NCBI GenBank assembly: GCA_025352625.1
Contig: JANXSR010000389.1
Coordinates: 1-53,456, forward strand
Length of the DNA: 53,456 nucleotides
Reading direction: 5' to 3'
DNA from: Ferruginibacter sp.
Lineage (GTDB): Bacteria > Bacteroidota > Bacteroidia > Chitinophagales > Chitinophagaceae
The stretch's first letter is position 1. Every line of letters begins with the position of its first letter. This document shows positions 1 through 53,456 of the stretch, in pieces. The translations under genes and the position numbers were made by a program. A model generated the notes under the pieces. The model had not been told where the DNA came from, made no database searches, and saw nothing but the letters and a program-made list of their open reading frames with translations.

Positions 1-226
1 CAGTTAGTTGTAACACAAAGTTGAGTGGTCGACCCTGGTCGAAACTGTATTGCTACAGAAACGGCTCTATGTTATATTTATCCTGTTATCTTCACCCCCG
101 AGACAAGAGGGCATGTCTGCCAAAAATTTCATCACCCCACAATCTTAAAGAACTATAATAGTGCAAATCTATATAAAATGCCATTACGTTAAAAATATTT
201 TATAAAATATTTTATAAATATAGATA

Positions 227-258
227 TTATTCAAACAAGTTGACTTATATTTGAATAA
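227..258. promoter_or_regulatory. Putative Lrp-type autoregulatory operator (TTATTCAAA-N14-TTTGAATAA) overlapping a TATATTTG -7-like box
   Basis: Perfect 9-bp inverted arms at 227-235 and 250-258, 22 nt upstream of the lrp-like start codon; preceded by an exact tandem AAAATATTTTAT x2 (192-215). Confidence 0.5.
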
Positions 259-279
259 GTATTAAAATAAAAATACAAA

Positions 280-753
280 ATGGCAACTAAATTAAATCTT
301 GACAAACTCGATCTGCAAATTATACATGAAATGATGGAAACCGCAGAAATTTCTTACGCAGAACTTGGTAAAAAACTGTTTGTCAGCGGGGGCACCATTC
401 ACGTACGAATCAAAAAACTACAAGAGTTTGGAATTGTTAAAGGTACAAAACTAAATGTAGATATAAGGCAGTTAGGGTATGATATTACCGCTTTTGTTGG
501 AATTTATTTAGAAAAAAGTTCTTTATATGATGCTGTAGCAAAGGAGTTGATGAATATTCCTGAAATTGTTAGGCTCAATTATATTACCGGTAATTACAGT
601 ATGTTCATTGAAATTGTTTGTAAGGATATAGCCCAACTCAGGTATGTTTTGCACGATGCCTTGCAAAAAATTAAAGGCATAGACCGCACTGAAACTTTTA
701 TTTCACTCGAAGAAGGGTTTAATAGAAATGTACAAGTGGCTCCGGTTGAATAA
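280..753 (+). CDS. Lrp/AsnC family transcriptional regulator
   Basis: 157-aa ORF; N-terminal winged-HTH pattern (LDKLDLQIIHEMMETAEISYAELGKKLFVSGGTIHVRIKKLQEFGIVKG) followed by a RAM-like domain. Confidence 0.9.
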   Translation: MATKLNLDKLDLQIIHEMMETAEISYAELGKKLFVSGGTIHVRIKKLQEFGIVKGTKLNVDIRQLGYDITAFVGIYLEKSSLYDAVAKELMNIPEIVRLNYITGNYSMFIEIVCKDIAQLRYVLHDALQKIKGIDRTETFISLEEGFNRNVQVAPVE

Positions 754-1127
754 TCATTGAAGAGCTTGGTAAGCCATAAAAGTAAATACAAAGCGTGTAA
801 ACCAAATAAGGGCAATTAAATCTAACTCTCTAAATCGGCTGCAAAATATGTTGACAATTGTGTAATATAAGTTGGTGCGACAAACACAAGTTTATTTATC
901 CAAAATCTGTAAAATTTCTGTCTGAGTTTTAAGGCCAATTTTGAAAACATTTTATGACCTAATAAAGCTCCTAAGCAGCAATCTAATAAATTCATCAAAA
1001 GTGATTATTGGTATTATGCCTCAATCATTGTTTGCAATTATCCAATAGCCTCTCCTTCAAATAATTAATACGACCTTCTGTAAAACAGTCTTACATTTAT
1101 GCAACAAAGAATAAAACTTTTGCTGCC

Positions 1128-3554
1128 ATGAGTTGTAATAAAAAACTGCTTACACTTTTTTTATGTATTTCGTTTAATCCTTCTTTATTTGCACAAAATA
1201 ATGGCGAGCAAATTTTAGATTCCTTTGCAGGGAAATTTATTTCAGTTATTAGGACGCATGAAAAACAGCGGGCTTACTTAGTTACCGATAAAGTTTTTTA
1301 TTGCAGTGGAGAAAGCATTTGGATGAAAGCCTTTATTTTGAATACCATTTCTAATAAGGTCAATAATAAAAACCAATTTCTCTTTGTTGATCTTGTAAAC
1401 GAAAGGGATAGCGTTGTAAAAGTAGTAATATTAGATGCTGCAAGTCAGTCCTTAAATTCACGCTTTTTTTTACCTGAATCTTTACCACAAGGCAATTACT
1501 GGCTAAGGGCATATACAAGGCATATGACCGAAGGTGATTTAAGCGGCATTTGTGTAAAACCCATTTTTATTGGAAATAAGAATAGCGAAATACAGGTTGC
1601 AAAAGGCAAAAAAATTGTTCATTTTGAAGATGATAATTTACAAATAACTTTTTTTCCAGAAGGCGGATCGTTAATGACGGGTATAAATACAACAGTAGCT
1701 TTGCGCCTTAGTAATGCCAATGGCAATCCATCAGGGATTCACGGATATCTAAAAGATAGCAGGGATAGCATTATAACAAGTTTTACAACCTCAGCTTTAG
1801 GGATTGGAAAATTTGAATTTGAACCTTCAAGACATAGAAAATACAATGTTGTAATAAACTGGCATGGCAAAGAAATCAGTTACCCTTTGCCTTCTTTTAA
1901 TTTTTTTGCAGGCCAGCTTTCTGTTCTAAAGCAATCGCCGGGTTATAAGTTTAGAATATTGCTGGAAGATTCTATTTACAGAAAAGATGTCGAAACTTAT
2001 TTAATTGGAGTATCAAAAGACAGTTTGGTTTTTGCAAGTATTGGCAAAGGCCAATATGAAGTATTGGTTGACGAACAAAAATTACCAAAGGGTATTAATA
2101 CTTTTTACCTGTTTGATAAAGCTTTTAAGATGTTAAGCGAAAGAAGTATTTATGTAGACAATGTCAATTTTAATATAAAGGCATCAACTGATAAGAGTAT
2201 GTATGGCAGAAGAGAGAAAGTTACTTTAAATTTATCTGTAACAGATGCAGCACAACATCCTGTTACCTCGCTGCTAACGATAGCTGTTTTGGATACCCTT
2301 ACCGCTTTTACTGTTGGGCAAAGTGAAGCAAAGGATTTAACTGCCGATGAAGAGCCATTTGATAATTTATTCCTGGCACAAAATGAATATCTTACTGTAG
2401 AAGACAAAGACCTTTTGATGATGGTAAGAGGAGGCAATACCTATCAAAAAATCAGCAACAGCATAGCCTTGCCTGCTTCCGATAATTTAGATAGTTTGCT
2501 GTACATACGAGGCACTGTACTAAATGATAAAAATACGCCTTCTGCCAATAGCGTACTATCACTTTTATCCAATTCAAGCAATACTGTTTTGTATACAGAT
2601 ACTACGAGTAGTATAGGTAGATTTAGATTTCCACTTGAATATTATGCTGACAGCACACAATTTGCTATTGATGCAAGAGATTTAAAAGGCCGACCTCAGT
2701 TTTATAAAATTGAGTTGGATACCATTCATTACCCGGTTGTAAGTACGCCTGTGGTGGTTAAGAAATATTTGCCTTTTAAAACCGGCGATATAAAAAAGTA
2801 CCTCAATAAATACTATAATGATGAATTGGAAAATAGCGATAAAAAAATGCTGCCACCAGTAACCTTAAAAGGAAGAAGAAAAATAAATTACGATGAATCG
2901 AAAAGAGTTAGTACCAGTTCAGCTATCCTTACTTCAGATGATTTGAATGAAAGAAATAGTGTTGGAAATGCAGTCTTAAGAGTAGGGGGACTGCATTTAA
3001 TTAATGGTATATTAATGATTAATGGCCCTACAGCCATTAAACCGCCAGACCTTTCTTCGGAACCACTGTTATTGGTAGATGGGGTAAAGGTTACAGTAAC
3101 ATCTGATGCACAGGTAGGACAAAATAGCCCAACCATAGCTTACCTCAATAGCATTAATCCAAAAGATATTGATTTTATAGAAATCCTTAAAGGTGCAGAA
3201 GGTGCCAATTTTGGTGTAAGAGGTGGAAACGGTGTTATATTGATCAATCTGTTGAATACAAGAAGAGACCCAGACCAGGATGCAAGCAATTTAAAAATGT
3301 TTTACGCCAGGGGAGTTTCAAATCCAGTACTTTTTCCAATTACAGATTATCAACGTAAAGACATAAAGGCTACGGCATTTGCTGACAACCGCTCCACCAT
3401 TTTTTGGAATGGAAACTATTTATTTAAAGATGTACCCGCTGCAACACTTAGTTTTTATACCAGCGACATTCCTGCAAATTATAAAGTGATTATAACAGGG
3501 GTTACTATCTCCGGAGACATAATTTATAAAACCATTACTTTTCAAAGTAAATAA
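1128..3554 (+). CDS. Secreted macroglobulin (MG)-like protein with a C-terminal TonB-receptor plug-like domain
   Basis: 808-aa ORF with signal peptide; MG-like N-terminal part (YLVTDKVFYCSGESIWMKAFIL); plug-like segment LLLVDGVKVT...INPKDIDFIEILKGAEGANFGVRGGNGVILI. Confidence 0.7.
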   Translation: MSCNKKLLTLFLCISFNPSLFAQNNGEQILDSFAGKFISVIRTHEKQRAYLVTDKVFYCSGESIWMKAFILNTISNKVNNKNQFLFVDLVNERDSVVKVVILDAASQSLNSRFFLPESLPQGNYWLRAYTRHMTEGDLSGICVKPIFIGNKNSEIQVAKGKKIVHFEDDNLQITFFPEGGSLMTGINTTVALRLSNANGNPSGIHGYLKDSRDSIITSFTTSALGIGKFEFEPSRHRKYNVVINWHGKEISYPLPSFNFFAGQLSVLKQSPGYKFRILLEDSIYRKDVETYLIGVSKDSLVFASIGKGQYEVLVDEQKLPKGINTFYLFDKAFKMLSERSIYVDNVNFNIKASTDKSMYGRREKVTLNLSVTDAAQHPVTSLLTIAVLDTLTAFTVGQSEAKDLTADEEPFDNLFLAQNEYLTVEDKDLLMMVRGGNTYQKISNSIALPASDNLDSLLYIRGTVLNDKNTPSANSVLSLLSNSSNTVLYTDTTSSIGRFRFPLEYYADSTQFAIDARDLKGRPQFYKIELDTIHYPVVSTPVVVKKYLPFKTGDIKKYLNKYYNDELENSDKKMLPPVTLKGRRKINYDESKRVSTSSAILTSDDLNERNSVGNAVLRVGGLHLINGILMINGPTAIKPPDLSSEPLLLVDGVKVTVTSDAQVGQNSPTIAYLNSINPKDIDFIEILKGAEGANFGVRGGNGVILINLLNTRRDPDQDASNLKMFYARGVSNPVLFPITDYQRKDIKATAFADNRSTIFWNGNYLFKDVPAATLSFYTSDIPANYKVIITGVTISGDIIYKTITFQSK

Positions 3555-3723
3555 GTAAGTATTTAGATAGACTATAAAAAATTGAGTAATAAAACTGATT
3601 GAGTTGAAAATTGCAATTAAAGTATTTTAAGCTAAAAAATCACCAACTATTTTTCAGTACATTACCTACAATTTATATAAGGGAATCTTTTTAATCATTT
3701 TTAGATAGAATACTGGAGGTGAA

Positions 3724-4833
3724 TCAGGAAGAGCTTCTCACATCTACAGCATCCCTTAATCCGTTACCCAATAAATTAAAAGCCAGTACCAAAAGCATAA
3801 TGGCAAGTCCGGGTATCAATGCCAGTATTGCATTGTGGGTAATAATGAAATTATAATTTTCTTTGATCATTAGGCCCCAGCTTGGCTGCGGGGGCTGTAC
3901 TCCGATTCCTAAAAAGCTCAACCCAGCTTCAATGATAATGGCAGTGGCAAAATTGCTGGCAGCTATCACCAATACCGGCCCCAGAATATTCGGCAGAATA
4001 TGTTTAATAATTATACGGGTGTCGTTCAGGCCAAGTGCCTTTGCTGCCTGTATATATTCCAGTTCTTTTAACGCCATTACCTGCCCACGAATTAACCTGG
4101 CTACACTCACCCACATGGTGAGCCCAACAGCAATAAAGATTTGCCAGAAACCTTTACCCAACGCCATTGTAATGGCAAACACCAATAGTAAGGTAGGAAT
4201 GCTCCAGGTAATATTTACCAGCCACATAATTACTTCATCCACCCACCCACGGTAGTAGCCAGCCAGTGCGCCTAACACAATGCCTAATATAAGAGATATC
4301 AGCACTGCAATTAAGCCTACTGATAAACTTACTTTTGTACCAATAATAAGACGGCTTAAAATATCCCTGCCAAATTTATCAGTGCCTAAATAATATTTTT
4401 TTGTAACAATATTTTTTACCAGCAGGTTTTCAGGATTAGTACCTGTAAGCATATTGATTGAATAAGTTTGAGCAACGCTGGTATCTTCATCTACATATTT
4501 ATTTACAACAAGCGAATCACTTTTTACATGGTAGCTACTGATAGGCAAATAGCGGAAGTCTTCTGGCGCACCACTAGATAGTTTTGTAAACCAGCTAACA
4601 GGCATATTTTTTTTATTCGGAATTTTTAGAAAGAGTTGTGTATAACCTGGCTTTTTTGCCTGTATTTCTACTGTTTGAAGATCCGCATTGGGCGAAGCAT
4701 CCGGCGCAACCAGGTAACCAAACAGCGAAATGAAAACAGCTAGTGCAATGATAATTAAACCAAACAATGCACCTTTATTTTTTTTAAGGCGTTGCCAGGT
4801 TTGTTGTGAAAAGGAAAAGTTTTGCTGCCGCAT
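3724..4833 (-). CDS. ABC transporter permease (OppC/DppC family)
   Basis: YYLGTDKFGRDILSRLIIGTKVSLSVG and EAGLSFLGIGVQPPQPSWGLMI permease signatures; multiple TM segments. Confidence 0.92.
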   Translation of the reverse strand: MRQQNFSFSQQTWQRLKKNKGALFGLIIIALAVFISLFGYLVAPDASPNADLQTVEIQAKKPGYTQLFLKIPNKKNMPVSWFTKLSSGAPEDFRYLPISSYHVKSDSLVVNKYVDEDTSVAQTYSINMLTGTNPENLLVKNIVTKKYYLGTDKFGRDILSRLIIGTKVSLSVGLIAVLISLILGIVLGALAGYYRGWVDEVIMWLVNITWSIPTLLLVFAITMALGKGFWQIFIAVGLTMWVSVARLIRGQVMALKELEYIQAAKALGLNDTRIIIKHILPNILGPVLVIAASNFATAIIIEAGLSFLGIGVQPPQPSWGLMIKENYNFIITHNAILALIPGLAIMLLVLAFNLLGNGLRDAVDVRSSS

Positions 4834-4857
4834 GCTGCAAATTACAATTTGATTGAC

Positions 4858-6072
4858 TCATTTTACCATTCTTGATTTCCAGGTGTAAGAACCAAATTTT
4901 CCTAACCATCCTGCAACAATGGTATATAAAATATGGAATGGCTGCGCCAGCGGAAACCACCATAAAATAACTTGCTTATCAAAAAAAACAGCCACAGGGA
5001 AAAGAAAAAACAGCTCTACCAGTGTTTTAAAAACCAACAGTAAAAACCAATAAGTAATAATTGATATCCGATAGCTATCGGATTGATAATTAAAAACCGA
5101 AAGTGTAAAATTATGGAACAGTGCGATTACAGGCAATAACAGCAATAGCAAATTAAAAAAATAAACGAGTATCAATACTCCCAATATTCGTTTATCGTCA
5201 TATTTATCAGCTTTGCTTGCCCATCGTATACGTTGGTTAAAAAAGTTTTTCCAGGTATCCATTGGTTGAGTTTGCACAATAGCTTCTTTGGATTTTAAGT
5301 ACAATACCCTGTCGGGATACCGTTGATATATTTTATGCATCAGCAACATATCATCACCACTGGCAATATTGTCAATGCCTTTAAATCCGCCTACTTCATT
5401 AAAAGCAGTTTTCTCATAAGCAAGGTTGGCACCATTACACATGCTGTGTATTTTTTTGTAAACCGAAGCCCCTGTGATGCCTTGCAAGGTCATAAAATCA
5501 AGCGTCTGAAAAATGGCTAAAAAACGATTGTTACAATTAATAGAAACAGGTGCAGCAATAAAAGCCGGCTTGTAAGTTTCATAAAAAGAAGCAATGGTTT
5601 GCAACCAGTTGTTACCCATAAAACAATCCGCATCTGTTGTTACAATTAAATCGCCGGTTGATTGTGCAATCGCTATTTCAATAGCTTTTTTTTTATAAGA
5701 ATTAAGATTGTCTGTCACAAAATCTCTTAAAAAAATGCAATGAATATTTCGTTTTGCAAAGGATTGAACAATTGCTGCAGTATTATCAGTTGAATGGTCA
5801 TCTACTACAATAACCTCAAAAAGTTCAACAGGGTAAGTTTGTTGAATGATTGATTGTAAACAACGGCCTATATGTTGTTCCTCATTTCTTGCAGGGATGA
5901 TGATGGTTATTTTAGTGGTATTGTTTTCATTTCTTATACCCTTGCCATTTTCATTGGGTTTCTTCGTTGGCTGATAAGCAGCAATCTGTTGCCAGCATTG
6001 CCGGTAGTAAATAATAAGCACTGCATAACCTGCAAAAAGAACAATAGCAATAACAGTTAGAAAGAGTTCCAT
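4858..6072 (-). CDS. Family 2 glycosyltransferase, membrane-anchored
   Basis: TIIIPARNEEQHIGRCLQSIIQQTYP...VVDDHSTDNT, DADCFMG; C-terminal TM segments. Confidence 0.92.
   Translation of the reverse strand: MELFLTVIAIVLFAGYAVLIIYYRQCWQQIAAYQPTKKPNENGKGIRNENNTTKITIIIPARNEEQHIGRCLQSIIQQTYPVELFEVIVVDDHSTDNTAAIVQSFAKRNIHCIFLRDFVTDNLNSYKKKAIEIAIAQSTGDLIVTTDADCFMGNNWLQTIASFYETYKPAFIAAPVSINCNNRFLAIFQTLDFMTLQGITGASVYKKIHSMCNGANLAYEKTAFNEVGGFKGIDNIASGDDMLLMHKIYQRYPDRVLYLKSKEAIVQTQPMDTWKNFFNQRIRWASKADKYDDKRILGVLILVYFFNLLLLLLPVIALFHNFTLSVFNYQSDSYRISIITYWFLLLVFKTLVELFFLFPVAVFFDKQVILWWFPLAQPFHILYTIVAGWLGKFGSYTWKSRMVK
5066..5083. repeat. 18-bp perfect palindrome ATCCGATAGCTATCGGAT inside the GT2 gene
   Basis: Perfect palindrome read directly from the sequence. 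Confidence 0.85.
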
Positions 6073-6172
6073 AATGATTTACCGTACAAGAGTGCGACGC
6101 AACGATGTTTATTTTTATTCTAAAGCTGAGACAAAAATAATTTTTAAAATTTCAAACGAATCATATATCTTT

Positions 6173-6196
6173 ATATAGTTGCTTAAACAACTATAT
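6173..6196. promoter_or_regulatory. Putative MarR operator ATATAGTTG-N6-CAACTATAT
   Basis: Perfect 9-bp arms (6173-6181 / 6188-6196) overlapping the ATG of the MarR-family gene; TATCTTTA -7-like box at 6166-6173. Confidence 0.6.
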
Positions 6197-6644
6197 GCCA
6201 AACAACCAATTTAAAAGGGGAGAATTATACAGCTTTATCACAGGCAAGGCGAGTACTGCCATTGGCAGACGATTACAAAAAAATTTTAAAGAAGCCAATG
6301 TTGAAATTACCATAGAGCAATGGAGTGTATTGTATCATTTGTGGAAACAGGATGGCCTTAGTCAGCAACAATTGTGCGATGCCACCTTTAGAGATAAGCC
6401 AAGCATTACGAGGCTTGTAGACAACCTGGAAAAACTGAAACTGGTAAAACGGGTAGCCAGTAAAGATGATAGAAGAATGAACATGATTTTTCTGGCACCG
6501 GGTGCGGTAGAATTACAGGATAAAACAATGGAACTGGCCAATCAGACATTGAACGAAGCGTTAGAAGGCGTAATCATTGAACATATTGAGATTGCCAAAT
6601 TGGTGTTGCAAAAAGTGTATGATAACCTGGCCGGATCTGTCTGA
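6195..6644 (+). CDS. MarR family transcriptional regulator
   Basis: winged-HTH pattern LSQQQLCDATFRDKPSITRLVDNLEKLKLVKRVASKDDRRMNMIFLAPG. Confidence 0.92.
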   Translation: MPNNQFKRGELYSFITGKASTAIGRRLQKNFKEANVEITIEQWSVLYHLWKQDGLSQQQLCDATFRDKPSITRLVDNLEKLKLVKRVASKDDRRMNMIFLAPGAVELQDKTMELANQTLNEALEGVIIEHIEIAKLVLQKVYDNLAGSV

Positions 6645-6742
6645 CACTTCGATAAATTAAATACAGTGCTGTTATTAAAATATATTAAATAATCATTCTC
6701 CAAATATCTCGCCACGGCGGGGATGGGGGCAAATTTTATTTT

Positions 6743-8536
6743 ATGAGTATATCCACTTCAACCACAACATCACTAAAAGGTGGTGAATGGTTAGTTAAAG
6801 AAAGCAATGCCTTCGACTCTTTTACTCCGGAAGATTTTAATGAAGAGCAATTGATGGTAAAGGAAATGTGTTTGCAGTTTCTGGAGTCGGAAGTGCACCC
6901 TGTGGCGGATCGCATTGATAAATTAGAGCCGGGGCTTATGCCATCGCTGATGGTAAAAGCGGGTGAACAGGGTTTGCTTGGAGCTTCTATTCCCGAACAA
7001 TATGGCGGCCTTGGAAAAGATTTTGTTACCTCAACACTTGTAAACGAAGGCTTGGGTGGTGGCTACTCTTTTAGTGTTGCTATTGCGGCCCATACTGGCA
7101 TTGGTACTTTGCCCATTTTATACTTTGGCACAGACGAACAAAAGCAAAAATACATTCCCAAATTAGCCAGTGGAGAATGGAAAGGAGCCTACGGATTAAC
7201 AGAACCTAATAGTGGCAGCGATGCATTGGGTGCAAAAACAACTGCTGTACTTTCTGCTGATGGCAAGCAGTATATTTTAAATGGACAAAAATGCTGGATC
7301 ACCAATGGAGGTTTTGCAGATGTGTACACCGTGTTTGCAAAGATTGACGGGGATAAGTTTTCTGCCTTTATTGTGGAACGAGGCTTTGAAGGATTTACAC
7401 AGGGACCCGAGGAACACAAAATGGGTATCAAAGGATCATCTACTGTACAACTGTACTTTCAGGATGCGAAAATACCTGTTGAAAATTTATTGGGAGAAGC
7501 GGGCAAAGGACATATCATAGCATTTAATATTTTAAATATCGGCAGGTTGAAATTATGTGCGGCTGCTCTTGGTGGTGCTAAAATGGCATTGAACACTACT
7601 ATTGAATACGCTAAAACAAGAGAGCAGTTTAAAACTGCCATTGCTAATTTTGGCGCTATTAAATATAAACTGGCAGAAGCAGCGATAAGAATTTTTGCAT
7701 GTGAAAGTGCTTTGTACAGAACCAGTAAATGGATAGATGATAAAGAAATTGAACTGGCCAATGCAGGCAAACCTTTTAATGAGGCCTTATTGGGCGCAGC
7801 CGAAGAATTTGCAGTTGAATGTGCCATTTTAAAAGTGCATGGCAGCGAGGTATTGGATTATGTGGTGGATGAAGGGGTACAGGTTTTTGGAGGTAATGGC
7901 TTTAGCGATGAGTATGCTATCAGCAGGGCTTACAGGGATAGCCGAATCAATCGCATTTACGAAGGCACTAACGAAATCAACAGGTTGCTGACAGTGGATA
8001 TGATTTTAAAAAGAGCCATGAAAGGCAAACTTGATTTGATGGGACCGGCCATGGCAGTTTCAAAAGAATTAATGAGCATACCTGAATTTGGTAACGAAGA
8101 TGAATCTGCATTTGCTGCCGAGAAAAAATCTATCCTGAACCTTAAGAAAAGTATTTTGATGGTGGCAGGTGCAGCAGTACAAAAGCTAATGATGAAAATT
8201 TCGGACGAGCAGGAAATACTGATGAACATTGCCGATATGGCCATTGAAACTTTTGTAGCAGAAAGTACTTTATTACGGATTATTAAATTAGTAGATAAGC
8301 AAGGTGAATCAGAGGCTAACTTACAAATTGATGCCATGCGCTGTTATTTAAATGACGCCATTGATAAAGTAAACAAAGCAGGTAAAGAAGCCATCAATGC
8401 TTTTGCTGACGGAGATGAGCAACGGATGATGTTATTGGGTTTAAAACGCTTTACCAAGTCTGCACCTTTTAATAGTAAAGATGCCCGTAGAAGAATAGCA
8501 GATAAATTGATTGCAGAAAATAAATATGCGTTGTAA
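6743..8536 (+). CDS. Acyl-CoA dehydrogenase family protein (long form, ~600 aa)
   Basis: GAYGLTEPNSGSDALGAKTTA, ITNGGFADVYTVFAKID, QVFGGNGFSDEYAISRAYRDSRINRIYEGTNEINR. Confidence 0.95.
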   Translation: MSISTSTTTSLKGGEWLVKESNAFDSFTPEDFNEEQLMVKEMCLQFLESEVHPVADRIDKLEPGLMPSLMVKAGEQGLLGASIPEQYGGLGKDFVTSTLVNEGLGGGYSFSVAIAAHTGIGTLPILYFGTDEQKQKYIPKLASGEWKGAYGLTEPNSGSDALGAKTTAVLSADGKQYILNGQKCWITNGGFADVYTVFAKIDGDKFSAFIVERGFEGFTQGPEEHKMGIKGSSTVQLYFQDAKIPVENLLGEAGKGHIIAFNILNIGRLKLCAAALGGAKMALNTTIEYAKTREQFKTAIANFGAIKYKLAEAAIRIFACESALYRTSKWIDDKEIELANAGKPFNEALLGAAEEFAVECAILKVHGSEVLDYVVDEGVQVFGGNGFSDEYAISRAYRDSRINRIYEGTNEINRLLTVDMILKRAMKGKLDLMGPAMAVSKELMSIPEFGNEDESAFAAEKKSILNLKKSILMVAGAAVQKLMMKISDEQEILMNIADMAIETFVAESTLLRIIKLVDKQGESEANLQIDAMRCYLNDAIDKVNKAGKEAINAFADGDEQRMMLLGLKRFTKSAPFNSKDARRRIADKLIAENKYAL

Positions 8537-8575
8537 TTTTTTAGTTGCATTTATCCACAAGAAAGGTTAAAAATT

Positions 8576-8616
8576 AAAGATGGCCATTTTCAAAGTTCGA
8601 AAATGGCCATCTTTTT
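8576..8616 (+). terminator. Intrinsic terminator (16-bp perfect stem)
   Basis: AAAGATGGCCATTTTC-N7-GAAAATGGCCATCTTT followed by TT, downstream of the acyl-CoA dehydrogenase. Confidence 0.8.
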
Positions 8617-8651
8617 GTGTTCATCCCTTCTAAATTTTTTATCTTTCCAGT

Positions 8652-10394
8652 ATGAAATTTTTCTTCTCGCTACTCTTTTTATTGATTGTTGGTTTTACGT
8701 TTTCTCAAACAACTGATAAACCATTTATTCGCCTGGTGCAGCCTTTTAAAGATACCAATCCGGTAGCCTGGTCTGGCAATTTTATAATCGGAAGTACCTG
8801 TAAAAACTGTGCTGTTACTGTTGATGGAAAACCGGTAAAAGTCTTTTCTACTGGGGCTTTTGCCATTGAACTAAATTTAAAACCTGGGGATACCTCCTTT
8901 ACAATTCTATCAACTTTATCCGGTAAATCTGTGACAAAAAAAATCAATTACTCCTACACATTACCAAAGCCTGCAGAACCTGTTAAAGTATTAGACATAG
9001 AAAGTATTGAAACTTATCCCGAAGGAAACTTAATTGTGTTGCCCGGCGATAGAATAAAATTTAAAGTAAAAGCATTAACCCACTGTGTGGTAAGCACATT
9101 TCAGGATACCCGATTGTATGAATTGCCGGTGAGCCAGACAAAAGGAATGCCCGGCATTTACCAGGGAGAATACATTGTGAAAGCTACGGATAGTTTTGCT
9201 GTGATGAAAATTCCCATCACCGTTACTGACTCTTTGAATAACAAGGTTACTAAAGAAACAAAACAAACTTATTCTGTAATGTCGCCCTTTGCTTCTGATG
9301 TTGCCATTACCAAAGGCAGGCTGGCACATTTGGAATATGGGTTGGGTGACGACAGATTAGGGGGTGCCAAAGTGGGTTATATAGACAGTAACATTGTATT
9401 AAAAATAGTTGGAAAAGTAAGCACACATTACAAAGTTCAACTGGCAAAATCAAGAATTGCCTACATACCGGAAGAGTTGGTAACATTGATGCCGAAAGGA
9501 ACTTTTACGCCCGAATCGTTAACTGCCAAATGGAATGTGTACGGCGATGAAAAATATGATTATATAAAAGTGGGATTGTTTGCAAGGCTGCCTTACCAGT
9601 CATTTCAATTGACTGACCCCTCTACAATTGTAGTAGATATTTTTGGCGCCACTAATAATACCAATTGGATAACACAACTACAAACAGCAACCGAAATAAA
9701 AAAGATAGATTACGAACAGGTTGCAGATGATATTTTTAGAATAACAATTAGTTTAAAACATGCCCAACATTGGGGACACCTTGTATATTACAATGGAAAT
9801 ACGCTTATAATTAGAGTAAAGCATCAACCTGAAAATTTATCACTGAATAATTTAACCATTGCAGTGGATGCCGGCCATGGCGGAACTAACAATGGTGCTG
9901 TTGGAGCAACAGGAATTTATGAAAAGGAAATTACATTGGCAGTTGCATTAAAACTACAAAATGCATTGGAAAAGGAAGGAGCCAAAGTAATTATGACCCG
10001 TACTAAAGAAGAATTTTTTGACAATAAAGAACGCATATTATTTTATAGAGATAGTCTGCCGGATTTATTGCTAAGTGTTCACCTGAATTCGTCTGAAGAC
10101 CCTTTTCGTTCTGGAGGTACAAGTACCTATTACCGCTACATTGGTTATCGGAATTTGAGTATGGATATTTATAAACGTATGCTGGAGTTGGGGTTAAAGG
10201 AATATGGTAACATCGGCTCTTTTAATTTTATGCTTAACAGCCCTACAGAATATCCAAATGCTTTGATAGAAACATTGTTCCTAAGTAATCTGGAAGAGGA
10301 GGAAAAAATTCTGGATGAAAATTACCAGCAGCAAATGGCAGATAAGATTGTGTTGGGGGTGAAAGATTTTTTAGAAGGATGTAAGGATAAATAG
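8652..10394 (+). CDS. N-acetylmuramoyl-L-alanine amidase (Amidase_3), secreted
   Basis: Signal peptide; LTIAVDAGHGGTNNGAVGATGIYEKEITLAVALKLQNALEKEGAKVIMTRTKE, LLLSVHLNSS, ALIETLFLSNLEEE. Confidence 0.93.
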   Translation: MKFFFSLLFLLIVGFTFSQTTDKPFIRLVQPFKDTNPVAWSGNFIIGSTCKNCAVTVDGKPVKVFSTGAFAIELNLKPGDTSFTILSTLSGKSVTKKINYSYTLPKPAEPVKVLDIESIETYPEGNLIVLPGDRIKFKVKALTHCVVSTFQDTRLYELPVSQTKGMPGIYQGEYIVKATDSFAVMKIPITVTDSLNNKVTKETKQTYSVMSPFASDVAITKGRLAHLEYGLGDDRLGGAKVGYIDSNIVLKIVGKVSTHYKVQLAKSRIAYIPEELVTLMPKGTFTPESLTAKWNVYGDEKYDYIKVGLFARLPYQSFQLTDPSTIVVDIFGATNNTNWITQLQTATEIKKIDYEQVADDIFRITISLKHAQHWGHLVYYNGNTLIIRVKHQPENLSLNNLTIAVDAGHGGTNNGAVGATGIYEKEITLAVALKLQNALEKEGAKVIMTRTKEEFFDNKERILFYRDSLPDLLLSVHLNSSEDPFRSGGTSTYYRYIGYRNLSMDIYKRMLELGLKEYGNIGSFNFMLNSPTEYPNALIETLFLSNLEEEEKILDENYQQQMADKIVLGVKDFLEGCKDK

Positions 10395-10417
10395 GTTTTT
10401 AGAAATTGCAGCACTAT

Positions 10418-11119
10418 TTATCTTAACGAATAATTTTTTAAATAAGCAATAAAGCCTGGCAAGGATTTATCTTCATAAATTCTTTTAAACTGACTAAATT
10501 GTATGTAGCCATATTTGCGTGGCTCATGTGCTAATTTTTGATAATTTTTATTGAAATAATCTTCTTCATTTTCTCCTGCAGGAACAGGATCAGGCAATAT
10601 TTTTAGCATGCTGTTTACATAGTTGTAACATTTTTCCAGCTCCTTTTTATTGGCAGATTCACGCCAAAAAAGTATTGCCAATGTATTGGCAAAAAGTTCT
10701 CCCTGGTATTTGTTGGTATTGTTTTTTTCTTTGGCAAATTGTACAGCATGCCCCAATTCACGGGCAATATAAAAGCCATTAAAAAATAAACCGAAAATCT
10801 TTTTTCCTTCACTTTTATTACCAACCGAAAGCTCGGAAAAAAATAATTGTAAATCAGTATTTAGCTGAAACCAAAGTGGCAGGTTAACTGCATTATTTTC
10901 TGAAGTATAAAAAACCAGGTAAGGTTGTGTATTTAAAATTGCCTGTGGAACTTTAGTCATCGAGGCATCGGCCAGCTTTACTTTTGTAAAAAAGGCAGTA
11001 GCTAATTCATTGGCATCTTTAATTAATTTTACTGAATCAGTATAGGTATGAAATAATTTTTGCTGGGCTGATAAACCAATATTGGTCAGCAGTAAAAACA
11101 ACAACATTAATTTTTTCAT
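10418..11119 (-). CDS. Secreted hypothetical protein with a degenerate zinc-peptidase-like motif (RELGH)
   Basis: 233-aa ORF with signal peptide; FYIARELGHAVQFA ... GELFANTLAILFWRE. Confidence 0.7.
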   Translation of the reverse strand: MKKLMLLFLLLTNIGLSAQQKLFHTYTDSVKLIKDANELATAFFTKVKLADASMTKVPQAILNTQPYLVFYTSENNAVNLPLWFQLNTDLQLFFSELSVGNKSEGKKIFGLFFNGFYIARELGHAVQFAKEKNNTNKYQGELFANTLAILFWRESANKKELEKCYNYVNSMLKILPDPVPAGENEEDYFNKNYQKLAHEPRKYGYIQFSQFKRIYEDKSLPGFIAYLKNYSLR

Positions 11120-11431
11120 GTAAATAAATAATTTAGTTCTGCGATTCCAAATCAGGCAGCATTAATTATTACACAATGTAGGTATCAAAATTAATATAAA
11201 GACAACGTGGGGTAAAAGCTGTTGTTAAATTGTAAAATTTTTAATTGAATTGCAGCGTTAGTATTTCATTTGTAAAAGGCAAAATCGCATCAACATTAAT
11301 AATGATGTATCGAGTATTCTTTTATATTGTTAAAAAATTTGCGATAATAAAATGTTATGACGTGTAACAGGATGTTTTGTTTTAGATTATAACCATCAAT
11401 TTGTAACTTTACAATTCTAATATAAAGCCAT

Positions 11432-12475
11432 ATGAGTGAAACAGCAACATCAGCACCCTTAAAAACATTGACTGCCAAAGATTTTTCCACCGACCAGGAA
11501 GTACGCTGGTGTCCGGGTTGCGGAGATTATTCTATTTTAGCACAAGTGCAAAAAGTTATGCCTACACTGGGTATTCCAAGAGAAAATATTGTAATCATCA
11601 GCGGCATTGGTTGCAGCAGCCGTTTCCCCTACTATATGAATACTTATGGAATGCATAGTATTCACGGAAGGGCAACAGCAGTAGCAAGCGGATTAAAAGC
11701 AGCAAGACCTGAGTTGAGTGTTTGGATAGTAACAGGTGATGGTGATGGGTTGAGTATTGGAGGAAATCATACCATTCATTTATTGCGCAGAAATTTTGAT
11801 GTAAATGTTTTATTGTTTAACAACCAGATATATGGCTTAACAAAGGGCCAATATTCTCCTACTTCGGAAGAAAATAAAATTACTAAATCAACTCCTTTTG
11901 GCAGCATTGATCATCCATTTAATCCGCTTGCATTGGCAATGGGTGCAGATGCAAGTTTTATTGCAAGAACAATGGATAGAGATCCTAAACATTTACAGGC
12001 AATGTTACTTCGTGCCCAATCTCACAAAGGATCTTCATTTTTAGAAATCTATCAAAACTGTAACATTTTTAATGATGGTGCTTTTGAGATATTTACAGAA
12101 AAAAGCAGTAAGCCGGAAGAGGTATTGTTTTTAGAACAAGGCAAACCATTGGTGTTTGGTGCTGCACAAAATAAGGGTATTAAACTGGATGGATTTAAAC
12201 CGGTTATTGTAACAATTGGCGAAGGAGGTGTTAGTGCAGATGACCTGTGGATACACGACGACAGAGATTTTTACAAAGCACAGATATTGATCCGCATGTT
12301 TGATGATCCAAAGCTTGCAGGTCATTTACCAAGGCCTTTCGGTGTATTTTATGAAACTGAAAGAGCATGTTATGAAGAAGGAATGGCGATGCAGATAGAA
12401 GAGATCATTGCAAAAAGAGGCAAAGGGGATTTAGATAAATTATTACGGGGCAATGAAACATGGACGATTAGTTAA
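11432..12475 (+). CDS. korB: 2-oxoacid:ferredoxin oxidoreductase subunit beta (2-oxoglutarate type)
   Basis: WCPGCGDYSILAQVQKVMPTLGI, ISGIGCSSRFPYYMNTYGMHSIHGRATAVASGLKAARPELSVWIVTGDGDGLSIGGNH (TPP binding). Confidence 0.93.
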   Translation: MSETATSAPLKTLTAKDFSTDQEVRWCPGCGDYSILAQVQKVMPTLGIPRENIVIISGIGCSSRFPYYMNTYGMHSIHGRATAVASGLKAARPELSVWIVTGDGDGLSIGGNHTIHLLRRNFDVNVLLFNNQIYGLTKGQYSPTSEENKITKSTPFGSIDHPFNPLALAMGADASFIARTMDRDPKHLQAMLLRAQSHKGSSFLEIYQNCNIFNDGAFEIFTEKSSKPEEVLFLEQGKPLVFGAAQNKGIKLDGFKPVIVTIGEGGVSADDLWIHDDRDFYKAQILIRMFDDPKLAGHLPRPFGVFYETERACYEEGMAMQIEEIIAKRGKGDLDKLLRGNETWTIS

Positions 12476-12493
12476 TACATTCTGCAAACTACT

Positions 12494-12526
12494 AAAAATG
12501 GCCATCTTTTAAAGATGGCCATTTTT
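12494..12526. terminator. Bidirectional intrinsic terminator between convergent korB and asd
   Basis: AAAAATGGCCATCTTT-T-AAAGATGGCCATTTTT, 16-bp perfect inverted repeat with A/T tracts on both sides. Confidence 0.85.
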
Positions 12527-12548
12527 AATTTTATATAAATAATATTTT

Positions 12549-13538
12549 TTACACCAGTCTCTTCTCCACCAGGTATTCTGCAATCTGCACAGCATTGGTA
12601 GCAGCACCTTTACGCAGGTTGTCGCTTACAATCCAGCAGTTTAAAGTATTGGCCTGAGTCTCATCTCTCCGTATTCTGCCTACAAAAGTTTCATCTTTTT
12701 CATGTGCAGTTAACGGCATTGGATAAATGAAATTAGCTATATCATCCTGCACTACTACACCCGGGGCTTTGCTTAAAAGCTCCCTAACTTCATTCAAATC
12801 AAAATCATTTTCAAATTCTATATTTACACTTTCGCTATGGCCGCCCATTACGGGAATGCGAACTGTGGTAGCAGTTACTTTAATATTGGTATCACCAATA
12901 ATCTTAACGGTTTCGTGTGTCATTTTCATTTCTTCCTTAGTGTAGCCATTCTCTAGAAACACATCTATTTGCGGAATGGCATTCAAATCGATCGGGTATT
13001 TATAAGCCATTTCTCCTTCTACACCTTTCCTTTCATTCATTAATTGTTCAACGGCTTTAACACCGGTACCGGTAACGCTTTGATAAGTAGATACTACAAC
13101 CCTTTTGATCTTGTATTTATCATGCAATGGTTTTAATACCACTACCATTTGAATGGTTGAGCAGTTGGGGTTGGCAATTATTTTATCTTCAGCAGTTAGC
13201 ACACTTGCATTTACTTCTGGCACAACCAATTTTTTTGTTGGATCCATACGCCATGCGCTCGAGTTGTCAATTACTGTAATACCGGCTTCAGCAAATTTTG
13301 GAGCAAGGGCAAGAGAAGTTCCACCGCCGGCTGAAAAAATAGCAATAGCAGGTTTAGCCGCAATGGCAGTTTCATAGCCAACTACCTTATATTTTTTTCC
13401 TTTAAATTCTACTTCTTTTCCAATTGATTTTTCAGAAGCTACCGGAATTAATTCCGTTACATCAAAATTTCTTTCTGCTAACACCTGCAACATTTTAGTA
13501 CCTACCAAACCGGTAGCGCCAACAACAGCAACTTTCAT
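12549..13538 (-). CDS. asd: Aspartate-semialdehyde dehydrogenase
   Basis: MKVAVVGATGLVGTKMLQVLAERNF, IIANPNCSTIQMVVVLKPLHDKY (catalytic Cys), GHSESVNIEFE. Confidence 0.95.
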   Translation of the reverse strand: MKVAVVGATGLVGTKMLQVLAERNFDVTELIPVASEKSIGKEVEFKGKKYKVVGYETAIAAKPAIAIFSAGGGTSLALAPKFAEAGITVIDNSSAWRMDPTKKLVVPEVNASVLTAEDKIIANPNCSTIQMVVVLKPLHDKYKIKRVVVSTYQSVTGTGVKAVEQLMNERKGVEGEMAYKYPIDLNAIPQIDVFLENGYTKEEMKMTHETVKIIGDTNIKVTATTVRIPVMGGHSESVNIEFENDFDLNEVRELLSKAPGVVVQDDIANFIYPMPLTAHEKDETFVGRIRRDETQANTLNCWIVSDNLRKGAATNAVQIAEYLVEKRLV

Positions 13539-13619
13539 TTTTTTTAGTTTTTTAGTTTTTATTTAATTAAAGGTTTACTCTTTTATTTCACAACTCATTC
13601 GTCTTAACAAAGGGAGGGC

Positions 13620-13649
13620 AAAATAAAACCTTCCGTTTTTGGCGGAAGG
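13620..13649 (-). terminator. Terminator-like hairpin in the asd 5' leader (attenuator; regions 3:4)
   Basis: Minus strand CCTTCCG-CCAAAAA-CGGAAGG followed by TTTTATTTT; no minus-strand gene lies upstream for it to terminate. Confidence 0.7.
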
Positions 13650-13693
13650 CTGTGCATATTGTGTAACAAACAAAATACTAATTTACCTTCCGC
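13642..13693 (-). promoter_or_regulatory. Alternative antiterminator pairing (regions 2:3) in the asd leader
   Basis: Minus strand GCGGAAGG (13693-13686) is perfectly complementary to CCTTCCGC (13649-13642), the left arm of the terminator. Confidence 0.65.
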
Positions 13694-13739
13694 TACCGGA
13701 ATGTTTCTTGGTTGTTTTTGTATGTTTTATCGTTATCAT
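13683..13739 (-). CDS. Putative Thr/Lys-rich leader peptide MITIKHTKTTKKHSGSGR*
   Basis: 18-codon ORF ATG ATA ACG ATA AAA CAT ACA AAA ACA ACC AAG AAA CAT TCC GGT AGC GGA AGG TAA; 4 Thr, 4 Lys and 2 Ile codons; the last codons overlap the antiterminator arm. Confidence 0.6.
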   Translation of the reverse strand: MITIKHTKTTKKHSGSGR

Positions 13740-13746
13740 TATAAAA

Positions 13747-13778
13747 CGAAAATAGCTACAATTTAATAATCAACCAAA
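13747..13778 (-). promoter_or_regulatory. Candidate Bacteroidetes-type promoter for the asd leader
   Basis: Minus-strand TTTG (13778-13775), 20-nt spacer, TATTTTCG (13754-13747; consensus TAnnTTTG). Confidence 0.35.
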
Positions 13779-13917
13779 CATTCGGTAAAATTAATTACCT
13801 ACTGTCTAACATAAAATGGGTTTGCTTATATTTTGGGTTGTGCCGGAAACTTAATATTGAAAGTTGTCAAATTATACTGTTTACTCTTTAAACTTCTGAA
13901 ATCATAATTAATGGAAC

Positions 13918-13946
13918 TTGCAAAAGATTAATAATATGTATCTTTA
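13918..13946 (+). promoter_or_regulatory. Candidate promoter of the lamin-tail-domain gene
   Basis: TTG, 18-nt spacer, TATCTTTA (13939-13946), ending 17 nt upstream of the ATG at 13964. Confidence 0.4.
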
Positions 13947-13963
13947 GAATAACCTACCGCTAT

Positions 13964-16153
13964 ATGACTAAAAAAAGGCTACTTTTTCTACAGGTAATAA
14001 TCTGGAGTTATTTCATAACCCATGTAGTAGCATCAGAAAATTTCAAGGATGTGTATTTTGCAAATAATGCTATACAGGAAGAAGGTTCAGTTACCAGGAT
14101 TATTAATACATTTTTTCAATTTCAAAACAGCAGCAACATTGAAGTTTCTGAACAAAAATATTTTTTAAATGATAGCAAGGTAAAGACTTTTCTGTCGGAT
14201 GCAATAGCGCCTGTTATACAATCAACAACAGTAACTTCGGCTTATGAATTAGATGTATTATTTGATCAGTCATTGGACAGAGCAAGCAGCGAGGAAACAA
14301 ATAATTATGTTGTCAATAATTCAATAAATTCTCCCACAACAGCTGTATTGGATGCAATTAATGCTGCATTGGTTCATTTAACATTTGCAAATAATTTCCC
14401 CAATGGAAAAAATTGCCAGCTTACTGTAAATAATATAAAAGATCTTTCAGGCAATGCCATAGTAAATGCAACAGCAACGTTTATTTATATTGTTCCTTAT
14501 ACAACACAACAGTATGATGTTGTAATAGATGAAATAATGGCCGATCCAACACCTGTTGTAGCATTGCCAAATAATGAATGGATAGAATTACGCAATACTT
14601 CTGCCACTGCCATTAACCTAAAGGGATGGAAGATCGGCGACCTTAACAGCATAAGTGGAGCAATGCCCAATTTTATTTTACAGCCAGATAGTTTTGTAAT
14701 TATCTGCACCGGCAGTGCAGTGGCTACCATGGTGCCATTTGGAAAAACAATAGCTGTAAGTGCCTTTCCCTCACTTGATAATGATGCCGATCAGCTATCG
14801 CTTATTTCTGCTGAGGGCAAAATAATTCATGCAGTTAGTTATTCAATTGCCTGGTTCCAAAACGAATTAAAGAAAGCTGGTGGATGGACACTTGAAATGA
14901 TTGACACAAGAAATCCATGCTCGGGTATTAGTAACTGGAAAGCAAGTACAGATTTGAGAGGCGGTTCGCCAGGTAGTAAAAATGCAACCCAAGCAATTAA
15001 TCCTGATCAATCAGCACCCAAACTTTTACGGGCTTACGCAGTAGATAATATAACCGTTACCTTGGTTTTTGATGAACCTTTGGATAGTCTTAAAGCTGCT
15101 GTTGTAGCAGGTTATTCAATCAGCGATGGCATTGGCTTACCAGTTACTGCGGTTGCAGTGTCTCCTATATTTGATAAAGTAAATCTTCGTTTAAGTACAC
15201 CGCTGGCGACTTCAAAAATTTACACCATCACCACTTCCGCCATTACAGATTGTGTGGGCAATGCAATCAGTTCAAAAAACACTGCCAGGGTCGGCATAAG
15301 TCAAATAGCAGACAGCCTGGATATTGTAATCAACGAAATTTTATTTAATCCGCCACCAACCGGAAGTGATTATGTAGAAATTTATAACCGTAGTAACAAG
15401 GTGATTGATCTTAGACAAACCTATATTGCTAACCGCAGCAGTAATGGCACTATCAGCAGCATTACCCAAATAAGCAAAGAAAACTATTTGTTTTTTCCGC
15501 AGGATTTCATGGTGCTTACACCTGATGTAACTTATGTAAAAGCAACTTACATCAACCAAAATCCGAATGCATTTATTGCAATCAATCTTCCATCTTTTAA
15601 TGACGACAAAGGCAATACACTTATTTTAAATGCACAGGGTAATATAGTAGATGAATTAGCCTATAGCGATAAATGGCATTTCAAATTATTAGATAATGCA
15701 GAAGGTGTAGCGTTGGAAAGAATTGATTACAACGCTACCACTCAATATGCGGACAACTGGCATTCAGCAGCTACCAGCGTAGGTTATGGTACACCTACGT
15801 ATAAAAATTCGCAATATCACATGAATAATGGAGTGAAGGGAGATATAAAATTATCGCCGGAAATTGTATCGCCGGATAATGATGGCCAGGATGATTTTGC
15901 TACTCTTGAATATAATTTTCCGGAACCGGGTTATGTAGCTACAATTACTATTTTTGATGCCGTCGGGCGTCCGGTTCGCTACCTGCAGCGCAATGCCCTG
16001 TGTGGTACAAAAGGAAGTTTTAAATGGGATGGGTTGGGAGAAAAAAATCAATCATTGGTAATTGGAGTTTATATTGTGTACACAACAATTTTTAACCTTC
16101 AAGGAAAGACCAAACAATTTAAAATACCGCTTGTATTGGCAAGGAGAAATTAA
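13964..16153 (+). CDS. Secreted protein with lamin-tail (LTD)-like and Ig-like (SbsA-type) domains and a T9SS-like C-terminal domain
   Basis: Two LTD-like segments (DVVIDEIMADPTPVVALPNNEWIELRNTS; DIVINEILFNPPPTGSDYVEIYNRSN); C-terminus LSPEIVSPDNDGQDDFATLEYNFPEPGYVATITIFDAVGRPVR...GVYIVYTTIFN. Confidence 0.85.
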   Translation: MTKKRLLFLQVIIWSYFITHVVASENFKDVYFANNAIQEEGSVTRIINTFFQFQNSSNIEVSEQKYFLNDSKVKTFLSDAIAPVIQSTTVTSAYELDVLFDQSLDRASSEETNNYVVNNSINSPTTAVLDAINAALVHLTFANNFPNGKNCQLTVNNIKDLSGNAIVNATATFIYIVPYTTQQYDVVIDEIMADPTPVVALPNNEWIELRNTSATAINLKGWKIGDLNSISGAMPNFILQPDSFVIICTGSAVATMVPFGKTIAVSAFPSLDNDADQLSLISAEGKIIHAVSYSIAWFQNELKKAGGWTLEMIDTRNPCSGISNWKASTDLRGGSPGSKNATQAINPDQSAPKLLRAYAVDNITVTLVFDEPLDSLKAAVVAGYSISDGIGLPVTAVAVSPIFDKVNLRLSTPLATSKIYTITTSAITDCVGNAISSKNTARVGISQIADSLDIVINEILFNPPPTGSDYVEIYNRSNKVIDLRQTYIANRSSNGTISSITQISKENYLFFPQDFMVLTPDVTYVKATYINQNPNAFIAINLPSFNDDKGNTLILNAQGNIVDELAYSDKWHFKLLDNAEGVALERIDYNATTQYADNWHSAATSVGYGTPTYKNSQYHMNNGVKGDIKLSPEIVSPDNDGQDDFATLEYNFPEPGYVATITIFDAVGRPVRYLQRNALCGTKGSFKWDGLGEKNQSLVIGVYIVYTTIFNLQGKTKQFKIPLVLARRN

Positions 16154-16272
16154 ATTGGTGAATGATGAATGTGTATAGTGAAATTTATGTTCGATTAATC
16201 TTTCATACTGTACTGTAATTGGATAACAAAAAGCGAAATATTTTCTTTATAAAACACTCAACCAAGATATTT

Positions 16273-18438
16273 ATGCAAACAAAAAAAAATTTGTTGCCGG
16301 TAGCTGTTATCGCTATTGTGGCACTATCATGTAACAACCAAACACAAGTGAAAAAAATGGCTTATAGCTGGCCGGTAAATATACCCCTGCCGGTATGCGA
16401 AATAAAACCAAAGGAACTAACCGCCCATGGTGATGTGCGGACAGATAATTATTACTGGCTGAATGATTATTTTAAAAAGGGACCAGACAGCAACAAAGTA
16501 GTCGATTATTTAAAAGCAGAGAATAAATACTACGACACTATGATGTCTGGCACCAAAACATTGCAGGAAAAATTGTACACAGAAATGAAAGCAAGGATAA
16601 AAGAAAAAGATGAAAGCGTACCATCATTTAAACGTGGCTATTTTTATTATACCAGGCAGGTGGAAGGAAAAGATTATTTTGTGTATTGCAGAAAAAAGGG
16701 AACGCTTGATGCGGCCGAAGAAGTATTGCTGGATGTAAACGCCATGGCTGAAGGACACAATTATTTTTCTGCTACAGGCTTTGCTGTTAGCATGGATAAT
16801 AAGTTACTGGCTTATGGAGTAGACATGTTATCAAGAAGAGAATATACTATCCATATAAAAAATCTTGAAACCGGCGAAACCTATACCGATGCAGTAACAG
16901 ATACAGAAGGAGACCCCGTTTGGGCCAATGATAACCAGACCATTTTTTACACCGCCAAAAATCCGGTTACCCTATTATCTGAAAAAATAAAAAAGCATGT
17001 ATTGGGTACTGAAGCTTCTTCGGACAAACTGGTATATGAAGAGAAAGACCCGAGTAATTACATTGGCGTAGGTAAAACAAAATCGGATAAATATATCCTG
17101 ATAACATCGCAGGCAACTTTATCATCTGAGATAAAATGGATTGATGCATCAAAGCCGGATGATGCATTTGCAGTTTTTCAGCCACGCATCAAAGAAGTGC
17201 TCTATGATGTTGACCATGCGAATGACAAGTTTTACATTCGTACCAACCTGCAGGCGAAAAATTTTAAAGTGGTAACCTGCACAGAAGATAAAAAAGATAC
17301 TTCCAATTGGAAAGACCTTGTACCTCACAGCGATAGTATTCTGGTACAGGGATTTGAATTATTCAAAAATTATATGGCTGTATCTGAAAGAATCAATGGC
17401 CTCACGCAAATGCATATCATTAATCTGAAAGACAATGCCAGCCATTACCTTGCTTTTGATGACCCCGCCTACACAGCCAGCATTGGTGCCAATCCGGATT
17501 ACAACACCGATGTGCTGCGTTTTAATTATACTTCTCTAACCACACCCAATTCTGTATATGATTACAATATGTTGAGTAAAGAAAAAAAGCTGCAAAAACA
17601 ACAGGAAGTACTGGGCGATTTTAAAGTAGCCGATTATGTTACCGAACGGCTGTTTGCTACAGCAAAAGATGGTACAAAAGTGTCTATTGCAGTAGTGTAT
17701 AAAAAAGGGTTTAATAAAGATGGCAATGCACCCATGTTGCTAAATGCTTATGGCAGTTATGGTATCAGCAGCGATGCTTCATTCAGCAGTGTACGGTTAA
17801 GTTTATTGAACCGTGGTTTTACCTTTGCTATAGCGAATATACGGGGTGGTGAAGAGATGGGCAGGTATTGGTATGAGGATGGAAAGATGATGAAAAAGAA
17901 AAACACTTTTACCGATTTTATTGATTGTGCTGAATACCTGGTAGCCAATAAATATACCAGTACAAAACATTTGTACATCAATGGGGGCAGTGCCGGAGGG
18001 CTTTTAATGGGTGCTGTTGTAAACATGCGGCCAGATCTTTGGAATGGTGTAATTGCCGCCGTTCCTTTTGTAGATGTGGTTACCACCATGAGTGATGCAA
18101 GCATACCGTTAACTACCAACGAATACGATGAATGGGGTAACCCCGCCAAGAAAGAAAGTTACGACTATATGAAATCGTATTCTCCCTACGACAATGTAGA
18201 AAAGAAAGCCTATCCAAATATGCTGGTAACTACCGGCCTGCATGATAGCCAGGTACAATATTTTGAACCTGCCAAATGGGTGGCCAAATTAAGAGCAATG
18301 AAAACAGATAGCAACAAATTATTTCTCTATACCAACATGGATGCAGGCCATGGTGGCGCTTCCGGAAGATTTAAACCACTGAAAGATAAAGCGAGAGAGT
18401 ATGCTTTCTTTTTGGCATTGGAAGGAATTTTAGAATAA
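16273..18438 (+). CDS. S9 family prolyl oligopeptidase / oligopeptidase B-like
   Basis: INGGSAGGLLMGAVVNMRPDLW (nucleophile Ser), TGLHDSQVQYFEPAKW (Asp), NMDAGHGGASGRF (His). The track ORF begins at TTG 16219; ATG 16273 precedes a plausible lipoprotein signal. Confidence 0.92.
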   Translation: MQTKKNLLPVAVIAIVALSCNNQTQVKKMAYSWPVNIPLPVCEIKPKELTAHGDVRTDNYYWLNDYFKKGPDSNKVVDYLKAENKYYDTMMSGTKTLQEKLYTEMKARIKEKDESVPSFKRGYFYYTRQVEGKDYFVYCRKKGTLDAAEEVLLDVNAMAEGHNYFSATGFAVSMDNKLLAYGVDMLSRREYTIHIKNLETGETYTDAVTDTEGDPVWANDNQTIFYTAKNPVTLLSEKIKKHVLGTEASSDKLVYEEKDPSNYIGVGKTKSDKYILITSQATLSSEIKWIDASKPDDAFAVFQPRIKEVLYDVDHANDKFYIRTNLQAKNFKVVTCTEDKKDTSNWKDLVPHSDSILVQGFELFKNYMAVSERINGLTQMHIINLKDNASHYLAFDDPAYTASIGANPDYNTDVLRFNYTSLTTPNSVYDYNMLSKEKKLQKQQEVLGDFKVADYVTERLFATAKDGTKVSIAVVYKKGFNKDGNAPMLLNAYGSYGISSDASFSSVRLSLLNRGFTFAIANIRGGEEMGRYWYEDGKMMKKKNTFTDFIDCAEYLVANKYTSTKHLYINGGSAGGLLMGAVVNMRPDLWNGVIAAVPFVDVVTTMSDASIPLTTNEYDEWGNPAKKESYDYMKSYSPYDNVEKKAYPNMLVTTGLHDSQVQYFEPAKWVAKLRAMKTDSNKLFLYTNMDAGHGGASGRFKPLKDKAREYAFFLALEGILE

Positions 18439-18456
18439 GTTTATTATCGCAAATGT

Positions 18457-18488
18457 AAAAAACCAAGCTTTTATGACTTCGGTTTTTT
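18457..18488 (+). terminator. Intrinsic terminator downstream of the S9 peptidase
   Basis: AAAAAACC...GGTTTTTT. Confidence 0.6.
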
Positions 18489-18863
18489 ATTATACTGTGT
18501 GAATTTATTTTTGATTTATAAGGATAATGTGTTAGCCAGGCAATACACAATAAACCAATATTATTTTGAGATTGCGAAGTCAGCATTTAAAACATTTTAA
18601 TCACGCTGAATTTATTTGTATTTATACTCGATTATTGTCCGGTTAGTTTATTATCAATTATTCATTATATTTATTGTACTAATGATAACGTAAAAAATAG
18701 TTACGTCATTACTTTTACCAGCTAATCTGCATAATATCCCCATGTAATTCCTCCCTTAATATCTAACGATCAGCAAGCCATTTTTTTAATCAAACCAGCG
18801 GTAGTATTTATGTACAAATATTCCTGCCTGTTGGGTATTTATTTTAATGCATAATAACTGTTA

Positions 18864-21800
18864 ATGAAATATTTTTTATCGTTCTTTTTCTTTTTATTTT
18901 ACTCAATGGTTATGTATGGGCAGTCGATACAGGCTGGGGGACCAACTACATTTTGTACTGGTGGCAGCGTACAACTTTCTATTGATCCATCTGTTGCAGG
19001 GCCATACCAGTGGCTGAATGATGGTACTGTTATCGGGGGTGCTACCAATGCTACTTACACCGCAACTGCTACAGGTAATTATAGCGTGGCAGTTGTAATT
19101 GCAGGTAATCCAGCTACACTTGCTGCGGTAGCAGTAACAGTAAATACTTTTCCAGCTGCGCCTGCATTTACCATTTCTAACGGTGGCCAGTGTGCTAATC
19201 TGCCTGTAAACTTTGATATTACTGCGCCAGTTGCAGGCGTTACCTATACCTGGAATTTTGGTGATGCTGCTACAGCAGTTGGTCAAAATGTTACGCATGC
19301 TTATGTTGCGGCATTGGGTAGTGGCACACAACCTTTTATTGCTTCCGTGCAAGCTAACAATGCAGGTTGTAATACTGCATCGGCCAATCAAACTGTTACA
19401 GTAAATCAGCTGCCTGACCCTCAGCTGGAAGATATAAAAACATTTTCGCAGTTTAATAATTGTGGTAACAACACTGGCAGTCCTGTTTATACAGTAACTG
19501 TAAATAATATTTCCGGCAATCCTAATTCAATAGGGAGCTATGTAATTAACTGGGGCGATGGAGGAGGCAATATAAGTGTAACAAACAGCAGTTTTCCGCT
19601 TACACATACTTATAATGATTTCGGCGTTTTTACCTTGTCGTTTAGTGCAACCAACAGCGGCAATGGCTGTAGTAATATCAAAACATATACCGTTATAAAC
19701 CAGTTAAACCCAGCCGTAGGTATTGAAGGGCCACCGGGAGGAAGCACCCAACGTTGCGACAGTGCAGGGTTTTGGTTTAAGGTAAAAAACTATATCAACA
19801 ATTCGCCGGGAACCGTGTACATATGGAATTTTGGGGATGGTTCGCCTAACGTAACCTGGACAACTCCGCTGGCTGTAGACTCTATTTATCACCTGTTTAC
19901 AAAGGGTAGCTGCGAATTGCCGGGCAGGCAATTTATAGTTTCGGTGAGTGCACAAAATAGTTGTGATGTTACAAAGGCATATATCGATAACATAAAAATT
20001 TTTAAAAAGCCACAGGCAAATTTTATAACGAACCCTACCCCCGGTTGTACCAATCAAATAATTAAGTTTACAAATACAGGTATCACGGCCTTTAATGGTC
20101 CCGATTGCAATAATAACACCAAGTACACCTGGAATTTTGGTGACCCTGGCTCTGGAGTACAAAATACAGCTACTACAAAAGATGCGACACATATTTACAC
20201 AATTGCCGGAGTATACACAGTTACCCTTACTGCAGCCGGAGTTTGTGGAACAGACTCCATTAAAAAAACTGTCTGCATAGTAGCCCCACCTGCCCCAGGT
20301 TTTACTCTCGACCAGGCAGAAGGTTGTTCGCCTGTAGCCGTAACCGCTACCAACACCACCAATACATTCAATGCCTGTGCTGCACCCACTTATAAATGGA
20401 GCGTAACTTATACTACAGGTTTTTGCGGAATAACAGCGGCATGGAATTTCACCAACGGAACAGCTGATTCTTCTTCCAATCCCTCTTTTGTATTTACCAA
20501 TGCAGGCACTTACAAAATAACGCTGACGGTAACAAGCCCATGTGGTATAGATTCAATAAGCAAAACGATTATTGTAAAGCAAAAACCACAGGTTAAGATC
20601 AACCCAATTACGGCAATTTGTGCCAATGGAAGTATCAGCCCTGTAGCAATTGTTGCAGGTTGCAGCCCAATAGTACCCTTGCAATATAACTGGACTTTTA
20701 CTGATGGCATCCCCGCTGTATCAACCAATTTAATTCCCGGTAATATCAGTTATGCTTTATTGGGTTCACATCCGGTACAACTTAGTGTAACCAACGAATG
20801 TGGTATAACAACAGCCATAAGTGCTGTCACTGTAACCTCCCCTCCGGTAGCCAATGCAGGGGCTGATAAAAATATTTGCAGCAAGGGCAGTACATCAATC
20901 GGAACAACGGCACTACCCGGTATTACTTATCAATGGGCGCCTGCAACAGGGTTAAGCAATGCCAATATTGCGATAACCAATGTAACCTTAACTTATGCCG
21001 GAGTTAACACAGATACTATCTATACATATGTAGTGAAGGCATCCGCCGGTGCAGATTGTTTCTCAACAGACACGGTGCTGATTACTGTTAAAAAAAGACC
21101 GGTAGTTGTATTAAATCCCGCAAGTGTAACTATTTGTGAGGGTGGTAACACACAATTAACGGCGGCTGGTGCAACAACCTACAGTTGGTCTCCGTCTACA
21201 GGATTAAGTAACAACAATACTGATACTGTAATAGCTACGCCAACAGTTGCAACAACTTACCAGATAATTGGCTCAACAGCGAATGGCTGTGCAGACACGG
21301 CCAATATTACTGTCACCATACAAGCTTTCCCAAAAACTGGTGCCGGTAACGATAGTACTGTTTGTAATAATACCTCCACTGTGCAATTTAACGGCTTACC
21401 GGCAGGCGGTACCTGGTCGGGTGCAAACATTACAACCGCTGGTGTATTTAATCCGCTGGCAGCGGGCAATGGTTCTTACACATTGTACTATACGGCAGTA
21501 CTTAATCAATGCAGTAAAATAGATAGTTTACTTGTTACTGTTATAAATCCACCCATTGCCAATGCTGGTGTTGATACAACTGTATGTCAAAATATTATCC
21601 CTCTTTTATTAGTAGGTACACCAGCAGGCGGCTCCTGGTCGGGCACAAACCTTATTAGTTCGTCAGGAAATTTTACGCCATCGGCTACCGGCATTTATTC
21701 AGTAATTTATACTTATGGTACTGGTTCCTGCATTACAAAAGATACACTGGTGGTAACTGTTAGTCCGGGTATCACCAACAATAACATTAGCCCTAATCAA

Positions 21801-24800
21801 TCGGTTTGTGTAAACACACCACCAACACAAATAAATGGACTGGCAGCCACAGGAGGCAACGGCACACCTGCCTACCAGTGGCAGTTTAGTACAGATAGTT
21901 TATCATGGACAGACTTGCCCGGCGAGACGGGCTTAAATTATACGCCACCGGTTTTAGGGGTATCAACTTTTTACCGCAGAAACGCCTTTACTACTTTATG
22001 CACCGGAACACAAGGTAGTTTTAGCGTGCCGGTAAAAGTTACTATCAGGCAGGATGCAAGGGCTTTGTTTACAGCCAATCCAACAATAGCCTGTGCACCT
22101 TTTAACCTGGCCACAGCTATCAAGGTTACCACCTATCCAGATAGAAATGGGTTGTACCAATGGCAGGCCGATGGTATACAGTTTGGTAGTAATACCACGG
22201 GCACCTTTCCTGGTTATATCATGCAAAACTCAGCCAGCACGGTACTAATAAAATTGATTACAACCAGTCAGTATGGTTGTAAACCAGATACTATCCAGCA
22301 ACTATTTGCTACAGCCGTTACGGCACAGGCGAAATTTACTAAAGATACAGGCTATGGCTGTAGCCCTTTACCGGTAAGTTTTACCAACACTTCCAGTGGT
22401 ATCAGCGGCATCAACTTTAGCTGGAATTTTGGTAATGGAATTGTCAGTACGCAGGCACAGCCCGGCACAATAATTTTTAATGCCAGTCCGGATAACAGAG
22501 ACACTACTTACCAGGTAACCTTAAAAGCATTTAACGGTTGCGATACCACAGTGTGGAGGGATAGTGTAAAGATAAGGGCCAGCCCCAGGGCACGTTTTGG
22601 TGTAGATACAACTGCAGGCTGCTCTCCTTTTACCGTGTTTATAAACAATGCTTCATTGGGTAAACCCAATACTTATTACTGGGATTTTGGAGATGGAAAA
22701 TCAGATACTACTTACACCACCGGAACTTTAAATCATACTTACAATATTGGCAACAAAACAGATACTTTTTCGATACAGTTAATTGCCGCCAATGAATGCA
22801 AAAGAGATACACAGGTTATTAATGTTAGGGTAGCAGCCAATGATATACAACCACGTATAAATCTTAATGGCAGTGATTTGTATGGTTGTGCTCCACACAT
22901 TGTTGCGTTCAATAACGGCACTACCGGAGCCACTTCTTTTACATGGAACTTTGGTGATGGCACACCCAATATTATCACCAATAACAATCAGGGTAACGTG
23001 GTGCATAGTTTTAATACCGCAGGTACATTTATCATTAAAATTGACATTACCAATGGTTGCAGCGATACTACTGTTTACAGGTCGGTAACAGTGTACACTA
23101 AACCGGTAGCGGCTTTTACAACCAACGCCAGCCTTTATTGTGTGGGCGATACGGTTAAAGTAAACAACACGTCTTTAAATGCAACCAATTATCAGTGGTT
23201 TTGGGGTGATGGAACTGGTAGCAATAGTTTTAATCCGGCACATGTATATAGCGCTTCGGGCAACTATACTATTTATTTAAGGGCAGAAAAATCAAATGAA
23301 TTTGGATTGGTTTGTTATGATACCATTGTAAAATCAATTACCGTTTTAGGCAAACCCAATGTGGCTGTTCAATCAAATATCAGGGCGGTAAATTGTGCCC
23401 CTTTTACTTTATTGGTAACAGTAACCGGAATTATTAATGAAAATATCAGCTGGTATTTTTACGACAGTACTGTTTCTCCATCTATCATTATTACCAACAA
23501 CACTATTGCACAATACACGTTTAAAAAGCCCGGTACTTTTTATGTAAAACTATTGGCGAAAAATGCTGCTGGTTGCACGGACAGCACAATTATTCCTTTT
23601 ACAGTAAATGGTAAACCGGCAGCATCTTTTACACCCTCCAACATGTCAATATGCACCAGAGATACAACAATTTCCTACATCAACACAACCACCTATAATG
23701 CAAACGATCCTATTAGGTATAGCTGGCTGGTTGATGATGTGCCGCTTTCTGTTAATGGTAATTTTAACCATCAATATACGGTGCCAGCCCTGGCAATTTT
23801 GCCAAGAGCGTTTAATACCACATTGATAGTTACCAATACGGCAGGTTGCAGTGATACAGCAAAAGCGATATTGCAAATGAACCCAGTTGCAAAAGCGCAA
23901 TTCAGTATTGCAAACCCCAACGACTGTGTGCCGTTTATTGCATCTATCACCAACACATCAACCTTTGCAACATTGCATAAATGGTTGGTAAACGGCATAT
24001 TGGTCAGCACAGCAGCAGCGCCTGTAATCGTTATTACCAAAGCTGCTACTTTACATACAGTTACGTTGATAGCTGATAATGTGTACGGATGTAAACCAGA
24101 TACGTTTTCAGTTAATTTTACCTCCAGGATAAAGCCTGCCATTGGGTTTACCGTGAGTGATACATTGGGCTGCACCGGCGTATTAAATGTTGGTGCCAAT
24201 AATACCACCACCAATGCCAGTTCATTCATTTGGGATTGGGGAGATAACACGCCTGCCACTTCCTTTACAAGTCCTACACATTTGTATACCATCCAGGGCC
24301 AGTACCTTATTTCGTTGATTGCAAGCGATGGTGTTTGTAAAGATACTGCCAGCCAACTGGTAAAAGTTTCCATTAAACCGCATGCTGATTTTGCGGTGAA
24401 CACTACCCTTACCTGCGATACGGCCAGCGTTCAACTCACCAACCAAACAACCAATGGCAGCAGCTATCTTTGGAGCTTTGGAGATGGAACCAACAGCACA
24501 GCCATTAACCCAATTAAATTGTTTGCACCAAGTGAAAATCCTTACACCATTAAACTGGTAGCATTCAGCACATTTGGTTGTAAAGACTCTGTGGTAAAAC
24601 CTAACCTGGTATTGGCCAAAGTGCCTCCGGCATCAGATTTTTTTATAAGTCCAACACCTGTAATTACAGTGCCCAATTATACTTTTAGCTTTAATAATCT
24701 TACCCTAAACAGTAATAACTATCAATATCTGTGGTCGTTAGGTGATGGAACATTTGCTGAAACAAGAGATGTAATAAATCACAAGTATACAGATACCGGT

Positions 24801-25214
24801 AATTACCCTATCCGTTTAATTGTGCTGGATAAAATTTCCAACTGTGCAGATACTACCATAAAGATTGCCCGCATTGATGGCTTCCCGGGCTGGATGTATA
24901 TTCCCAATGCCATTTGTCCTAATTGTATGCAGGAAAACTTAAGAACCTTTTTACCCAAAGCGGTGGGCTTAAAACAATACCACCTCCAGATATTTACCAC
25001 CTGGGGAGAATTGGTTTTTGAAAGTACCGGCCTTGACAGCAAGGGAGCACCTAACCAGCCATGGGATGCAAAGTATAAAGGCAGCCTTGTGCAACAGGAT
25101 GTTTACGTTTGGAAAATTCAGGCAAAATTTGCTAATGGGTCTGAATGGCTGGGCATGATTTATCCTGGAGAAAGTAAATATAAAAAAGCAGGTAGTATAA
25201 CAGTAGTTAAATAA
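18864..25214 (+). CDS. Giant multi-PKD/Ig-like secreted protein with a type B T9SS/gliding-type C-terminal domain
   Basis: 2116-aa ORF; signal peptide; many PKD-like motifs (TWNFGDGT, YWDFGDGK, YLWSFGDGT); C-terminus GWMYIPNAICPNCMQENLRTFLPKAVGLKQYHLQIFTTWGELVFES...PNQPWDAKYKGSLVQQDVYVWKIQAKFANG. Confidence 0.92.
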   Translation: MKYFLSFFFFLFYSMVMYGQSIQAGGPTTFCTGGSVQLSIDPSVAGPYQWLNDGTVIGGATNATYTATATGNYSVAVVIAGNPATLAAVAVTVNTFPAAPAFTISNGGQCANLPVNFDITAPVAGVTYTWNFGDAATAVGQNVTHAYVAALGSGTQPFIASVQANNAGCNTASANQTVTVNQLPDPQLEDIKTFSQFNNCGNNTGSPVYTVTVNNISGNPNSIGSYVINWGDGGGNISVTNSSFPLTHTYNDFGVFTLSFSATNSGNGCSNIKTYTVINQLNPAVGIEGPPGGSTQRCDSAGFWFKVKNYINNSPGTVYIWNFGDGSPNVTWTTPLAVDSIYHLFTKGSCELPGRQFIVSVSAQNSCDVTKAYIDNIKIFKKPQANFITNPTPGCTNQIIKFTNTGITAFNGPDCNNNTKYTWNFGDPGSGVQNTATTKDATHIYTIAGVYTVTLTAAGVCGTDSIKKTVCIVAPPAPGFTLDQAEGCSPVAVTATNTTNTFNACAAPTYKWSVTYTTGFCGITAAWNFTNGTADSSSNPSFVFTNAGTYKITLTVTSPCGIDSISKTIIVKQKPQVKINPITAICANGSISPVAIVAGCSPIVPLQYNWTFTDGIPAVSTNLIPGNISYALLGSHPVQLSVTNECGITTAISAVTVTSPPVANAGADKNICSKGSTSIGTTALPGITYQWAPATGLSNANIAITNVTLTYAGVNTDTIYTYVVKASAGADCFSTDTVLITVKKRPVVVLNPASVTICEGGNTQLTAAGATTYSWSPSTGLSNNNTDTVIATPTVATTYQIIGSTANGCADTANITVTIQAFPKTGAGNDSTVCNNTSTVQFNGLPAGGTWSGANITTAGVFNPLAAGNGSYTLYYTAVLNQCSKIDSLLVTVINPPIANAGVDTTVCQNIIPLLLVGTPAGGSWSGTNLISSSGNFTPSATGIYSVIYTYGTGSCITKDTLVVTVSPGITNNNISPNQSVCVNTPPTQINGLAATGGNGTPAYQWQFSTDSLSWTDLPGETGLNYTPPVLGVSTFYRRNAFTTLCTGTQGSFSVPVKVTIRQDARALFTANPTIACAPFNLATAIKVTTYPDRNGLYQWQADGIQFGSNTTGTFPGYIMQNSASTVLIKLITTSQYGCKPDTIQQLFATAVTAQAKFTKDTGYGCSPLPVSFTNTSSGISGINFSWNFGNGIVSTQAQPGTIIFNASPDNRDTTYQVTLKAFNGCDTTVWRDSVKIRASPRARFGVDTTAGCSPFTVFINNASLGKPNTYYWDFGDGKSDTTYTTGTLNHTYNIGNKTDTFSIQLIAANECKRDTQVINVRVAANDIQPRINLNGSDLYGCAPHIVAFNNGTTGATSFTWNFGDGTPNIITNNNQGNVVHSFNTAGTFIIKIDITNGCSDTTVYRSVTVYTKPVAAFTTNASLYCVGDTVKVNNTSLNATNYQWFWGDGTGSNSFNPAHVYSASGNYTIYLRAEKSNEFGLVCYDTIVKSITVLGKPNVAVQSNIRAVNCAPFTLLVTVTGIINENISWYFYDSTVSPSIIITNNTIAQYTFKKPGTFYVKLLAKNAAGCTDSTIIPFTVNGKPAASFTPSNMSICTRDTTISYINTTTYNANDPIRYSWLVDDVPLSVNGNFNHQYTVPALAILPRAFNTTLIVTNTAGCSDTAKAILQMNPVAKAQFSIANPNDCVPFIASITNTSTFATLHKWLVNGILVSTAAAPVIVITKAATLHTVTLIADNVYGCKPDTFSVNFTSRIKPAIGFTVSDTLGCTGVLNVGANNTTTNASSFIWDWGDNTPATSFTSPTHLYTIQGQYLISLIASDGVCKDTASQLVKVSIKPHADFAVNTTLTCDTASVQLTNQTTNGSSYLWSFGDGTNSTAINPIKLFAPSENPYTIKLVAFSTFGCKDSVVKPNLVLAKVPPASDFFISPTPVITVPNYTFSFNNLTLNSNNYQYLWSLGDGTFAETRDVINHKYTDTGNYPIRLIVLDKISNCADTTIKIARIDGFPGWMYIPNAICPNCMQENLRTFLPKAVGLKQYHLQIFTTWGELVFESTGLDSKGAPNQPWDAKYKGSLVQQDVYVWKIQAKFANGSEWLGMIYPGESKYKKAGSITVVK

Positions 25215-25254
25215 AAAATTAACCAGCATTTTTTTAAACATTAATAGTAGAAAA

Positions 25255-26277
25255 ATGAAAAAATATTTAGTTACCGGTCTTATTTTTTTTAGTGCGAAAA
25301 CAATGGCGCAAGACCCTTTCTTTACACAGGTATTCAATGCCCCCTTAACGTTAAATCCTGCCACAGCTGGCAATGCAGAAATGGACCTGCGTTTTACGGC
25401 AACGTATAAACGGCAGTGGATAAATGTACCTTCCAATATGCAGTATGCAGCTGTTGGGGTAGACAGGTATATTAAAAATTTACATGGAGGCGTAGGGCTG
25501 TTGTTAACAAATTCTAAAGAAGGATACCTTAATAAAAATAGTTTACATGCTATGTATTCTTATGCGCTGTGCTTACCAAATGCCCGGTTACATTTAGGAT
25601 TACAGGCAGGGGTGGCTAACCGTAGTATAAACTACAATAAATTATATTTTAGCGATCAGATAGATAATACCGGTATTATACCAGGAGCCATTTCTGGGGT
25701 GGATGTGGCACTAAACAACAATAAATATTTAGCTGATTTTGCAGCCGGGTTTTTATTGTATTACCGGGATAACTGGATGATTGGCGGCGGGGCCCAGCAC
25801 ATTAATCAGCCCGATGAATCACTTACCTCAAACACTTACAGCAAACTCCCCCGGCGCTGGTTTACTTATGCACGCTATAAAATGGATCTTGATGAAGATG
25901 GGGACTCTTATTTTTTACCAAGTATCATTTTTTACCAGCAGGCAAAAAGCAATTCTGTAAGTGTGGGATGTGAATACAAAAATGCCCGGATGGCTATTGG
26001 TGCCTGGTACAGGGGTAATGTAAATTTTAAAAATAGCGATGCATTTGCAATAACCCTCAGCCTTGATTTATTCGACAGGCGTTACAATGAAACAGACAGG
26101 GTTAGGGTTGGGATGAGTTACGATGCCACTACTGGAAAACTTGGGTTTTCAAGGAGTGCCGGCAGTGGAGAAGGGGCTTTTATCTGGGAGAAATTAACAC
26201 CAAAAGGCATTCGTTCTGACGACAGATGTGATGAAGATTATACGATGAAAGGAACACCTTGTCCGCAACGGTTTTAG
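25255..26277 (+). CDS. PorP/SprF family type IX secretion system membrane protein
   Basis: QDPFFTQVFNAPLTLNPATAGNAEMDLRFTATYKRQWINVPSNMQYAAVGVD, family-typical N-terminus; immediately follows the PKD protein. Confidence 0.92.
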   Translation: MKKYLVTGLIFFSAKTMAQDPFFTQVFNAPLTLNPATAGNAEMDLRFTATYKRQWINVPSNMQYAAVGVDRYIKNLHGGVGLLLTNSKEGYLNKNSLHAMYSYALCLPNARLHLGLQAGVANRSINYNKLYFSDQIDNTGIIPGAISGVDVALNNNKYLADFAAGFLLYYRDNWMIGGGAQHINQPDESLTSNTYSKLPRRWFTYARYKMDLDEDGDSYFLPSIIFYQQAKSNSVSVGCEYKNARMAIGAWYRGNVNFKNSDAFAITLSLDLFDRRYNETDRVRVGMSYDATTGKLGFSRSAGSGEGAFIWEKLTPKGIRSDDRCDEDYTMKGTPCPQRF

Positions 26278-26310
26278 GCAGAAAAGATGACAGCAGTACC
26301 CTGAAAGATA

Positions 26311-26331
26311 AATATACTTTTATAGTATATT
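26311..26331. terminator. Weak hairpin after the PorP/SprF gene
   Basis: AATATAC-N7-GTATATT followed by cgcttttta. Confidence 0.35.
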
Positions 26332-26371
26332 CGCTTTTTACAATTAAATAATAATATCAAAAACAACTTTC

Positions 26372-27808
26372 TTGAAAAAATTAATCCTTGCTTTTTTACT
26401 CCCGTTTAGCCTGTCCGCATTTGCACAGGACAGTTGCAATTGCCTGCTCAATCTAAACCACATGATTGAAAAGGTTTCGCTTAATTATGCTGGATACAAA
26501 GACAAGGTAAAACCTGCTACCGAACAACGGTACAATGTATTGATCGATTCTTTAAGACAAGCAGCCGGTACAGCAAATGATTTAAAAACCTGCTATCAGC
26601 TATTGGACAAGTACCGCTTGTTTTTTCTTGATAAACATTTGCAATTGAAGGGCGATCTGCCACCTGCTGAAAATAATGCAAGCGCCACTCCATCAGCCGC
26701 ACCCGTTCAAACCGGGTGGACAAAGGATAGTATCTATAAGTATCTTACTACAAATAAATTAACACCGCTGGAAGGAGTATGGAAAACAGAAGGCTATGAA
26801 ATAGGGGTAATGCTGAATAAAAAAAGCAGGCAATATGAAGCCATCATTGTTTCGGCAGAAAATAAGAACTGGAGAGAAGGTATGCTGAAATTCAGCAGTA
26901 CATCACAGCATAAAAACAGTTTTGTTACCGCCTACAGGATGGGTAATTTTTCCATAGATACTACCACCGTTGTGCTGAATAAAAACTTTATTGAAATCCA
27001 GCGCTTTGGTTCCTGGCAAAAAATGTTTCCGGCCGGTAAAGACAGTTTTACAAAAGCTGTTTATTCCACCATGTTTGGCGGCCAGGTGCAATTAAGAATG
27101 CTGGATGCTGCTACATTGTACATCGCTTTAAAATCCTGCGATCTTGCCAACAAACCAATACTGGACAGCCTGCTGAAAGCCAATGCTGCCAGGCTGAAAA
27201 CAATACCCAACTGGATTGTAGATTTCAGGGGCAATGGTGGTGGCTCAACCGATGTGTTTCAAAACCTGCTGCCTTATTTTTACACAAAAACAATGTATGA
27301 TAAAGGCGATAAACACTGGATGACACCGGAACAAACCACAGCTTTTAAAAAATTTACAGAAGAGAATAGGACTTTAATGGATACCGGTACACTCAGCTAT
27401 CTCACTAAAATAATCCGTTTTGGAGAGGCCAATCCCAACAGTTGGTATGATAGTGGCAGCGACTCATTGAAATACGATAAAGTACTGGCCTTTCCCAAAA
27501 GGGTGGCGGTATTGTCAGACAGAAACAACGGTAGCAGTGGCGAAACTTTTTTGCTCACAGCCAAAGGCATCAGCGATAAGGTTACCGTGTTCGGTGAAAA
27601 TTCTGCCGGCTATATGGACTATGGCGATTTGCAGGAATTTACCTTTCCCTGCAAAAAACTAATGATGTACATTCCAAGCCGCAGGAGTAATTACCTGGAT
27701 GATGGTGTTACCTACAGTTATACCGGTATACCTCCGGACGTATTCATTCCAGCCAAGAACAAAGACTGGATCGGTTTTGTTGTTGATTATTGGAAGAAAA
27801 ATAAGTAA
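26372..27808 (+). CDS. S41 family (C-terminal processing-like) peptidase, secreted
   Basis: PNWIVDFRGNGGGSTDVFQNLLPYFY, VAVLSDRNNGSSGETFLLTAKG; TTG start; signal peptide. Confidence 0.85.
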   Translation: MKKLILAFLLPFSLSAFAQDSCNCLLNLNHMIEKVSLNYAGYKDKVKPATEQRYNVLIDSLRQAAGTANDLKTCYQLLDKYRLFFLDKHLQLKGDLPPAENNASATPSAAPVQTGWTKDSIYKYLTTNKLTPLEGVWKTEGYEIGVMLNKKSRQYEAIIVSAENKNWREGMLKFSSTSQHKNSFVTAYRMGNFSIDTTTVVLNKNFIEIQRFGSWQKMFPAGKDSFTKAVYSTMFGGQVQLRMLDAATLYIALKSCDLANKPILDSLLKANAARLKTIPNWIVDFRGNGGGSTDVFQNLLPYFYTKTMYDKGDKHWMTPEQTTAFKKFTEENRTLMDTGTLSYLTKIIRFGEANPNSWYDSGSDSLKYDKVLAFPKRVAVLSDRNNGSSGETFLLTAKGISDKVTVFGENSAGYMDYGDLQEFTFPCKKLMMYIPSRRSNYLDDGVTYSYTGIPPDVFIPAKNKDWIGFVVDYWKKNK

Positions 27809-27879
27809 GGTTCAATGTCAACCGTCAAGCATTCTCCCAACCGATAAAAATGGTGTTCCTGAAAATGTGTAAGTCTGCA

Positions 27880-27907
27880 AGTCGGTGGAATACTTTGTTC
27901 ACCGACT
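27880..27907. repeat. Hairpin between the S41 peptidase and PSD1 gene 1
   Basis: AGTCGGTG-N12-CACCGACT perfect 8-bp stem; no T-tract. Confidence 0.5.
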
Positions 27908-28001
27908 GTTTGTGAGTTTATTGCCACTGTAGATTTTAAAATCATTGAATGTATTTCGCCTGAATATCGGTATTTTTAGACAGTAAAAAAGATGCTGTAA
28001 A

Positions 28002-30761
28002 ATGCCTGCCTTCCATTCAAAAAAAATTATCATCGTTAGCATCGGGCTATTGGTTGCAGCCAGTAGTTTTTTATATGTAACAAGAAGACCACCGGTTGAT
28101 TTTACGGCAGATGTAAAACCCATCATCAATAAAAATTGCATCACCTGCCACGGCGGCGTAAAACAAAAAGGTGGTTTTAGTCTGTTGTTCAGGGAAGAAG
28201 CATTGGGTAAAACCGAATCGGGTAAACCCGTCATCATTCCCGGCGATCCGGAAAACAGTGATATGATCAGGCGACTGACATTAAAAGATCCGGAAGAAAG
28301 AATGCCTTACAAACATGATCATTTATCGGCAGGCGATATCGACATTCTTACCCGCTGGGTTAAAGAAGGGGCCCGCTGGGGCGAACATTGGGCCTACGCA
28401 CCGGTTAAAGAAACGCCGGTTCCGCAACCCGCTGCTTTTTTTGGTTTATTTAAAACTACCAGCAAATGGGCGGCCAATGAGGTAGACAATTTTATTGAAG
28501 CAAAATGGAAAACCGCTGGTCTGGCTTACTCGCCGCAGGCAGATAAACAAACCTTACTCCGGCGGGTTAGTCTTGATATTATAGGTATGCCTGCACCCGA
28601 AAATATCGCTCAGCAATACCTCAGCGACAACAGCGAAAAAGCCTATGCTAACCTGGTGGATACGCTACTGGCCTCGCCGCATTTTGGTGAAAAATGGGCA
28701 GCCCTCTGGCTCGACCTAGCCCGTTATGCAGATACCAAAGGGTACGAGAGAGATGACAGCAGAAACATCTGGCATTACCGCGATTGGCTCATCAATGCGT
28801 TTAACCGGGATATGCCGTATGATAGTTTTCTTACCAAACAAATTGCCGGCGATTTATTGCCCGGGGCAACAGATGAAGATTTTATTGCTACCGCTTTTCA
28901 GCGCAATACCATGACAAATGATGAAGGCGGCACAGACAATGAAGAGTTCAGGACATCTGCGGTAATGGACCGGGTTAACACTACCTGGCAAGCCACGATG
29001 GGAACTACCTTTGCCTGCGTGCAATGCCACAGCCATCCGTATGATCCATTTAAGCATGAAGACTATTATAAATTCCTTGCTTTTTATAATGATACCCGTG
29101 ATGAGGATACCTATGCAGACTATCCCTTGTTGCGGCATTACAGCGATAGCCTGCAAACTGAACTCACCAATCTTACCAACTGGTTGCAACAAAATACCAG
29201 CACTGTAAAAGCAAAACAAACCTACACGTTTTTAAAAACCCTGCAACCCACGTACAATAGCCTTATCTGCGATAGTTTTACCAACAGTGAACTATCAGAT
29301 ACCAAATGGCTGGCGCTTCGCAACAATGCCATTTGCCGGCTTAAAAATGTAGACCTCACCAATCATACACAATTGATTTTCCGCAGCCAGCCTTATGCAG
29401 ATGGCGGCACCTGGCAAATACACATTGATCAACCGGGCGGTCCGGTTATTGCAACCATTCCGCTAAAAAAATCTGCCAGTGGATGGATCATCAGCAAGGC
29501 TACATTAATGCCACAGAGCGGCATTCACCATCTTTACTTTACTTATAAAAACAGCCAGCTAAAAAAGCCGGAAGCTACCGGTGTTATTTTTGATTGGTTC
29601 TATTTTACCAATGAATTGGCCGGGGCAGATAAACCTGGTTTTGAAACAGTACAAAAAAACTTCTGGCAACTGCTAAGTGCCGATGTACCCACCACACCGG
29701 TGATGATGGACAACCCTTCTTTTATGCACCGTACATCCAATGTTTTTGAAAGAGGTAACTGGCTCGTAAAAGGTGCAGTAGTAAATCCCGATGTACCGGC
29801 ATCATTGGGTGTGTTGCCAGCCAATGTGCCCAGGAACAGACTGGGAATGGCAGCATGGTTAACCTCTGCACAAAATCCATTAACCGCAAGAACAATGGTA
29901 AACCGGGTGTGGGAGCAACTGTTTGGAACAGGCCTTGTAGAAACGCTGGAAGATATGGGCTCACAAGGAACACCACCGACACACCAGGAACTGATGGACT
30001 GGCTGAGCTACAACTTTATGCACCAAGATAAATGGAGTGTAAAAAAACTGATCAGAACAATGGTACTGAGTGCCACTTACCGACAGGATGCTAAAATAAG
30101 CCCGGAACAATTGCAGAAGGATCCCACCAATAAATTTTATGCCCGTTACCCTAGGGTACGTTTATCGGCAGAGCAGGTGAGGGACCAGGCGCTTTGTATT
30201 AGCGGTGTTATCAGCAATAAAATGTATGGCCCTAGTGTATTTCCTTACCAGCCCAAAGGCATCTGGCTATCGCCCTGGAACGGTGCAGAATGGGTACAAA
30301 GCAAGGGCGAAGATCAGTACCGTCGGGCATTGTACACTTACTGGAAACGTTCTGCCGCCTACCCGTCCATGCTTACTTTTGATGGTGTTTCCCGGGAAGT
30401 GTGTACCGTTCGCCGCATACGTACCAACACACCGCTGCAGGCACTCACTGCTTTAAATGATTCTGCTTACATCGACATTGCAAGGCAGTTCGCTTACCGC
30501 ATGCAGGCAACAGCAGGAAAAGAAATAAAACAACAAATCAGTACCGGTTTTAAATTGGCAACGCACCATGCGATTGATGAAAAAAGTTTGCAGGCATTGC
30601 TGCATTTATACAACCAGGGATATGCTCAGTTTAAAAACGATGCTGATAAAACCTGTGAAATAATTGGTGGAATCAATGAACATACAAATCCTGCAACCGC
30701 AGCATTAACCGTGGTGGCAAATGCTATTTTGAATTTAGATGAAGTAGTAACAAAGAATTGA
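28002..30761 (+). CDS. Planctomycete-type cytochrome (PSCyt1) / DUF1549 / DUF1553 (PSD1) protein, paralog 1
   Basis: Membrane anchor; heme motif CITCHGGVKQKGG; LLRRVSLDIIGMPAP, LWLDLARYADTKGYERDDSRNIWHYRDW (DUF1549); second CXXCH CVQCHSHPYDPFKH; NPLTARTMVNRVWEQLFGTGLVETLEDMGSQGTPPTHQELMDWLS (DUF1553). Confidence 0.93.
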   Translation: MPAFHSKKIIIVSIGLLVAASSFLYVTRRPPVDFTADVKPIINKNCITCHGGVKQKGGFSLLFREEALGKTESGKPVIIPGDPENSDMIRRLTLKDPEERMPYKHDHLSAGDIDILTRWVKEGARWGEHWAYAPVKETPVPQPAAFFGLFKTTSKWAANEVDNFIEAKWKTAGLAYSPQADKQTLLRRVSLDIIGMPAPENIAQQYLSDNSEKAYANLVDTLLASPHFGEKWAALWLDLARYADTKGYERDDSRNIWHYRDWLINAFNRDMPYDSFLTKQIAGDLLPGATDEDFIATAFQRNTMTNDEGGTDNEEFRTSAVMDRVNTTWQATMGTTFACVQCHSHPYDPFKHEDYYKFLAFYNDTRDEDTYADYPLLRHYSDSLQTELTNLTNWLQQNTSTVKAKQTYTFLKTLQPTYNSLICDSFTNSELSDTKWLALRNNAICRLKNVDLTNHTQLIFRSQPYADGGTWQIHIDQPGGPVIATIPLKKSASGWIISKATLMPQSGIHHLYFTYKNSQLKKPEATGVIFDWFYFTNELAGADKPGFETVQKNFWQLLSADVPTTPVMMDNPSFMHRTSNVFERGNWLVKGAVVNPDVPASLGVLPANVPRNRLGMAAWLTSAQNPLTARTMVNRVWEQLFGTGLVETLEDMGSQGTPPTHQELMDWLSYNFMHQDKWSVKKLIRTMVLSATYRQDAKISPEQLQKDPTNKFYARYPRVRLSAEQVRDQALCISGVISNKMYGPSVFPYQPKGIWLSPWNGAEWVQSKGEDQYRRALYTYWKRSAAYPSMLTFDGVSREVCTVRRIRTNTPLQALTALNDSAYIDIARQFAYRMQATAGKEIKQQISTGFKLATHHAIDEKSLQALLHLYNQGYAQFKNDADKTCEIIGGINEHTNPATAALTVVANAILNLDEVVTKN

Positions 30762-30813
30762 AAACTGCTTTAAATGACAGTACTACTTTTTATTTCAAAC
30801 CAGCGTTTATATT

Positions 30814-31692
30814 CTATTTATCAAACGGATCATACGACATCCAGTCTACCTCCAATTCATACGGTTGTGTTGGTTTTTCAAGTGAATTGGGATTGGTTTG
30901 TACCGACCAATTGTTGGTGTGCCAGAAGTTCATCCGGTAATGGCTGTGATTTTGAGGAATGCCGGTTTGCGATCCCCGGTAATCCCACAGCACTATTTTT
31001 TCATTGGTTACAGGATGTAATATCCACCACCGCAGGCGGTCCGGATACCAGTCAAAGCCATAGGTATAAAATTTCGCTGCAGCATTGTAACCTTCCATGG
31101 CAGCAATGGCCGCAGGCTCACTTTGCATGCCGGTGAGCGGTGTACTTACGCCGTTGTAGTTTTCTTTGTACTCTGTGGTATAAATAATTCCTTTGGTCAG
31201 GTTAATGGTGCGGCCGATTCTTTTTAAAGCACCTTCGTGACCCGTCCAGGTACCAATATAAATTACCTGCGGATCAGCAATTAACCATTCAAAATCTATT
31301 TCACTAAGACCGGGAATACTATCCACGTGGTAAGTGAAATACCCAACAACGGCGCCCACATTGGGCTGTATTTTGCCAACATCAGGTACTTTCAGCCGTG
31401 CCGAGTAAGTGCCAAAATGAGTGAAATTATTTGAAATGATTTCCGGTCCACGCCCCGGACCGGCAGAATCTGAAGGATCTATTTTAAAGGAAAGTATTTT
31501 AGTGCCTGATTCTGTAGTTGAATTTACCCCGAGCATTTTTTTGAAATCAGCTTTGTTACCGGTAGAGCCATACCTGAAAATCTTTGAAACAGGGCTGCTG
31601 AAATTTTCAATAAAAGCATCCTGTTCTTTAATTTTTTGAGCCCGGCTAACCTGGCAATACAAAAAAGCTACCGCTATTATTAAATACTTCAT
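30814..31692 (-). CDS. Family 16 glycoside hydrolase-like secreted protein
   Basis: Signal peptide; LSEIDFEWL matches the GH16 ExDxE active-site motif; FYTYGFDWYPDRLRWWI; WHTNNW. Confidence 0.85.
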   Translation of the reverse strand: MKYLIIAVAFLYCQVSRAQKIKEQDAFIENFSSPVSKIFRYGSTGNKADFKKMLGVNSTTESGTKILSFKIDPSDSAGPGRGPEIISNNFTHFGTYSARLKVPDVGKIQPNVGAVVGYFTYHVDSIPGLSEIDFEWLIADPQVIYIGTWTGHEGALKRIGRTINLTKGIIYTTEYKENYNGVSTPLTGMQSEPAAIAAMEGYNAAAKFYTYGFDWYPDRLRWWILHPVTNEKIVLWDYRGSQTGIPQNHSHYRMNFWHTNNWSVQTNPNSLEKPTQPYELEVDWMSYDPFDK

Positions 31693-31754
31693 GTTATTGC
31701 TGTTACTTTTTATTAATAGATATTATAAACCAATGCCGTTGAATTAAACCAACT

Positions 31755-31950
31755 ACCGTTCCATAGGAACGAAATATTGGTAGTAGAATATTATTTGTGA
31801 TGGATTACCGTTCCGTAGGAACGAAATGTGTAAAATATTTAAATATACCTTGTTAATTTATTTTGCACCACCAGTTGCATATACTGTTCCTACGGAACAA
31901 TTTAAAACACTATAATTTTTCTACCCACCTTCCGTTCTGACGGAACGAAA
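31755..31950. repeat. Cluster of short palindromic repeats (GTTCC-TACGGAAC family)
   Basis: ACCGTTCCATAGGAACGAAAT (31755-31775), ACCGTTCCGTAGGAACGAAAT (31807-31827), ACTGTTCCTACGGAACAA (31883-31900), TTCCGTTCTGACGGAACGAA (~31930-31949). Confidence 0.8.
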
Positions 31951-32015
31951 GAATTATGTTAACTAAATGGCATTAACTTATAAATCTATAAAAACTCCAT
32001 CTAGCAGGGTATTCT

Positions 32016-32076
32016 AGCCCCTTTCCTCAGGGAGAGCGCCTGTCCCGATTCTGTCGGGAGGTTGGGGTGAGGTCGC
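32016..32076. repeat. Intergenic GC-rich repeat-like element with an internal TCCCGA-TTCTG-TCGGGA hairpin
   Basis: agcccctttcctcagggagagcgcctgtcccgattctgtcgggaggttggggtgaggtcgc; markedly GC-richer than its AT-rich surroundings. Confidence 0.5.
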
Positions 32077-32328
32077 TATTTAAAACCCACCATACCCGAA
32101 AATTTATCCAGCTTTATATCCCTGCAATATTTTTGCTGCCACCTAAAAGTACATACAAACCAACTGATTATTTGGTTTAACCAGGAGCTTTAATGCACAA
32201 CCCAAATGTTGCCCTATCCATTATGTCAACATCCACCAGCAAGGGCATCCAATATTTTCAATATTTTCTTGCTCACAATGTTTTAATTTTAAGGGTGACA
32301 TTTATTTCTCCATTGCGTAGTTGCTGAC

Positions 32329-35079
32329 ATGAACAAGAAAATCATTTTTGCGGTATTGATATTGGCTGCGCTGGCGTTAAGTAGCTGGCTGATCAGTTTT
32401 AACAAAACACGGATAGATTTTACCACGCAGGTAAAACCCATTATCAATAAAAACTGCATCACCTGCCATGGCGGCGTAAAACAAAAAGGTGGTTTTAGTT
32501 TGTTGTTCAGGGAAGAAGCATTGGCCAAAACAAAATCAGGCAAGCCAGCTATCATTCCCGGCGATCCGGATAACAGCGAAATGATCAAAAGGCTTACACT
32601 GAAAGATCCGGAAGAACGCATGCCCTATAAACACGATGCCCTCAGTGCATCGGATATTGATATACTGGCAAGATGGGTTAAGGAAGGTGTTACCTGGGGC
32701 AAGCACTGGGCTTATGTTCCGGTAAAAGAAGTAGCAGTACCACAGACAACAACTTTCTTCGGCCTCATCAATACAAAAAGCGACTGGGCAAAAAACGAGG
32801 TAGATAATTTTATTGAGCAACAATTACAACAACAAAAATTAAAACCTTCGCCGCAGGCAGATAAACAAACCTTGTTGCGCAGGGTAAGTTTAGACCTGAT
32901 TGGCATGCCTGCTCCGGAAAACATCGCACAACAATTTTTAAAAGACAATGGTGAAAAGGCCTACGCCAACCTGGTAGATTCCCTACTGGCCTCGCCACAT
33001 TACGGTGAAAAATGGACCAGTATGTGGCTCGATCTTGCCCGCTACGCAGATACCAAAGGATATGAAGCAGACAGGGGGAGAGCTATATGGAAATACCAGG
33101 ACTGGCTGATCGGAAATTTTAATGCTGATAAACCGTACAACCAGTTTTTAACAGAGCAGCTCGCCGGCGATCTGCTGCCTGACGCCACCGACGATGATTA
33201 TATTGCTACCGCTTTTCACCGCAATACCATGACGAATGATGAAGGTGGTACAGAGAACGAAGAATTCAGAACGGCAGCGGTGCTGGATAGGGTGAATACA
33301 ACCTGGCAGGGTTTAATGGGAACCACCTTTGCTTGTGTACAATGCCACAGCCATCCGTATGACCCTTTTAAGCATGACGAATATTATAAGTTCATGGCGT
33401 TTTTTAACAATGTCAGGGATGAAGATTCAGAAGCCGATTATCCATTGCTGCGGCAATATTCGGGCAAAGACAGTGCTGATATTTTCCGTTTAAAAAACTG
33501 GATCAGTACTAATGTTTCTCCAACGAAGGCAAAGGAGTATTATACTTTTTTAAAAACCTGGCAGCCAACCATCAACTCATTGCAATGCGACCAATTTGTA
33601 AATGCAGCGCTGGTAAGTAGCTGGTACGCTGGTATGCGCAACAATGGCTCCTGCAGGTTAAAGCAGGTAGATCTTAACAACAAAGAAGAACTGGTGTTCC
33701 GGTACCAGTCATCTGCAAAAAACGGCATATGGACAATACATACAGACTCTCTTGCCGGGCCTGTTTTAACCACAGTACAGATCGCCCCTGTAAAAGACGG
33801 ATGGAAAATAGTGAACACTCCGATCAACCCAACAAAAGGCGTACATGATCTTTACTTCACCTATACAAATAACACCCTCAAAACACCACTGGCAACAGGT
33901 ATTTTATTTGAGTGGTTTTATTTTAAAGAAAAATTTCCGGGCAAAGAAAAGCCCGGCTATGATTCTGCTTATCACCTGTTCTGGCAACTGATGAACGCAA
34001 CGGTAACCACCACACCGGTTATGTATGAAAACCCATCAAACATGCACCGTGCTTCTTATGTTTTTGAAAGAGGAAACTGGTTGGTCAAGGGTGCTTCGGT
34101 GGAACCAGGGGTACCACAATCGCTGAACCCTTTTCCTGCCAATGCACCCAAAAACCGGTTGGGTTTGGCCATGTGGTTAACTGATAAGCAAAATCCGTTA
34201 ACTGCCCGAACGATGGTGAACAGGGTATGGGAACAACTGTTTGGAAATGGCCTGGCAGAAACACTGGAAGACCTCGGTTCGCAGGGGATTGCACCAACCC
34301 ATGTGGAGTTGCTTGATTGGTTGAGTTACCGGTTTATGAACGAGGATAATTGGAGCACTAAAAAACTAATCCGCACCATTGTGATGAGCGCCACTTACAG
34401 GCAGGATTCAAAATTTACACTCGAATTACAGCAAAAAGATCCCAACAATAAATATTACGCCAGGGGAGCAAGGGTACGTTTATCAGCCGAGCAGGTGAGG
34501 GACCAGGGTTTATGCATCAGCGGACTGATGAGCCCAAAAATGTATGGTCCCAGTGTTTATCCTTATCAGCCAAACGGCATCTGGCTTTCACCCTGGAACG
34601 GGGAAGAATGGAAACAAAATAAGGGAGAAGACCAGTACCGTCGAGCACTGTACACGTTCTGGAAACGTTCGGCTCCCTATCCCTCCATGATGACCTTTGA
34701 CGGAGTGGCCCGGGAAGTTTGTACTGTGCGGCGCATACGTACCAACACACCCTTACAGGCACTTACCACACTGAATGATTCTGCGTATATTGACATCGCA
34801 AGAAATTTTGCTTACCGCATGCAGGCTATTGGTGGAACGGAGGTTAAAACACAACTCAAAAAGGGATTTCTTTTAGCAATCATGCATGACATCGATGAAA
34901 AAAGTTTACAGGCATTGTTGAATTTATACCATACTGCACTCGACAGGTTTAAAAAAGATCCCGATAAAACCTGCGAACTGATCGGTGGTAAAAATGAGCA
35001 CAACAATCCTGAAACAGCAGCATTGGTAGTAGTAGCAAATGCTATGTTGAATTTAGATGAAGTGGTGACAAAAAACTGA
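32329..35079 (+). CDS. Planctomycete-type cytochrome (PSCyt1) / DUF1549 / DUF1553 (PSD1) protein, paralog 2
   Basis: Same architecture as 28002..30761 (CITCHGGVKQKGGFSLLFREEAL, CVQCHSHPYDPFKH, NPLTARTMVNRVWEQLFGNGLAETLEDLGSQG). Confidence 0.93.
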   Translation: MNKKIIFAVLILAALALSSWLISFNKTRIDFTTQVKPIINKNCITCHGGVKQKGGFSLLFREEALAKTKSGKPAIIPGDPDNSEMIKRLTLKDPEERMPYKHDALSASDIDILARWVKEGVTWGKHWAYVPVKEVAVPQTTTFFGLINTKSDWAKNEVDNFIEQQLQQQKLKPSPQADKQTLLRRVSLDLIGMPAPENIAQQFLKDNGEKAYANLVDSLLASPHYGEKWTSMWLDLARYADTKGYEADRGRAIWKYQDWLIGNFNADKPYNQFLTEQLAGDLLPDATDDDYIATAFHRNTMTNDEGGTENEEFRTAAVLDRVNTTWQGLMGTTFACVQCHSHPYDPFKHDEYYKFMAFFNNVRDEDSEADYPLLRQYSGKDSADIFRLKNWISTNVSPTKAKEYYTFLKTWQPTINSLQCDQFVNAALVSSWYAGMRNNGSCRLKQVDLNNKEELVFRYQSSAKNGIWTIHTDSLAGPVLTTVQIAPVKDGWKIVNTPINPTKGVHDLYFTYTNNTLKTPLATGILFEWFYFKEKFPGKEKPGYDSAYHLFWQLMNATVTTTPVMYENPSNMHRASYVFERGNWLVKGASVEPGVPQSLNPFPANAPKNRLGLAMWLTDKQNPLTARTMVNRVWEQLFGNGLAETLEDLGSQGIAPTHVELLDWLSYRFMNEDNWSTKKLIRTIVMSATYRQDSKFTLELQQKDPNNKYYARGARVRLSAEQVRDQGLCISGLMSPKMYGPSVYPYQPNGIWLSPWNGEEWKQNKGEDQYRRALYTFWKRSAPYPSMMTFDGVAREVCTVRRIRTNTPLQALTTLNDSAYIDIARNFAYRMQAIGGTEVKTQLKKGFLLAIMHDIDEKSLQALLNLYHTALDRFKKDPDKTCELIGGKNEHNNPETAALVVVANAMLNLDEVVTKN

Positions 35080-35189
35080 GTAATTAAATTATGATTGATT
35101 AATTATAATTTACAAATTGAAAAGTTGTGACGCATCGGCTGACAGCTTTTTGGTTGTAATCAGCAGCGATTAGACTATAAACCAACACA

Positions 35190-36698
35190 ATGACACAAAA
35201 AGAATTACACCATCAACGCCTGGTAAAAGAAGCAGAAAAAGCAGTGATGCAGATGAATACCCGTCGCCACTTTTTAAAGGAAAGCGCCATGGGGTTAGGG
35301 GCGCTGGCACTGGGCTCCCTGTTTGGAAGCTGTGCCAGCAAGACTTCGCAGAGCAGCAGCGTATTGTTTGATCCTGCTCACCCGCTGATGCCCAAACTGC
35401 CGCCATTTGCAGCAAAAGCAAAGAGCGTAATTTATTTGCACATGGCAGGCGCTCCATCACAACTGGAGTTGTTTGATTACAAACCGGAACTGATGAAAAT
35501 GGACGGCCAGGATTGTCCGCAGTCATTGCTGGAAGGAAAAAAGTTTGCCTTTATCCGCGGTGTTCCAAAAATGCTTGGGCCTCAGGCAAAGTTTGCCCAG
35601 CACGGCCAATCACGGGCATGGGTAAGCGAAAACATGCCACACCTGGCATCCATTGTTGATGAAATAAGTTTTTTAAAAGCAGTAACCACCGACCAGTTCA
35701 ATCATGCCCCGGCACAGTTGATGGTGCATACTGGTTCTGCCCGTTTGGGCAGACCAAGCCTCGGGTCGTGGGCAACCTATGGATTGGGAACCGAGAACCA
35801 GAACCTGCCTGGTTTTGTGGTATTAACCAGTGGTGGCAGAAATCCCGATGCAGGCAAGAGTGTGTGGGGAAGTGGTTTTTTACCCAGCGTATACCAGGGA
35901 GTACAATGCAGGAGCGAAGGTGATCCGGTGTTGTTTATAAAAGATCCGGAAGGGATGGACAGGGACTTGCGCAAGGCAAGTATTGATGCCATCAACCAGG
36001 TGAATGCAGAAGAATACAAGGCGTACAATGATCCTGAAATACTGTCACGTATTTCACAATACGAAATGGCATATAAGATGCAGATAGCTGCGCCGGAAGT
36101 GATGAACATCAACAACGAACCGGCCTACATACATGAAATGTACGGCACCAAACCCGGCGAAGGATGTTTTGCCAACAACGTTTTGCTGGCCAGAAAATTA
36201 GTGGAGAAAGGTGTTCGTTTTGTACAGTTGTTCGATTGGGGCTGGGATAGTCATGGTACTGATGCAAGCCTCGCCATTGATCTGGGTTTTATCAATAAAT
36301 GCCGTTCGGTTGACAAATGTGTTACTGCATTGATACTCGATTTAAAACAACGTGGTTTACTGGAAGAAACACTGGTGGTATGGGGCGGTGAATTTGGCAG
36401 AACGCCGATGATGGAAAATCGGGAAGGAAAACAAAACCCTTACAAGGGCAGGGATCATCATACAGAAGCCTTTACCATCTGGATGGCCGGTGCTGGTATT
36501 AAAAAGGGGTTCTCTTATGGCGAAACAGATGAGATCGGGTATAGTGCCATCAGTGGTAAAGTGGAGCCATTTGATATACAGGCCACCATTTTAAACCAGT
36601 TGGGTTTTGACCATGAAAAGTTTACGTATGATTTCCAGGGAAGACCTTTCAGGTTAACCGATACAAGAGGAAAAGTAATTACAGATATTTTAAGTTGA
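35190..36698 (+). CDS. DUF1501 domain-containing protein (sulfatase-like fold), Tat-type signal with lipobox-like Cys
   Basis: TRRHFLKESAMGLGALALGSLFGSCAS; VWGGEFGRTPMMENREGKQNPYKGRDHHTEAFTIWMAGAGIKKG. Confidence 0.92.
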   Translation: MTQKELHHQRLVKEAEKAVMQMNTRRHFLKESAMGLGALALGSLFGSCASKTSQSSSVLFDPAHPLMPKLPPFAAKAKSVIYLHMAGAPSQLELFDYKPELMKMDGQDCPQSLLEGKKFAFIRGVPKMLGPQAKFAQHGQSRAWVSENMPHLASIVDEISFLKAVTTDQFNHAPAQLMVHTGSARLGRPSLGSWATYGLGTENQNLPGFVVLTSGGRNPDAGKSVWGSGFLPSVYQGVQCRSEGDPVLFIKDPEGMDRDLRKASIDAINQVNAEEYKAYNDPEILSRISQYEMAYKMQIAAPEVMNINNEPAYIHEMYGTKPGEGCFANNVLLARKLVEKGVRFVQLFDWGWDSHGTDASLAIDLGFINKCRSVDKCVTALILDLKQRGLLEETLVVWGGEFGRTPMMENREGKQNPYKGRDHHTEAFTIWMAGAGIKKGFSYGETDEIGYSAISGKVEPFDIQATILNQLGFDHEKFTYDFQGRPFRLTDTRGKVITDILS

Positions 36699-36699
36699 T

Positions 36700-36786
36700 A
36701 GGTAAGTAGTGAGTGGTGAATGGTGAGTGACTCACTACTGACCACTCACTACTCACATTGACCATTAATAATTCATTATTCACTAT
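36700..36786. repeat. Degenerate heptameric repeat with a 13-bp inverted repeat
   Basis: AGTAGTGAGTGGT (36705-36717) / ACCACTCACTACT (36741-36753), plus ~7-nt periodic ACTCACT/ACTCACA/TTGACCA/TTAATAA/TTCATTA/TTCACTA. Confidence 0.65.
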
Positions 36787-37714
36787 GTTATTTAACCGGA
36801 GAAATTTTTTACAAACAACCACATCGGCTACTACTGCATTATTGCTGGCATCGCTGGATGTATTTGCCACACCTCAAAAAAACAACCAAATGAATACAGG
36901 CTTTCAATTAAAAGTTATGGCTACCAACTGGGGCTTTGATGGAAGTATTGACAACTATTGCAGCAAAGTAAAAGCTGAAGGATATGATGGCATTGAAATA
37001 TGGTGGCCTACTGTACAAAAAGAGGAAGCCGATTTGTTTGCTGCCCTCAAAAAGTACAACCTGGAAGTTGGTTTTTTAACAGCCGGTCATCAAAGCAATT
37101 ATGCGGAGCACCTTGCAACTTTTAAGCAAATGATTACTGCTGCAGCTACCAATAAAAATCAGCGGCCTCTCTACATCAATTGCCACAGCGGAAAAGACTA
37201 TTTTAGTTTCGAAGAAAACAAAGCCCTGGTTGATTTTACGTCAGGTCTTTCAAAAGAAACGGGTATAAAAATCTGCCACGAAACACACCGCTCCAGGATG
37301 TTGTTTGCAGCACCGGTTGCCAAAACATTTATGCAGCAAATACCTGGTTTAAGAATTACGCTGGACATTTCTCACTGGTGCAATGTTAGCGAAAGCTTAT
37401 TGGCAGATCAGCAGGAAACTGTGAACCTGGCTATACAAAGAACGGACCATTTACATGCCCGCATTGGTCATGCTGAAGGTCCGCAGGTGAGTGACCCCAG
37501 AGCACCTGAATGGGACGATGCAGTAAAAGCTCATTTTGCCTGGTGGGATGCTATTGTTGCGATAAAGAAACAAAAAGGCGAACTGCTTACGGTGTTAACA
37601 GAATTTGGGCCGCCGGATTATATGCCCACCATTCCTTACACCCGTCAGCCATTGGCAGATCAATGGGCCATTAATGTTTACATGATGCATTTACTTAGAA
37701 AAAGATATTTGTAA
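36785..37714 (+). CDS. Sugar phosphate isomerase/epimerase-like TIM barrel protein, Tat-type signal
   Basis: NRRNFLQTTTSATTALLLAS; GYDGIEIWWPT; CHETHRSR; RITLDISHWCNVSE; LTEFGPPDYMP. Confidence 0.85.
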   Translation: MLFNRRNFLQTTTSATTALLLASLDVFATPQKNNQMNTGFQLKVMATNWGFDGSIDNYCSKVKAEGYDGIEIWWPTVQKEEADLFAALKKYNLEVGFLTAGHQSNYAEHLATFKQMITAAATNKNQRPLYINCHSGKDYFSFEENKALVDFTSGLSKETGIKICHETHRSRMLFAAPVAKTFMQQIPGLRITLDISHWCNVSESLLADQQETVNLAIQRTDHLHARIGHAEGPQVSDPRAPEWDDAVKAHFAWWDAIVAIKKQKGELLTVLTEFGPPDYMPTIPYTRQPLADQWAINVYMMHLLRKRYL

Positions 37715-37755
37715 GACATTTCTAAAAACCCGGTTAAACCACAAAATATTTATCA

Positions 37756-39180
37756 TTGGTACTATTATCTCTTATTGAATTTATTGGTCATTTTCATCCC
37801 TTACTGGTGCATTTACCCATCGGCATTTTATTCATTGCATTGGTGCTGCAATGGATGAGCCGGAAAGAAAAGTATGCTGCATTAAGTACTGCCGTGCCTG
37901 TTATTTTACTGGCGGGTTCAGTTGCTGCTTTTGCTTCGTGCTTAACCGGCTACCTGTTGTCTATCAGCGATGATTACGACAAATCACTGGTAAGCTGGCA
38001 CATGTGGATGGGCATTGGGGTAACATTGGTTTCGTTTATGCTGTATGCCAAAGAAAAGAATCCTCTCTTTGCAATTGATAAAAAAATATTATCAGTAGGG
38101 CTGTTGTTGTTGCTAATGATTACGGGTCACATGGGAGGATCTTTAACACATGGATCAGACTATTTAACCAAACCATTAAAGCAGTTATTCAATAAGGATA
38201 GTGTGGCAAGCGAAACAATAAAACCCATTGCCAATGTGCAGGAAGCGGTTGCTTACACAGCTGTTATCACTCCTATATTACAAAGTAAATGCTACAGTTG
38301 TCACAATGCCAATAAACAAAAAGGAGGTTTGCGCATGGACGAAATCAGCCTGCTGATGAAAGGTGGAAAAGACGGCAAAATAATTACGCCGGGCAATGCG
38401 GATGCAAGTGAATTAATTAAACGATTGTTGTTACCAATAGACAACGAACACCACATGCCGCCTAAAGAAAAACCACAGCCAACTGAAAGTCAAATAGCCT
38501 TGTTACATTGGTGGATATCCAATAATGCGGATCCTCAAAAAAAGGTAAAAGATCTTGCTCAAACAGATAAGATAAAACCTCTTTTAACTGCGCTGCAAAC
38601 TTTAGTGGTTACTCAAAAAGAAAGAACAGATATTCCGGCTGTGCAGACTGGTAAAGCAGCCGAAAAAATAATTGATCAGTTAAAGGAAAGAAATATTGTA
38701 GTGCTGCCGGTAGCACAAAATACCAATTACCTGATGGCCAATTTTGTAACCGACAGCGTAATTGACAAAGCAGATATGGAATTGTTGCTGCAATTAAAAC
38801 CTCAACTAATCTGGTTAAAATTACACAACACCAATATTGCAGATGAAATGCTGGCTTCCATTGCACAGCTAACCAATCTTACAAGGCTCGATCTTTCCAA
38901 TACTTTTATAACCGACAAAGGGTTGCCGCAATTAATAACCCTTACCAACCTGCAATACCTTAATCTGGTTGGCACAACAATTTCCGGAGCTGCCATTACG
39001 CAGTTAAAGGGGCTGAGTAGATTACAAACGCTGTATTTGTTTAAAACAGGTTTTAGTATCAAAGACCTGGCTGCTGTTAAGAATGTATTTCCTACAACCA
39101 TTATTGATACGGGTGGATACAATGTGCCGCTACTTACCTCTGATACGACATTGGTAAAGGAGCCGGTTAAAAAGTATTAA
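37756..39180 (+). CDS. DUF2231-like membrane protein with planctomycete-type cytochrome c and LRR segments
   Basis: Four N-terminal TM segments (GHFHPLLVHLPIGILFIAL); heme motif CYSCHNANKQKGGLRMDE; C-terminal LRRs (LTNLTRLDLSNTFITDKGLPQL). TTG start is uncertain. Confidence 0.88.
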   Translation: MVLLSLIEFIGHFHPLLVHLPIGILFIALVLQWMSRKEKYAALSTAVPVILLAGSVAAFASCLTGYLLSISDDYDKSLVSWHMWMGIGVTLVSFMLYAKEKNPLFAIDKKILSVGLLLLLMITGHMGGSLTHGSDYLTKPLKQLFNKDSVASETIKPIANVQEAVAYTAVITPILQSKCYSCHNANKQKGGLRMDEISLLMKGGKDGKIITPGNADASELIKRLLLPIDNEHHMPPKEKPQPTESQIALLHWWISNNADPQKKVKDLAQTDKIKPLLTALQTLVVTQKERTDIPAVQTGKAAEKIIDQLKERNIVVLPVAQNTNYLMANFVTDSVIDKADMELLLQLKPQLIWLKLHNTNIADEMLASIAQLTNLTRLDLSNTFITDKGLPQLITLTNLQYLNLVGTTISGAAITQLKGLSRLQTLYLFKTGFSIKDLAAVKNVFPTTIIDTGGYNVPLLTSDTTLVKEPVKKY

Positions 39181-39261
39181 ACAGTTAATTTATTTTTTAT
39201 ATCCAGGTAATTAAAATTCCTCATTCTCTATTTTCCCTTTTGCGTAATTCGTTTTCCCAAT

Positions 39262-39279
39262 CCGGCACCATTGCGCCGG
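39262..39279. promoter_or_regulatory. Small GC-rich hairpin upstream of the TonB siderophore receptor
   Basis: CCGGC-N8-GCCGG in an AT-rich leader. Confidence 0.25.
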
Positions 39280-39340
39280 TATCCATTGCTTTCTTTGCAT
39301 TCTTATAAATTTCACATTACCTAATTGCAAAAAAGAAAAT

Positions 39341-41716
39341 ATGTACAAAAAGATAGTAGCAATGATAACCATTTGCCTGGCTGGATTTACAACAATAGCT
39401 CAAAATGACATTTCCGGAAAAATTATTACAAGCGATGGCCAGCCTGCTGCATTTGTAAACATTGAATTAAGGGAATTGAAAAAATATGCAGCCAGTGCTG
39501 AAGACGGGAGGTTTGAAATCAAAAATATTGGAGATGGAAAATATACTCTCATCGTTTCTTTTATTGGCTTACAAACACAGGTAAAAAATATAGAGTTAAA
39601 TGGCAATGCATCTGGCAACTTGGATTTTGTGTTAATCGAAAATGAACAGCAACTTAAAGAGGTCATCATCAGCTCTAAAAAAGGAATTAATGCCCTGCCT
39701 GTAACTATTGGTAAAATTGCGGTTGACCCTATGGACCTTCCACAGAGTATTGCTGTTATTGGCCAGTCTGTTATTAGAGATCAGCAATCAATGCGTTTAA
39801 GCGATATCATAAAAAATGTAAATGGTGTATACCTTTCAACCACAAGGGGCGGGGTGCAGGAAAGTTTTTCAGCACGTGGTTATGCTTTCTCCAGCACCAA
39901 TATGTTTAAAAATGGGTCAAGGGTAAATGCAGGTGTAATGCCCGAAGTAAGTTCGCTTGAAAAAGTAGAAGTATTAAAAGGCAGTGCCGCTATTTTGTAT
40001 GGCAATGTGGCGCCGGGGGGTATTATTAATATGGTAACCAAACAACCCAAATTTAATTTTGGCGGAGAGATTTCTTTAAGGGCGGGTAGTTTTGGTTTGA
40101 TAAAACCTTCTTTTGATGTATATGGGCCCATCAGTAAAAATGTAGCTTTCAGGATAAATGGCACGTACGAAAAAGCAAATAGTTACAGGGATGTAGTACA
40201 CTCCGAACGGTATTATATCAATCCTTCGATCTTATTTAAATTAGGAAGGAAAACAGAATTGTTGTTGCAGGGTGATTATCTTAACCACAATTTTACACCA
40301 GATTTTGGTATTGGTTCTTTAAACAACACCAACATTGCAGCTGTGCCCCGCTCTACATTTTTAGGAACAAACTGGCAATACAATAAAGTAAAACAAACTA
40401 CTGCTACAGCCTCCTTAAAACATGCATTCAATAAGGCATGGAGCCTTACTGCCACAGCTTCTTACCAGCAATACAAAAGAGATTATTATTCTACGGAAAG
40501 AATACAGGCAGATTCAATCGGCGATTGGAACCGACCCTTAAATAAAATACTGTCGCAGGAAGATTATCTTATTGGACAAGTTGATGTAACCGGTAAATTC
40601 AAAACCGGCAATATTGAACATAAGTTGTTAGCAGGTATAGATGCTGACAGGTATTACACCACTACCTATACATTTAATAATCCAACAATTTATGATAAAA
40701 TCAATATTCTTGATGCTGATAAATATACTCCCCGTACAAGCATTCCCGAAGCTTCAAAACTTACCCGCTTACAAACTCCGGTTAACAGAGTTGGTGGGTA
40801 TGTTCAGGATCTAATAAGCCTTTCAGCCAAATTGAAATTACTGGCGGGGGTACGGTGGTCTCAACAGCAATCGCCTGCTGCTACCACCACTTATCTGCAA
40901 AAAGATAGTGTAGCAAAAGGAACAGCAAAAAACGACCATGCATTTTCTCCCCGTGTAGGATTGGTATATAGGCCCACCACCACCACAGCTGCCTATGCAA
41001 GTTATGCCAACTCTTTTTCGATAAACAATGGCACCGATGTTTTTGGTGGAGCGCTTTCGCCTTCCATTATTGACCAATACGAGATTGGTGTAAAAAATGA
41101 TTTTTTTAAAGGCAGGCTCTCCGCTAACCTTACTTTTTATAAAATTATTAATAACAACCTTGCTCAAACGGCACAGTTTGCAGCAGATGGAGTAACGCCT
41201 AATAACAATACTGCTTTAAAAGAACTCGTGGGACAAACGACCAGTGATGGTATTGAATTAGACATTAGCAGCCAGCCGGTAAAAGGCTTAACTATATTAG
41301 CCGGTTATAGTTATAATTATATGCGGTATACCAATATTGCAACAATAAAAGGAAATTATATTGAGGGTGAACGGTTGGTAAATACACCGGCTAATACTGC
41401 CAACACAAGTATATTTTATACTTTTCAGAAACAGGCTGTAAAAGGCTTAAAAATTGGTGCTGCTGTATTCTATACCGGCAACCGTTTTGGTGGCTGGAAC
41501 AATACAGTTGAGCAAACACAAAAATATTCCAGATTAATACCAGTAAAGGGATTCACCACCGTAGATATTTCTGCAGGCTATACATTTAATAAAATTTCTT
41601 TACTGGCAAAGGTTAGCAATCTATTTAATACCTACAATTATTATGTGCATGAAAACTATAGTATTAACCCTATCGCACCTACCCAATTTATTCTTACGGC
41701 TGTATTTAAATTTTAG
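39341..41716 (+). CDS. TonB-dependent siderophore receptor with N-terminal carboxypeptidase-regulatory-like domain
   Basis: ISGKIITSDGQPAAFVNIEL; plug DLPQSIAVIGQSVIRDQQSMRLSDIIKNVNGVYLSTTRGGVQESFSARGY; LKGSAAILYGNVAPGGIINMVTKQP; C-terminal PTQFILTAVFKF. Confidence 0.95.
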   Translation: MYKKIVAMITICLAGFTTIAQNDISGKIITSDGQPAAFVNIELRELKKYAASAEDGRFEIKNIGDGKYTLIVSFIGLQTQVKNIELNGNASGNLDFVLIENEQQLKEVIISSKKGINALPVTIGKIAVDPMDLPQSIAVIGQSVIRDQQSMRLSDIIKNVNGVYLSTTRGGVQESFSARGYAFSSTNMFKNGSRVNAGVMPEVSSLEKVEVLKGSAAILYGNVAPGGIINMVTKQPKFNFGGEISLRAGSFGLIKPSFDVYGPISKNVAFRINGTYEKANSYRDVVHSERYYINPSILFKLGRKTELLLQGDYLNHNFTPDFGIGSLNNTNIAAVPRSTFLGTNWQYNKVKQTTATASLKHAFNKAWSLTATASYQQYKRDYYSTERIQADSIGDWNRPLNKILSQEDYLIGQVDVTGKFKTGNIEHKLLAGIDADRYYTTTYTFNNPTIYDKINILDADKYTPRTSIPEASKLTRLQTPVNRVGGYVQDLISLSAKLKLLAGVRWSQQQSPAATTTYLQKDSVAKGTAKNDHAFSPRVGLVYRPTTTTAAYASYANSFSINNGTDVFGGALSPSIIDQYEIGVKNDFFKGRLSANLTFYKIINNNLAQTAQFAADGVTPNNNTALKELVGQTTSDGIELDISSQPVKGLTILAGYSYNYMRYTNIATIKGNYIEGERLVNTPANTANTSIFYTFQKQAVKGLKIGAAVFYTGNRFGGWNNTVEQTQKYSRLIPVKGFTTVDISAGYTFNKISLLAKVSNLFNTYNYYVHENYSINPIAPTQFILTAVFKF

Positions 41717-41790
41717 TACCCGGTAAAATTACAAAAGTAAGCTTCCCATTAGGGCGGCTTACTCATTTTTAACCGCTAACCTTTATAATT

Positions 41791-42939
41791 TTGAAACTAT
41801 TTTTTAGGCGTATACACCTTTACATGGGGCTTGCTGCCGGGTTGGTAGTAATGATTACCTGCCTCACCGGCGCCATCCTTGTTTTTGAAAGCGAGCTACA
41901 GCATATTTTTTTTAAACAAAGATATTTTGTAACAGTAACGGGTAAACAACTTATTGCAGATAGTCTTGTAAACAATGTAATAAAAAAAATGCCGGAGGCA
42001 AAAATCAACGGTATAAAAATTTATACAGACGGGCAAAGAACGGCTGAGGTGGTAATAATACAGCCAGTACCTAAAAAAAATAAAGGGATAAAACCCTCAG
42101 ATAAAACAGAGAACCGTTCAGCAAAACCGGAAGGCAACAGACTGACAGTTTTTGTAAATCTATATAACGGTGAAGTGCAGGAAGTTTACAATCACCGGGA
42201 ATCATTTTTTTATTTTGTAATGGACCTGCACCGGTGGATGCTTAGCGGTGAGGCGGGTAAACTGGTTGTTGGAATTTGCACCCTTGTATTTTTGTTTATT
42301 TTAATAACAGGCATCATCTTATGGTGGCCTACAAACAAACAAATTTTATTACAACGACTGCAAATAAAAAGGAGTGCAGGGTTTAAAAGATTAAATCACG
42401 ATTATCATGTAGTACTCGGATTTTATAGTTCGATCTTTTTATTTGTATTTGCTTTTACAGCACTGGCATGGTCTTTTGAATGGTTTAATAAAGGTATTTA
42501 TACAGTTACCAATTCTGCAATGGAAAGACCTAAGCCACCCAAAATTTTTATAAAAGACAGTGCACAAAGAATATCGATTGAAGAAGCATTGCAAACTGTG
42601 GCAGCACAAAACAAGGAGGTTGTTTATTACAATATTACTTTGCCAAAAGATAATGCCGGTAGTTATAGTATAAATATTTTATCAAAAACAGCCAGCCATG
42701 AAACGGCTACAGATCTTTATTATGTAAATGCATTTTCACCAGCAATAAACGGGGTTCAAAAATTTGCTGATAGAAATTTAGGGCAAAAAATACGGGCTAC
42801 TTTTAGGCCGGTTCATGTAGCTTCTATTTACGGAGCACCATCAAAAAGTATAGGATTTGTAGCCTGTCTTTTTGGGGCTTTTTTTCCGGCCAGTGGCATT
42901 ATTATGTGGCTTAACCGAACAAGAAAGAAGAAAAAATGA
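41791..42939 (+). CDS. PepSY domain-containing iron-regulated membrane protein
   Basis: RRIHLYMGLAAGLVVMITCLTGAILVFESELQ; DLHRWMLSGEAGKLVVGICTLVFLFILITGIILWWP; TTG start. Confidence 0.92.
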   Translation: MKLFFRRIHLYMGLAAGLVVMITCLTGAILVFESELQHIFFKQRYFVTVTGKQLIADSLVNNVIKKMPEAKINGIKIYTDGQRTAEVVIIQPVPKKNKGIKPSDKTENRSAKPEGNRLTVFVNLYNGEVQEVYNHRESFFYFVMDLHRWMLSGEAGKLVVGICTLVFLFILITGIILWWPTNKQILLQRLQIKRSAGFKRLNHDYHVVLGFYSSIFLFVFAFTALAWSFEWFNKGIYTVTNSAMERPKPPKIFIKDSAQRISIEEALQTVAAQNKEVVYYNITLPKDNAGSYSINILSKTASHETATDLYYVNAFSPAINGVQKFADRNLGQKIRATFRPVHVASIYGAPSKSIGFVACLFGAFFPASGIIMWLNRTRKKKK

Positions 42940-42988
42940 TAGCTTAACTACAATTCTTAAATATTGCTTTTTTATGAAACCAGCCTCC

Positions 42989-43016
42989 CCCTCCCTATAA
43001 AAATTACCCGGGAGGG
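42989..43016. terminator. Possible terminator hairpin between convergent PepSY and TlpA-like genes
   Basis: CCCTCCC-N14-GGGAGGG; no adjacent T-run. Confidence 0.4.
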
Positions 43017-43031
43017 CTGTGATCGATAAGG

Positions 43032-44156
43032 TTATTTTAAAATTTCCTGTAGCTTATTTTCTAATGCACTTCCTCTTAAATTCATTGCTACAATCTTTCC
43101 TTCCGGGTTTACCAGCACATTGAATGGAATGCCATCGAAGCCGTATAAACCAACGGCAGCACTGCTCCAGTATTTCAAATCGCTGATATGATACCACGCC
43201 AAGCTGTCAGCCTTAATAGCATTCAGCCACTGTTGCTTATCCTGATCCAGCGATACACCCAATACAGTAAAATTTTTATCTTTAAATGTATTGTAAGCTT
43301 TTACCAGATTGGGATTTTCACCACGGCATGGGCCGCACCAGCTTGCCCAAAAATCAACCAGTACAAACTTACCTTTTAGCATGCTTAAAGCAAAAGGTTT
43401 ACCACTGGTATCGGGCATGTTTATATCAGGTGCTATTCCACCTTCGTGTGGTTTTGCTTTGGATTGGGCAATCAGTTGTTTGTACTGTGCCACCAGGCTG
43501 TTTAAGGCCATATGGACGGGGAAACGTTTTGGTAATCCGGTGATGGCTTTTTCTAATTTTTCAGGTTCAATATTGCGGGAGTAACCAATAGCAAACAAGG
43601 CTATCACGGCATCATTTGTAGTATCAATATATTGTGCAATAAAATTATTGTAAGCTGCATCCTTTTCATCAAAAGTTTTTTTTGTAACTAAAAAAGTACT
43701 GTCTGTTGGGCCAGCCGCTGACAACTGTTGTACCTCAGCAGCTTTTATTTCAAGCGCCATCCGTTGCTGCTGAATACCGGTGATAAACTTTTTTAAAGAA
43801 GCATTTGCTGCTGAATTAATGGACGCCCCCCCGATAGAGAGGTCTTTGTAATCAGCAAAAAAACCAAGTTCGCTTTTATCATTAATCACAATAAAAAAGG
43901 CGCTGTCCTTTTCCATACGCAGGCGATAAAGCCCCTCTTCCGGGGCTAATGCCGCAATAGTAAACTGTCCGTTTTTTAATTCAGCTGTATCTAATACCTC
44001 AGGATCTTTTTCGCTAAAAAATAATTCTTCCAGGTATATTTTTTGGTTAGGCGCATTTTTTATTTGTCCGGTTACGGTAAATTTCCCCTGCTCGCTTTTA
44101 GTATTGCAAGACAATAAAATCACCGTACACAAAGCTGCAACGCATATTTTTTTCAT
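43032..44156 (-). CDS. TlpA-like thiol:disulfide oxidoreductase with DUF4369-like N-terminal domain
   Basis: Lipoprotein signal; FTVTGQIKNAPNQKIYLEE; FVLVDFWASWCGPCRGENPNLVKAYN (WCGPC). Confidence 0.92.
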   Translation of the reverse strand: MKKICVAALCTVILLSCNTKSEQGKFTVTGQIKNAPNQKIYLEELFFSEKDPEVLDTAELKNGQFTIAALAPEEGLYRLRMEKDSAFFIVINDKSELGFFADYKDLSIGGASINSAANASLKKFITGIQQQRMALEIKAAEVQQLSAAGPTDSTFLVTKKTFDEKDAAYNNFIAQYIDTTNDAVIALFAIGYSRNIEPEKLEKAITGLPKRFPVHMALNSLVAQYKQLIAQSKAKPHEGGIAPDINMPDTSGKPFALSMLKGKFVLVDFWASWCGPCRGENPNLVKAYNTFKDKNFTVLGVSLDQDKQQWLNAIKADSLAWYHISDLKYWSSAAVGLYGFDGIPFNVLVNPEGKIVAMNLRGSALENKLQEILK

Positions 44157-44165
44157 ACAAATAGT

Positions 44166-45611
44166 TTAATTTAATTTTTCAGCCAATAGCTTATTGACAA
44201 GGTTCATGTCTGCTTTACCCTTGCTTATTTTTTTTACTTCTCCAACAAATAAACCTATCAATCCTTTTTTACCACTCTTGTATTCTTTTACTTTATCCGG
44301 CATTTTTGCAATTACTTCATCTACCCATGCCGCAACGGAGCTGCTGTCGCTTTCCTGTAACAGGTTTAATTCTGTGGCAATTTGCAAAGGTGTTTTTTCA
44401 GGCGAGGCCAGTAAGGCATTGAATATTTTTGATGATGCAATACTGAAATTTACTTTGCCATCATCAACCAGTTGAATCAGTGCACTGATGTTTTTTGGGG
44501 GTAATGGAAAGGCGGAAATCTCAATGGTCTTTTCGTTAAGGTAAGATTTTACAGGCCCCATCAACCAGTTAACAGCAGCTTTATAATTAGTAGTATGTTT
44601 TATAATTGCTTCAAAAAAATCTACCAGCGATTTATCTCCGCAAATAACCTGTGTATCATAATCGGGTAAATTAAATTCGGTCTTGTATTTCTTCTCCAGT
44701 TCTTCCGGCAGGGCAGGTAATGCTGCTTTTACCCGATGTAAAAACTCATCCGTAATGTTAAAGGGAGTAAGATCAGGGTCGGCAAAATAACGGTAATCAT
44801 CTGCTTCTTCTTTGCTGCGTAACGAAAAAGTGGTGTTGTTATCTGCATCGTAGCTTCTTGTTTGCTGCAGTACTTTTTCGCCACTTTCAACAATATCAAT
44901 CAGCCGGTTCACTTCCACATCAATGGCCCGTTTTACATTGCGGATGCTGTTCAGGTTCTTTACTTCAACCCTTGTACCAAGCTTTGTTTCCCCTTTTAAA
45001 CGGATAGAAATATTGGCATCGCAACGCATACTGCCTTCTTCCATATTGCCATCGCAAATATTTAACCAACGTACTAATCTGCGAAGTTCGGTAACATAGG
45101 CAAAAGCTTCTTCGCTGCTGTGCAGGTCGGGTTCACTTACAATTTCAAGTAAGGGCACGCCTGCACGGTTTAAGTCTATTGCTGTATACAATTCATCTAC
45201 ATCGTGCAAACTTTTACCGGCATCTTCTTCCATATGTATCCGGTTTAGCAGGATATGCCTTTCGGTATCATCTACCTTAATTCTTACTTTACCATTTTTA
45301 CAAATAGGTGTAGTGTGTTGGCTTACCTGATACCCCTTTGGTAGGTCGGGGTAAAAATAATTTTTACGGGCAAAATAATTTATTTGCTCAATGTCGCAAT
45401 TAAGTGCCAGACCAAGTTTTACGGCATATTCAATAGCCTTTTTATTCATTTTTGGGAGCGTACCGGGATGAGCTAATGTTATAGGGCTGATATGGGTATT
45501 AGGTGCAGCCCCAAAGGCAGCACTATCTCCACAAAATAATTTGCTTTTAGTAAGCAACTGGGCATGTACTTCCAGGCCAATAACTACCTGGTATTTATCA
45601 TTTTTTATCAC
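44166..45611 (-). CDS. gatB: Asp-tRNA(Asn)/Glu-tRNA(Gln) amidotransferase subunit B
   Basis: YQVVIGLEVHAQLLTKSKLFCGDSAAFGAAPNTHISPITLAHPGTLP; YYFPDLPKGYQ-like motif (NYFYPDLPKGYQVSQ). The ORF extends to 45653; GTG at 45611 is the likelier start. Confidence 0.95.
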   Translation of the reverse strand: MIKNDKYQVVIGLEVHAQLLTKSKLFCGDSAAFGAAPNTHISPITLAHPGTLPKMNKKAIEYAVKLGLALNCDIEQINYFARKNYFYPDLPKGYQVSQHTTPICKNGKVRIKVDDTERHILLNRIHMEEDAGKSLHDVDELYTAIDLNRAGVPLLEIVSEPDLHSSEEAFAYVTELRRLVRWLNICDGNMEEGSMRCDANISIRLKGETKLGTRVEVKNLNSIRNVKRAIDVEVNRLIDIVESGEKVLQQTRSYDADNNTTFSLRSKEEADDYRYFADPDLTPFNITDEFLHRVKAALPALPEELEKKYKTEFNLPDYDTQVICGDKSLVDFFEAIIKHTTNYKAAVNWLMGPVKSYLNEKTIEISAFPLPPKNISALIQLVDDGKVNFSIASSKIFNALLASPEKTPLQIATELNLLQESDSSSVAAWVDEVIAKMPDKVKEYKSGKKGLIGLFVGEVKKISKGKADMNLVNKLLAEKLN

Positions 45612-45706
45612 GGATGCAAATGTACAAAGAAGTTTGTGCCTATCATTCTCCAAACCGGTAAAGCCTTGATAAAAGCCACCGGAAGTATCTTCTCAATGGT
45701 ATCAAA

Positions 45707-45751
45707 CAAAAAAACCATCCGCCAACAGCTTAAAAGCTATTCGACGAATGG
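45707..45751 (-). terminator. Intrinsic terminator downstream of the PDZ-domain gene
   Basis: Minus strand CCATTCG...CGGATGG followed by TTTTTTTG. Confidence 0.65.
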
Positions 45752-45772
45752 ATTTTACATGACGGCTTTTCT

Positions 45773-46858
45773 TTATAAATTAGCGGTCTTTAGTTTTTTA
45801 GGAATCTTTACATCAAAACTCATTTCAGTTCCGTTTCTTTTTGCTTTAATGGTGTAGGCTGATTTTTCTGCAACTCCCATCAATTGTTCTCTTGCATCAT
45901 CAGTATTGCTTATTTTTTGTCCGTTTATTTCTGTGATGATATCATCTTTTTTCAATCCGGCTTTTTCAGCTGCCGAAGCAGCATCTACATCAATTACTTT
46001 TACATTACCACCTTCTTCTGTGTCCTGAATTTTTAGTCCTAATTTTTTTTGACGCGGAAATATATTGTCAGCAAAATCCTGATTGGGTGCGAAATTGAAA
46101 TTTTCATTTCCTTCCATATTAAAATCCGGCATAGGGGCTATTTGCACATGTGGACTTTTGAAAGACCGGAAATTTGATTTTGGGCTGTAATTGAAAACAA
46201 AATTTCGTTCTTCTACTCTTTCGCCCAAAACAGCTTTTACATCTTTTTTCTTTCCATCTCTTTTATAAATAATTTTTACTTCTTCTTTTGGTTTTTTACC
46301 CGAAATAATAGTAGCTAAAACTTCGCCGTCAGTAACATCCCTGTCGCCTACTTTTGTAATAACATCGCCATTTTTTAAGCCAGCTTTTTCCGCCGCACTG
46401 CCTTTTACAACTTCCACAATCTTGGCGCCATCGGTAGTCTTTTCCGTTGTTACACCCAGAAAAGGTTTATGTGTAATTTCATTTTTATTCATTTCTTTTA
46501 AACGATCAAGACCTTCCATTCCCTGCATGCCCCCGGGGCCATCAAAATTAAACAGCATGTCTTCACCGTTTCTATCACGAATGATCATTTTTCTTTTGTT
46601 AATGGTAACACCATCATCTTTAAACTCAACGAGCGGCTTTCCGTTAATGATAACATTGTCGCCATCTATTTCAACGTTCAATTTTATTTCCTTGTCACCA
46701 TTGCTTTTAATGATAATCTCCTGCGTTTCTCTTTTCCCAGGTTTACCGGGTTTTTCTATTATTGTTTTTTGCTCTATTTTTTCTTCCTGTTGCGCTGTGG
46801 CAGTGAAAGATAAACTGATACAACCTACTGCCAATGCGCTAAAAAATAATTTTTTCAT
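45773..46858 (-). CDS. Secreted protein with two PDZ domains
   Basis: PFLGVTTEKTTDGAKIVEVVKGSAAEKAGLKNGDVITKVGDRDVTD and KLGLKIQDTEEGGNVKVIDVDAASAAEKAGLKKDDIITEINGQKI. Confidence 0.9.
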   Translation of the reverse strand: MKKLFFSALAVGCISLSFTATAQQEEKIEQKTIIEKPGKPGKRETQEIIIKSNGDKEIKLNVEIDGDNVIINGKPLVEFKDDGVTINKRKMIIRDRNGEDMLFNFDGPGGMQGMEGLDRLKEMNKNEITHKPFLGVTTEKTTDGAKIVEVVKGSAAEKAGLKNGDVITKVGDRDVTDGEVLATIISGKKPKEEVKIIYKRDGKKKDVKAVLGERVEERNFVFNYSPKSNFRSFKSPHVQIAPMPDFNMEGNENFNFAPNQDFADNIFPRQKKLGLKIQDTEEGGNVKVIDVDAASAAEKAGLKKDDIITEINGQKISNTDDAREQLMGVAEKSAYTIKAKRNGTEMSFDVKIPKKLKTANL

Positions 46859-46993
46859 GTTGATAAATTTGATATACGAAATGTTTAGTAGTTCAAATGT
46901 ATAAATAATTTTTTAATTACGAATACTTTCGGATATTATTTATTTGCTTTAACAAAACTTTTTATTTGCAGGCAAAAAATCAATCTGCTGTTT

Positions 46994-47028
46994 TAAGATT
47001 ACAGCCTTTCCTAAAAACTGTAATCTTA
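46994..47028. terminator. 11-bp hairpin overlapping the GNAT stop codon
   Basis: TAAGATTACAG-N13-CTGTAATCTTA. Confidence 0.45.
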
Positions 47029-47544
47029 ATTTATTTGAGCTGAATCAGATGCTGTAAAAACTTTTATCAGACAACCATCTTCTAAGTCTTCTTTAAGAAA
47101 CTGCATGCCAATTTTTTGCAGTACGTTTATAGAGGCCAGATTTTCAACTTGTGCCTTCGCTATGATTGTTTTTAAATTAAGCTGATTGAAACCATAATCC
47201 AATACATCTCTTGCAGCTTCTGTTGCGTAACCATGCCCCCAGGCATTTTTTTTAAAGCGATACCCTAAATCAATTTCACTGGTTTCTGCTAACAATTTCA
47301 GTCCACACCAGCCGATAAATTCATTATTGTGTTTGGTGTGAACGGCCCAGCGGCCAAGATTGTTTTTGTATTGCGGTAAGATGATGTTAATCAAAACCTG
47401 CTCAGCCTGCGCTGCATTTTCCAAGGCAGGTTCATGAATATATTTCAGCACCTCAGGTGCACTGTTTAGTTGTTGTATTACTGCTGCATCCGCTATAGTT
47501 AACTGGCGTAGTAGTAATCTGGGTGTTTGTAAAATTATGTTCAT
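47026..47544 (-). CDS. GNAT family N-acetyltransferase (RimJ/RimL-like)
   Basis: TPRLLLRQLTIADA; EIDLGYRFKKNAWGHGYATEAARDVLDYGFNQLNLKTIIAKAQVENLASINVLQKIGM. Confidence 0.93.
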   Translation of the reverse strand: MNIILQTPRLLLRQLTIADAAVIQQLNSAPEVLKYIHEPALENAAQAEQVLINIILPQYKNNLGRWAVHTKHNNEFIGWCGLKLLAETSEIDLGYRFKKNAWGHGYATEAARDVLDYGFNQLNLKTIIAKAQVENLASINVLQKIGMQFLKEDLEDGCLIKVFTASDSAQIN

Positions 47545-47555
47545 ACTGCATAATT

Positions 47556-47586
47556 AAAAAGGGAAGCCATGAAACTTCCCTTTTTT
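47556..47586. terminator. Intrinsic terminator downstream of alaS
   Basis: AAAAAGGGAAG-N8-CTTCCCTTTTT perfect 11-bp stem. Confidence 0.8.
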
Positions 47587-47604
47587 AAAAAATAAGAAAT
47601 TGTT

Positions 47605-50226
47605 TTATAATAGCGATTTTACTTTCGCAATCAATTCTTTAAAATTACCCACATCCTGTCCACCAGCAGTGCCAAGATTTTTTTGGCCGCCGCCGCCACC
47701 TTTTATCAAGCTAGCCACTTGTTCTTTAATAATCTTTGCAGCATCCAATCCCTTTGCATTTACTACCGTATCAGAAATACCAATGGCAACAAATGCTTTA
47801 CCATCTATATTGCTGCAAAGCACCACAAGGTGATCGTGTAAATGATTTTTAAGATCTGTACATAATTTTTTTAGCGCATCGGCATTGCTTACTTCTATTA
47901 CTTCGCCAACGAAAGTTACATTGTTGATGATCTCATCTTTTTGTAATAATTCATAGCGGATGCCAACGAGTTGCCTTGCTTCCAGCCCTTCAACCCGTTT
48001 GGACATCGTATTATTTTCTGCCAATAAATTTTCAATGGATTTATTAATGTCTTTGCTGTTTTTTAATAAGCTCCGTATTTCATTCAGTGCAACAAATTGT
48101 TCGTTGATGTAACTTTCTGCTGCTGCTCCGCAAACAGCTTCTATCCTTCTAACACCAGCCGCAACAGCGCTTTCATGTTGAATTTTAAAGATGCCCAGCT
48201 CGCCGGTGCTGCCTACATGGGTACCACCGCAAAGTTCAAGACTATAATTAGGGTCCATTATTACTACCCTTACCACATCGCCGTATTTTTCTCCAAACAA
48301 AGCCATTGCACCCAGTGCCACAGCTTCATCTTTGTGCATTGATTTTATTACCACCGGAATATTTTCCCTTATTTTTTCATTCACCAGTTTTTCCACTGCA
48401 GCAATTTCTTCATTGGTTACCTTGGCAAAATGGCTGAAATCAAAACGCAGGTAGTCTGCATTTACAAGGCTTCCCTTTTGTGCTACGTGTTTGCCTAATA
48501 CATTGCGCAATGCAGCATGCATTAAATGGGTAACGCTGTGGTTGACCGAAATCGATTTTCTTCTTACCGCATTTACTTTAGCAGTAACAATTGTGTTGAT
48601 GGCAGCAGGAAGGGTATCCGTAAAATGAATGATGAGGTCATTTTCTTTTTTGGTATTAGTTACTTCAATGATTTCCTCGCCAAATTGTAAAGTGCCTGTA
48701 TCGCCAACCTGGCCGCCACTTTCTGCATAGAAGGGAGTAGTGTCTAAAATAAGTTGGTATTGTTCTTTTCCTTTGGCTGTTACTTTTCTATATTTTATAA
48801 TGTTGCTATCTGTTTCCAAAAAATCGTAACCGACAAATTTATTACTGGTATTTTCAATGAGTGTAATCCAGTCTTCAGTTTCTAAAGTGGTTGCAGCACG
48901 GGAACGGTTTTTTTGTTGCTGCATTTCATTTTCAAAACCTATTTCATCAACAGTTAAATTATTTTCAGCAGCAATCAATCTTGTTAGATCAATTGGAAAA
49001 CCAAAAGTGTCCAATAACTCAAATGCAACAGCACCATTAATAATTTTTGTTTCCTTTGATTGAATCATAGCTTCATCAATCTTTTTTAAGCCTTTGTCCA
49101 GTGTTCTCAAGAACGCTTCTTCTTCTTCCTTAATAACCCTGCTCACAAAATCCTGTTGCTGATTTAGTTCTGGAAAAACCGTTTCAAATTGTAGTGCTAT
49201 CAGTGGCAACAACTGGTGCAGCATGGGCTGTTTATATTCCAGGTAAGAATAATAATACCGTACAGCCCTACGAAGTATTCTGCGTATAACATAACCAGCA
49301 CCTGTGTTGGAAGGCAATTGCCCATCAGCAATACAAAAACTAATGGCCCTGATATGATCTGCTATCACCCTGAAAGCAATGCTCTCCTTGTCATCCGTCG
49401 CCTTATATTCTTTATTTACTATTTTACATATTTCAGAAATTGTACCAGTAAAAACATCTGTATCATAATTACTCTGCTTGTCCTGTATTACCCTCACCAA
49501 ACGTTCAAAGCCCATTCCTGTATCTACATGTTGAGCTGGCAAAGGCTCAAGGCTGCCATCTTTTTTTCTGTTGAATTGAATAAACACATTGTTCCATATT
49601 TCAATTACCTGCGGATGATCGTTGTTTACCAATGTACTTCCTGCAACCTGTTTTCTTTCTTCTTCGCTTCTGCAATCCACATGTATTTCTGTGCAGGGGC
49701 CGCAGGGGCCGGTATCGCCCATTTCCCAAAAATTATCTTTTTTGTTGCCCAATAAAATACGGTCTTCAGCTACGTATTTTTTCCATTCGGTATATGCTTC
49801 TTCATCTTTTGGCAGGCCTTCTTTTTCATCGCCTTCAAAAATGGTTACGTATAATTTGTCCTTGTCTAATTTGTACACTTCCGTTAGTAATTGCCAGCTC
49901 CATTCAATAGCTTCTTTTTTAAAATAATCGCCAAAGCTCCAGTTGCCCAGCATTTCAAACATGGTATGGTGATACGTGTCAACACCTACTTCTTCCAGAT
50001 CGTTGTGTTTACCACTAACCCTCAAACATTTTTGCGTGTCTGCGGCCCTGTTATAGGGAGCCTTTTTATTGCCGAGGAAATAATCTTTAAACTGGTTCAT
50101 CCCTGCATTGGTAAATAATAACGTAGGGTCGTCTTTTAAAACAATGGGTGCGGAAGGAACAATAGTGTGCCCCTTTGATTGAAAAAAATCTAGAAATTGT
50201 TGCCTTATCTGTGCACTCGTCATCAT
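47605..50226 (-). CDS. alaS: Alanyl-tRNA synthetase
   Basis: SAQIRQQFLDFFQSKGHTIVPSAPIVLKDDPTLLFTNAGMNQFKDYFLG; HSVTHLMHAALRNVLGKHVAQKGSLV; ELCGGTHVGSTGELGIFKI. Confidence 0.98.
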   Translation of the reverse strand: MMTSAQIRQQFLDFFQSKGHTIVPSAPIVLKDDPTLLFTNAGMNQFKDYFLGNKKAPYNRAADTQKCLRVSGKHNDLEEVGVDTYHHTMFEMLGNWSFGDYFKKEAIEWSWQLLTEVYKLDKDKLYVTIFEGDEKEGLPKDEEAYTEWKKYVAEDRILLGNKKDNFWEMGDTGPCGPCTEIHVDCRSEEERKQVAGSTLVNNDHPQVIEIWNNVFIQFNRKKDGSLEPLPAQHVDTGMGFERLVRVIQDKQSNYDTDVFTGTISEICKIVNKEYKATDDKESIAFRVIADHIRAISFCIADGQLPSNTGAGYVIRRILRRAVRYYYSYLEYKQPMLHQLLPLIALQFETVFPELNQQQDFVSRVIKEEEEAFLRTLDKGLKKIDEAMIQSKETKIINGAVAFELLDTFGFPIDLTRLIAAENNLTVDEIGFENEMQQQKNRSRAATTLETEDWITLIENTSNKFVGYDFLETDSNIIKYRKVTAKGKEQYQLILDTTPFYAESGGQVGDTGTLQFGEEIIEVTNTKKENDLIIHFTDTLPAAINTIVTAKVNAVRRKSISVNHSVTHLMHAALRNVLGKHVAQKGSLVNADYLRFDFSHFAKVTNEEIAAVEKLVNEKIRENIPVVIKSMHKDEAVALGAMALFGEKYGDVVRVVIMDPNYSLELCGGTHVGSTGELGIFKIQHESAVAAGVRRIEAVCGAAAESYINEQFVALNEIRSLLKNSKDINKSIENLLAENNTMSKRVEGLEARQLVGIRYELLQKDEIINNVTFVGEVIEVSNADALKKLCTDLKNHLHDHLVVLCSNIDGKAFVAIGISDTVVNAKGLDAAKIIKEQVASLIKGGGGGQKNLGTAGGQDVGNFKELIAKVKSLL

Positions 50227-50471
50227 AAACCTTTATTTTTTGGGTTGATTTTTGCAATATATCAGTCTATATTTGTAGACTTTTGAAAAAACTGTGGCGC
50301 AAAGGTAAGGAAAAGCTATGCCCATCCTCATCTGTACAAGTGCAATAAGGGAGAAATTTGAAGTAGAAATGATATCGAAAAAATCATTAAATGCAGGATA
50401 ATCTGCATTTTGTTACTATATAAATATATTTTTAAAGGGTTATTTTAAAATCCACATAGGGTTAGGATTGC

Positions 50472-51443
50472 ATGAAGAAAATAAAATACTATTATAATAC
50501 CAATACGCTGCGCTATGAAAAACTGGTGACTCCTTTTAGGGTAAAACTGTTGCGCATATTTGGTTTTCTTTCTGCTTTACTGGTTAGTTCGGCATTGATA
50601 ATTGGTTTGTATACCAAATTTATTCCGAAACCAACAGATAGAGAATCGAAATTGAAGGAAGAATTAATGAAAGATAATTATACTGCTCTGAGTGAAAAAG
50701 TAAAAAGTTTACAAGAGCAGATGGCAGGATTAGAGAAAAGGGACAATGAAGTATACCGGTCTATTTTTGAAGCAAATCCTTTGCCTGATAGTGCACGGGC
50801 GAAGTTGCAGGAAAAATCAAAGGAACTGGATAAAATAAATGTGATGAGTGATGATGCATTGGGTAAAACAATTGCACTTGACCTTAATAATATCAGCGCC
50901 AGAATTGCTTACCAGGTTAACAGTTATACAGCTATTGAAAAACTAATTAATAACCAGGAAAATAAACTATCCTGTATTCCTGCCATTCAACCGGTAAGTA
51001 ATAAAGATCTTACAAGAATTGCCAGCGGATTTGGTTTTCGGATTCACCCTATTTATGGGATACCCAAAATGCACAACGGGCTTGACTTTACAGCGCCACA
51101 GGGTACGCCCATTTATGCTACCGGCGATGGAACAGTAACAACTGCCGGCGCCGCAACAGGAACAGGTAACCATGTAATTATTAACCATGGGTATGGTTAC
51201 GAAACAGTTTACATGCACATGGTACGGATAAAAGCAAGAGACGGGCAACGGGTAAAAAGAGGCGAAGTAATAGGTTGGGTAGGAAGCACCGGTGCCAGTA
51301 CCGGCCCGCATTGCCATTATGAAGTGCATGTGAATGGACAGAAGGTTGACCCGGTTTACTTTTTCTATAATGATTTGAATGCTGAACAGTACGACCGTGT
51401 ATTGAAAATTGCTGCAACAGGCAGTGCCAAAAGTTTTGATTAA
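50472..51443 (+). CDS. M23 family metallopeptidase (membrane-anchored)
   Basis: GFGFRIHPIYGIPKMHNGLDFTAPQGTPIYATGDGTVTTAG, HVIINHGYGYETVYMHM, GSTGASTGPHCHYEVHVNG. Confidence 0.95.
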   Translation: MKKIKYYYNTNTLRYEKLVTPFRVKLLRIFGFLSALLVSSALIIGLYTKFIPKPTDRESKLKEELMKDNYTALSEKVKSLQEQMAGLEKRDNEVYRSIFEANPLPDSARAKLQEKSKELDKINVMSDDALGKTIALDLNNISARIAYQVNSYTAIEKLINNQENKLSCIPAIQPVSNKDLTRIASGFGFRIHPIYGIPKMHNGLDFTAPQGTPIYATGDGTVTTAGAATGTGNHVIINHGYGYETVYMHMVRIKARDGQRVKRGEVIGWVGSTGASTGPHCHYEVHVNGQKVDPVYFFYNDLNAEQYDRVLKIAATGSAKSFD

Positions 51444-51505
51444 TAACGGATTTCTGAAGAACTACCTTTAGCAGCAAAAGCTTAATTTTATTTACCAAAT
51501 AGTAC

Positions 51506-52027
51506 ATGGCTTTACAAACACAAATAGCATTTGATTTTGATGATGTGCCGCAACAACCGTTGCCGCAGAAAAAAGCTATTGTAAAAAAAGAAAAGATAAT
51601 TGAATTGCCAGAAGCAATTACTGTAGTAAAGAAAAAATCTACAAGGGGAAGAATGAGCTTGAAAGAAATGAGTGCCGGTGTTGACTTACTGGAAATACCG
51701 GATGATGAGATTTTATTTCAGAAAATGTATTATTCTATTGGCAAAGTGGCGGCAATGTTTAAAGTAAACCAATCGCTGATACGGCTTTGGGAAAATGAGT
51801 TTGACGTGTTGAAGCCAAAAAAAAATGGCAAAGGTGACCGTTTATTCAGGCCCGAGGATATTAAGAATATTCAATTGATTTATCATTTAATGCGGGAAAG
51901 GAAATATACCATGGAAGGTGCCAAAGATTTTATAAAGCACAACAAAAAAGCAGATGAAAAATTTGCTTTGATAGAATCACTAAAAAAATTAAAAGGATTT
52001 TTAAACGAGTTAAAGGCGAATTTATAG
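51506..52027 (+). CDS. MerR family transcriptional regulator with basic N-terminal extension
   Basis: YYSIGKVAAMFKVNQSLIRLWENEFDVLKPKKNGKGDRLFRPEDIKNIQLIYHLMRERKYTMEGAKDFI. Confidence 0.88.
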   Translation: MALQTQIAFDFDDVPQQPLPQKKAIVKKEKIIELPEAITVVKKKSTRGRMSLKEMSAGVDLLEIPDDEILFQKMYYSIGKVAAMFKVNQSLIRLWENEFDVLKPKKNGKGDRLFRPEDIKNIQLIYHLMRERKYTMEGAKDFIKHNKKADEKFALIESLKKLKGFLNELKANL

Positions 52028-52082
52028 TAGATGATTTAAATGCGGGTATCAACACATTTATAGAAAGATTACAGTACGATTC

Positions 52083-53186
52083 TTAACTTTCCTTCACTTC
52101 ATGGTTAATAACAATGGTATTTGCTTCACCTGCAAATACAACTTCATTGCTCTCCAGTATTTTTTTTATATCCAGGTTGATTGTTTGTTTGATTGTATCA
52201 AATTCATTTAATGGAATTGTATCTGTAAAATATTCTACGATTATTGTTATCCCATTCTTACTAACTTCTTTTAAAAAAACAGAACCTGGCCCTGAAATTA
52301 ATTCGTCTTTGGAAATCAATAATTTCTTTATTGCTTCAATAATAATTTCTAGTTTTTCGGCTGGTGTTTTAACAGATAAATCTAATTTTATTTCTGCTCT
52401 TCTTTGGGTTCTCATACTCCAGTTATCCACTATTGAATCTACCATTTGTTTATTTGGAATAGTAACAATCGTTTTATCTGCTGTAAGTATCCTGGTACTG
52501 CGTAAACCAATCTTTTCAACCCTTCCTGCAACATTATTAACTTTAACTGTATCTCCTGTAAAAAAGGGTTTGTCTATAAATATTATAAAAGAAGCAATTA
52601 AATTTTCAAGGCTTTCTTTTGCTCCCAATGCCAATGCGGCACCCACCAAACTTAAACCGGTAAGTAAGTTGCCCAGGGGCTGATTAAAACAGGCTTTTAC
52701 AATAAGCAAAATGCCCATAATGCCAATGATAACTTTTAAAAAATCTCTTAAAAATGTAACGAGTTGATTGTCTCTTGCATCGGGGGTTCGGTTGGCTTTT
52801 TCTTCCAATACCAGTGCAATAAAATCGGTTAGTCTTAATACCATCCGGATAAAGGAAATGATGATAAGAGCTGTGCCTGTTCTGGAAAGAATATCAGCTG
52901 TTGTGTGGCCATAGAGTGTAAATAATAAAACCTCCGGAAAATTTAGTTTGTCAATAGCAAATACTGCAATGGAAAGTACCAGGAACCACTCAAATGGGCC
53001 AGCAACAAGGTTTACGAAACTTTCTTTGCTTACATTGTTCCATATTTTTTTTACAATCTTAAAAAATAAAGAAACTAAATAGCGGGATAAATATCGCTTA
53101 AGCAGTAATGCCAGTAATATAGTACCGCAAACTACCAGGTAGCTACGGATGGTATTATCAAAATAAACCTGGTCTAAAAAATCCAT
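52083..53186 (-). CDS. Mechanosensitive ion channel (MscS family)
   Basis: LLTGLSLVGAALALGAKESLENLIASFIIFIDKPFFTGDTVKVNNVAGRVEKIGLRSTRILTADKTIVTIPNKQMVDSIVDNWS. Confidence 0.95.
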   Translation of the reverse strand: MDFLDQVYFDNTIRSYLVVCGTILLALLLKRYLSRYLVSLFFKIVKKIWNNVSKESFVNLVAGPFEWFLVLSIAVFAIDKLNFPEVLLFTLYGHTTADILSRTGTALIIISFIRMVLRLTDFIALVLEEKANRTPDARDNQLVTFLRDFLKVIIGIMGILLIVKACFNQPLGNLLTGLSLVGAALALGAKESLENLIASFIIFIDKPFFTGDTVKVNNVAGRVEKIGLRSTRILTADKTIVTIPNKQMVDSIVDNWSMRTQRRAEIKLDLSVKTPAEKLEIIIEAIKKLLISKDELISGPGSVFLKEVSKNGITIIVEYFTDTIPLNEFDTIKQTINLDIKKILESNEVVFAGEANTIVINHEVKES

Positions 53187-53213
53187 ACTTAAAAATATTA
53201 TAATACTGCTGAA

Positions 53214-53456
53214 TTATTTTACTAAAAATTGCTGCAGGCCATCTTTACGCAAAACAAATACCTTGCCGTTGCCTGCTTTTATTTGTAACGCATCTGTAAA
53301 TGAAACAGGGAGTTTATATTCTTTTAGATCTAAAGAACCCTGCTTGTATTGATACAGAGAAATATTACTAAAGCCGTACAATGTATTGGCAATAACTTCT
53401 GTGTTAGTCCAGTTTAGAAAGGGGAGCCTGTTTTTAAAAGCCCCATAATAATCAAA
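53214..53456 (-). CDS. C-terminal fragment of an unidentified protein truncated by the window edge
   Basis: Open frame of 80 codons to a TAA stop: [80 protein letters not shown]. Confidence 0.6.

Follow-up and report, generated by a model that had tools for sequence, protein, structure and literature searches.

The asd gene of this Ferruginibacter sp. is very probably controlled by a ribosome-mediated transcription attenuator that senses the supply of lysyl-tRNA, as judged from the sequence of its leader and of related leaders. The leader lies on the minus strand of the window, i.e. the whole stretch of 53,456 nucleotides analysed here. Its sequence elements, their pairing potential, conservation and covariation, and the positions of the Lys codons can be read directly, and an attenuator of asd, already proposed in an earlier note on this DNA, is strongly supported: the element is conserved and covaries among relatives, and hisG and thrA of this genome have parallel leaders of the His and Thr types.

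Organization of the asd leader

The leader ORF, regions 2 to 4 and the U tract were all located where the earlier note had placed them, and the elements of the locus are as follows.

12549–13538, minus strand: asd, aspartate-semialdehyde dehydrogenase, the putatively regulated gene (TIGR01296, 431.6 bits, cut-off 324.2)
13620–13628, minus strand: U tract of the intrinsic terminator, TTTTATTTT (sequence and terminator scan)
13629–13635, minus strand: segment 4, CGGAAGG (sequence and pairing test)
13642–13649, minus strand: segment 3, CCTTCCGC (sequence and pairing test)
13686–13693, minus strand: segment 2, GCGGAAGG (sequence and pairing test)
13697–13701, minus strand: segment 1, TTCCG, forming a 5-bp hairpin with segment 2 (loop GTAG)
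13704–13709, minus strand: control codons Lys11-Lys12 (AAG AAA), 13–16 nt 5′ of segment 2
13683–13739, minus strand: leader peptide ORF, MITIKHTKTTKKHSGSGR followed by a stop (read in the sequence, kept in relatives, third codon position most variable)
13747–13754, minus strand: −7 promoter box TATTTTCG, fitting the Bacteroidota sigma-A consensus TAnnTTTG
13775–13778, minus strand: TTTG, seen in the sequence 20 nt 5′ of the −7 box, a possible −33 element

The identity of Asd was confirmed by TIGR01296 and NF011456, both above cut-off; its ATG at 13538 lies 81 nt beyond the U tract, close to the roughly 80 nt given in the earlier note. The closest upstream gene (13964–16153, plus strand) is divergent, again in agreement with that note. 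Segment 1, which was absent from the earlier description, runs from 13701 to 13697 and complements CGGAA at 13692–13688, the scan reporting the hairpin as 13688–13701; since segment 1 pairs with segment 2, the classical four-segment attenuator layout is complete. The pairings 1:2, 2:3 and 3:4 are mutually exclusive, with folding energies of −6.8, −20.0 and −12.2 kcal/mol, respectively, and segment 2 overlaps the end of the leader ORF. The 3:4 hairpin was detected by the terminator scan, and the leader as a whole is more stable than shuffled versions of itself (z = −3.6). The architecture exceeds chance expectation. A strict definition asked for a 7-bp terminator followed by a T tract, an alternative pairing likewise of 7 bp and an ORF whose end overlaps that pairing; when the 425-nt intergenic region was shuffled 3000 times by dinucleotides, 5 shuffles satisfied it, 2 of them with at least four Lys.

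For the start of transcription, ribosome stalling, termination and the response to lysine, we infer the following course. RNA polymerase would start approximately 3 nt ahead of the leader ATG, and a ribosome would load at once. With ample lysine, the ribosome would pass Lys11-Lys12, reach the stop codon and cover segment 2, whereupon 3:4 would pair, transcription would terminate at the U tract and asd expression would stay low. When charged tRNA-Lys is scarce, the ribosome would stall at Lys11-Lys12, covering segment 1 and freeing segment 2, which would then pair with segment 3 and block 3:4, so that asd would be transcribed. If the leader went untranslated, 1:2 would be the first hairpin to form, which would leave the terminator on. 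Given usual footprints, a ribosome with Lys12 in its A site would cover the ORF to about nt 46, and segment 2 starts at nt 47.

The earlier note had held the short 5′ UTR against the model. We predict from the −7 box, which in Bacteroidota spans −12 to −5 (PMC9723704), that transcription starts at approximately 13742, leaving a 5′ UTR of about 3 nt. A −7 box was observed 4–10 nt (mostly 7–8 nt) ahead of the leader ATG in 38 of the 39 leaders from the same genus, and the distance was 7–8 nt in 26 of these 38 relatives; because this very short spacing is conserved, near-leaderless initiation is probably real and poses no objection. The rarity of leaderless mRNAs in Bacteroidota, given as 3.7% and 5.5% in PMC7366714 and PMC9723704, counts against it, and leaderless leader peptides have a precedent in trpL of Sinorhizobium (PMC10117765).

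Conservation and alternative pairing in relatives

Comparison of asd upstream regions revealed the same leader at 39 loci of the genus. The features that the earlier note had proposed to look for in relatives, a short leader ORF with covarying 2:3 and 3:4 stems, were found conserved at these loci and in other families, the ORF being Lys-rich. A covariance model (R1), applied to same-genus genomes at E < 1e-8 and to other genera, matched 40 of 94 same-genus genomes, leaving about half of the genus without a match to the asd leader; in other genera, asd was the next gene in 20 of 26 fetched loci. Weak R1 matches away from asd within the genus turned out to be hisG leaders or unrelated terminators. 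A wider model (R2), built from alignment A2, matched 141 of 200 family genomes (a count that includes a few hisG leaders) in 78 of 104 genera, and, elsewhere in the class, located the asd leader in five further families, where asd lies downstream at 16 loci. The leader is present at named asd loci of Limnovirga, Flavihumibacter, Niastella, Filimonas and Parafilimonas, including the culturable Niastella yeongjuensis (L362) and Limnovirga soli (L335), and at those of unnamed Chitinophagaceae or Bacteroidota MAGs; none was found at the sampled asd loci of Pedobacter, Mucilaginibacter, Flavobacterium, Dyadobacter and Spirosoma. Of 80 named asd loci, 21 gave a covariance-model match, and 17 of these had the strict architecture; none of the other 59 did. 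Moreover, among the sampled congeners, 20 of the 26 that have hisG retained the leader, vs 5 of the 34 that lack this gene (Fisher P = 1.4e-6, uncorrected for phylogeny), as if the leader had been lost along with abandoned amino-acid synthesis.

The pairing test covered 86 leaders, with segment 2 picked by a fixed core. For 2:3, segments scored 7.17 of 8 pairs with their own partners, and the best of 1000 shuffles reached 6.52; for 3:4, the corresponding values were 7.79 and 6.99. The segment 3 core changes from CCTTCC in Lys leaders to GCTTAC in His leaders, and segments 2 and 4 change to GTAAGC; in both pairings, 22 both-side changes were observed at two positions. Within asd leaders alone, the signal was smaller (7.10 vs 7.05 for 2:3; 7.80 vs 7.55 for 3:4) because CCTTCC is nearly fixed there, and strict covariation therefore comes mostly from comparing leader classes and from the flanking pair. 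Where leaders of other families have an additional T in segment 3 (CCTTTCC), most have a corresponding additional A in segment 2 (GGAAAGG). Of 84 leaders, 82 could form a 1:2-type hairpin, and segment 2 is weak in a few relatives (L042, L046, L075, L080). Relatives thus keep both the control codons and the pairings, with compensating changes.

A T-rich stretch, TTTTGTTTGT / TTTGTATGT, lies between segments 2 and 3 (13675–13666 in the window) and is common to Lys and His leaders (e.g., L148, L167); it is perhaps a polymerase pause signal or a part of the antiterminator.

The leader ORF itself bears the marks of a coding sequence: the mismatch per codon position was 0.25, 0.38 and 0.47 from first to third, and Lys codons swap AAA and AAG. 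This variation fits a coding frame, and the leader is probably translated, judging by its codon pattern. Alternatively, the ORF could be incidental and the element could serve as a constitutive terminator, as an insulator or as a small RNA or peptide acting in trans; a stable short RNA would arise from the locus in any case. Such an arrangement is highly improbable given the coding constraint, the retained alternative pairing and the parallel His and Thr leaders, whose codons fit their genes. A ligand-binding riboswitch (e.g., a lysine riboswitch) or a T-box, forms of control frequent for lysine genes in other phyla, has next to no chance of being the correct description: the leader is too short for either fold and carries a conserved ORF instead. 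Rfam yielded no match at gathering thresholds in the window, and no riboswitch, T-box or Thr leader family matched the leader even at E up to 10.

Lysine as the putative signal

Every leader contains Lys (mean 4.2), and each of the 61 distinct Lys-type peptides has at least two. The Lys columns of the alignment hold this residue in 55, 47, 55 and 48 of the 61, with those of Lys11 and Lys12 at 55/61 and 48/61. His holds one column (48/61), lies upstream of or beside the control position in the Lys leaders and is missing from some relatives.

The same genome supplies points of reference. Its hisG gene is preceded by a His-run leader with the segments GGTAAGC / GCTTAC / GTAAGC (L199; G000:C355:21565-21706), found at hisG in nearly all sampled congeners that have the gene. 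Its thrA gene (aspartokinase-homoserine dehydrogenase) follows a Thr/Ile-rich leader (L255; G000:C232:5000-6400, minus strand) that ends in ...TTIFTTGTTR and a stop, inside CAACCCGTTAAGGGTTG, and similar Thr/Ile leaders occur in sampled congeners. These two putative leaders serve as internal controls for the asd leader. When leaders were aligned on segment 2, the hisG leaders of the genus, that of this genome among them, carried His at codons −8, −7 and −6 in 100, 100 and 94%, and Lys leaders carried Lys in 51% at codon −7 and 76% at −6; Lys11-Lys12 of the asd leader aligns with the His run. Control codons match the pathway end product here, being Lys codons, and both asd and dapA act in lysine synthesis. 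In other genera, dapA, a lysine-branch gene, is preceded by the same Lys leader, and some genomes have both asd and dapA leaders (G194, G265, G282). The dapA upstream regions of the own genus held only terminators of upstream genes and no Lys leader, so the dapA copies are known from other genera only.

The earlier note had favored a dual sensor, in which a ribosome stalled at Thr codons or at Lys codons would switch asd on, and the peptide of this leader indeed has four Thr besides four Lys. Thr is also common in the leaders of the family, at alignment column 8 (46/61) and at column 11, directly before the Lys pair (33/61), and the Sinorhizobium sORF SEP5, with Thr and Lys codon clusters 5′ of an aspartate-pathway gene, has been proposed as a leader peptide (PMC10117765). 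We nevertheless consider dual sensing improbable, since column 8 is too distant, on the upstream side, to serve as the control position, column 11 frequently has Ile, Ser or Val instead, Lys leaders precede dapA, and thrA has a separate Thr/Ile leader. In the asd leaders of other families, Lys makes up 29.1% of residues and mostly adjoins segment 2 as a pair, whereas Thr accounts for 6 of 254. Joint conservation of Thr and Lys at the control position was not observed: Lys persists in all relatives, and Thr is lost outside the family and partly within it. Collectively, the conserved Lys at the control position, the fading Thr, the dapA leaders and the separate thrA and hisG leaders make lysine the most likely signal, and the asd attenuator appears to sense chiefly lysine, not Thr and Lys together.

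Asd leaders of other families (L280-L300) carry Met and Cys beside the Lys pair (CMKK, KMKK), possibly a second signal. A broader arrangement can be entertained only tentatively, and we think it unlikely: a Bacteroidota-wide regulon of near-leaderless lysine leader peptides at asd and, in other genera, at dapA and an aminotransferase-aspartokinase pair, where a second residue particular to the lineage (Thr here, Met/Cys in the other families) would add a second aspartate-family signal and make the asd leader a multivalent sensor.

Relation to known attenuators

The lysine-sensing attenuator proposed here shares with hisL-type his attenuators, including the hisG leader of its own genome, a short ORF that carries its control codons in a run, the 1:2, 2:3 and 3:4 pairings and a U-tract terminator, and in both segment 2 begins approximately 45–48 nt after the ATG. 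It differs in having Lys rather than His codons and CCTTCC/GGAAGG rather than GCTTAC/GTAAGC, and in the gene it would control, asd. E. coli thrL is similar in acting on an aspartate-family target through leader-peptide attenuation; it uses Thr and Ile codons, whereas the leader at asd here uses Lys, and thrA here has a Thr/Ile leader of its own. The familiar means of lysine control are mostly riboswitches, T-boxes and DNA-binding regulators.

In Flavobacterium psychrophilum, also of the Bacteroidota, structured 5′ elements with clues to leader peptides precede amino-acid operons including hisG and have no Rfam family, and the available portion of that report names no lysine or asd leader (PMC9723704). 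SEP5 of Sinorhizobium meliloti likewise combines a Thr and Lys codon cluster with a position in the 5′ UTR of a gene for the aspartate pathway; it belongs to another phylum, is conserved in Sinorhizobium only and, in the accessible text, comes with no terminator/antiterminator analysis (PMC10117765). Naville and Gautheret (2010) mention neither lysine nor Bacteroidetes (PMC2965389), and we found no description of a lysine leader peptide or attenuator in open papers. Within that literature, the design is that of a textbook attenuator, and its lysine specificity and breadth across Bacteroidota do not seem to have been described. If the model holds, lysine would join the amino acids sensed by leader-peptide attenuation, and the leader would account for the way in which flux into the aspartate family is set at Asd in these Bacteroidota. 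Classical attenuation, represented in a single genome by leaders for His, Thr and Lys, would be a main control system in a phylum where it has received little study. The asd leader further offers a ready test case for attenuation from near-leaderless messages.

A related Lys/Arg-rich leader with a GCTTACC-type terminator was observed at two loci (L145, L146) ahead of an aspartate-type aminotransferase gene, which in L146 is followed by aspartokinase.
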